Assembly: GCF_025629245.1 (NCBI RefSeq)
Contig: NZ_JANZXN010000056.1
Coordinates: 1 to 33,213 of the forward strand
DNA: 33,213 bases
DNA from: Natronobiforma cellulositropha
Lineage (GTDB): Archaea; Halobacteriota; Halobacteria; Halobacteriales; Natrialbaceae
Direction of reading: 5' to 3'
Of this stretch, positions 1 to 33,213 are shown in pieces. The position numbers were made by a program, and so were the translations under genes. Every line of letters begins with the position of its first letter. Within the stretch, counting starts at the first letter, position 1. Under the pieces are notes generated by a model. That model was given only the letters and a program-made list of their open reading frames with translations, was not told the DNA's origin and searched no databases.

Positions 1-83
1 CCTGGTTTGGACAATTCCGCGAACTCGTCCTCAAGTGCGCCGTCAGAAACATCGAACTCGCGCTCGACCGCTCAAACCCATGA
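1..83 (+). mobile_element. C-terminal end of a DDE transposase (IS5/ISH-like), cut by window edge
   Basis: An open frame entering from the left edge ends at TGA 81-83. Its last residues read WFGQFRELVLKCAVRNIEL and then a short tail. This is the kind of C-terminus found on haloarchaeal IS5-group transposases (W-[FY]-x-x-F-R-E-[IL]-V-L-K, followed by an amphipathic N-[IV]-E helix). Only 27 codons are visible, so the family call rests on recognising this tail. It converges on and overlaps the membrane-protein gene on the other strand by 12 bases, so the insertion probably lies inside or right at the end of that gene. No terminal inverted repeat could be identified from this side. Confidence 0.6.
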
Positions 84-587
84 ATTCAGGCGTCTAAACA
101 AGGCCGTCCCTGCAGCAATTGCTGGCCACTCAGTTCTCACATTCCAATCACTTATCCCTTGATGAATTAACAAGATTCCAAGTACGACAACTGCCCCTGC
201 CGTCTGGAGAACAAGATACTCCGTTGAATTTTCAAGAAGGGGAGGCACGATCTTCGTGATAATTCCAGAGATCATAGTCATCACGCCTATCCGGAAGAAT
301 AGTGTCCGGTCTTTCGATCCAAACAGGTGGCTGGCGGACTTGGCATACTCATCGCCCTGGTCGTACAGAAGTTCCGCTACAAACCCAATCAGAACACCTT
401 GAATTCCAAGTATAACTACCCAGCCCCATCCTGATAAGGCCCCCTCCATAAGTTGTAGAATTGAACTAACAGTTCTGATCTCAAAGTAGAGACCAAAAGT
501 AGTGAGGACAGAGACAACGAGAAAGTAGACTTGCCACGGTTTGTATTCGCTCTCTTCAACTTGGACATGGATGTCTTTTAGTTTCAT
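72..587 (-). CDS. Small multi-pass membrane protein, 3' end possibly altered by IS
   Basis: This is a 171-residue protein of unknown function. After a short polar N-terminus there are hydrophobic segments at about residues 19-40, 53-72, 97-116 and 125-145, so about four membrane helices are likely. A charged loop (YDQGDEYAKSASHLFGSKD) lies between helices two and three. No family was recognised. GC content is clearly lower than in the core genes to the right. The final codons overlap the transposase coding end on the opposite strand, so the last residues (about RRLNSWV) may be encoded by insertion-sequence DNA rather than by the original gene. A natural C-terminus is equally possible. The gene is not in an obvious operon. 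Confidence 0.6.
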   Translation of the reverse strand: MKLKDIHVQVEESEYKPWQVYFLVVSVLTTFGLYFEIRTVSSILQLMEGALSGWGWVVILGIQGVLIGFVAELLYDQGDEYAKSASHLFGSKDRTLFFRIGVMTMISGIITKIVPPLLENSTEYLVLQTAGAVVVLGILLIHQGISDWNVRTEWPAIAAGTALFRRLNSWV

Positions 588-964
588 CTATTATATTTTT
601 GATCTGCTCAAAGCATTTGCTTCTCTATCAACGTGAGACGGAAATTCATACAGCGAGGATTCGGGAAGCACATCGAAACGAGCACCAGTGTTACGGACAA
701 GGGAGTGATCTGATTGAGTCCAGATCGAAATCTCTGTTGACGTTTCACCCAATCCAGTTCCAGGTTCACCCTTGGAAGCCCCAACTGGAATGAGCGGAAC
801 CCAATTGAATTCGCTGCCGAGTTTTCGTCGCACAGATCATAGAGTCTTGAGCTTGTGAATTATACTTCCTCTGAGTGGCCAGTTGGTAACCACAAATCCG
901 TGGTTGGCACCCGACGACTCAGCGAATCACTCAAGATGATAGTAGTACTGATGGTTCATGGATC
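588..964. other. Gene-poor AT-rich spacer
   Basis: No protein or RNA gene is convincing here. Short open frames exist on both strands (one of 80 codons on the minus strand ends 3 bases before the membrane-protein start), but their composition is not that of a haloarchaeal acidic protein and they resemble nothing known. The spacer should hold the promoters of the two flanking, divergently transcribed genes. AT-rich runs near 588-600 and 855-870 are candidates, but neither sits at the expected leaderless distance. Confidence 0.4.
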
Positions 965-1558
965 ATGACTGGTACCAAACTGCCGGAGTTTATCGAACGT
1001 GAGGTCCTGCTTGACGTTACAACTGTTCAAGTTCCTGATGAGGCTCTCTTGAAGTGTTTCGTACGAGCAAACAAACCGTTTCTGAGCAAATCAGCTGTTG
1101 CCGAGATGTCTGATCTCAGCGACGAGGGTGCTCGGAAGCGACTGAATTCCCTGGTAGATCGGGGAGTATTATTGAGCGCGGACGCCGGGAAACAGACCAA
1201 AATCTACTGGCTCAATAATCCGCGATCACGTTGGCCAGTACCAAGTGACTTAGCAGGAGCCCCATCTAAGCTCGAGGAACCGATGGGTGAAACTGTGATA
1301 CGGATCAACCGCTTGACGACGTTCACGATGCTGTTCGCTGGAACCATCGCCAGCCTCTATGTCCTCGAGTGGATGAGTGGCCTCCAGATTACTGATGGAG
1401 TGTTTGAGGCCTCCTTAAACCCATCAGTAATGCCAGCACTCGCGTTCGGATTGCTGGCAATTGTATTTTATATTGCCCTCCAGACATCGCTGCAGGTAGA
1501 GAACGATGATGCGGGGTGGCCAACTATCCGGCGAGTGTATCGACGAATGACTAACTAG
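965..1558 (+). CDS. Winged-helix protein with two C-terminal membrane segments
   Basis: 197 residues. Residues about 25-95 form a winged helix-turn-helix: the segment KSAVAEMSDLSDEGARKRL followed by a recognition-helix/wing stretch (LVDRGVLLSADAGKQTKIYWL) resembles MarR/ArsR-like DNA-binding domains. Two hydrophobic stretches at about 116-136 and 150-172 should anchor it in the membrane, with the DNA-binding part in the cytoplasm. This architecture is common among uncharacterised haloarchaeal regulators near mobile DNA. The target is unknown; the divergent small membrane protein is a candidate partner only by position. The ATG start follows directly on a short AT-rich leader. GC is lower than in the core genes. 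Confidence 0.65.
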   Translation: MTGTKLPEFIEREVLLDVTTVQVPDEALLKCFVRANKPFLSKSAVAEMSDLSDEGARKRLNSLVDRGVLLSADAGKQTKIYWLNNPRSRWPVPSDLAGAPSKLEEPMGETVIRINRLTTFTMLFAGTIASLYVLEWMSGLQITDGVFEASLNPSVMPALAFGLLAIVFYIALQTSLQVENDDAGWPTIRRVYRRMTN

Positions 1559-1644
1559 ACTCCTCGGTAAAATACACTGGTCAGAAAGATTGGACTCGAT
1601 ATTGTAAAGTTCTGGATTGCGATAGAGACTATTTGTCACGGCCG

Positions 1645-1747
1645 AACCAGCCTCGAGCCCTCGGACCGCATCGCCCTGATCTTCGTCGACGCGGCCGCCG
1701 ACGAGCGCCTCCCCATCGAGTCGATGCCCGGCCACGAGTGCGAGTAA
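1645..1747 (+). pseudogene. Fragment of a second hemB copy (codons about 25-56)
   Basis: Bases 1645-1738 align without gaps to hemB bases 2631-2724 with 9 mismatches in 94 (hand alignment, about 90% identity), in the same orientation. In frame it reads SLEPSDRIALIFVDAAADE and then ends after PIESMPGHECE at TAA 1745-1747. The intact gene has the equivalent region at residues 26-56. Weaker similarity may extend left to about 1635, where the frame is lost. The fragment has no start codon and lacks all catalytic residues, so it cannot work. It lies 986 bp upstream of the matching part of the true gene, with the toxin-antitoxin pair between the two copies. Confidence 0.85.
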
Positions 1748-1748
1748 A

Positions 1749-2180
1749 TCAGATGATTGCGGGATCGATCCGGTCGACGACCCCGTCGAAATCGTCGTCG
1801 AAACTGAGGACGGCGTCGATGTCGTAGTGATCGACGAGTGTGACGATAGTTGCATCCGTGAAACTGAGCGATTGATCGTCGTATCGTTCGAAGGTGTCGA
1901 CTGTACGGCTGAAGACCGGTTCAGTCACGTACAGGAGATCGAATACGCGCGGGAACGGTTCGACACCACGGATCCGTTCCCCAACCCGTATCGCCGGTTC
2001 GATTCGTCCCGTCCGTTGACGAACCAAGGTGACGGTTTCGTCGTAGACGTACTCACTGGTGAAGAGACGGCCGTATTCGCCGGTCGTGATCGTCTCGAAC
2101 GCGTCGGTGGCGATACGGTGTCGTGGTGCATCTTCGTCGTGGTGCGCGTAGAAGACGTTCGTGTCGATGAAGAGGCTCAT
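1749..2180 (-). CDS. vapC: PIN-domain toxin of VapC type
   Basis: 143 residues spanning a complete PIN nuclease domain. Acidic residues of the Mg-dependent active site are visible: D6 in the opening SLFIDTNVF, E43/E48 in SEYVYDET, D109 in FTDAT, and D128-D132 near the end. VapC toxins are site-specific RNases, usually acting on tRNA or rRNA, held inactive by a co-transcribed antitoxin. The start codon overlaps the stop of the upstream antitoxin gene by four bases (ATGA), as expected for a translationally coupled toxin-antitoxin pair. The exact RNA target cannot be read from the sequence. The gene ends one base after the hemB remnant's stop codon, on the opposite strand. Confidence 0.85.
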   Translation of the reverse strand: MSLFIDTNVFYAHHDEDAPRHRIATDAFETITTGEYGRLFTSEYVYDETVTLVRQRTGRIEPAIRVGERIRGVEPFPRVFDLLYVTEPVFSRTVDTFERYDDQSLSFTDATIVTLVDHYDIDAVLSFDDDFDGVVDRIDPAII

Positions 2181-2464
2181 TCGAGTTCAGAGCCGTACAG
2201 CGCCTCGTCGATCTCGTCTTCAGTCACAGGGTTTCCGGATGCGACGGTCCCCGAGAGAAACTGCTCGATCTCGTCTTCGGAGAGCCCGTCCCACTCCTCG
2301 CGAAACGAATCGATGAACGACGAGTGCGAGTCGTATGCTGTATCGACGAGCTGTTTTAATATCTCCTGTTGCGTCACCTTTCGTCCGGTCTCGAGTTTGA
2401 TTTCTGCTTGGAGGCGTTCGATGCGGTCTTTCGTCTGTTCGTCCATCTTCACGGAGGTCGACAT
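2177..2464 (-). CDS. vapB: Antitoxin of VapB type (ribbon-helix-helix-like)
   Basis: 95 residues. The N-terminal part (TSVKMDEQTKDRIERLQ, then KVTQQEILKQLVDTA) looks like a short beta strand plus two helices, as in CopG/ribbon-helix-helix DNA-binding antitoxins. The acidic C-terminal half (about residues 50-95) would wrap and inhibit the toxin. It is first in a two-gene operon and overlaps vapC by four bases. A candidate autoregulatory site and TATA element lie just upstream. The family is inferred from fold pattern and neighbour, since antitoxin sequences diverge fast. Confidence 0.75.
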   Translation of the reverse strand: MSTSVKMDEQTKDRIERLQAEIKLETGRKVTQQEILKQLVDTAYDSHSSFIDSFREEWDGLSEDEIEQFLSGTVASGNPVTEDEIDEALYGSELE

Positions 2465-2480
2465 AGATACAGATACACTC

Positions 2481-2504
2481 AGTAGAGAAGTAAACGTTTC
2501 TACT
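2481..2504 (-). promoter_or_regulatory. Candidate vapBC promoter with inverted-repeat operator
   Basis: An inverted repeat AGTAGA-N12-TCTACT encloses the palindrome AAACGTTT (2492-2499). On the minus strand the sequence GTTTACTT is centred about 27 bases before the vapB ATG, where a TATA box for a leaderless mRNA belongs. An operator overlapping TATA would fit the usual autorepression by the antitoxin-toxin complex. This is inferred from position and symmetry only. Confidence 0.45.
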
Positions 2505-2559
2505 GGCTCGGACGCCGAGCGTGCGAGGCGCTTTTCGTCCCGCTGACGAATACGGGTGT

Positions 2560-3567
2560 ATGGACGACTACTCGCTCACCCACCGGCCGCGTCGCCTCCG
2601 ACAGGACCGCATCCGGGGACTGGTCAGCGAAACCAGCCTCGAGCCCTCGGACCTCATCGCTCCCGTCTTCGTCGACGCGACGGCCGACGAGCGCATCCCC
2701 ATCGAGTCGATGCCCGGCCAGGAGCGCGTCCCGCTCGCCGAGGCGGTCGCCCGCGTCGAGGAGGTCCTCGAGACCGGCGTCGAGGCCGTCATGCTCTTCG
2801 GCATTCCCGAGTCGAAAGACGCCGAGGGGACCCGCGCCTGGGCCGAGGACGGCGTGATCCAGGAGGCGACCCGCCGCATCACCACGGAGACCGACGCCTA
2901 CGTCCTCACCGACGTCTGTCTGTGTGAGTACACCGACCACGGCCACTGCGGCCCGCTCGAGGACGGACTCGGCGAGGGCCACAGCCACGCGACGCTCACC
3001 GTCGACAACGACGCGACGCTCGAGCGCCTCGAGCGGATCGCCGTCTCGCACGCACGCGCGGGTGCGGATATGCTCGCGCCGAGCGGGATGATGGACGGAA
3101 TGGTGGGGGCGATGCGGTCGGCGCTGGACCGCGAGGGGTTCGAGCACCTGCCGATCATGAGCTACGCCGCGAAGTACGAGAGCGCCTTCTACGGGCCGTT
3201 TCGCGACGCCGCCGACGGCGCACCCGCCTTCGGCAACCGCCGCCACTACCAGATGGACCCCGCGAACGCGCGCGAGGCGCTCCGGGAAGTCCGCCTCGAC
3301 GTCGAGCAGGGTGCGGACGTGCTGATGGTCAAACCCGCCCTGCCCTACCTCGACATCGTCGCCGCGCTGCGTCGGGAGTTCGACCACCCCATCGCGGCCT
3401 ACAACGTCTCCGGCGAGTACGCCATGCTCCACGCCGCCGCGGAGAAGGGCTGGCTGGATCTGGAGGCAGTCGCCCACGAGTCGCTCCTCTCGATCAAGCG
3501 CGCGGGTGCGGACCTCATTCTGACCTACTTCGCAGAACAAATCGCGGCCGACCTCGGCCACGGCTGA
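2560..3567 (+). CDS. hemB: Porphobilinogen synthase (delta-aminolevulinate dehydratase)
   Basis: This cytoplasmic enzyme condenses two 5-aminolevulinate molecules to porphobilinogen. 335 residues, full length for the family. Visible features are the zinc-binding cysteines C120, C122 and C130 in the DVCLCEYTDHGHCG stretch, and the two active-site lysines K205 (SYAAKYESAF) and K258 (MVKPALPYLDIV, the Schiff-base lysine). The ATG at 2560 gives the expected N-terminus (MDDYSLTHRPRRLRQD); an in-frame upstream codon at 2521 would add residues that do not fit the family. It belongs functionally with hemL and hemC-hemD in this window. Part of its 5' region is duplicated at 1645-1738. A weak T-rich element near 2531-2537 could be its TATA box. 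Confidence 0.97.
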   Translation: MDDYSLTHRPRRLRQDRIRGLVSETSLEPSDLIAPVFVDATADERIPIESMPGQERVPLAEAVARVEEVLETGVEAVMLFGIPESKDAEGTRAWAEDGVIQEATRRITTETDAYVLTDVCLCEYTDHGHCGPLEDGLGEGHSHATLTVDNDATLERLERIAVSHARAGADMLAPSGMMDGMVGAMRSALDREGFEHLPIMSYAAKYESAFYGPFRDAADGAPAFGNRRHYQMDPANAREALREVRLDVEQGADVLMVKPALPYLDIVAALRREFDHPIAAYNVSGEYAMLHAAAEKGWLDLEAVAHESLLSIKRAGADLILTYFAEQIAADLGHG

Positions 3568-4031
3568 GCACCCCCTCGAGTCCGAACGCGACGCCGGGTG
3601 TCGAATCGTCACACACGAGCGCTACGAGCGGCGGCCGGGTTGGCCGTTCGTCCACTCGGACGGCCGCTCGAGGGAGACGGTGACAATATCTGCCGCGCGC
3701 GAGCAACAGTCGTCCGGTTCCCGCGCCAGGACGGCGGTATTTCTCCCCACAGGCCGGAACGGTGGTCTACGTTCGTCCAATGTATAAGCGCCGGTCGTAA
3801 ACCACCTGTGTGATCGATGCCCTTATACAAACAAAGGATGCCTTATATTCGTTCGATCGTCCCTCGTAGACACCCACAACCAGCCGTTTGTCAACGCTAA
3901 CCCTTATATGGAACTGAACGCTCGTACTCGAACGTGAATTGGATGACAATCACAAGTCAACAGCGTCCCACAGTGGACGTTCGTAGGGGGAATCGCGTTA
4001 CGAGTGAAACGAGTACGGAGGTGTCGGCCGA
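3568..4031. promoter_or_regulatory. Long leader region of the ammonium transporter with repeated CTTATA motifs
   Basis: No gene was found in this 464-base spacer. From 3780 to 3910 it turns AT-rich and carries CCTTATA at 3821, 3841 and 3902 (spacings 20 and 61 bases, close to whole helical turns). An inverted copy, TGTATAAG, at 3781-3788 mirrors CTTATACA at 3822-3829. Any of the CTTATA elements could serve as TATA box, implying a leader of 100 bases or more before the transporter. Repeated and mirrored promoter-like elements suggest more than one start site or a regulator binding here. Nitrogen control would be the obvious guess. Confidence 0.45.
4017..4023 (+). promoter_or_regulatory. Shine-Dalgarno site of the Amt-PII gene
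   Basis: GGAGGTG ends eight bases before ATG 4032 and is complementary to the 3' end of archaeal 16S rRNA. Most genes here look leaderless, so this site fixes the start and supports a leadered mRNA. Confidence 0.7.
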
Positions 4032-5753
4032 ATGATCGAGACCGCCGTGTTGCAGGCGACCGAGGCCGACCTCGAGGCCCTGGTCAACGGCATCAACATG
4101 ACCTGGTGGCTGACCGTCACCTTCCTGATCTTCTTCATGCACGCGGGCTTCGCGATGCTCGAGGCGGGGCAGGTCCGCTCGAAGAACGTCGCGAACCAGC
4201 TGACGAAGAACATGCTGACCTGGGCGGTCGGCATCCTCGTCTTCTTCGTCATCGGGATGGGGCTGTCGAACAACGTCGGTGCCCTACTCGGTGGTGGGGA
4301 GACCGGTTCCTGGACGATGTTCGGCGCGGACCCGAGCATCGGGATGACCGAGTGGCTGTTCAGCGCCGTCTTCGCGATGACCGCCGCCACCATCGTCTCC
4401 GGTGCGGTGGCGGGACGTGCGAAACTCCGCGCGTACATCGGGTACACGTTCTTGCTCGCCGCGCTGATCTACCCGGTCGTCGCCGCGATGGTCTGGTACG
4501 GTGGTGACCCACCAATCCTCGCCGCCATGGGCTTCGAGGACTTCGCGGGCGGGATGGTCGTCCACGGCGTCGGCGGTATCGCTGGCCTGACCGCCGCTTG
4601 GATCATCGGCGCGCGGATCGGGCGCTTCAACGAGGACGGCTCGGCGAACGTCATCCCCGGCCACTCGATGACCTTCGCCGTCCTCGGGACGCTGATCCTC
4701 TGTTTCGGCTGGTTCGGCTTCAACGTCGGGACGGCCGCAACCGTCGTCAGCTACGACGGTGGCAGTGTCATGCTCGGTGACTTCACCGTCGTCGGCCGCG
4801 TCGCCGCCGTCACCGCCCTCGGGATGGGTCTCGGGGCGATCGGTGCAGGCGGCGTCTCGTGGTGGATGAACGGGAAGGTCGACACCCTGTACGTCGCCAA
4901 CGGCATGCTCGCCGGTCTCGTCGGCGTCACCGGCCCGACCAACCTCATCACGCCGATGGGTGCGATCGCGATCGGACTGCTGGCCGGTGCACAGCTGCCG
5001 ATCGTGTTCACGTTCGTCGAGAAGTACCTCAAGATCGACGACGTCTGTGCGGTGTTCCCGGTCCACGGGAGCGCAGGCATGCTCGGTCTCATCATCTACC
5101 CGCTGTGGTCCGTCAACGGAACCGTCGTCGGTGGCGGTCTCGTCGCCGGCGGCGTCTTCTCGATCGAAGCCGGACAGTTCGTCCCACAGATCGTCGGCGT
5201 CGCCGTGATCACGGTCTGGACGGTGCTCGCGACCGCCGCCGTCTGGGGCGCGTTCAAGGCCATCGGTCAGGCACGCGTCACACCCGAACACGAACACGAC
5301 GGTCTCGACGTCGCCGAACACGGCGTCGACACCTACCCCGAGTTCGGCCAGACCGACATCGTCTCCGACGGCGGACGCGAGATCCGCACCGACGGCGGCG
5401 AGAGCGAGGCCGAACTCAAGATGGTCACCGCGATCATCCGCCCCGACCGCCTCGGCGCGGTCAAGCGCGCACTCGCCGAAACCGGCGCGCCCTCGCTCAC
5501 CGTCACCAACGTCTCCGGCCGTGGCTCCCAGCCCGCGAAGAAAGGCCAGTGGCGCGGTGAGGAGTACACCGTCGACCTCCACCAGAAGGTCAAGATCGAC
5601 TGCGTCGTCGCCGACATCCCCGCCGAAGACGTCGTCGACGCGATCCGCGACGCCGCCAACACCGGCGAACCCGGCGACGGCAAGATCTTCGTCCTCCCGG
5701 TCGACGGTGCCTACCAGGTCCGCACCGGCAAGAGCGGCACGGACGCGGTCTGA
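4032..5753 (+). CDS. Ammonium transporter fused to a PII (GlnK) regulatory domain
   Basis: 573 residues. Residues 1-415 are a complete Amt/AmtB/Rh channel with about 11 membrane helices and an opening like other haloarchaeal Amt proteins. The pore's twin histidines are present as H178 (VVHGVGG) and H345 (FPVHGSAG). A hydrophilic linker (about 415-460) leads to residues 461-573, a whole PII protein: start [22 protein letters not shown]-loop with RGEEYTVDL (Y512 corresponds to the conserved T-loop tyrosine), and the ATP-binding B-loop [10 protein letters not shown] (548-557). PII proteins normally are separate trimers that plug Amt trimers when 2-oxoglutarate is low. Here sensor and channel are one chain, so gating may be intramolecular. 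There is no stop codon or frameshift between the parts. Confidence 0.93.
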
Positions 5754-5810
5754 TCTCGCTCGCATCCGCTGTGTGAACCCGGCTCGCCCCCTCGCGGGCG
5801 ACGGTCGACA

Positions 5811-5821
5811 CACGCGTTTTT
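5811..5821 (+). terminator. Possible T-run terminator after Amt-PII
   Basis: A run of five T (5817-5821) follows a GC-rich stretch about 60 bases after the Amt-PII stop. Archaeal termination often uses such U-rich tracts; this one is short, so the call is weak. Confidence 0.3.
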
Positions 5822-5949
5822 CTCGAGCGCTCTCTCTTCGAAGCGATCTCCGTCACCGCGAGCGATGGCTCGAGCGTGCTCGCACCGGCCGACCACTCGA
5901 GCGGACGACCTCGGTACTACTTTGAACACGGCTGTCTAAGAGCCGCGGT

Positions 5950-7296
5950 ATGAACCACGAGCACTCACGCACCCTGTACGACCGTGCGCTCTCGGTGATG
6001 CCCGGCGGCGTCAACTCCGCGGTCCGGGCGGCCGTCGAACCCTACCCGCTGTTCGTCAGGAAGGGGGTCGGCGGCCACGTCATCGACGCCGACGGCAACC
6101 GCTTCGTCGACTGGGTGATGGGTCTCGGGCCGCTGTTGCTCGGCCACGACCTGCCCGAATCCGTCCAGGCGGCGATCCAGCGCACCACGAGCGAGGGACC
6201 GATGTACGGCATGCCGACCGAAGTCGAGATCGACCTCGCGGAGTTCGTCGTCCGCCACGTCCCGAGCGTCGAGAAGATCCGCTTCGTCAACTCCGGCACC
6301 GAGGCGACGGTCTCCGCGGTCCGCCTCGCCCGCGGCTACACCGGCCGGAACAAGATCGTCATCATGGAAGGCGGCTACCACGGCGCTCAGGAGTCGACGC
6401 TCGTAGAGGGCGACACCGAGAACCCCCGTCCCTCCTCGGCAGGCATCCCTCAGAGCTTCGCCGAACACACCCTCCGCGTCCCCTTCAACGACGCCGAGGC
6501 GATGACCGCCCTCTTCGAGGACCACGGCGAGGAGATCGCCGCCGTGATGACCGAACCCATCCTCGGCAACTACGGCATCGTCCACCCCGTCCCCGGCTAC
6601 CTCGAGTTCCTCCGCGAGATCACCGACGAACACGGTGCGCTGCTCGTCTTCGACGAGGTCATCACCGGCTTCCGCGTCGGCGGTCTCGGCTGTGCTCAGA
6701 GTCACTTCGGCGTCACGCCCGACCTGACCACCTTCGGGAAGATCATCGGCGGCGGCTTCCCCGTCGGCGCCATCGGCGGCCGCGCCGAGATCATCGAACA
6801 CTTCGCCCCCGTCGGCGACGTCTTCCAGGCGGGCACCTTCTCCGGCCACCCCGTCACGATGGCCGCCGGACTCGAGACGCTCCAGTTCGCCGCCGAACAC
6901 GACGTCCACGAACACGTCCACGCCCTCGGCGACCGCCTGCGCGAGGGACTCAGTGAGATCGTCGCCGACCAGGCCCCGAACTACACCGTCGTCGGCACGG
7001 CCGACATGTTCAAAGTCGTCTTCACGCGCGAGGGACCGGGTGCGAACGGTCTCGAGGGCGTGTGCAGCGGCGGCTGTCGCCAGGACCCCGACTGCGCGCG
7101 CTACGACTACTGTCCGAAAAACGGCGGCGACGTCACCCGCGCCGAGACCGAACGCTGGCGACGGCTCTTCTGGGGCCGGATGAAAGAACAGGGCATCCTC
7201 CTCAGCCAGAACCAGTTCGAGAGCCAGTTCGTCAGCTACGCCCACACCGACGCCGACGTCGAGGAGACGCTCGAGGCCTACAAAGAGGCGCTGTAG
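5950..7296 (+). CDS. hemL: Glutamate-1-semialdehyde 2,1-aminomutase
   Basis: This PLP enzyme turns glutamate-1-semialdehyde into 5-aminolevulinate, the step before HemB, in the cytoplasm. 448 residues. The class-III aminotransferase pattern is clear: D235 in [12 protein letters not shown] and the PLP lysine K264 in [17 protein letters not shown]. Near residues 372-388 there is an inserted cysteine cluster, C-x3-C-x5-C-x5-C (C372, C376, C382, C388), absent from bacterial HemL. I recall similar inserts in other haloarchaeal HemL proteins. Its spacing suggests a metal site, but no function is established. The start [13 protein letters not shown] matches the family. It stands alone, separated by about 190 bases from each neighbour. 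Confidence 0.97.
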
Positions 7297-7347
7297 CGGC
7301 GCTCGGGGAATTCTCGGCGTGGTGAACGTGGAGACGTGAGGTTCGAA

Positions 7348-7432
7348 CACGGAATTCCGTGCGGGGGGTTGTCACTCCCGACTGAGACGTCACGATGCCC
7401 ACCGACAGGGAGGACGGTTTGCTCCCCTGTCG
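7348..7432. repeat. Perfect palindrome plus hairpin between hemL and the toxin gene
   Basis: CACGGAATTCCGTG at 7348-7361 is a perfect 14-bp palindrome. CGACAGGG (7403-7410) and CCCTGTCG (7425-7432) form an 8-bp hairpin with a 14-base loop. A tandem CTAAGACG duplicate lies just before the toxin ATG. The hairpin could end hemL transcription or act on the toxin promoter; no clear TATA box was found for the toxin. Confidence 0.4.
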
Positions 7433-7484
7433 ACGAGCGTCAGGTGGTCCCGTATCTGGCGAAAACAACTAAGACGCTAAGACG

Positions 7485-8624
7485 ATGACTAATACTGATC
7501 ACCATGGCGAACGATTGGTCGAGGCGAGAGCGATGAGACACGATCGCAGACGGAGCGACGGCGCTGACAGTCACTCGAGCGACGAGAGAAGAGCGCGTCA
7601 CCGACAGCCTCCGGAGCGACAGGTACCGGGTCTTCCAAAATCGGCGTACGCTACTCGGGAAAACGCCGCGCACGTCGACGACCTCGTCGCGCGTTTCGGC
7701 CACCAGCGGGTGCTCGAGTGGGCCGAGACCGGCGGTCTCGAGCCCGGATTCAACACCCCGGCGGGCGAAGAGATCCGCCTCGCTCGAGCGCGAAGTGCGG
7801 CCGCAGGTGTCGAGATTGACACCGCGAGTGTCCAGCGTTCGATCCCGGCGCAGGCCGATCACGGGCCAGCGGGGACGACGGCGACACCTGACGTGGTTCG
7901 GACCGTGCTCTCAGAGCCGGGACACCCACTCGAGGGAGATGTCCGGGCGGAGATGGAAACACGCATGGGATCGACGTTCGGAGACGTCCGACTGCACACC
8001 GGCCCGAGTGCAGCGGCAGCCGCGAGCACACTCGAGGCACGGGCGTTCACAGCCGGGAATCACGTGGTCTTCGGCCGCGGTGAGTACGACCCCGAGAGCA
8101 CGGAGGGGAAATACCTACTCGCACACGAACTGGCCCACGTTCGACAGCAGACCGGTGGCCAGATCAGTATGCTCCCCCAGGAAGGGAGTTCGCTCGTGAT
8201 CGATCCCGACCCGGTCCTCGAGCGGGAAGCCGACGAGACAACCACGCGAGCAGTGTCGGCCGAAGAAACGGTAGTCGCCACTCGTCTGGGAACCGGCATC
8301 TACATACAGCGGATGATGAGCGCGTTGGGCGTCACATTTCCGAAGGAACAGCTTCAGAGCAAGATTAAACACGGTACAGACTTCGGTGTCGCGAAAAACT
8401 GGAGTAAAAAGAACGGAAAACGGTTTCAGCAGGCACTCGAGGACCATATCAACGACAGCAACACCCAGCAAATCAATGGGACCTATCGTGGGAAGAATGT
8501 AACACACTACTATAATCCCACCACGGGTCTCGTCGTCATCGTCAAAAAGAACGGTGAGTTTCTTTCCGGCTGGAAGCTCAGCCCGGACCAGGAGTACTAT
8601 CTGACGACCAGCGGTTCACTATGA
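7485..8624 (+). CDS. DUF4157 (eCIS_core) protein with colicin-D-like tRNase tip
   Basis: 379 residues. Residues about 1-140 are polar and arginine-rich with no signal peptide. Residues 143-222 form a DUF4157/eCIS_core domain with a metalloprotease-like HELAH (214-218) in LLAHELAHVRQQ and a following LEREAD (245-250). Residues about 284-379 resemble the colicin D nuclease domain throughout: KHGTDFG, a central GTYRG, then YNPTTGLVVIVKKNGEFLSGW. Colicin D cleaves the anticodon loop of arginine tRNAs using H611 within K-x-K-H; here K293, K295 and H296 occupy that stretch, and the conserved S-G-W is 361-363. DUF4157 proteins are commonly linked to extracellular contractile injection systems and act as leader or cargo for toxin domains. 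The tip is AT-richer than the rest. The immunity gene follows after 4 bases. Confidence 0.88.
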   Translation: MTNTDHHGERLVEARAMRHDRRRSDGADSHSSDERRARHRQPPERQVPGLPKSAYATRENAAHVDDLVARFGHQRVLEWAETGGLEPGFNTPAGEEIRLARARSAAAGVEIDTASVQRSIPAQADHGPAGTTATPDVVRTVLSEPGHPLEGDVRAEMETRMGSTFGDVRLHTGPSAAAAASTLEARAFTAGNHVVFGRGEYDPESTEGKYLLAHELAHVRQQTGGQISMLPQEGSSLVIDPDPVLEREADETTTRAVSAEETVVATRLGTGIYIQRMMSALGVTFPKEQLQSKIKHGTDFGVAKNWSKKNGKRFQQALEDHINDSNTQQINGTYRGKNVTHYYNPTTGLVVIVKKNGEFLSGWKLSPDQEYYLTTSGSL

Positions 8625-8628
8625 GGCG

Positions 8629-8931
8629 ATGTTCGTGAACGAACGAGAAATTATATCCAAGTACCGGACCATGATCGGGAGGTATCGAGCGGGTGAACTG
8701 GACGCAGAGACGTTTACAGAGACGTATCTCGAGACGTTCAAAACCGAGACCGGCGGGCTCTCCGAGGCGACCTACCGGATACTGCAGACGCTGTTCGCCG
8801 AGGCTGACGCCTACTGTGCGGACCCGGCCCTGCGCGACGAGTGGGACATCGACGAAGCGGAGCTACGCGAGGCCGTCGCGGACGCCGATACGAAACTCGA
8901 GGCACGGGCGCAGGCGATAGGCGAAGAGTAG
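8629..8931 (+). CDS. Colicin-D-immunity-like protein, cognate to the upstream toxin
   Basis: 100 residues, acidic, all-helical by eye, cytoplasmic. The pattern F-x-E-x-YL-x-x-FK...LS-x-x-x-Y-x-IL-x-x-LF-x-x-A-DAYC-x-D-x-x-LR...DIDE-x-ELR-x-x-V fits the Colicin_immun (PF09204) family that inhibits colicin-D-type nucleases by mimicking tRNA with an acidic surface. The ATG is four bases after the toxin's stop, so expression is coupled and the producer is protected. The start at 8629 keeps the predicted first helix; M at 8671 is a less likely alternative. The family call is from memory of conserved residues, and the position is strong support. Confidence 0.8.
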   Translation: MFVNEREIISKYRTMIGRYRAGELDAETFTETYLETFKTETGGLSEATYRILQTLFAEADAYCADPALRDEWDIDEAELREAVADADTKLEARAQAIGEE

Positions 8932-8977
8932 GCGGCCGGTGGCCGTGACGAAACGGGCGGCCGATGGCCGACAGCGC

Positions 8978-10564
8978 TCAGATATCGGGGAGGCCGAGCG
9001 TCTTCGGCTCGTTGTCACCGCAGCCGTGACGGTAGAGCTGAGCCGCCCGCTGGTCGCGCTCTGAGAGCGGGTCGATGGTGTCCATCGTGATCGGTTCGGT
9101 CACCGTGTACATGTTGACGTGGGTGAGTTCGACGCCGCGTTCCTCACCCCAGGTCTCACAGAGGTGCTCGGCGAGGTGGCGGTGGGCGTCGTTGCGGTCG
9201 TGCTGGGCGGCACGCCGGACGCTGTTCATGTAGAAGCGCTCACGGTAGGTGCCGTACTGCGTCTGGAGGGGTTCCGCCGGGCGCTGGAAGGTGAGTTCCC
9301 GGTCGTTGTAGACGTCGAAGCGCTCGCCGTCGACGGTCTCGGCGGGGAAGACGTAGTAGCGGTCGGTCGTCCGCGGGGTCGGCGCGAAGACGCCCCACGG
9401 CGGCTGGGCGACGCCGAAGGTCGCCGCGGTGTCCTCGATGGTTCGCTCGGGACCGACCTCGCGCTCGTCGAAGCCCGCGACCGGCGCGTACGAGAAGAGC
9501 GCGAAGACGACGAACGCGCCGATGATGGCGACGATCGCCGCGTTGTAGACGAACTGACGCGCCTCGAGCACGTCCGGTGAGTCGAAGCGGTAAGCCGGGA
9601 GGTACGCCGCGAGGCGCTCGAGTCGCTCGAGCCGAGCGACGAGCGGGGCAATGTCGATGTCGAGGAAGCGTAAGATGGCCTGCCCGTCCTCCCAGAGCTG
9701 TGTCTGGACGAAGAGGGTGAGACCGGCGAGGGCGACGTAGGCGAACGCGCCGATGCGGACGGTGAGCGCGAAGGTGGCGTGGCCGCCCACGAAGAGCACG
9801 AGCAGGGGCAGGCGTTTCCGCCCGACCAGCAGGATCAACAGCGGCGAGAGGAGCAGCATGTAGAACCAGAGCAAGCCGCCGAGGGTCAGCAACGTCGGGA
9901 ACTCCCGGACGTACTCGGCGAGGAGGAACGTCATGTCGTCGAGACCCATGATCTTCGGCGTCGCCGTCCCCCCGGTCCACAGCTCGTTCTGGGACTTGTG
10001 GTAGCCGTTGAGGAAGTACATGTGGACCATCTGGAGGAGGATCAGCGCCGTGGCGACGCTGGCGACCGACTGACGCGGCGGGCGGTCCCGGTGGACCGCG
10101 TCGACCGACCAGCGCTCGCCGAGCGGGAGGAAGATGGCCCAGAATGTGAGCAGCCGGAAGAGGGTGTCCGCGTAGCTCGTCACCAGCGGATTGTGGTGGT
10201 CGAGCGAGATGACGAACAGGAACGAGACGATCATCATCAGGCGCGTCTTGTAGCCGACGATCAGCCCGATGGCGAACAGCACCTGGACGCCGAGCAAGAG
10301 CGCGATGAGCGTCGGGTCGGTCGTCAGGTGGAAGAAGGAAAAGCCCTCCCTGACCGCCAGCGCGAGGTCACGGGGGACGGTGCCGTCGTTCGTATAGTAA
10401 AACGAGAAGTTTCGCGAGCGAAGCGCGACGTCCGCGATGATGAGCAGACCGATGAAGACGCGGAACACGGCGAGTGTCCGCGCGTCGATCCGAACACACT
10501 CTCTGAGATTGTCGAAGATCCGTCTCGAGAGACCGGTCACTCGCCCCGTCGCGGTACGCGCCAT
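8978..10564 (-). CDS. HTTM-domain (VKGC-like) multi-pass membrane protein
   Basis: 528 residues from the ATG at 10564, chosen because a Shine-Dalgarno GAGGTGA (complement of 10569-10575) sits four bases upstream and the protein then begins in the family's usual way (residues 20-45: RECVRIDARTLAVFRVF). The HTTM region (about residues 20-290) contains several membrane helices with the signature HHNPLVTSYADTLFRLL and NGYHKSQNELW; K190 lies in the segment resembling the vitamin-K-dependent gamma-carboxylase active site. About 150 further residues follow a last membrane helix and probably face outside. HTTM proteins are suspected to be membrane carboxylases or related redox enzymes, but haloarchaeal substrates are unknown. 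The gene converges on the immunity gene 46 bases away. Confidence 0.85.
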   Translation of the reverse strand: MARTATGRVTGLSRRIFDNLRECVRIDARTLAVFRVFIGLLIIADVALRSRNFSFYYTNDGTVPRDLALAVREGFSFFHLTTDPTLIALLLGVQVLFAIGLIVGYKTRLMMIVSFLFVISLDHHNPLVTSYADTLFRLLTFWAIFLPLGERWSVDAVHRDRPPRQSVASVATALILLQMVHMYFLNGYHKSQNELWTGGTATPKIMGLDDMTFLLAEYVREFPTLLTLGGLLWFYMLLLSPLLILLVGRKRLPLLVLFVGGHATFALTVRIGAFAYVALAGLTLFVQTQLWEDGQAILRFLDIDIAPLVARLERLERLAAYLPAYRFDSPDVLEARQFVYNAAIVAIIGAFVVFALFSYAPVAGFDEREVGPERTIEDTAATFGVAQPPWGVFAPTPRTTDRYYVFPAETVDGERFDVYNDRELTFQRPAEPLQTQYGTYRERFYMNSVRRAAQHDRNDAHRHLAEHLCETWGEERGVELTHVNMYTVTEPITMDTIDPLSERDQRAAQLYRHGCGDNEPKTLGLPDI

Positions 10565-10755
10565 CTGTTCACCTCGATAGAGGCAACCGGCATATTCTTT
10601 CTGGTTGGCTGTCGGGTGGTCGAAACGTGGTGATGCGAGACGGGCTGTCTGGAAAATGGTTGGTATTCCTATGGTTTCGTATCCTCTTCCAGTGTGCATC
10701 GGTATCACTCGACGCGTGTTCGACACTCTCGAGCGCTCTCCCTCGAGAAGCAGAA

Positions 10756-10763
10756 CCTAAAAG
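10756..10763 (+). promoter_or_regulatory. TATA-like element of the EamA gene
   Basis: CCTAAAAG is centred about 28 bases before ATG 10788, the spacing of a leaderless archaeal promoter. It supports choosing that ATG. Confidence 0.5.
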
Positions 10764-10787
10764 TGCGACCGGCCCGTGACGTGTGTA

Positions 10788-11816
10788 ATGACTGACTCCC
10801 GAGACGTTCTGCTGTTCGGTGCGCTCGCGCTCGTCTGGGGGACCTCGTTCACCGCGATCGAGATCGGACTCGAGTCGCTGCCGCCGCTGCTGTTCGCCGC
10901 GTTGCGCTTCGACGTCGCCGCGCTGTGTTTCGTGGCCGTCGTCGTCGCGTTCGGCCACCCCTGGCGGCCGCAGACGGGTGGTGACTGGGCGCTGATCGCC
11001 GTCGGCGGCGTGGTGCTCGTCGGCGCACACTACGCGCTGTTGTTCCTCGGACAGGCGACCGTCTCGAGCGCCGTCGCCGCCATCGTCCTGAGCCTCGTCC
11101 CCATCGTGACGCCGCCGCTGGCGCTCGCGGTGGTGCCGGGCGTGCGGGTTCGGGCACCCGCGGTCGCCGGTCTCCTCGTCGGCCTGCTGGGTGTGGTCCT
11201 CGTCGCGCTCTCGAGTGGCTCACTCGGCGGGAGTCTCCTCGGTGTCGGCCTGCTGGTCGCCTCGGCGGTGGCGTTCGCGCTGGGGACAGTACTGGCCGAA
11301 CGCGTCTCGGGCTCGCTCCCGCTCGTCTCGGTCCAGGCGTGGGCGATGGCCGTCGGTGCGCTCTGTCTCCACGCGGTCAGCGTCGCTCACCCGGGGGAGT
11401 CACTCGCCGGTATCGAGTGGAGCCTCACCGCACTCGGCGCGCTCGCCTACCTCGGCGTCGTCGCGACCGCGGGCGCGTTCGTCGTCTACTTCGTCTTACT
11501 CGAGCGCCTCGGCTCGAGCGAACTCACGATGGTCAACTACGCCGTGCCGGTCGTCGCCGCCGGCTTCGGCTGGGCGCTGCTCGGCGAGACGATCACCGCG
11601 GCGACGGTCGTCGGCTTCGCGGCGATCGTCCTCGGGTTCGCCCTCTGTAAGGTCGACGTGCTCTGGCAGCGGGGCGCGCCGGTGGTCGGCTACGGCCCGT
11701 ATCGCCCGGTCAGTGTCGAGACGGACGAGTGTGTGGTCAACGGGAACGTCTACCTCGCGAGCGGCGCAGGTAGCACTCCGCGAGGTCACTCGAGGGGAAT
11801 CGTGAGCGACGACTGA
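10788..11816 (+). CDS. EamA/DMT-family metabolite exporter
   Basis: 342 residues. Two EamA repeats give about ten membrane helices, beginning VLLFGALALVWGTSFTAIE, the hallmark opening of drug/metabolite transporters; the second repeat starts near residue 145. Typical substrates are amino acids or small metabolites moved outwards; the substrate here cannot be read. After the last helix (about residue 290) there is an unusual polar tail of about 50 residues including VVGYGPYRPVSVETDECVV, likely cytoplasmic and not part of the transporter fold. The start follows a good TATA spacing; an earlier in-frame codon at 10776 is less likely. Confidence 0.88.
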   Translation: MTDSRDVLLFGALALVWGTSFTAIEIGLESLPPLLFAALRFDVAALCFVAVVVAFGHPWRPQTGGDWALIAVGGVVLVGAHYALLFLGQATVSSAVAAIVLSLVPIVTPPLALAVVPGVRVRAPAVAGLLVGLLGVVLVALSSGSLGGSLLGVGLLVASAVAFALGTVLAERVSGSLPLVSVQAWAMAVGALCLHAVSVAHPGESLAGIEWSLTALGALAYLGVVATAGAFVVYFVLLERLGSSELTMVNYAVPVVAAGFGWALLGETITAATVVGFAAIVLGFALCKVDVLWQRGAPVVGYGPYRPVSVETDECVVNGNVYLASGAGSTPRGHSRGIVSDD

Positions 11817-11890
11817 CGGCGGTGTCGGTCTCGTCGGTGGCGGACATCGGACAGTAGACGTAACTGTCGCCCCGTCGAACCTCGAGAGAG

Positions 11891-12589
11891 ATGGAACGAG
11901 CGGGACGTTCGCTGCTCGGGCGCGGCGTCGGCGAGGTCGACTCGGCGCGACTGATCGAACGGCTGTGCTTTCTGTTCCCGCCCGTCATCGGCGTCGGTAT
12001 CGTGGGCGTGCTCCAGGAGGCAGCGCCCGGCGTCTCGCTGCTCAGGTGGGGACTCCTCCAGGTCAGCGCGTTCGGCTACACCGCGTTGACCCTGGGGCTG
12101 GCGCTCGCGCTGTTTCTCGACGCGCGGCGACTCCGGACCCAGAGCCGTGCGGTCGCGAACTGGCGGCCGAACCCGTGGATCAACGCCGCGTTCGCGCTGG
12201 TGTGGGCGCCTGCAGCGGGCGTCGTCTACCTCCACCGGCGGCACAAACGCCTCGGCACCCCGGTGGGGTGGCACGGCTGGTGGTTCGTCGTCGCACTCAC
12301 GCTCGCCACGACGCTCGCCGGCGCGGCGACGGCGGCCGTCGCGTTCGTGCTCGCGATGCCGACGCTGTTCGCGACCGCAGTCGGTCTCACCGGTGCCATC
12401 GCGCTCGGGACCTTTCCGATCGCGCTCCACCAGGACGCCGCCTACGTCAGCACGCGGCGGACGCCCTGGCGGCCGAATCCCGGCACCTACCTCGGTCTCG
12501 CCTTCCTCAGCCTCTCGCTCCCGGTGATACAGCCGGTACTCGCCGCCTACTACCTCTACCGGCGCCGGCGGGTACTCGGCGTCCCCTAG
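11891..12589 (+). CDS. Six-helix membrane protein with duplicated W-R-P-N-P motif
   Basis: 232 residues, function unknown. Hydrophobic segments at about 25-45, 54-76, 97-114, 130-155, 158-180 and 200-222 suggest six membrane helices. WRPNP appears twice (residues 91-95 and 193-197), each just before a helix that ends in a similar basic loop (VVYLHRRHKRLGTPVGW and AYYLYRRRRVLGVP). The two halves therefore look like an internal duplication, with the basic clusters on the cytoplasmic side. It lies 74 bases after the EamA gene on the same strand and 75 bases before hemC, so it may be a single gene or read-through of the former. No family name was recognised. Confidence 0.7.
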   Translation: MERAGRSLLGRGVGEVDSARLIERLCFLFPPVIGVGIVGVLQEAAPGVSLLRWGLLQVSAFGYTALTLGLALALFLDARRLRTQSRAVANWRPNPWINAAFALVWAPAAGVVYLHRRHKRLGTPVGWHGWWFVVALTLATTLAGAATAAVAFVLAMPTLFATAVGLTGAIALGTFPIALHQDAAYVSTRRTPWRPNPGTYLGLAFLSLSLPVIQPVLAAYYLYRRRRVLGVP

Positions 12590-12633
12590 TACCTCACGAC
12601 GGGCGGGTCACGTCCCCGTCTCGAGAACGTGCG

Positions 12634-12641
12634 CTTTTCAT
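12634..12641 (+). promoter_or_regulatory. TATA-like element of the hemC-sumT-hemD operon
   Basis: CTTTTCAT is centred about 27 bases before the hemC ATG, fitting a leaderless operon start. Confidence 0.5.
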
Positions 12642-12664
12642 AGTTCAGGCCCCGAAGACCGAAC

Positions 12665-13801
12665 ATGAAAACACGCGGGACGATCCGACTGGCCACGCGG
12701 GGGTCGACACTGGCGCTACGCCAGGCCGACCTGGTGGTGGAGGCGCTCGAGGCGCGTGGGTACGAGGTCGACCTCGTCACCGTCGAGACGACCGGCGATC
12801 AGATCCGAGACGAGTTGATCCACCGGCTCGGCAAGACGGGGGCGTTCGTCCGCGAACTCGACGAGCGCGTCCTCGCCGAGGAGGTCGACGGCGCGATCCA
12901 CTCGATGAAGGACATGCCGACCGAACAGCCGAGCGACCTCGTGACCGCCGTCGTCCCCGAGCGCGGCCGTCCGGGTGACGTCCTCGTCACTCCCGACGGG
13001 TCCACCCTCGAGGAGCTCCCCGAGGGGGCGACCGTCGGCACCTCGAGTCTGCGCCGTCGGGCCCAGCTGCTCGCCGCCCGGCCGGACCTGTCGGTCGAAC
13101 CCGTCCGCGGCAACGTCGACACCCGCCTCGAGAAACTGCTCGCGTCGACGATGGACGAGCGACTCGCGGAGCGTCGCGAGGCGGCGGCCGACCGGCGCGC
13201 GAGCGCCGGAGACGGCTACAAGCCCGACTACAGCGACGACGAGGAGGACGAGCCACTCACCGTCGACGAGTGGGTCGAGTCGCTCTCTTCACTCGAGCGA
13301 GGGGCGCTCGAGCGCGAGACCGAGACGAACCTCGACGCGCTCGTCCTCGCCGAGGCCGGGCTCGACCGGAGCGGCCTGGCCGAGGAGGTCGACTACGAAC
13401 GCCTGCCGACGGCCGACTTCGTGCCTGCACCGGGACAGGGTGCGCTCGCGGTGACCGCCCTCGACGGCGAACTCGCACGCGACCTGCGCGGGGCGCTCGA
13501 CCACCCGCGGACGCGCGTCGAGACGACCGCCGAGCGGACGGTCCTCGCGACCCTCGGCGGCGGCTGTATCGCCCCGATCGGCGTCTACGCCGTCCTCCAG
13601 GGCGAGTACGTCCACACGAGCGTCCAGGTGTACGACGCCGACGGCGAGGCGTCGGTCGTCGCCTCGCGCGACCTGCCGGTCGAACGCTACGCCGAGACCG
13701 CCCGCGAGTTCGCCCACAGCCTCGAGTCGCGCGGCGCGGGCGAGTTGATCGCCGCCGCTCGCGAGGATGGTGACGTGCCGGACGAACCGGAGGGTAAGTA
13801 G
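12665..13801 (+). CDS. hemC: Hydroxymethylbilane synthase (porphobilinogen deaminase)
   Basis: This enzyme polymerises four porphobilinogens into hydroxymethylbilane in the cytoplasm. 378 residues, longer than the usual 300-310. The N-terminal IRLATRGSTLALRQAD, the HSMKDMP motif (79-85), TSSLRRRAQ (126-134) and the dipyrromethane cofactor cysteine C301 in LGGGCIAPIG are present. The extra length is an acidic insert at about residues 162-222, rich in D and E, between the end of domain 1 (RGNVDTRLEKL) and the domain-2 stretch DALVLAEAGLDR. I recall similar inserts in haloarchaeal HemC. It is the first gene of the operon, with sumT starting directly after its stop. Confidence 0.96.
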   Translation: MKTRGTIRLATRGSTLALRQADLVVEALEARGYEVDLVTVETTGDQIRDELIHRLGKTGAFVRELDERVLAEEVDGAIHSMKDMPTEQPSDLVTAVVPERGRPGDVLVTPDGSTLEELPEGATVGTSSLRRRAQLLAARPDLSVEPVRGNVDTRLEKLLASTMDERLAERREAAADRRASAGDGYKPDYSDDEEDEPLTVDEWVESLSSLERGALERETETNLDALVLAEAGLDRSGLAEEVDYERLPTADFVPAPGQGALAVTALDGELARDLRGALDHPRTRVETTAERTVLATLGGGCIAPIGVYAVLQGEYVHTSVQVYDADGEASVVASRDLPVERYAETAREFAHSLESRGAGELIAAAREDGDVPDEPEGK

Positions 13802-14568
<767 letters not shown>

Positions 14569-14572
<4 letters not shown>

Positions 14573-15318
14573 GCGTGCGCGACCTGACCGTCGCCGTCTT
14601 CAGACCCGACGACGAGCGCCTCGCGCAGGCGGTCGACCTCCTCGACTCGCTGGGTGCGACGGCGGTCGCCGACCCGATGCTCGCGGTCGAGCCAACCGGC
14701 CAGACGGCCAGAGCCGACGCCGACTACGTGATCCTGACGAGCAAGACCGGCGTCGAACTCGTCGCCGAGGCGGGCTGGCACCCCGGAGAGGCGACCGTCT
14801 GCGCCATCGGGCCGGCGACCGCCGCCTGCCTCCGCGAGGCGGGCTACGAGGTCGACGTCGTCCCCGAGACGTACACCTCGAGCGGCCTGGTAGCCGAACT
14901 CGAGCACGAGGTCGACGGCGCGCGCGTCGAAGTCGCCCGCAGCGACCACGGCAGTCCGGTGTTGCTCGAGGGACTCGAGGCGGCGGGCGCGTACCTCCAC
15001 GAGACGGTGCTCTACCGCCTCGTCCGGCCCGACGGCGCGGGTGAGAGCGTCGAGCGCGCCGCCGCGGGCGACCTCGACGCCGCCGCGTTCACCTCCTCGC
15101 TGACCGTCGAGCACTTCCTCGAGACCGCCGCCGAAGACGGGATACTCGAGGAGGCGCTCGAGGGACTCGAGACGGCAGTCGTCGGGGCGATCGGCCCGCC
15201 CACCCGGCGGACGCTCGAGGGCCACGGCGTCGCCGTCGACGTCGTCCCCGACGACGCGACCGCCGAGGAGTTGCTCTGTGCGGTCGTCGAGCGGGCCGCG
15301 CCCTCGTACACGGCCTGA
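14569..15318 (+). CDS. hemD: Uroporphyrinogen-III synthase
   Basis: It cyclises hydroxymethylbilane with inversion of ring D, producing uroporphyrinogen III for the preceding methyltransferase. 249 residues, usual length. Sequence conservation in HemD is low, but YVILTSKTGVELV (near residues 60-70), CAIGPATAACLREAGYEVDVVPETYTSS split over the two-domain hinge, and the late AVVGAIGPPTRRTLEGHGV are typical. The start is GTG (14569), overlapping the cobA stop in GTGA, which indicates translational coupling. It is the last gene of the three-gene operon. Confidence 0.92.
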
Positions 15319-15335
15319 CCGGCCGACTTTGCGCA

Positions 15336-15344
15336 CCTTTATCC
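15336..15344 (+). promoter_or_regulatory. TATA-like element of the DHH nuclease gene
   Basis: CCTTTATCC is centred about 27 bases before ATG 15368, fitting leaderless transcription and fixing the start. Confidence 0.55.
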
Positions 15345-15367
15345 CGGAAGGCGAACCACCACCAGCC

Positions 15368-16795
15368 ATGACCGGTCCGGTTCCCGAACTCGCGGATCGT
15401 GCGGTCGCGTGCGCACAGCGGTTGCTCGAGACCGACCGCGTGCTGCTCGCCTCCCACATCGACGCCGACGGGCTGACGAGCGCCGCCGTCGCCGCACAGG
15501 CGCTCGAGCGCGCCGGGATTCCCTTCGAGGCGGTGTTCGAGAAACAGCTCGACGAGGCGGCGATTGCGGGCATCGCCGCCCGCGAGTACGACACCGTCCT
15601 GTTCACTGACTTCGGGAGCGGCCAGCTCGACGTGATCGCCGACTACGAGCGCCGCGGCGCGTTCACGCCCGTCATCGCCGACCACCACCAGCCAGCAGAG
15701 ACCGACACCGAGTACCACCTCAACCCGCTGCTGGTCGGTCTCAACGGCGCGTCGGAGCTCTCGGGAGCAGGCGCGAGTTACGTCCTCGCGCGGGCGCTCG
15801 CCGCAGAGAGCGAGTGTGAAATCGAACACGAGAACCGCGATCTGGCGGCGCTGGCGGTCGTGGGTGCCGTCGGCGACATGCAGGCCTCGAGCGGCGAACT
15901 CCACGGCGCGAACGCCGGCATCGTCGCCGAAGGCGAGACCGCGGGCGTCCTCGAGACCGGTCCCGACCTCTCCCTCTACGGAAAACAGACCCGGCCGCTG
16001 CCGAAACTGCTCGAGTACGCCTCGGACGTCCGGATTCCCGGAATTTCGAACGATGCCAACGGCGCGCTGCGCTTTCTCGACGGACTCGACCTCGAGCTGA
16101 CCCGCGACGGCGAGTGGCGCTGCTGGTCCGAACTCACGAGCGAGGAGAAACAGGTCCTCGCGAGCGCGCTCGTCAGACGCGCCGTCTCGCGGGGCGTTCC
16201 GGCGGGCCGGATCGACGGTCTCGTCTCTACCGCCTACGTCCTCAGCGACGAACCCGTCGGGAGCGAACTCCGTGACGCGAGCGAGTTCTCGACGCTGCTG
16301 AACGCGACCGCCCGCTACGAGCGCGCCGACGTCGGTCTCGGCGTCTGTCTCGGCAACCGGGAGGGTGCGCTCGAGCGCGCGCGGACGCTGCTTCGCGACC
16401 ACCGCCGGAACCTCTCCGCTGGCATCGACCTCGTCACGCGCGAGGGCGTCACCGTCGAGGACAACCTCCAGTGGTTCCACGCGGGCGACCGGATCCGCGA
16501 GACCATCGTCGGCATCGTCGCGGGGATGGCCCTCGGCAACGGTGGGATCAGCCGCGAGAAGCCGATCCTCGCGTTCGCCGCGAAGAACGACGACGAACTC
16601 AAAGTCTCCGCCCGTGGGACGCACGCGCTCGTCGGGCGCGGTCTCGACCTCTCGGCGGTCGTCGGCGAAGCCGCGAGAGCCGTCGGTGGCGACGGCGGCG
16701 GCCACGACGTCGCCGCGGGGGCGACCGTCCCGAAAGGCGAAGAAGAGGCGTTCCTCGAGCGTGCCGACGCCATCGTCGGCGAGCAACTCGGCTGA
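15368..16795 (+). CDS. DHH/DHHA1 phosphoesterase, archaeal RecJ-like (GAN-type) nuclease
   Basis: 475 residues. The DHH-family metal motifs appear in order: SHIDADG (29-35), FTDFGSG, IADHHQP and VGDMQ. A DHHA1 substrate-binding domain sits at the C-terminus with GGGHDVAAGATVP. Archaeal members act as single-strand exonucleases; the GINS-associated nuclease GAN belongs to this family and binds the CMG helicase. Whether this paralogue is GAN or another RecJ-like protein cannot be settled by eye. It has its own promoter after hemD, and its stop directly abuts the stop of the convergent PHP gene with no spacer. Confidence 0.88.
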   Translation: MTGPVPELADRAVACAQRLLETDRVLLASHIDADGLTSAAVAAQALERAGIPFEAVFEKQLDEAAIAGIAAREYDTVLFTDFGSGQLDVIADYERRGAFTPVIADHHQPAETDTEYHLNPLLVGLNGASELSGAGASYVLARALAAESECEIEHENRDLAALAVVGAVGDMQASSGELHGANAGIVAEGETAGVLETGPDLSLYGKQTRPLPKLLEYASDVRIPGISNDANGALRFLDGLDLELTRDGEWRCWSELTSEEKQVLASALVRRAVSRGVPAGRIDGLVSTAYVLSDEPVGSELRDASEFSTLLNATARYERADVGLGVCLGNREGALERARTLLRDHRRNLSAGIDLVTREGVTVEDNLQWFHAGDRIRETIVGIVAGMALGNGGISREKPILAFAAKNDDELKVSARGTHALVGRGLDLSAVVGEAARAVGGDGGGHDVAAGATVPKGEEEAFLERADAIVGEQLG

Positions 16796-17548
16796 TCAGC
16801 GTCGGTCCATCGACGCCGGGACCGTCGGAACGAGCGGCGCGCGCGAGGTCAGGAGGTAGGCGGACTTTCGGGCTGCCCCCTTCGCGTACTGGACGGTGCT
16901 CTTTCGGACCGGCGTGCGTTTGCCGCGGATCTGGGTGCGTCCCTCGAGAATCGCCTCGACGAGGTCCTCGCCGTCGATGTCGGCTTTCGCGGTGTCGGGC
17001 GCTCTCGGTTCGACCAGCACGTCGGTGTAGGCGCGCCCGACGTTCGGGAGGTAGTGGGCGTCACTGGCACCGATCAGCGGGTAGTCGCGCCGGATCGCGA
17101 AGGTCTTCGCCCGGCGGTTGCGGTAGCCGGTAAAGAGCATCGAGTTGTAGGCCTCGATGGCGTCGGCGTCGGTGATGTGGCGCTTTCTGACGCCGTGACG
17201 GCTCCGCTGGAAGGGGTGGGGAACGATCGCGATACCGCCGAGTTCGCGGACGGTCTCGACCGTGTCCGCGAAGGGCCGACCCGGCTGTGGGCGTTCGTCG
17301 ACACCGATGGCCAGAAGGTGGCCGTGGCGCGTCGAGACCTCGACGCCGGGAATGCCGACGAGACCGTACTCGGGGGCGATGGCCGCCGCACGGCGGGACT
17401 CGGCGATCTCGTCGTGGTCGGTGATGACGACCCCGTCGAGACCGATGTCGGCGGCGTGTTCTAAGATCAGTTCGATCGGTTCGTGGCCGTCGTAGGAGTC
17501 GTCCGAGTGGACGTGAAAGTCGATCCGAAAGCGTCTCAGAGCGGTCAT
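16796..17548 (-). CDS. PHP-domain metal-dependent phosphoesterase
   Basis: 250 residues. The PHP motifs are visible: DFHVHSDDS (residues 10-18), VITDHDE (41-47), IPGVEVST (64-71), VPHPF (108-112) and GASDAHYLP (about 158-166). They supply the histidines and aspartates for three metals. Stand-alone PHP proteins hydrolyse phosphoesters such as 3',5'-bisphosphonucleotides or short RNA/DNA pieces, but the substrate is not predictable here. The C-terminal 50 residues are basic and Ala-rich (KSTVQYAKGAARKSAYLL). It converges tail to tail with the DHH nuclease. A possible TATA (GTTTATAC, complement near 17594-17601) would give a short leader. Confidence 0.9.
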   Translation of the reverse strand: MTALRRFRIDFHVHSDDSYDGHEPIELILEHAADIGLDGVVITDHDEIAESRRAAAIAPEYGLVGIPGVEVSTRHGHLLAIGVDERPQPGRPFADTVETVRELGGIAIVPHPFQRSRHGVRKRHITDADAIEAYNSMLFTGYRNRRAKTFAIRRDYPLIGASDAHYLPNVGRAYTDVLVEPRAPDTAKADIDGEDLVEAILEGRTQIRGKRTPVRKSTVQYAKGAARKSAYLLTSRAPLVPTVPASMDRR

Positions 17549-18503
17549 AGGATCCGTCGGTAGACGGTGCTATTCTCAGTAGTCCGGTAGCACGTATAAA
17601 CACTGTGCCTCGAGTCAAAACTGCGCTCTCGAGCGACATCGTACGTACGAGCCGCTGACGGGCCGAAGAGCGTGTGGCTGTGCGAACGGTGCGGTCACCG
17701 AGCACCCAGATTTTGTATCGCACAATATAGTTTATCGGCCCCGGCCAGTGAGAGACGGGAGACGGCCAGAAACCGGCCGCTGCGGCCGACACGCGTACGT
17801 AGAGGGGCAGCAGGGGGTGGGTGGGACCGTCTCAGCGGCTGGTGTGTGAACCAGTGGCGAATCCGAGAGCGCTCGAGCAGCCAGCCCACCCACTGAGGTC
17901 GTGGCTCGAGCCACTCGAAGCGACAGCTCGAGCGTCACGTCCGGCGTCGGCGTCTCACAGTGGGCAGTGTGGGACGCAGAAAGAGAGCGCGAATCAGTGG
18001 AGTTCGTCGCACTGCCCCGAATTCAGCCGCGTCGGCGACTCGAGCACAGCGAGCCGGTGAACAGCGAGCGACGGGGGCACAAAATCAGTGTTCCGTCCTC
18101 CACCGCCACACTGTGACCTGTGTGGCCAGTGGCCACCACTGCGAGACGTCCGAACACGGGGACGAGCCACCCGGTTGGTACACCGAGATGGTGTTGATCG
18201 AACCCGTCCAGGCGAGAGACGTGGACCGACGGAGACCGCCAACCACGATCTACCCTCGTCCGTGCGCGAGTGGGTCGGGACGGCCGGGAGACGCTCACAG
18301 ATCGGTGAGTAGCCTCGCGCTCGAGCAGCGCTGGCCGAGAACCGGCGTGAGACACTCGAGTGCAGCGTTCTGAGGGAGTTTGCGGGAGATGTGAGCAGCA
18401 CGCCCGTAGTCACCCCATAAACTTCATGATGCGATACAAAATGAGGAGGCGAGAGCCAGGTGTCGGGGCCAAAGCCTAAGCGGCTGTGTGGTGGCCGTGG
18501 CGT
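17549..18503. other. Gene-free spacer between PHP and sulfatase genes
   Basis: Short open frames of 70-140 codons occur on both strands, but they are basic, low in acidic residues, and look like chance frames in GC-rich DNA. The region holds the 29-bp inverted repeat pair described separately and a 9-bp inverted pair (GTGGGTGGG/CCCACCCAC) around 17815-17895. The right end should contain the sulfatase promoter (CCTAAG at 18475-18480, about 27 bases before its ATG). No transposase remnant was recognised. Confidence 0.5.
17710..18442. repeat. 733-bp segment bounded by 29-bp inverted repeats
   Basis: Bases 17710-17738 and the reverse complement of 18414-18442 match at 24 of 29 positions, including a perfect 13-mer ATTTTGTATCGCA at the outer ends and AGTTTAT inside. 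No flanking target-site duplication was seen. The pair could be the ends of a small non-autonomous element (MITE-like). Alternatively, they could be two copies of one promoter/operator facing outwards towards the PHP gene and the sulfatase gene. Confidence 0.6.
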
Positions 18504-20171
18504 ATGAGCGAGCGCGAGCGGCCGAACGTGGTCTGGATCGCGATGGAGGACACCTCGCCGCGGCTGGGCTGTTACGGCGACGAGGTGGCGCGAACCCCCG
18601 AGATCGACCGTCTCGCTGCGTCGGGGCGACGCTTTCCGAACGCGTTCGTCACCGCCCCCGTCTGTGCGCCGAGCCGGTCGGCCATCGTCACCGGCTGTCA
18701 CCAGAACGCCATCGGGACCCACCACATGCGGACGACCCACACGAACGAGGACGCGCCAGGGCTGGCGACGCCGTACGAGACCGTCCCGCCACACTACGTC
18801 CGGGGCATCACGGAGTACTTCCGGCAGGCGGGCTACTACTGTACGCTCGACCTGAAGACCGACTATCAGTTCGGCGAGCCGTTCACCATGTGGGACCACC
18901 ACGGCGAGGGTGCGGGCTGGTGGGACGACGCCCGCGAGGACGGCCAGCCCTTCTTCGCGATGGTCACCAACTTCGTCACCCACGAGAGCGGGATGTGGGA
19001 GCCAGCCCAGCGAGGGCCGGAGACCGGCGGCACGGCGGGCGACGGTGGGGACGAAACGCTCGAGACCGATCCCGATACCGTCGACGTGCCCCCGTATCTC
19101 GCCGACACCGAGGCGACGCGGCGAGCGATCGCTCGCCAGTACGACAACGTCGCGGCCTCGGACGCCTGGGTCGGTGACCTCCTCGAGCGGCTCGAGCGCG
19201 ACGGACTCGCCGAGAACACTATCGTCGTCCTCTGGAGCGACCACGGTGAGGGGCTGCCCCGGGCGAAGCGGTGGGTGTATCAGGGCGGCGTGAACGTCCC
19301 GCTGATCGTACGCTGGCCGGGCGTCGTCGACGGCGGGAGCGTCGACGAGCGGGTGGTGAGTCTGGTCGACCTGGGACCGACGATGCTCGCGGCGTGTGGA
19401 CTCGAGCGGCCGCGTCACCTGGATGGGCGGCCGTTTCTCGCGGAGGCGAGCGCCGAGGCGGAGCGACCACGGGAGTACGCGTTCGTGACGCGGGATCGCT
19501 ACGACGAGTCCTACGACGTGGTGCGGTCGGTCCGCGACGAGCGCTTCACCTACGTCCGCCACGCCGAGCCGGGACGCCCGTACCGGCTGTGGATTCCGTT
19601 CCGGAACCGCCACCCCGCGATGGCCGACCTGCTCCGACTGGATGCGGAGGACGCGCTGACCGGCGCACAGACCTGGGTCGGCGACAGACGGCCCGCCGAG
19701 GAACTCTACGACCGGGCGAACGATCCCCACGAGACGGAGAATCTGGCGGACGATCCGTCGTACGCGGCCGATCTCGAGCGCCTGCGCGGGGTGCTCGACG
19801 ACTGGCTCGAGCGCGTCGACGACGCCGGCGCGCGCTCGGAGGCCCGACAGGTCTTCGAGGGGTGGCAGGGGGACGAACAGCCGCAGACGGCGCAACCGGC
19901 GTTCGTCCCGAACGCGCCGGGAGAGCGCGAGGAGCGAACGATGAACGACGGAGGGACGCTCGCCGAGCCCGCGACGCTTTCGGTCCACTGTTCGACGCAG
20001 GGCGCGTCGGTTGGCTACACGCTCGAGGACGGCGACGACCCGCACTGGCGGCTCTACACGGGACCGATACCCCTCGAGACCGGGGAGACGACGGTTCGGA
20101 CGAAGGCGATCCGGTACGGCTACGGGGAGAGCGAGGAGCGGGCGGCGACGTTCGTCGTCGAGGAGAGCTGA
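18504..20171 (+). CDS. Sulfatase (alkaline-phosphatase superfamily) with C-terminal beta domain
   Basis: 555 residues from ATG 18504, which has CCTAAG at TATA distance. PNVVWIAMEDTSPRLGCYGDE opens the sulfatase fold, and VCAPSRSAIVTG contains the C-x-P-S-R motif whose C54 would be converted to formylglycine. GCHQNAIGTHH and WSDHGEG (metal-binding D and H) follow. There is no Sec or Tat signal, so it is probably cytoplasmic. It resembles the N-sulfoglucosamine sulfohydrolase/arylsulfatase branch. After about residue 480 comes a separate domain (SVHCSTQGASVGYTLEDGD) like the chitobiase/hexosaminidase C-terminal beta domain (CHB_HEX_C-like). It probably desulfates sugars or glycans; the exact substrate is unknown. 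A formylglycine-generating enzyme is not in the window. Confidence 0.88.
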   Translation: MSERERPNVVWIAMEDTSPRLGCYGDEVARTPEIDRLAASGRRFPNAFVTAPVCAPSRSAIVTGCHQNAIGTHHMRTTHTNEDAPGLATPYETVPPHYVRGITEYFRQAGYYCTLDLKTDYQFGEPFTMWDHHGEGAGWWDDAREDGQPFFAMVTNFVTHESGMWEPAQRGPETGGTAGDGGDETLETDPDTVDVPPYLADTEATRRAIARQYDNVAASDAWVGDLLERLERDGLAENTIVVLWSDHGEGLPRAKRWVYQGGVNVPLIVRWPGVVDGGSVDERVVSLVDLGPTMLAACGLERPRHLDGRPFLAEASAEAERPREYAFVTRDRYDESYDVVRSVRDERFTYVRHAEPGRPYRLWIPFRNRHPAMADLLRLDAEDALTGAQTWVGDRRPAEELYDRANDPHETENLADDPSYAADLERLRGVLDDWLERVDDAGARSEARQVFEGWQGDEQPQTAQPAFVPNAPGEREERTMNDGGTLAEPATLSVHCSTQGASVGYTLEDGDDPHWRLYTGPIPLETGETTVRTKAIRYGYGESEERAATFVVEES

Positions 20172-20226
20172 GAGCGAGGCGGAGGCGTGAGGCGAGGTCG
20201 CTGGTGGCGAGACGACAGTGGGAGTC

Positions 20227-20577
20227 TCAGAGGCTGCCCTTCGAGTCCCAGATCGACGTCATCAGATCGGCGAACACCGAGGCGCGCAGCGGATAGCCCG
20301 CCTCGTCGGTCGCGTCGCCGTCGACGGAGACGAGGTTCTCGACGAACTCCTGGTCGTAGTCCATCCGCTCGAGCGTCTCGCGGACGTCGAACGTCAGCGT
20401 ACCGTCCTCGTCGGTGTCGAGCCAGCTCATCTGTCGCTGGCGCTCGTCGTACTGAATCGCGTACGTCTCGCCGCCGACGAGGTCGACGATGTCGTCCATC
20501 GGACCGATCTCGATCCAGCCGTCGTCGGTCTCGAGGTGGAGGCGGTCGTTGCGAACGTCCGTGGCGTAGCGGTTCAT
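20227..20577 (-). CDS. Small acidic conserved haloarchaeal protein
   Basis: 116 residues, strongly acidic, soluble, no signal or membrane segment. The first half has beta-strand character (RLHLETDDGWIEIGPMDDIVDLVGGETYAIQYDE), the second half is helical (ADLMTSIWDSKGSL at the end). It looks like a folded haloarchaeal protein, but no family was recognised. A TATA-like GTTAAGG (complement of 20601-20608) stands about 27 bases before its ATG, supporting real expression. It lies tail to tail with the sulfatase gene. Confidence 0.72.
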   Translation of the reverse strand: MNRYATDVRNDRLHLETDDGWIEIGPMDDIVDLVGGETYAIQYDERQRQMSWLDTDEDGTLTFDVRETLERMDYDQEFVENLVSVDGDATDEAGYPLRASVFADLMTSIWDSKGSL

Positions 20578-20600
20578 ACCTCGAGTTGTGCGCAGGTCCC

Positions 20601-20608
20601 CCTTAACG
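20601..20608 (-). promoter_or_regulatory. TATA-like element of the small acidic protein gene
   Basis: The complement reads CGTTAAGG, centred about 27 bases before ATG 20577, the leaderless spacing. Confidence 0.45.
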
Positions 20609-20690
20609 TCGTCGTCACCGAATTGCGAGGAGTGAGGTGGGCACAGAAAGCGCAGACGCAGCGGGTGAGACGGTGAGAAACGCGCGTGTC

Positions 20691-20699
20691 AGTATATTT
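20691..20699 (+). promoter_or_regulatory. TATA box of the solute-binding protein gene
   Basis: AGTATATTT is centred about 27 bases before ATG 20722. A second candidate, GGTTTATGT at 20706-20714, has the same spacing to the next in-frame ATG (20737), so the start choice between these two remains open. Confidence 0.55.
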
Positions 20700-20721
20700 C
20701 GAGAAGGTTTATGTACTGTCA

Positions 20722-22758
20722 ATGGAACATACAGGTATGCGGAAAGGTGATAGTACTCGACACCGGGGAGGACGTCTCTCGCGACGGCAGTACGCACAGC
20801 TGTTCACCGGGGCGAGTATCACGGCACTGGCCGGATGTCTCGACGAACTCGGAGACATCACTGCCAGCGGGGATGGAAACGGGGATGGGGGCGAGAACGG
20901 CGACGACGGCGGTGAGCGCCAGACGCGACTGCGCTTGCACATCAACAACGATCCGTTCGATTCGAACGTCAACCCGTGGAGTCCGGACGAACGCAACACG
21001 GGGATGCTGTGGTTCACCGAGCTGACGGCACCGATGAACCTCCTCGGCGCGGAGGCCAAACTCGACGGCCACACCTGGGAGGCGACGTGGACGGACGCCC
21101 ACGACGAGGTGTCGGTCCCGACGCTGTACACCGGCTACGACGTCGATCCTCCGTACGACATTTATAGATACTTCAACGAGGAGCCACTGACCTACTGGGA
21201 CGGGACGCCGATCGACGCCGAGGCGAAGTACAAAGAGGACCTCCTCTACCACTACGTCGACAGCGGCGAGGCCAACGAATCGACCTTCACGAACCAGACG
21301 GACGGGGAGTTTACCTACCACTCGTGGTCCGACACCGGACGGAACGAGTTCGTCCTCGCGAGCGAGGCCGCCACGACCCACGACACGCCGGTTCACCCCG
21401 ACTTCACCCAGCCCTACATCGAGGAGTTCGAAGACGCCGGCTCGGAGGCGGCATACGAAGACGTCGCCAGCCGACTCGCCGAAGACCGGATCTCGTTCGC
21501 CGACCTGGCCGAGAACGGATGGGGTTCCGGGCTGTACGAACTCGATCCCGACCAGATCACCGACGACCGGATGGTCGCGCACAGACGTGACGACCACCCG
21601 AACGACCACGCCGTCGTCGAAGAACTCGAGTTCCGCCTCTCGGACACCGACCGCTTCGCGACGCTGGCCAACGACGGACGGATCGACCTCGGGGCAGGAA
21701 TCGTCCACGAGCGAGGCGGGAACATCAACCGCGGGACCTTACCAGACCACGTCCAGCAGGTCGATCAGTACCTCCAGGAGGGCGGCGATCAGTTCCTGTT
21801 CAACTGGAACAACGACCACCTCGCGAACCTCTGGGTGCGCCGAGCGATCGTCGCCGCCGTCGACTGGTACGACGTGGGTACCAACGGCTGGGGAGCCGAG
21901 GGGTCGGTCGCGAACGAGTACCACATCGGGATGACCGCCCCGCTCGCAGAGACACACTTCTCCCAGTCGTTCCTCGACAGCCTCTACACCTACCCGATGG
22001 AAGCCGACCGCGAACAAGCCGCCGCGTGGCTCGAGCGGGCGGGCTACACCGGGAGCATCGACGAGGGGTGGGTGAGTCCCGAGGGCGACGAACTCGTCCT
22101 CACGCTCGACTCGAACATCGACCAGCGCGAGTGGATCAACGCCCTGTTGACGATCCAGGCACACCTCAGACAGGTCGGCATCGAGGTCGACTACCTGCCG
22201 TTTAGCTGGGACGACTGGCAGCCACGCTACGCCGCCGAGGTCAACGAGTACGAACTCGGTCTCTTCTGGACGCCCGATCCGACGCCGTGGGACTTCTACG
22301 ACTGCAACGGCCAGTGGTGGACCCAGCCGATCGCCGGCGGCGACCCAGAGAGCGGCTGGCCCGGCGACGTCGACCCCGACGACTACAGCGACCGCGACAA
22401 CCACGGCCGACCATTCGAACAGGAGATACCCACCGAAACCGGCTCGATCGAGGCACCCGACGAGGCCGGCCGACAGCCCAGCCTCGACGACGGCGAACTG
22501 ATCAGCATCCCACAGCTGACGAACACGCTCCGCGCCGCGGAGACGACCGAGGCGGAGTTCGACGAGGCGCTCGAGACGCTCGCGCGGTACGCCAACTTCT
22601 ACCTGCCGCTGTTTACGTTCCACTCCTACACCTACGGCTACTGGGGCAACGTCCGCGACTTCACCTTCCCCGACGAGGGCCACCCGGCCAACCTGGTCTG
22701 GAAGGAGTTCGGCAACGACGAGTACCTCACGCTCGCCGGTCTCATCCAGTTCGACTGA
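20722..22758 (+). CDS. Tat-exported lipoprotein, family-5 solute-binding protein (peptide/oligosaccharide ABC type)
   Basis: 678 residues from 20722 (673 from 20737). The N-terminus has a twin-arginine motif LSRRQY followed by a short hydrophobic run and the lipobox LAGC, so the protein is folded inside, exported by Tat and lipid-anchored. A Gly/Asp/Asn-rich linker follows. The large domain shows SBP_bac_5 features: PLTYWDGTPIDAEAKYKEDL early, a central FNWNNDHLANLWVRRAIVAAVDW, and a late ALLTIQAHLRQVGIEVDY. Members bind oligopeptides, and in archaea often oligosaccharides. No permease or ATPase genes lie next to it. The nearest neighbour is a chemotaxis transducer on the other strand, and sugar-catabolic genes follow further right. 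Confidence 0.88.
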   Translation: MEHTGMRKGDSTRHRGGRLSRRQYAQLFTGASITALAGCLDELGDITASGDGNGDGGENGDDGGERQTRLRLHINNDPFDSNVNPWSPDERNTGMLWFTELTAPMNLLGAEAKLDGHTWEATWTDAHDEVSVPTLYTGYDVDPPYDIYRYFNEEPLTYWDGTPIDAEAKYKEDLLYHYVDSGEANESTFTNQTDGEFTYHSWSDTGRNEFVLASEAATTHDTPVHPDFTQPYIEEFEDAGSEAAYEDVASRLAEDRISFADLAENGWGSGLYELDPDQITDDRMVAHRRDDHPNDHAVVEELEFRLSDTDRFATLANDGRIDLGAGIVHERGGNINRGTLPDHVQQVDQYLQEGGDQFLFNWNNDHLANLWVRRAIVAAVDWYDVGTNGWGAEGSVANEYHIGMTAPLAETHFSQSFLDSLYTYPMEADREQAAAWLERAGYTGSIDEGWVSPEGDELVLTLDSNIDQREWINALLTIQAHLRQVGIEVDYLPFSWDDWQPRYAAEVNEYELGLFWTPDPTPWDFYDCNGQWWTQPIAGGDPESGWPGDVDPDDYSDRDNHGRPFEQEIPTETGSIEAPDEAGRQPSLDDGELISIPQLTNTLRAAETTEAEFDEALETLARYANFYLPLFTFHSYTYGYWGNVRDFTFPDEGHPANLVWKEFGNDEYLTLAGLIQFD

Positions 22759-23123
22759 CGCCGCTCGGTTTTCGATCGCTCGTACGGGTCCAGCCGCTCA
22801 CGCCGACGACGAGCACAGCGTCCGAGCGGGAGACGCTCCACCGACAGCGAACGGTGTGGTCGAAGCCGTCGAGACGGACGCTCGAGCACGGGGCGGGTCG
22901 GTGCGGTGTGCGCTCGCGGGCCGAACGGGCGTCGCGAGCGGTGGACAGACTGTGAGCAGTGTCCAGGCGGACGGTATGCTGGCGCTTTCGTGGCGTACCG
23001 ACGGGACCACAGCGTACTGGCGTATCCGTGACCGTCAGCGGCCGAACTCGAGAGAACCGGCGTGTGGTGTGGGTGACGAACAGCCTGTCGCACGCGGAGA
23101 AGAACTGGGCCGACGGCGGTGAG
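22759..23123. other. Convergent spacer, nothing recognised
   Basis: 365 bases between the stops of the binding-protein gene and the transducer gene. It contains only short chance frames and no T-rich terminator longer than four bases. Confidence 0.4.
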
Positions 23124-25409
23124 TTAGAGGACCTCGAGTTCGTCCTGGTCGTCCGGGCCGGTCGTGACGTCGGTGTCGAAGCGGTCGAGGGCGTCGCTGA
23201 GTTCGGTCGCCCGGCGCGAGAGGCTCTCGATGCTGCGCGAGGTTTCGATGAGACCGGCGGTCTGTTCTTCGGCCGCGGAGGCGACGGTCTCGGCCTCGGC
23301 GGTCGTCTCCTGGCTGATCGCGGTCACCTCCTCGACCTGGCTGACGATTTCCTCGGTGGTGTTCGCCTGCGCTTCGGTCACGCTGGTGATCTCCTGGACG
23401 CCGGTGTTGGTCTCCTCGGCGTAGGACGCGATCTGCTCGAGACCGGCGACGGTCTTCTGGACGCGCCGGTTCGCCTCGTCGATGAGCGAACTCGTCTGCT
23501 CGACCTCGCTGGCCGAGCGGCGGGTCTGTTCGCGGATCGCCTCGAGTCGGGTCTCGATCTCGTCGGCGGTGCGTTTGGCGTCCTGTGAGAGCTCTTTGAT
23601 CTCGTGGGCGACGACGCCGAAGCCATCGTTGTCATCACCGCCGGTCGAGCGCGAGGCCTCGATGTTGGCGTTGAGCGCGAGCATGTTCGTCTCCTTGGCG
23701 ATGTCGGCGATGGAGGCGATCAGTTCGTCGATCTGGGCGACTTCCTCCTCTTCGAGTCGGCGGATCTCCTCGACGGCGTGGGTCGATCCGGCTTCGATCT
23801 CGTCCATCGCGTCGATCGCCTCCTGGGCGGCCTCGCGCCCTTCCTGGCCGGTCTCGGCCGTGCGTTCGGCGAGCGTCGCGACCTGGGTCGAGAGCGAGGT
23901 GATCTCCTCTGTGGTCGCCGAGAGGCTGTTCATCTCGTCGGCCGTCGAGAGCAGTTTCAGATTCTGACGCTCGGAGCCGGCGGAGATCTCCTGGATCGAG
24001 TCGGTCACCTGCTGGCTCGCAGCGCGGACCTCCTCGGTGCTCGCGGTCACCTGCTCGCTCGCGACCGCCGTCTGGTTGGCGAAGCCCTTGACGTGGTGTA
24101 GCGCGATCTCGAGGTCGGCGACCATGCTGTTTAAGTCGCGAGCGATCTCGGTCATCGCGACGTTCTCGCTCGTGGGGTCGAGCCGTCTGGTGAGGTCGCC
24201 GTCGGCCCACTCGTCGATGACGCCGTTGTACTCGTCGGCTTTCGCCTCGAGGTGACGGTTCATCCGTTCGGCCTCGTCTCGAGCGGCTTCGGCGTCGGCC
24301 TGGGCCTCCTGTACCTCGGTGATGCGCTGTCGGAGCGAGATGCGCATGGTGTCGAAGCCGCCGTAGAGTTGGCCGATCTCGTCGGTACGGGAGGTCCGGA
24401 GGTCGACGTCTAAGTCACCCTCTTCCATCTGCTTGACGCGAGAGCGGAGCGTCGTCAGCGGCGTGACGGTGTGTCTGCCGAGGACGACCGCCATGCCGAG
24501 CAGCGAGATCAGGCTGACACCGACGATCACCAGCAGGCTCTGGGCGACCGTATCGGAGACGGCGTCGGCGTTGGCGATCGGGACGGTCGAGACGGCGGTC
24601 CAGCCGGTGCCGTCGACCGGAGCCATCGCGTAGACGAAGTTGTCGCCGCGGGTGATGTGCGCCTCGGTGAGCGCCGACACGTCGGTCTCGCCGAATGCGA
24701 TCTCGTGGCGCTCCTCGTCGGCCTCTTCAGCCCCGCTCAGTACGGGGTCTCCGTCTTCGTTGATGATCGTCGTCGACTGCTCGAGCAACGGCTGGTGGAG
24801 CGTGTCGACGTGGCTCTCGATACCGGCGACGACGACGACGTAGCGGTCGTCCCAGGCGAGAACGGGCGAGGTGAACGTGACGACGTCGTCCTCTAAGAGC
24901 GAGTCGTGGAACGCCCGGTCGCTGACCAGCACGTCGTCGTGTGAGTCGATGCCGTCGAGTGCGTCGGCGTCGGCCCACGGGTCGTCGATGTCGGCGAGCG
25001 ACTCGCCGATCGCCGACGATGACGAACTCGCGACGATGGCGTTCTCCGACGTATCGACGTAGTGTACCCCCCGAACGTTGAACGTCCCCCAGTGGCGGTC
25101 GATGTACATCTGGATCTCCCGGACGTCACCGGACATCACCTGCTCGGTATCCGAGATCATCACCGACTGCTGTCGTTTCTCGTCGACCCAGGTGCTGATC
25201 GAGTCAGCCTGCATCGTGACCGTCGACGTCAGGTGGTCGTCGGTACTCTCCTCGACCGACTCCGTCGCTTCGGTGTAGCCGACGAAGCCGACGGAGGCGA
25301 TGATGAGGACCACGACGAGCACGATCGCGACGAACTTTGCCAGATATCGATCGCGGATGAACCGCGGTACGACCCGTCCAAACCCGTTCCCAATGTTATC
25401 GGTTGCCAT
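23124..25409 (-). CDS. Methyl-accepting chemotaxis transducer with extracellular Cache domain
   Basis: 761 residues. Membrane helix 1 at about 26-46, an extracellular region 50-285 of dCache type (KRQQSVMISDTEQVMSGDV; DDRYVVVVAGIESH; MAPVDGTGWTAVSTVPI), helix 2 at about 289-312, HAMP 312-364, a second HAMP-like segment near 390-435, then a long coiled-coil signalling domain. The hairpin tip reads ALNANIEASRS and continues GFGVVAHEIKELSQ, the CheA/CheW contact region. E/Q-rich pairs suited to methylation are present on both sides. It would sense an extracellular small molecule and steer the archaellum through CheA. A GGAGATG sequence shortly before the ATG may be a ribosome site. Ligand unknown. 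Confidence 0.94.
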   Translation of the reverse strand: MATDNIGNGFGRVVPRFIRDRYLAKFVAIVLVVVLIIASVGFVGYTEATESVEESTDDHLTSTVTMQADSISTWVDEKRQQSVMISDTEQVMSGDVREIQMYIDRHWGTFNVRGVHYVDTSENAIVASSSSSAIGESLADIDDPWADADALDGIDSHDDVLVSDRAFHDSLLEDDVVTFTSPVLAWDDRYVVVVAGIESHVDTLHQPLLEQSTTIINEDGDPVLSGAEEADEERHEIAFGETDVSALTEAHITRGDNFVYAMAPVDGTGWTAVSTVPIANADAVSDTVAQSLLVIVGVSLISLLGMAVVLGRHTVTPLTTLRSRVKQMEEGDLDVDLRTSRTDEIGQLYGGFDTMRISLRQRITEVQEAQADAEAARDEAERMNRHLEAKADEYNGVIDEWADGDLTRRLDPTSENVAMTEIARDLNSMVADLEIALHHVKGFANQTAVASEQVTASTEEVRAASQQVTDSIQEISAGSERQNLKLLSTADEMNSLSATTEEITSLSTQVATLAERTAETGQEGREAAQEAIDAMDEIEAGSTHAVEEIRRLEEEEVAQIDELIASIADIAKETNMLALNANIEASRSTGGDDNDGFGVVAHEIKELSQDAKRTADEIETRLEAIREQTRRSASEVEQTSSLIDEANRRVQKTVAGLEQIASYAEETNTGVQEITSVTEAQANTTEEIVSQVEEVTAISQETTAEAETVASAAEEQTAGLIETSRSIESLSRRATELSDALDRFDTDVTTGPDDQDELEVL

Positions 25410-26274
25410 AGTACATCTCCCAATATCCGTAGCGTAGCGTAATGTATCAGCTCACACACTTAAGTGTTGAGGATAGAACGTCGTACGCGAGCGTACAGAC
25501 GGCAGAGTAGTCACGCGTCCATCACGACCGGCCTGTCGCTTTCGAACACCACTCGTTCACCCGAGAAGTCCGACGACGATGTGCTCCCGTACAGCCCACG
25601 GGACGAGCCGAGCGTAACGAGAGCCGCCGCTGTGACCGTGGTCGAGAGAGTACACGGTCCTCCGTGCAGAAAACGGTCGGTTCCGACGACTCACCGAGTT
25701 CGTTACGTGCTGGCATACCTATCAGTGAACGTGCGGTACACCGAGTGGCTCGAGGTGTGTGCGAAGAACCGCGTTCTGTCGTGTACGGCAGACGCCTGCC
25801 TCGGCGTTGGTAGCCGATGCTTACATTCATACGCGTGTAATGGTTGGAAAAACAGACACACGGCCGTCGGTACGGACGGAAAACACGGGCGCTCGGTGAG
25901 CGAGCGGGGCGTTCTATCGAGACACAGAGCGAGTCGCGGACGCGGCAACCGGTCTCCCCTCGGAGAAGGAGTGAACGTCCCGCTTCGGAACGTCGTTCCT
26001 CATGAGGGAACACTCCATCATTTCTGGAAGAGAGCCATACCGACCGAGCACCGGGCGGTCAGTGCCGCCTCACCCTCCAGGAGACGTTGTACACGCGCCA
26101 GGCGGGCGAGTCGAGGCGTTCCGGCCGAATAACCGACGGGTCAGGATCGAAGCGGCGCGTTCCAGACCGGTGAATACGGATTTGTTCAGTAGAACACAGT
26201 TCTGAATAATAGGACGTTCGAGCGCAGGTGGTAGCCGGGTGGAAACCGCCCGCGGAGAAACGCTCAGAGCGCAG
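25410..26274. other. Long spacer without convincing genes
   Basis: 865 bases. Frames up to about 220 codons exist, but they are rich in Arg, Cys and Ser and lack the acidic character of haloarchaeal proteins, so they are judged non-coding. No tRNA, CRISPR or repeat structure was identified. GC is slightly lower than in the neighbours. The right part holds the end of the FAH-family gene on the minus strand; the left part should hold the transducer promoter. Confidence 0.4.
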
Positions 26275-27138
26275 TCAGACGACGGTGACGACGTTCGTGA
26301 GGGTACCGATCTCCTCGATACCGATCTCGACGACGTCGCCCTCTGCGAGCGTGAAGCCTTCCTCGGGGACGAGCGCGGTGCCGGTGAGCAACACCGAGAC
26401 CTCGGGGACGGCGTTGTGTCGCACGTAGGTCTCGACGAGTTCGTCGACGGTGCGGGCCATCTCCCCGGTGTTCGTCGACTCCTCGTACTGTACGTCGCCG
26501 TCTCTGGTGATCGTCATCCACATCTCGAGGTCGTGTGGGTCGGCGAGCGAGTCCGCAGAGCGGACACACGGGCCGAGCGCACAGCAGCGGTCGTAGACCT
26601 TCGCCTGCGGGAGGTAGAGCGGGTTCTCGCCCTCGATCGAACGGCTGCTCATGTCGTTGCCGATGGTGTAGCCGACGATCTCCGTCCCCGAGAGGACGAC
26701 GCCGAGTTCGGGTTCGGGAACGTCCCACTCCGAATCGGCGCGGATGCCGACCAGGTCGTCGGGACCGACGGTCCGCTCGGGCGTGGCCTTGAAGAACACT
26801 TCGGGGCGGTCGCTGTCGTAGACGTCGAGGTACATCTCGGGCATCGAACTCTCGGCTTCGCGGGCCTCTTCGCTGATCCGGTAGGTGACCCCCGCGGCCC
26901 ACACTTCGGCGTCGTCGACCGGCACGCGCGTGGCCGTCTCGTCGACGGCGACCGCCGTGGCGTCGGCGAGCAAGCCAGCGCTGAGGTCGTCGACCGAGCG
27001 GTCGGCGATGGAAGCGACGTAGAGGAGGTCCGAGAAGGTCCGAAGCGTCGGCTTGGCGGCCGTCAGGTCGTACGTTCCGTCGGCCGTCTCGACGATCAGT
27101 CGACGCCGCTCCCCGCCCCCGTGCTGATAATATCGCAT
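26275..27138 (-). CDS. FAH-fold 2-keto-3-deoxy sugar acid dehydratase-like protein
   Basis: 287 residues. It has the fumarylacetoacetate hydrolase fold with the metal-binding E142-x-E144 in PEPELGVVL and the signature GYTIGNDMSSRSIEGENPLYL, then PQAKVYDRCCALGP (K180). GVTYRISEEAREAES resembles 2-dehydro-3-deoxy-D-arabinonate/xylonate dehydratases, which convert 2-keto-3-deoxy-pentonates to 2-oxoglutarate semialdehyde in the oxidative pentose (Weimberg-type) routes of archaea. The neighbouring sugar genes fit this role. Other FAH enzymes (for example acylpyruvases) are alternatives. It is transcribed divergently from the isomerase gene, with its own TATA box. Confidence 0.85.
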   Translation of the reverse strand: MRYYQHGGGERRRLIVETADGTYDLTAAKPTLRTFSDLLYVASIADRSVDDLSAGLLADATAVAVDETATRVPVDDAEVWAAGVTYRISEEAREAESSMPEMYLDVYDSDRPEVFFKATPERTVGPDDLVGIRADSEWDVPEPELGVVLSGTEIVGYTIGNDMSSRSIEGENPLYLPQAKVYDRCCALGPCVRSADSLADPHDLEMWMTITRDGDVQYEESTNTGEMARTVDELVETYVRHNAVPEVSVLLTGTALVPEEGFTLAEGDVVEIGIEEIGTLTNVVTVV

Positions 27139-27162
27139 ACGCCTACCGTTTCACGCCAGCGA

Positions 27163-27170
27163 CGATATAT
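27163..27170 (-). promoter_or_regulatory. TATA box of the FAH-family gene
   Basis: The complement reads ACATATATC across this position, centred about 28 bases before ATG 27138. This is a strong leaderless promoter match. Confidence 0.6.
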
Positions 27171-27253
27171 GTTAGGTAGCCGGATCACCGGCGATGGCCG
27201 TCGGCGCACTCCCGCGAGAGCGTCCACCCCGGTCGATCACCGGCACCGCAAGA

Positions 27254-27261
27254 GTTTTCAT
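27254..27261 (+). promoter_or_regulatory. TATA-like element of the isomerase-dehydrogenase operon
   Basis: GTTTTCAT is centred about 27 bases before ATG 27284 and supports that start over the in-frame codons at 27194 and 27278. Confidence 0.5.
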
Positions 27262-27283
27262 CGATTTCGTGCCAGGTATGCAC

Positions 27284-28249
27284 ATGGATATAGGTGTCCT
27301 GACCGTCGCGCTCGCAGGCGAATCGCAAGAGGACGCGTTCGCGTACCTCGAAGAACAGGGTGTCGGTGCGGTCGAACTCGGCTGCGGCGGGTTCGTCGGC
27401 GACGACCACCTCCCGCCGGAGACGTACCTCGACGACGAGGACGCCCAGGCCGAGTTGCTCGAGCTACTCGACGACCACGGTCTCTACATCTCGGGGCTGT
27501 CGACGCACAACAACCCGCTGCATCCCGACGAGGAGACCGCGAGCGAGGCCGACGCGGAACTCCGCGACGCGATTCGGCTGGCTTCCCAGCTCGACGTCCC
27601 CGTCGTCAACGGCTTCTCCGGCCTGCCCGCGGGCGGTCCCGACGACTCGGTGCCGAACTGGATCACCGCGCCGTGGCCGCCCGAACACTCGGAGGCACTC
27701 GATTACCAGTGGGAGGTCGCCGTCGAGTACTGGGCCGACCTCGCGGCGTTCGCCGACGACCACGGCGTCGACGTCGGACTCGAGATGCACCCGAACATGC
27801 TCATCTACGAGCCACGGGGCCTGCTCAGGCTGCGCGAAGAGACCAACGAGCGCATCGGCGCGAACTACGACCCCTCCCACCTCATCTGGCAGGGGATCGA
27901 TATCACCGACTCGATCCGGCTGCTCGGCGAGACCGACGCCATCCACCACTTCCACGCGAAAGACACCAGGGTGTACGACGCGAACGCGCGGGAGAAGGGA
28001 ATCCTCGACACCGCCCCCTACACCGACGAGACCGACCGCTCGTGGCTGTTCCGCTCGATCGGCTACGGCCACGGCGAGGAGTTCTGGAAGGACGTCGTCT
28101 CGACGCTGCGGATGGTCGGCTTCGACGGCGCACTCAGCATCGAACACGAGGACTCGCTCACCTCGGCGACCGAGGGCTTAGAGAAGGCCATCGACGTCCT
28201 CGAGCGTGCCGTCTTCGAAACCACCCCCGGCGACGCCTACTGGGCCTGA
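27284..28249 (+). CDS. Sugar phosphate isomerase/epimerase family TIM barrel (AP_endonuc_2/xylose-isomerase-like)
   Basis: 321 residues. The TIM-barrel metal ligands are visible: E167 and H169 in LEMHPN, D196 and H199 in NYDPSHLIWQG, H222/H224 in HFHAKD, and E287 in SIEHED. AVELGCGGF near residue 30 and GLSTHNNPLHP near residue 71 are usual in this family. Members isomerise or epimerise sugars and inososes, and some act on 3-keto-glycosides. Its stop is four bases before the Gfo/Idh/MocA gene, so the two form an operon, a pairing typical of inositol-like or 3-keto-sugar catabolism. The exact substrate cannot be told from sequence. Confidence 0.87.
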   Translation: MDIGVLTVALAGESQEDAFAYLEEQGVGAVELGCGGFVGDDHLPPETYLDDEDAQAELLELLDDHGLYISGLSTHNNPLHPDEETASEADAELRDAIRLASQLDVPVVNGFSGLPAGGPDDSVPNWITAPWPPEHSEALDYQWEVAVEYWADLAAFADDHGVDVGLEMHPNMLIYEPRGLLRLREETNERIGANYDPSHLIWQGIDITDSIRLLGETDAIHHFHAKDTRVYDANAREKGILDTAPYTDETDRSWLFRSIGYGHGEEFWKDVVSTLRMVGFDGALSIEHEDSLTSATEGLEKAIDVLERAVFETTPGDAYWA

Positions 28250-28253
28250 TACC

Positions 28254-29411
28254 ATGAGTGACGAACCACTCTCCGTCGGGATGCTCGGCTACCGCTTCAT
28301 GGGCAAAGCCCACTCGAACGCCCTCCAGCGGCTGCCGATGTTCTTCCCGGAAGCCCCCGACGTCGAACTCGACGTGCTGATCGGCCGTGACGAGGAGGCA
28401 GTCGCCGAGGCCGCAGCCCGCTTCGGCTTCAGCCGCACCAGCACCGACTGGGAGGACGTCGTCGACGAGGTCGACGTCTTCTACAACCTCGGGCCGAACA
28501 ACGTCCACGCAGACCCCTCCATCGCCGCCCTCGAGAACGGTGCCTCCGTCTTCTGTGAGAAGCCACTGGCGCACACGCTCGAGGACGCAGAACGGATGCG
28601 CGACGCCGCCCGCGACGCCGAGGGGACGGCTGGTATCGCGTTCAACTACCGGTTCATCCCGGCCGTCCAGTACGCCAGATCGCTGATCGAGTCGGGCGAA
28701 CTCGGCGAGATCCACCACGTTCGGGGCGTCTACCTCCAGGACTGGCTGGCGGACCCGAGCGCGCCGTGGTCCTGGCGCAACTCGAAGGAGGTCGCCGGCT
28801 CCGGGGCGCTCGGCGACCTCGGCGCACACACGCTCGACCTCAGTCGGTTCCTCGTCGGCGAACAGGTCGGCGACTTCACCCGGCTATCGGGCCACCTCCA
28901 GACGTTCGTCGACGAGCGGCCCGTCCCCGGCGGCGACGGCGGCACACTCTCCGGAAGCGGCGAGGAGAGCACCGAGACCCGCGAGGTGACCGTCGACGAC
29001 GCCTACACCGCCCAGGCGGAGTTCGAGAGCGGTGCGATCGCCACCTTCGAAGCCTCCCGGTTCGCGACCGGCCGGAAGAACGGCCACAGCATCGAGATCA
29101 ACGGCTCGGAGGGCAGCCTGCGCTTCTCGATCGAACGCCTCAACGAACTCGAGTACCTCGGTCCCGACGACCGTGGCTTCCAGACGATTCTCGTCACCGA
29201 CGAGGACGATCCGTACGTCGACCGCTGGTGGCCCGCCGGCCACATCATCGGCTGGGAACACACCTTCGTCCACGAGAACTACGAGTTCCTCCGCGCGGTC
29301 GCCGCGGGCGAGGAACACACCCCCTCGTTCGAGGAGGGCTACCGCGTCCAGGAGTTACTCGAGGCGATCGAACGCGCCGACGAGAGCGGCGAGTGGGTCG
29401 ACGTCCCCTGA
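28254..29411 (+). CDS. Gfo/Idh/MocA NAD(P)-dependent sugar dehydrogenase (first copy)
   Basis: 385 residues. An N-terminal Rossmann domain begins SVGMLGYRFMGKAHSNAL; the family motif CEKPLA is at 101-106. The C-terminal alpha/beta domain carries the catalytic-region D188 and H192 in GALGDLGAHTLDLSRFL. The GYRFMGKAHSNAL opening resembles the levoglucosan/inositol dehydrogenase branch, whose members oxidise a ring hydroxyl, often at C3. The ATG at 28254 is four bases after the isomerase stop, and codons further upstream would overlap that gene. An acidic Gly/Ser/Glu-rich stretch near 225-245 is a haloarchaeal loop. The gene ends at a T6 terminator. Confidence 0.9.
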   Translation: MSDEPLSVGMLGYRFMGKAHSNALQRLPMFFPEAPDVELDVLIGRDEEAVAEAAARFGFSRTSTDWEDVVDEVDVFYNLGPNNVHADPSIAALENGASVFCEKPLAHTLEDAERMRDAARDAEGTAGIAFNYRFIPAVQYARSLIESGELGEIHHVRGVYLQDWLADPSAPWSWRNSKEVAGSGALGDLGAHTLDLSRFLVGEQVGDFTRLSGHLQTFVDERPVPGGDGGTLSGSGEESTETREVTVDDAYTAQAEFESGAIATFEASRFATGRKNGHSIEINGSEGSLRFSIERLNELEYLGPDDRGFQTILVTDEDDPYVDRWWPAGHIIGWEHTFVHENYEFLRAVAAGEEHTPSFEEGYRVQELLEAIERADESGEWVDVP

Positions 29412-29424
29412 GAACGGGCGCGAC

Positions 29425-29436
29425 GCGCGATTTTTT
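29425..29436 (+). terminator. T6 terminator after the isomerase-dehydrogenase operon
   Basis: Six T (29431-29436) follow a GC-rich CGACGCGCGA stretch 19 bases after the stop. This is the clearest U-tract terminator in the window. Confidence 0.6.
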
Positions 29437-29976
29437 CGGCCAGGACAGCCGGTGAGCGACGCTCGAAGCGGAGCGTCCGAGCAGCAATGGGGGCCCAGGT
29501 TAGTGCGACACGGCGGGTGTGTAGAGGGTCATGGTTGATAGTCACGAGACGGTCGTCCGTGTCGCTGGCTGACGAGTACCTGTAAGCCCATTCGGATGCT
29601 CAGTAGCAACGTAATTTAATCTATTGGTCCGTTCACAATCTGTGATGGAGAACGTTTCTCCCAATGTACCACAAATGCCCCGACCCAGAGTGGGGTGTAT
29701 GTTGGTAGTAGAGAATCGAGTACAGTATCGAGCGAATTTTCGAGAGGGTACGTGGCGTGTGAGTATGGCACACAGAGTCCGGCGAACGGATCAGTATCGC
29801 TAGCCGCAATCCCATCTACACTCCGGCCAACGGCCGACCCGTACCCGTGGCTCGACGAACACGCTACGACCGCCCTGACCGATGCGTTCTACAGCAAAAA
29901 TGTCCGTTCTGCATCGCTGGACGTGTTTTTGTTCTATCTTTTTCCGTGAAAATATCACCCGTTCGGCCGAGAAATG
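29437..29976. other. AT-rich gene-free spacer with adjacent small palindromes
   Basis: 540 bases without a convincing gene; the longest frames (60-84 codons) do not resemble haloarchaeal proteins. TCACA-ATC-TGTGA (29633-29645) and GGAGAA-CGT-TTCTCC (29647-29661) lie one base apart, and an AT-rich TATA-like stretch (GTAATTTAAT) is just upstream at 29611-29620. T-rich runs on both strands near 29925-29960 could end transcription of the ThuA gene. A small RNA or a lost gene is possible. Confidence 0.4.
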
Positions 29977-30726
29977 TCAGTGTACCGTCCGGTCGTCGCT
30001 CGTGTCGATCTCCTCGAGCGGGTCGTGGTTGCCCTGGACCGGTCTCGGCCGGTCGTCGTCGGGGGCGGCCCAGGCGACGGCGTTCGCGAGCACCCGCTGG
30101 ATGGGCTCGTCGTGGTAGACGGGGTAGGTCTCGTGGCCCGGCCGGAAGTAAAACACCTTGCCGCTGCCGCGGCGGTAACAACAGCCCGAACGAAACACCT
30201 CGCCGCCTTCGAACCAGGAGGTGAAGACGAGCGTCTCGGGGGCGGGCACGTCGAAGCGCTCGCCGTACATCTCGGCCTCCTCGAGTTCGAGGTAGTCGTC
30301 GATGCCCGCCGCGATCGGATGGCCCGGTTCGACCACCCAGAGGCGCTCCCGTTCGGCCGCCTCGCGCCACTTCAGGTTGCAGGTGGTGCCCATCAGCCGT
30401 TTGAAGATCTTCGAGAAGTGCCCCGAGTGGAGGACGATCAGGCCCATTCCCTCGAGGACGCGCTCGTGGACGCGTTCGACGACCGCGTCATCCACCTCGT
30501 CGTGGGCGGTGTGTCCCCACCAGGAGAGGACGTCCGTTTCGGCGAGTACCTCCTCGCTCAGGCCGTGCTCGGGTTCCTCGAGCGTCGCCGTCCGGGTCTC
30601 GAAGCCGGCCGACTCGAGCGCGTCGGCGATCACCGCGTGGATGCCGTCGGGGTAGATCTCGGCGACGGTGTCGTTCTCCCGCTCGTGGACGAACTCGTTC
30701 CAGACCGTCACGCGTGGTGTCGACAT
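29977..30726 (-). CDS. ThuA-family protein
   Basis: 249 residues, a class-I-amidotransferase-like fold of the ThuA (trehalose utilisation) family: [21 protein letters not shown] at the start, [14 protein letters not shown], then [18 protein letters not shown] and the late [19 protein letters not shown]. In Agrobacterium/Rhizobium, ThuA works with the Gfo/Idh/MocA dehydrogenase ThuB on 3-keto forms of trehalose and related disaccharides; its own reaction is not settled. Here it lies divergent to a Gfo/Idh/MocA gene, the same partnership. It is likely cytoplasmic, with no signal peptide. No TATA box is obvious, but a 12-bp palindrome sits about 30-40 bases upstream. Confidence 0.88.
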
Positions 30727-30755
30727 ACCCTAGCGACACCGCCGCACGAGAAGGG

Positions 30756-30806
30756 GGTTGGCCAACCGGCAAGATTGGGCGACCCGAGACCCCGCTCGAG
30801 CGGGGT
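30756..30806. promoter_or_regulatory. Two perfect palindromes between thuA-like and dehydrogenase genes
   Basis: GGTTGGCCAACC (30756-30767, 12 bp) lies 30-41 bases before the ThuA start, and ACCCCGCTCGAGCGGGGT (30789-30806, 18 bp, perfect) lies further right in the same divergent spacer. These are candidate operators for a sugar-responsive regulator; the second could also form a hairpin. Confidence 0.45.
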
Positions 30807-30862
30807 GGCGGGCCGGGATAGCGCGCACGTCCCGAGTCGCCACCGCTGTGCGCCACCCCGGT

Positions 30863-30871
30863 ACGTTTATG
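30863..30871 (+). promoter_or_regulatory. TATA box of the second Gfo/Idh/MocA gene
   Basis: ACGTTTATG is centred about 28 bases before ATG 30896, the leaderless spacing, and selects this start over more upstream codons. Confidence 0.6.
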
Positions 30872-30895
30872 CGCGCGCCGGAAGACCCTCGCGAC

Positions 30896-32008
30896 ATGAC
30901 CGACGCCGACACAGCGGGCGGGACCGCAGCCGAGACCAGCATCGCGATCATCGGCATCGGGGCCGTCGCCGAGGTCCACGCACTGGCGATCGACGACGTG
31001 GCGGGAGCGACGCTCGTCGCTGGCTCCTGTCGAACCGAGGAGACCGGCCGCGCGTTCGCCGAGCGCTTCGACTGCGCCTGGTACGACGACACCGCGACCA
31101 TGCTGGCGGAGACCGCACCCGACGTCGTCACCGTCTGTACGCCGAGCGGTGCTCACCTCGAGGCGGTGACCGTCGCCGCCGAGTACGGCGCGGACGTCCT
31201 CTGTGAGAAACCCCTCGAGATCACGACCGAACGGATCGACCGGCTGGTCGAGGTGGCGACCGAGGCGGAGATTACCCTCGGCGGCATCTTCCAGCAGCGG
31301 TTCAACCCCGTCGTCAGGACCGTCAGAGAGGCGAGCGAAGCCGGGCGCTTCGGGTCGCTCGCGGTCGCGAACGCCACCGTTCCCTGGTGGCGCGACGACG
31401 CCTACTACGGGCCGGAGCGCTGGCAGGGGACGCAGGCGCTCGACGGCGGCGGCGCGCTGATGAACCAGTCGATCCACGGCATCGACGCGATCCAGTGGCT
31501 CGCCGCGGGAACGATGGACCTCGAACCCGGTGAGAATCCCGTCGCAGCGGTGAGCGCCTACACCGCCGTCCGCGGCCACGACGACGACCTCCTCGAGGTC
31601 GAGGACACCGCGGTCGCCGCCCTGCGGTTTCGAAACGGCGCGCTCGGCCAACTCCTCGGAACGACCGCGGCCTACCCCGGCAGCGAACGCCGCCTCGTAC
31701 TCGGCGGGCGGGACGGCACCGCGACGGTCGAGGGCGACGAACTCGTCACCTGGCGCTTCCGCGAGGAAGACGCGGCCGACGAGCGCGTCCGCGAGCGCTT
31801 CGGCGAGACGGGCGCGGGCAGTGGCGGCGCCACAGACCCGATGGACATCGAGTACGCCAACCACGCGCGCACGCTCGAGGCGTTCCTCGAAGCCCGCCGG
31901 AGCGACGAGCCGTACCCGCTCGACGCGGCCGAAGCCAGGAAAGCCGTCGAGATCATCGAAGCCATCTACGAGTCGGCCGACCGCGGCGAACCCGTGACCA
32001 TCGAGTGA
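30896..32008 (+). CDS. Gfo/Idh/MocA NAD(P)-dependent sugar dehydrogenase (second copy)
   Basis: 370 residues. The Rossmann start IAIIGIGAVAEVHALAI (15-31), the motif LCEKPLEIT (102-110) with K105, and GGALMNQSIHGIDAIQWL with H194 of the catalytic region are all present. NATVPWWRDDAYYGPERWQG follows the pattern of sugar-3-dehydrogenase-like and UDP-glucuronate-oxidase-like members. It is clearly different from the first copy, so the two probably act on different substrates or opposite steps (oxidation and later re-reduction). It is divergent from ThuA and followed after 42 bases by the aldolase-like gene, probably in one operon. Confidence 0.9.
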   Translation: MTDADTAGGTAAETSIAIIGIGAVAEVHALAIDDVAGATLVAGSCRTEETGRAFAERFDCAWYDDTATMLAETAPDVVTVCTPSGAHLEAVTVAAEYGADVLCEKPLEITTERIDRLVEVATEAEITLGGIFQQRFNPVVRTVREASEAGRFGSLAVANATVPWWRDDAYYGPERWQGTQALDGGGALMNQSIHGIDAIQWLAAGTMDLEPGENPVAAVSAYTAVRGHDDDLLEVEDTAVAALRFRNGALGQLLGTTAAYPGSERRLVLGGRDGTATVEGDELVTWRFREEDAADERVRERFGETGAGSGGATDPMDIEYANHARTLEAFLEARRSDEPYPLDAAEARKAVEIIEAIYESADRGEPVTIE

Positions 32009-32050
32009 GCCGGCGACACGCTTACGTGCGTGCTCGAGGAGCCTCCGCAC

Positions 32051-32977
32051 ATGGACCACACCGACGTTCGGGACGGACTCGAGGCGGTCGCTGTCGGCCT
32101 GCTGACGCCGTTCGACGACCACGCGGTCGACCACGCAGCGCTCGCGGAGAACGCCGGTGCACTCGCCTCGCGCGGCGTCGAGACGTTCCTCGCGTGTGCG
32201 AACATCAGCGAGTACCACTCGCTCACGCACGAGGAGCGCGTCGCCGTCACCGAGACCAGCGTCGACGCCCTTCCCGCAGCCGCCTGCGTCCTCGCGGGTG
32301 TCGGTGGGAGTACGTCGGCGGCCTGCGAGCTCGCGGCCGCGTTCGACTCGCTCGGCGTCGACGCCCTGATGGTGATGCCGCCGGATCACACCTACCGACA
32401 CGAACGCGGCCTGCTCACCTACTACCGATCGATCGCCGAGGCGACGGCGACACCCATCGTTCCCTACGTGCGAGGCTACCACCCGTCGGTCGAGTTTCTC
32501 GCCGCGCTGACCGAACTCGAGGGCGTCGTCGGGGTCAAGTACGCCATCGCCGACCCGGTGACGCTCAGTCAGGCGGTCGCCGCTGGCGACGATGACGTCG
32601 TCTGGGTCGACGGTCTCGCAGAGCCGTACGCGCTGGCGTTCTACGCCCAGGGAGCCGCCTCGTTCACCGCGGGCGTCACCAACTTCGAACCCCGCCTCGG
32701 TCTCGCGCTGCTCGAGGCGCTCGAGGACGGCGACTTCGAACGCGCCCGCGCGCTGCAGAACCTGGCGATTCCCTACCAGCGCTTCCGGGCCGAAGCCGGC
32801 GAGGGGAACACCCTGGCGGACGCCAACAGCGTCCCCGCCGTGAAGTACGGTCTCGAACTCGCCGGTCTCCACGGCGGGCCGGTCAGACCCCCCATCGTCG
32901 ACCTGAGCGACGCCGAGAAACGCCGCGCAGAGACGCTCTACGAGGAGCTACAGGAAGGACTCGACGAGCTGCTGTGA
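32051..32977 (+). CDS. DapA/KdgA-fold aldolase or dehydratase (N-acetylneuraminate lyase superfamily)
   Basis: 308 residues from ATG 32051; a GTG at 32030 is a less likely start. The TIM-barrel class-I aldolase features are present: Schiff-base K163 in GVVGVKYAIADP, Y139 in PIVPYVRGYHP, and the phosphate/carboxylate-binding loop replaced by ACANISEYHSLTHEERV instead of the GTTGE of true DapA. This points away from lysine biosynthesis towards 2-keto-3-deoxy-sugar-acid cleavage or dehydration. It follows the second dehydrogenase closely, and a CTTACGT element before the ATG could be an internal promoter. The substrate is not identifiable by eye. Confidence 0.87.
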   Translation: MDHTDVRDGLEAVAVGLLTPFDDHAVDHAALAENAGALASRGVETFLACANISEYHSLTHEERVAVTETSVDALPAAACVLAGVGGSTSAACELAAAFDSLGVDALMVMPPDHTYRHERGLLTYYRSIAEATATPIVPYVRGYHPSVEFLAALTELEGVVGVKYAIADPVTLSQAVAAGDDDVVWVDGLAEPYALAFYAQGAASFTAGVTNFEPRLGLALLEALEDGDFERARALQNLAIPYQRFRAEAGEGNTLADANSVPAVKYGLELAGLHGGPVRPPIVDLSDAEKRRAETLYEELQEGLDELL

Positions 32978-33101
32978 ACGGCGGTGAGCGAACGTGTTAC
33001 CGTGCGTTACACGCGTATGGTTGTAATATTCCAGACGACGCGTTCACCGGCCGTGTGCACACGAAACGGCGCGACACTCGAGCGAACGGCAGGCGGCCCG
33101 G

Positions 33102-33213
33102 CTAGATCTCGGTCACGTAGTGGTGTTCCTCCGAGAGCGCGCTCGCGTCCTCGGGCAACAACGCCACTACCAGACAGTCGACGTAGTCCTCGAAGTACTC
33201 CACGACCGCCGCG
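33102..33213 (-). CDS. 3' end of an unidentified gene, cut by window edge
   Basis: On the minus strand an open frame enters from the right edge and ends at TAG (complement of 33102-33104). The visible 36 residues include VEYFEDYVDCLVVALLPED and end in HHYVTEI. Composition is acidic and haloarchaeal in style, so it is probably a real C-terminus. The family was not recognised. Confidence 0.55.
   Translation of the reverse strand, partial: AAVVEYFEDYVDCLVVALLPEDASALSEEHHYVTEI

What the first reader, a model, noticed from the sequence alone, without database searches (positions are those of the whole stretch)
7485..8931. Archaeal colicin-D-type tRNase on a DUF4157 (eCIS_core) carrier, with adjacent immunity gene
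The C-terminal 96 residues match the colicin D nuclease along their whole length, including K293-x-K295-H296 at the place of the catalytic K-x-K-H, GTYRG, and EFLSGW. The N-terminal part is a DUF4157 domain with HELAH, known mainly from cargo of extracellular contractile injection systems. A 100-residue acidic protein of the colicin-D-immunity type starts 4 bases later. Together they form a polymorphic toxin-immunity pair aimed at tRNA in a haloarchaeon. The match to colicin D and its immunity family is from remembered sequence; the weapon role and delivery route are inference, and no injection-system genes lie in this window.
Basis: partly seen in the sequence, partly recalled or inferred. 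Interest (0 to 1): 0.87.

Follow-up and report, generated by a model that had tools for sequence, protein, structure and literature searches.

The report
Injected tRNA-cutting toxin in haloarchaeon
A salt-loving archaeon carries a two-gene weapon, a close copy of the bacterial tRNA-cutting toxin colicin D fused to the carrier domain of injected toxins plus its antidote, and close relatives carry stray antidotes matching each other's toxins, as expected if archaea really fight with it.

Summary
Window 7485-8624 encodes a DUF4157 (eCIS_core) carrier fused to a colicin-D nuclease domain. Window 8629-8931 encodes a colicin-D-type immunity protein. Profiles, AlphaFold models and PDB fold searches all return colicin D and ImmD as best hits. 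H296, K293, K295, D299, S361 and W363 are kept; the residue matching K607 is Ser.

The delivery machine missing from the window is elsewhere in the genome: one contractile-injection gene cluster on contig C60, plus 33 further DUF4157 matches. In 391 Halobacteria, DUF4157 tracks the injection-tube gene (45 of 51 strong carriers). All four genomes with DUF4157-linked colicin D have it.

New here: stray ImmD genes. Two Halovivax-group species each hold an orphan immunity gene 92% identical to the other's cognate one. Haloferax elongans, a published T6SS user, keeps a displaced, frameshifted copy with intact immunity.

DUF4157 effectors with partners are proven in Halogeometricum borinquense (PMC11566945), and the colicin D/DUF4157/ImmD/euryarchaeota combination was tabulated in 2012 (PMC3482391). 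So: a new member of a known kind. The exact RNA target and injection are inferred.

The parts
7485..8624 (+). DUF4157-colicin D effector gene, 379 aa as called; the likely real start is Met17 at 7533 (363 aa)
7533..7634 (+). Arg-rich N-terminal tail (residues 17-50, net charge +3, pI 11.5), resembling the tails of DUF4157 effectors of other genera; possible loading signal (inference)
7926..8159 (+). DUF4157/eCIS_core domain (PF13699, profile 1-78 of 79)
8124..8138 (+). HELAH (residues 214-218), zinc metallopeptidase motif
8307..8312 (+). Gln275-Arg276 (YIQR), carrier/toxin junction 53 residues after HELAHVRQ; same place in 30 of 32 DUF4157 ORFs of this genome (offset 50-56) and in 19 of 27 from other genomes (offset 52-54)
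8349..8600 (+). Colicin_D nuclease domain (PF11429, residues 289-372); G+C of residues 278-379 is 50% against 65% for the carrier
8361..8372 (+). K293-I294-K295-H296, equivalent of colicin D K608-Y-K610-H611 (catalytic His)
8565..8573 (+). S361-G362-W363, aligned with S677 and W679 of colicin D
8629..8931 (+). Immunity gene, 100 aa, net charge -13, ImmD type (PF09204), four-helix fold

Best explanation
The two genes are an effector-immunity pair of a haloarchaeal contractile injection system (T6SS-like). The DUF4157 carrier with its basic N-terminal tail takes the C-terminal colicin-D domain onto the needle. The domain is injected into neighbouring archaea and cuts tRNA, most likely tRNA-Arg between positions 38 and 39 of the anticodon loop, with His296 as general base, stopping translation. 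The downstream acidic four-helix protein covers the basic active face and protects the producer and its kin. Toxin modules are swapped behind a shared carrier, and old or foreign immunity genes are kept as shields. Shown here: domain families, folds, active-site residues, gene order, presence of the injection cluster in the genome, co-occurrence across the class, and orphan and reciprocal immunity genes. Inferred: injection of this protein, the tRNA target, release by cleavage at the QR junction, and neutralisation.
For: Toxin: Pfam E 9e-24; PDB colicin D by sequence and by fold, TM 0.82 at 1.7 A; active-site residues kept. Immunity: PF09204 E 7e-15, profile hit to ImmD 1tfk_B E 3.6e-10, fold hit ImmD first. 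Delivery: contractile injection cluster on C60 with sheath, three tube genes, gp25, two baseplate J proteins, spike OB, hub and Tail_P2_I. In 391 Halobacteria 45 of 51 genomes with a strong DUF4157 match have the tube gene, against 35 of 340 without such a match (Fisher p 2e-30, not corrected for kinship). 4 of 4 genomes with DUF4157-linked colicin D have it, and the 5 genomes with colicin D on other carriers have neither DUF4157 nor tube. Published: DUF4157 proteins of H. borinquense are secreted in a sheath-dependent way, and several are toxic unless co-expressed with the downstream gene (PMC11566945). Conflict: ImmD genes without colicin D in 4 genomes (G077, G112 partial, G281, G345) and extra orphans in G043 and G071, which match each other's cognate immunity at 92% while the two cognate proteins share 43%.
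Against: No experiment here. The K607 position of colicin D is Ser292 (K, R or S in homologues). The injection cluster is on another contig, so the link to this gene is by genome and family, not by operon. 6 of 51 genomes with a strong DUF4157 match lack a tube hit. Relatives of the domain cut other RNA sites (PMC9990079, PMC12585627). Archaea have RtcB ligase (this genome too), and RtcAB in E. coli improves survival of colicin D (PMC5175333), so killing power in archaea is uncertain. The reciprocal-immunity case rests on one pair of species.
Confidence: 0.8

Rival explanations
1. Same weapon, different substrate: the domain is a colicin-D-fold RNase that cuts another tRNA, another position (for example the acceptor stem) or RNA in general.
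For: CdiA-CT of EC3006 and Kp342 are classed as Colicin_D but cut the acceptor stem (PMC9990079); CT-O32:H37 has the fold and is a non-specific RNase needing EF-Tu (PMC12585627). The three tRNA-Arg found here have A38, but so do many other tRNAs of this genome, so sequence does not single out tRNA-Arg. K607 is replaced by Ser.
Against: Sequence and fold are nearest to colicin D itself (43-46% identity, TM 0.82), and the O32:H37 toxin is clearly further (22%, TM 0.59). The immunity partner is of ImmD type.
Confidence: 0.3
2. It leaves the cell by a free extracellular particle or another secretion route rather than the membrane-bound T6SS-like machine.
For: DUF4157 is mainly known from eCIS operons (PMC8213781). 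Haloarchaeal CIS fall into two clades, and only one has the putative membrane anchor (PMC11566945); which clade C60 belongs to was not determined.
Against: The only sheath and tube matches in this genome are in one cluster on C60, and the one functional study in haloarchaea found membrane-bound machines.
Confidence: 0.25
3. It is an intracellular toxin-antitoxin pair for stress or phage defence, not a weapon.
For: Two-gene operon with tight spacing; no match in PADLOC either way.
Against: The toxin is fused to a delivery carrier shared with about 30 other variable C-termini in the genome, and orphan and reciprocal immunity genes are the mark of exchange between cells.
Confidence: 0.06
4. A decaying or unused insertion.
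For: The Haloferax elongans copy is headless and frameshifted, and G043 holds a half-decayed DUF4157 before an orphan ImmD.
Against: In this genome both genes are intact, with carrier, junction, catalytic residues and immunity all complete.
Confidence: 0.05

Closest known systems
Colicin D / ImmD of Escherichia coli (PDB 1v74, 1tfo, 5znm)
   Same: Nuclease domain 43-46% identical, same fold (TM 0.82), catalytic K-x-K-H, S and W kept; immunity of the same family and fold
   [quoted passage not shown] archaeal host; K607 replaced by Ser; immunity sequence too far apart to be found by single-sequence search
DUF4157 T6SS effectors of Halogeometricum borinquense, Hbor_02990, Hbor_38900 and others (PMC11566945)
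   Same: DUF4157 carrier, downstream partner gene, contractile injection cluster in the genome, some members encoded away from the cluster
   Different: No tRNase or colicin D domain is mentioned for them in that paper (no occurrence of 'colicin' or 'tRNA'); secretion and toxicity are proven there and not here
PVC-metallopeptidase polymorphic toxins with Tox-ColicinD and ImmD (Zhang et al. 2012, PMC3482391)
   Same: The same combination of domains and immunity, with euryarchaeota in the listed range
   Different: The table pools the range over the family; this exact protein, its genome context and its orphan immunity genes are not described in the text read here
DUF4157...Colicin_D protein of a deltaproteobacterial bin (locus L062)
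   Same: eCIS_core E 1.8e-24 and Colicin_D E 4.8e-24 in one protein
   Different: 1127 aa with a long middle part; no ImmD-like gene detected behind it
T6SS immunity-gene arrays of Vibrio cholerae (PMC5361080)
   Same: Orphan immunity genes matching the cognate ones of relatives; displaced effectors with kept immunity
   Different: Archaea, DUF4157 carriers, colicin-D immunity

Membership tests
Colicin_D nuclease (PF11429) | Profile match over the whole domain above the curated cut-off | tested here: met
   84.1 bits against cut-off 25, profile 1-83 of 84
Colicin_D nuclease (PF11429) | Colicin D fold | tested here: met
   pLDDT 95.5; 1tfo_A TM 0.82, rmsd 1.7 A, rank 1
Colicin_D nuclease (PF11429) | K608, H611, D614, S677 (called essential in PMC3482391), plus K610 and W679 | tested here: met
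   K293, H296, D299, S361; K295, W363
Colicin_D nuclease (PF11429) | K607 (called essential in PMC3482391) | tested here: not met
   Ser292; among 90 homologues K 61, R 15, S 13, so the position is variable in the family; the homologue set was gathered with a pattern that allows only S, K or R there
Colicin_D nuclease (PF11429) | Cleavage of tRNA-Arg between 38 and 39 | not testable with these tools
   needs a biochemical assay
Colicin D immunity (PF09204) | Profile match and ImmD fold | tested here: met
   55.8 bits against cut-off 22; ImmD first in profile and fold searches
Colicin D immunity (PF09204) | Neutralises the toxin | not testable with these tools
   no complex prediction or assay available
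DUF4157 / eCIS_core effector | eCIS_core domain with HExxH | tested here: met
   107.5 bits against cut-off 22; HELAH 214-218
Haloarchaeal T6SS effector | Contractile injection cluster in the same genome | tested here: met
   C60, about 73-97 kb
Haloarchaeal T6SS effector | Downstream immunity partner | tested here: met
   8629-8931
Haloarchaeal T6SS effector | Putative membrane anchor (homologue of Hbor_38620) | not tested
   no sequence of the anchor at hand
Haloarchaeal T6SS effector | Sheath-dependent secretion and toxicity | not testable with these tools
   needs mutants
Polymorphic toxin system | One carrier with many unrelated C-terminal toxin modules | tested here: met
   34 DUF4157 matches in the genome; C-termini fall into 16 groups

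The most novel reading that the evidence does not exclude
Haloarchaea carry on an arms race with injected tRNases in the manner of Vibrio T6SS: DUF4157 effector cassettes displace one another, the colicin-D immunity genes stay behind, and species protect themselves against a neighbour's toxin with orphan immunity genes (reciprocal in two Halovivax-group species). RtcB, whose substrate is the kind of RNA end that colicin D leaves, is a second, repair-based line of defence in archaea.
Probability: 0.45. Interest if true: 0.72.

Novelty: new member of a known kind. Interest (0 to 1): 0.56.

Why it matters
The proven haloarchaeal T6SS toxins have no stated target in the passages read. This one has a definite predicted target (tRNA, probably tRNA-Arg), a predicted active site and a paired immunity protein, so the killing mechanism of an archaeal injection system becomes directly testable in a tractable host. 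In the library searched I found no earlier report of orphan and reciprocal immunity genes in archaea; they give ready-made toxin and immunity combinations to test for specificity. Archaea also use RtcB, the ligase that helps E. coli survive colicin D, so the pair tests whether RNA repair acts as immunity.

Tried and rejected
A genome-contig scan with the single toxin sequence found nothing; the alignment A1 found 80 kept loci. The insertion-site (empty-site) test failed: hemL and the HTTM gene are not found next to each other in the relatives whose loci were read, so there is no clean empty site. tRNA-Arg anticodon loops of the genome (UCU, CCU, UCG; only 30 of 43 tRNA loci fetched) all have A38 but so do many other tRNAs; not informative. 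The toxin tree (104 columns) is too poorly resolved to count transfers: the Halobacteria fall into a mixed group with bacterial rows. Sigma-70 promoter and terminator scan: nothing useful, as expected for an archaeon. No match in phage records or PADLOC; plasmid matches of the toxin domain are all enterobacterial or Yersiniaceae. The toxin-immunity complex could not be modelled with the tool (single chains only).

Full report
What is there. ORF 7485-8624 on the + strand (379 aa) is followed after 4 bases by ORF 8629-8931 (100 aa). Pfam gives eCIS_core/DUF4157 (E 3.9e-31, residues 148-225) and Colicin_D (E 9.1e-24, residues 289-372) for the first and Colicin_immun (E 7.1e-15) for the second. 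The C-terminal domain finds only colicin D in the PDB by sequence (1tfo, 1v74, 5znm, 1tfk; best E 5e-20). It is 46% identical over 91 residues to plasmid colicin D of E. coli. AlphaFold models built on alignments of homologues are confident (pLDDT 95.5 and 92.0). Against the PDB the toxin model matches colicin D first (TM 0.82, 1.7 A, 43% identity) and the immunity model matches ImmD first (Foldseek probability 1.00, TM 0.67/0.76, E 0.014).

Active site. By the alignment, colicin D K608, K610, H611, D614, S677 and W679 correspond to K293, K295, H296, D299, S361 and W363. K607, which PMC3482391 lists among residues essential in colicin D, corresponds to Ser292. In 90 homologues the position is K (61), R (15) or S (13), so it is not fixed in the family; residues 289-297 were partly pre-selected by the search pattern. 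Residues 278-379 have net charge +5 (pI 9.5) and the immunity protein -13.

The start. Met17 (7533) begins an Arg-rich tail that resembles the tails of DUF4157 effectors from other genera (MxRRxRR...), so 7533 is the more likely start. This is inference from the alignment.

The junction. In 30 of 32 DUF4157 ORFs of this genome a Gln-Arg pair lies 50-56 residues behind the HExxH motif and marks the end of the shared carrier. It lies 52-54 residues behind in 19 of 27 DUF4157 ORFs taken from 20 other genomes; the exceptions are mostly long proteins. In the window it is Gln275-Arg276. A processing site cut by the DUF4157 peptidase would fit the releasing-peptidase role proposed in PMC3482391, but nothing here shows cleavage.

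Delivery. The genome (G000, 3.76 Mb, 60 contigs) holds one contractile injection cluster, on C60 at about 73-97 kb: sheath, three tube proteins, gp25, two baseplate J proteins, spike OB protein, hub and Tail_P2_I. It has 34 DUF4157 matches and one Colicin_D match. Across 391 Halobacteria genomes, 51 have a strong DUF4157 match (E at most 1e-8) and 45 of those have the tube gene; 35 have the tube only and 305 neither (Fisher p 2e-30, no correction for kinship). Colicin_D occurs in 9 genomes. The 4 genomes where it is linked to DUF4157 (the window genome, G043, G071, G210) all have the tube; the 5 where it sits on another carrier have neither tube nor DUF4157. Four of those five are one genus, so this is not five independent cases. 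In Halogeometricum borinquense DUF4157 proteins are released in a sheath-dependent way, and four toxins were tolerated in H. volcanii only together with the downstream gene (PMC11566945). That is the direct precedent for how the present pair would work.

Signs of use. PF09204 is found in 12 of the 391 genomes. Four of them (G077, G112 partial, G281, G345) have no Colicin_D match. G043 and G071 belong to one genus; G071 shares DNA with Halovivax asiaticus JCM 14624 (locus L064). Each has its own DUF4157-colicin D gene with cognate immunity plus orphan ImmD genes. The G043 orphan is 92% identical to the G071 cognate immunity, and the G071 orphan is 92% identical to the G043 cognate immunity, while the two cognate proteins share 43%. 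The G043 orphan stands behind a decayed half DUF4157 next to another DUF4157 effector. The G071 orphan stands in an array with a SUKH-like gene and three copies of a 112-136 aa protein whose relatives also follow the G043 toxin-immunity pair. Haloferax elongans (G210 = L054), which lyses H. volcanii on contact and has a T6SS (PMC11566945), keeps a colicin-D cassette whose DUF4157 part is truncated and in another frame, with an intact immunity gene, directly behind another DUF4157 effector and its partner. This is the order expected from displacement of effectors as described for Vibrio cholerae (PMC5361080). Reading these orphans as shields against neighbours is inference.

Origin. The toxin module has 50% G+C against 65% for the carrier, 61% for the immunity gene and 68% for hemL, and colicin-D domains occur on many carriers in bacteria, among them Rhs proteins and one DUF4157 protein. 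This fits modular transfer. The domain tree is too poorly resolved to give direction.

Target. tRNA-Arg anticodon cleavage rests on the close relation to colicin D. Other members or structural relatives cut acceptor stems or RNA in general (PMC9990079, PMC12585627). I put about 0.6 on tRNA-Arg 38/39, about 0.9 on an RNase and about 0.8 on an injected effector with immunity.

Novelty. The domain combination, immunity family and euryarchaeal range stand in a 2012 table (PMC3482391). Archaeal colicin D loci were pointed out in 2019 (PMC6393860), and DUF4157 effectors with partners were proven in haloarchaea in 2024 (PMC11566945). The pair is therefore a new member of a known kind. What I did not find in the library is the reciprocal and orphan immunity pattern in archaea (search); absence there is not proof of novelty.

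Noticed in passing
G000, contigs C2, C8, C10, C12, C16, C21, C60 and others (loci L011-L033): 34 DUF4157 matches in one haloarchaeal genome, many near contig ends, with C-termini in 16 groups; of ten full proteins scanned, only two C-termini have a toxin-like Pfam hit: L023 a weak PBECR1 RNase match and L027 an SLT transglycosylase domain.
   Followed up: partly
L012:279-1058, L016:12201-12575, L020:2117-2944, L012:2059-2805, L018:4456-5319, L017:616-1809, L030:4324-5154: Headless cassettes: DUF4157 genes that begin inside the domain. Several junctions, including carrier-to-carrier fusions (L017), lie at a CTCGAGG sequence. CTCGAG is about 11 times over-represented in the window (129 against 11 expected), so recombination at this motif is possible but not shown.
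   Followed up: partly
L130 (G077), L218 (G071), L219 (G043), L139 (G281): Arrays of immunity-like genes: ImmD next to SUKH/Smi1-Knr4 proteins and repeated 112-136 aa proteins with a GWSWN-type motif and no Pfam match; candidates for new immunity families.
   Followed up: partly
L046-L049, L086, L119: Colicin-D domains in Haloarcula and relatives on a different carrier (VCNSPC motif, no other Pfam match) with their own ImmD genes, in genomes without DUF4157 or injection tube: a second haloarchaeal polymorphic toxin carrier with unknown delivery.
   Followed up: no
L040:7675-17970 (G000 C60): A 3432-aa protein with CARDB repeats, an M26-type N-terminal region and a beta-lactamase-like end lies next to the injection cluster.
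   Followed up: no
L062: A deltaproteobacterial bin encodes a 1127-aa DUF4157...colicin D protein, showing the same architecture in bacteria.
   Followed up: partly
window 1749-2464: A PIN-like protein and a small upstream protein that look by eye like a VapBC-type toxin-antitoxin pair; not checked with profiles.
   Followed up: no

Follow-up and report, generated by a model that had tools for sequence, protein, structure and literature searches.

Outward-facing pairs of a 26-bp motif on haloarchaeal chromosomes and their link to a XerA-like tyrosine recombinase

Why should a stretch of gene-free DNA on a haloarchaeal chromosome be bordered by two mirrored copies of one sequence? In a 33,213-nucleotide stretch of the Natronobiforma cellulositropha genome (the window, i.e. 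the whole stretch of DNA that was analysed), an earlier note had described such a repeat between a PHP-domain gene and a sulfatase gene, and had proposed either a non-autonomous mobile element or two promoter/operator copies that face apart and tie both genes to one regulator. Recomputation confirmed the repeat (Table 1). Its 29-nt arms are complementary at 24 of 29 positions (83%), with 675 nt between them and 733 nt from outer end to outer end, and the outer 13-mer ATTTTGTATCGCA is perfect in both arms and occurs exactly twice in the window. Chance had rightly been regarded as an improbable source: at up to two mismatches 0.07 occurrences of the 13-mer are expected in the window, and two copies arose in none of 100 shuffles. 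The inverted repeat is real and far beyond chance. The wording of 29-bp repeats 733 bp apart needs correction, as 733 bp is measured between the outer ends, and what is conserved is a unit of 26 bp and not 29. In the rest of the source genome, a haloarchaeal draft of 60 contigs and 3.76 Mb, the 13-mer was found neither exactly nor with one mismatch.

Table 1. Features of the repeat locus, in positions of the window.
Feature	Position	Strand	Remarks
DHH/DHHA1 gene, conserved landmark adjoining the pair	15278..16795	+	domain search; site past its 3' end in 22 of 30 loci
PHP-domain metallohydrolase gene	16796..17548	-	PF13263/PF02811; left site points toward gene start
Left arm of reported 29-bp inverted repeat	17710..17738	.	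repeat search of window
Left 26-bp site, reading outward, ATAAACTATATTGTGCGATACAAAAT	17710..17735	-	matrix 44.0 bits; 0 mismatches to degenerate motif
Gene-free spacer between sites	17736..18416	.	no homologue in 60 relatives; unrelated to same-place spacers of other genera
Right arm of reported 29-bp inverted repeat	18414..18442	.	repeat search of window
Right 26-bp site, reading outward, ATAAACTTCATGATGCGATACAAAAT	18417..18442	+	matrix 41.2 bits; 0 mismatches to degenerate motif
Sulfatase gene, beyond right site	18504..20171	+	PF00884

The segment between the arms is gene-free, as had been claimed, and neither Pfam, coding bias nor Rfam supports any gene in it. Its two long ORFs have no Pfam match, its small ORFs lack coding bias, and no RNA of Rfam matches the spacer; a decayed regulator was rejected as its content, there being no protein or RNA match. 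Among 60 relatives the 733-bp segment has short matches only and no homologue. The genes before PHP are, in this order, hemC, cobA, a gene that from its place we take to be hemD-like, and DHH. Elsewhere in the window a 98-bp direct repeat of 90% identity (1645-1742 versus 2631-2728) may reflect a recent partial gene duplication, and an AT-rich 33-bp inverted repeat (25821-25853 versus 32994-33026; 76%, ~7 kb apart), unrelated to the 26-bp site, lies around Gfo/Idh/MocA genes.

Read outward, each arm of the repeat fits the degenerate pattern ATAAACTNNATNNTGCGATACAAAAT. At up to three mismatches this pattern matches 123 of 199 haloarchaeal genomes, and the reversed control none. The source genome alone has 15 such places (control 0), and eight at up to one mismatch, rather than the one site per chromosome of an Xer/dif system; among its outward-facing pairs are those on contigs C7, C8, C26, C52 (the pair of the window) and C56. 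A phylum scan at one mismatch matched all 24 sampled Halobacteria with 2-10 sites each (controls 0). Searched in this way, as the earlier note had advised, the genome and its relatives show several copies per haloarchaeal genome, and not the single copy per genome that the note would have counted against its own proposal.

A matrix trained on 179 sites, all of them first found by the pattern, yields the 26-bp and partly palindromic consensus RTAAAYYNNATDNYGCKATAYNRAAT, with which 297 distinct sites agree. The motif is most self-symmetric as a 22-bp palindrome with GC at its centre and RTAA extra on one side. Its dyad is best with zero spacer, in place of the two 11-bp arms and 6-bp spacer of Xer/dif sites, and the register with a 6-bp spacer scores -32.7. 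The half-site weakly resembles known Xer arms, with P values of 0.02-0.03 for one Acinetobacter arm and 0.07-0.10 for one Pyrococcus abyssi arm, four others being not significant. Matches were also found in 23 viral contigs; these were taken as chance because 22 of the 23 are AT-rich (GC 0.29-0.43) and none has a recombinase relative, and a viral origin of the site was rejected. We found no account of the motif in the literature searched, where many subscription papers fell outside coverage. The motif is real and class-wide and, as far as that literature goes, undescribed.

The sites obey a common geometry. Among 73 pairs of adjacent sites in the fetched loci 67 face outward, as in the window, and two each are arranged as (-,-), (+,-) and (+,+). 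The outward pairs span 112 to 4037 bp and enclose a RIO2 kinase gene, hemC-cobA units, a panE-like gene (RIO2 and panE being names that we assume from the translations), a recombinase gene together with DUF5805, small zinc-finger ORFs or nothing recognisable. In two seemingly gene-free pairs (L126 and L226) there is a small ORF, 71-74 codons long, with a CPxC zinc finger. By heuristic gene calls, 165 of 184 sites lie outside genes. On neither side of these 184 sites do the neighbouring genes keep a fixed direction: outer genes point away at 72 sites and toward the site at 83, with no gene close by at 29; for inner genes the counts in these three classes are 61, 60 and 63. An RNA stem between the arms was rejected, since positions vary without covariation within pairs.

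The 26-bp site is ancient and is kept by haloarchaea around certain genes. Among the rio2 loci selected by protein, which are the best 30 matches and not a random sample and share at least the source genome, G070, G007, G034 and G016 with the matrix training set, all 30 have at least one site and 26 have both orientations, compared with 3 of 30 for the reversed matrix. In rio2 loci from other families a site of at least 20 bits is present in 19 of 25; in families f2 and f15 sites are weak or absent. In 45 loci the distance from the end of the upstream site to rio2 is 46-427 bp, and in 35 of them it is within 100 bp. Between this site and the start codon lies a leaderless promoter with AT peaks at -25 to -29 and at -10, so that the pair encloses a whole transcription unit. 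In loci L459-L463 (genus g14) the upstream site is 2.8-3.1 kb off, so that the pair contains extra DNA, and it still faces outward.

The pair of the window, too, sits at a conserved place, beside DHH and PHP, and its spacer is free to change. In the best 30 DHH loci by protein a site is found past the 3' end of the gene in 22, and with the reversed matrix in one. Counterparts of the window's pair adjoin PHP in G070 and G112, and gene-free pairs with unrelated spacers adjoin DHH in G016 and G021. Of 29 genomes of genus g9, 27 retain the PHP-side site, which lies ~100 bp upstream of PHP, and its mean pairwise identity across these 27 is 0.765 versus 0.29-0.34 in six adjacent sequence windows. 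The partner site is present in 18 of the 29 genomes (at 18 bits) and the left site stands alone in nine, while the spacer gives no alignment in most members. In L243 at ~2340-2430, and at the same place in most g9 genomes, the gene past the right site is preceded by two TTAGGNNNNCCTAAA boxes that resemble haloarchaeal iron-regulator boxes.

Few haloarchaea, 6 of 149 genomes, have the sulfatase gene, and its relatives are mostly from Poribacteria and Latescibacteria MAGs, suggesting that it may have been transferred between domains. The DHH/PHP-side site is common nonetheless. With a partner gene so rare, with outer genes running toward the site about as often as away from it and with a rio2 promoter separate from the site, the proposed joint control of PHP and sulfatase by one regulator is not supported. 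The more general part of that proposal, two protein-binding copies facing apart, is supported by the recurrence of the site and by the outward rule.

The best candidate for the binding protein is a tyrosine recombinase of the chromosomal Xer family with domains PF00589 and PF02899. It is encoded, mostly as a single copy, by 188 of 199 haloarchaeal genomes, including all 172 that are complete. Its best NCBIfam match is recomb_XerA_Arch (106.5 bits, below the cut-off of 220), and its PDB relatives are XerD and XerA. In the source genome the gene (C7:179682-180701) lies inside an outward pair. Sites accompany all of the 30 best recombinase loci selected by protein, at least G182, G195 and G132 of which also served in training, compared with 4 of 106 control loci that are mostly bacterial (76 from bacterial records) and whose four positives include L031, fetched for a DNA match to the window's own site. 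The 3' site is 65-271 bp past the recombinase gene (20 loci). When loci were selected by the motif, relatives of three tyrosine-recombinase groups were found in 18 of 100, versus 2 of 103 control loci.

Two other tyrosine-integrase groups (L188, L189, L198, L216, L167, L199 and L229) have a single site at most ~300 bp upstream, pointing away. In L241 (G112, 1546-5582) and L237 (G016, 1893-5550) a single outward pair encloses two DUF5805-recombinase copies, divergent from each other and 68-74% identical over their aligned parts; one G016 copy looks broken. DUF5805 itself was rejected as the binder of the site, being absent from families f9 and f11, which keep sites.

A complete Xer catalytic set has His or Trp before the nucleophile. 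In the haloarchaeal recombinase Asp replaces the His of LGH in all 50 matches, which represent 50 loci with some genes counted twice and were found with a pattern that required the TYTH end; HxxR and Tyr are kept. This replacement fits an enzyme whose strand exchange may be weak or lost.

Outside Halobacteria the motif occurs at one mismatch in 10 of 124 genomes, which we guess to be methanogens, with 1-2 sites each (controls 0). Ten loci, found by the motif alone, were fetched from eight of these genomes, G312 and G316 being left out. A tyrosine recombinase is near the site in four of the ten, the distance from its stop to the site being 12 bp in L465, 627 bp in L468, 41 bp in L471 and 34 bp in L473, and in L471 and L473 the gene lies inside an outward pair. 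Three of the four recombinases were scanned and all three are above NCBI's XerA cut-off, while the other six loci have no recombinase relative near the site. The link between site and recombinase, seen both in and outside Halobacteria, is well supported. Linkage alone is no proof that the recombinase is the binder, because rio2 is equally tightly linked to sites.

We infer a tentative reading, to which we give slightly less than an even chance: the pair of the window would belong to a class-wide set of paired Xer-type sites at which synapsis by a recombinase loops out a segment and makes a boundary. Each 26-bp copy would be bound by the mostly single-copy XerA-like tyrosine recombinase or by a complex containing it, and two inverted, outward-facing copies would be synapsed to close a small loop. 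The loop would set the enclosed segment apart from its surroundings, in most cases a complete transcription unit including its promoter and, in the window, an empty 681-bp stretch. Strand exchange between partners would be rare or lost. It is conceivable, if rather doubtful, that an ancestral XerA/dif has become a chromosome-organising system in which a recombinase without the catalytic His bridges several conserved, inverted, dif-derived pairs, giving gene-sized loops round rio2, its own gene and others as well as gene-free anchors like that of the window.

The sites may instead be boundary or operator sites of another DNA-binding protein that works in inverted pairs, as an insulator, a loop anchor or a directional polymerase block, with the recombinase gene as one enclosed client. 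Such a protein would account for rio2 being linked as tightly as the recombinase, the 22-bp palindrome would suit a dimeric regulator, and the unbiased direction of neighbouring genes agrees with it, as does G048, where strong rio2 sites are found with no recombinase match in a genome that is 78% complete. G039 and G148, which have the recombinase and no rio2 site, also count against the recombinase as binder, as do the weak likeness of the half-site to Xer arms, the dyad without a 6-bp spacer and the six outside loci where no recombinase relative is near the site. Another protein would leave unexplained why XerA is linked to sites outside Halobacteria and why tyrosine recombinases are over-represented next to sites, and the obvious partner, DUF5805, is missing in two families with sites; we regard this alternative as possible but on the unlikely side. 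The regulon of a single transcription factor was rejected, the downstream genes being too diverse. Regulated promoters, in which the palindrome and a TATA-like RTAAA/TTTAY would act inward or outward, are very improbable: RTAAA is indeed among the most conserved blocks of the motif, but neither flank of 297 sites shows a start-site or -10 pattern, gene directions are unbiased on both sides and rio2 has its separate promoter. Least credible of all is a MITE, a non-autonomous transposon whose terminal repeats would be the 29-bp arms. Gene-free DNA between inverted ends is what such an element would show, but there is no second copy of it, no multi-copy family and no homologous spacer in 60 relatives; a target duplication is absent, as the earlier note had already seen, and the same place is kept over many genera with unrelated spacers.

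If the pairs were modules of active recombination, as pdif modules are in Acinetobacter, the cassettes between inverse Xer sites would invert or move. Whole self-contained units do lie between inversely oriented, Xer-linked sites, G016 and G112 have two divergent recombinase copies in one pair, and in four g9 genomes the recombinase module is inverted relative to the c1-c2-c4 cluster when compared with the source genome and genera g10 and g33. This difference is one old exception between genera, and flank-side tests give next to no further sign of modules moving or inverting. Over the variable core (positions 9-17) true partners resemble each other no more than shuffled ones do; at positions 24, 25 and 7 the resemblance is slightly higher, with uncorrected p of 0.01-0.04. 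With strand assigned by tblastn, flanks keep their side in 168 of 174 rio2 locus pairs, in 342 of 342 DHH control pairs and in 432 of 432 recombinase pairs, the last count saying little on inversion as the 1.5-kb upstream flank is mostly within the pair. The six swapped rio2 pairs are weak (81-190 bits), and with 6-kb flanks 0 of 20 rio2 loci are swapped. Moreover, the order hemL-hemC-cobA-hemD-DHH is identical with and without sites. We therefore consider active modules improbable. Since cores are unmatched, flanks keep their side and the LGH His is Asp, frequent exchange between partners is unlikely and synapsis without exchange would fit; unmatched cores and rare flips speak for pairing or looping of Xer-type sites rather than for their routine recombination.

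Paired and looped Xer-type sites, as we favour them, share features with several known systems. In REPIN-RAYT a single-copy, vertically kept enzyme gene is flanked by inverted short repeats that are also paired elsewhere, as with the haloarchaeal sites, whereas the enzyme is of another class, the copies are far more numerous and the partners much closer. In XerH/difH the site is linked to the recombinase gene. The same holds for XerS/difSL, which according to the accessible part of its description (PMC2731167) has one site, in contrast to the many outward pairs of haloarchaea. Archaeal XerA/dif of P. abyssi (accessible part of PMC2958812) likewise combines an Xer-family tyrosine recombinase with a short imperfect palindrome with AT-rich arms, and outside Halobacteria our sites are near genes above NCBI's XerA cut-off. 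That dif is 11+6+11 bp long, single-copy and, in Thermococcales, not adjoining xerA, whereas haloarchaea have several inverted pairs per genome, a dyad without the 6-bp spacer, sites on both sides of the recombinase gene and Asp for the LGH His.

Acinetobacter pdif modules, in the accessible parts of PMC12907356 and PMC6449649, consist of self-contained genes between two inversely oriented Xer-type sites, an arrangement that the haloarchaeal units with their own promoter inside share, and one half of the pdif site resembles the haloarchaeal half, ATACGAAAT. The pdif modules are mobile on plasmids and chromosomes, whereas the haloarchaeal ones are chromosomal, at conserved places and static. 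Related literature, likewise accessible in part, includes PMC8371274 and PMC3646895. For Hi-C loop anchors no motif was found in the accessible part of PMC9764264. In Haloferax volcanii, according to a review (PMC7776575), 4 of 12 xerC/D-like genes had been deleted with viability kept; in its accessible part the review leaves their role open.

The sites appear to form a set of chromosome markers, so far undescribed, that spans the haloarchaeal class. With a class-wide signal, a strict pair geometry and a nominated protein, they would provide a candidate location of haloarchaeal dif-like sites, and the same pairs are a candidate for what may fix short loops or boundaries on haloarchaeal chromosomes.
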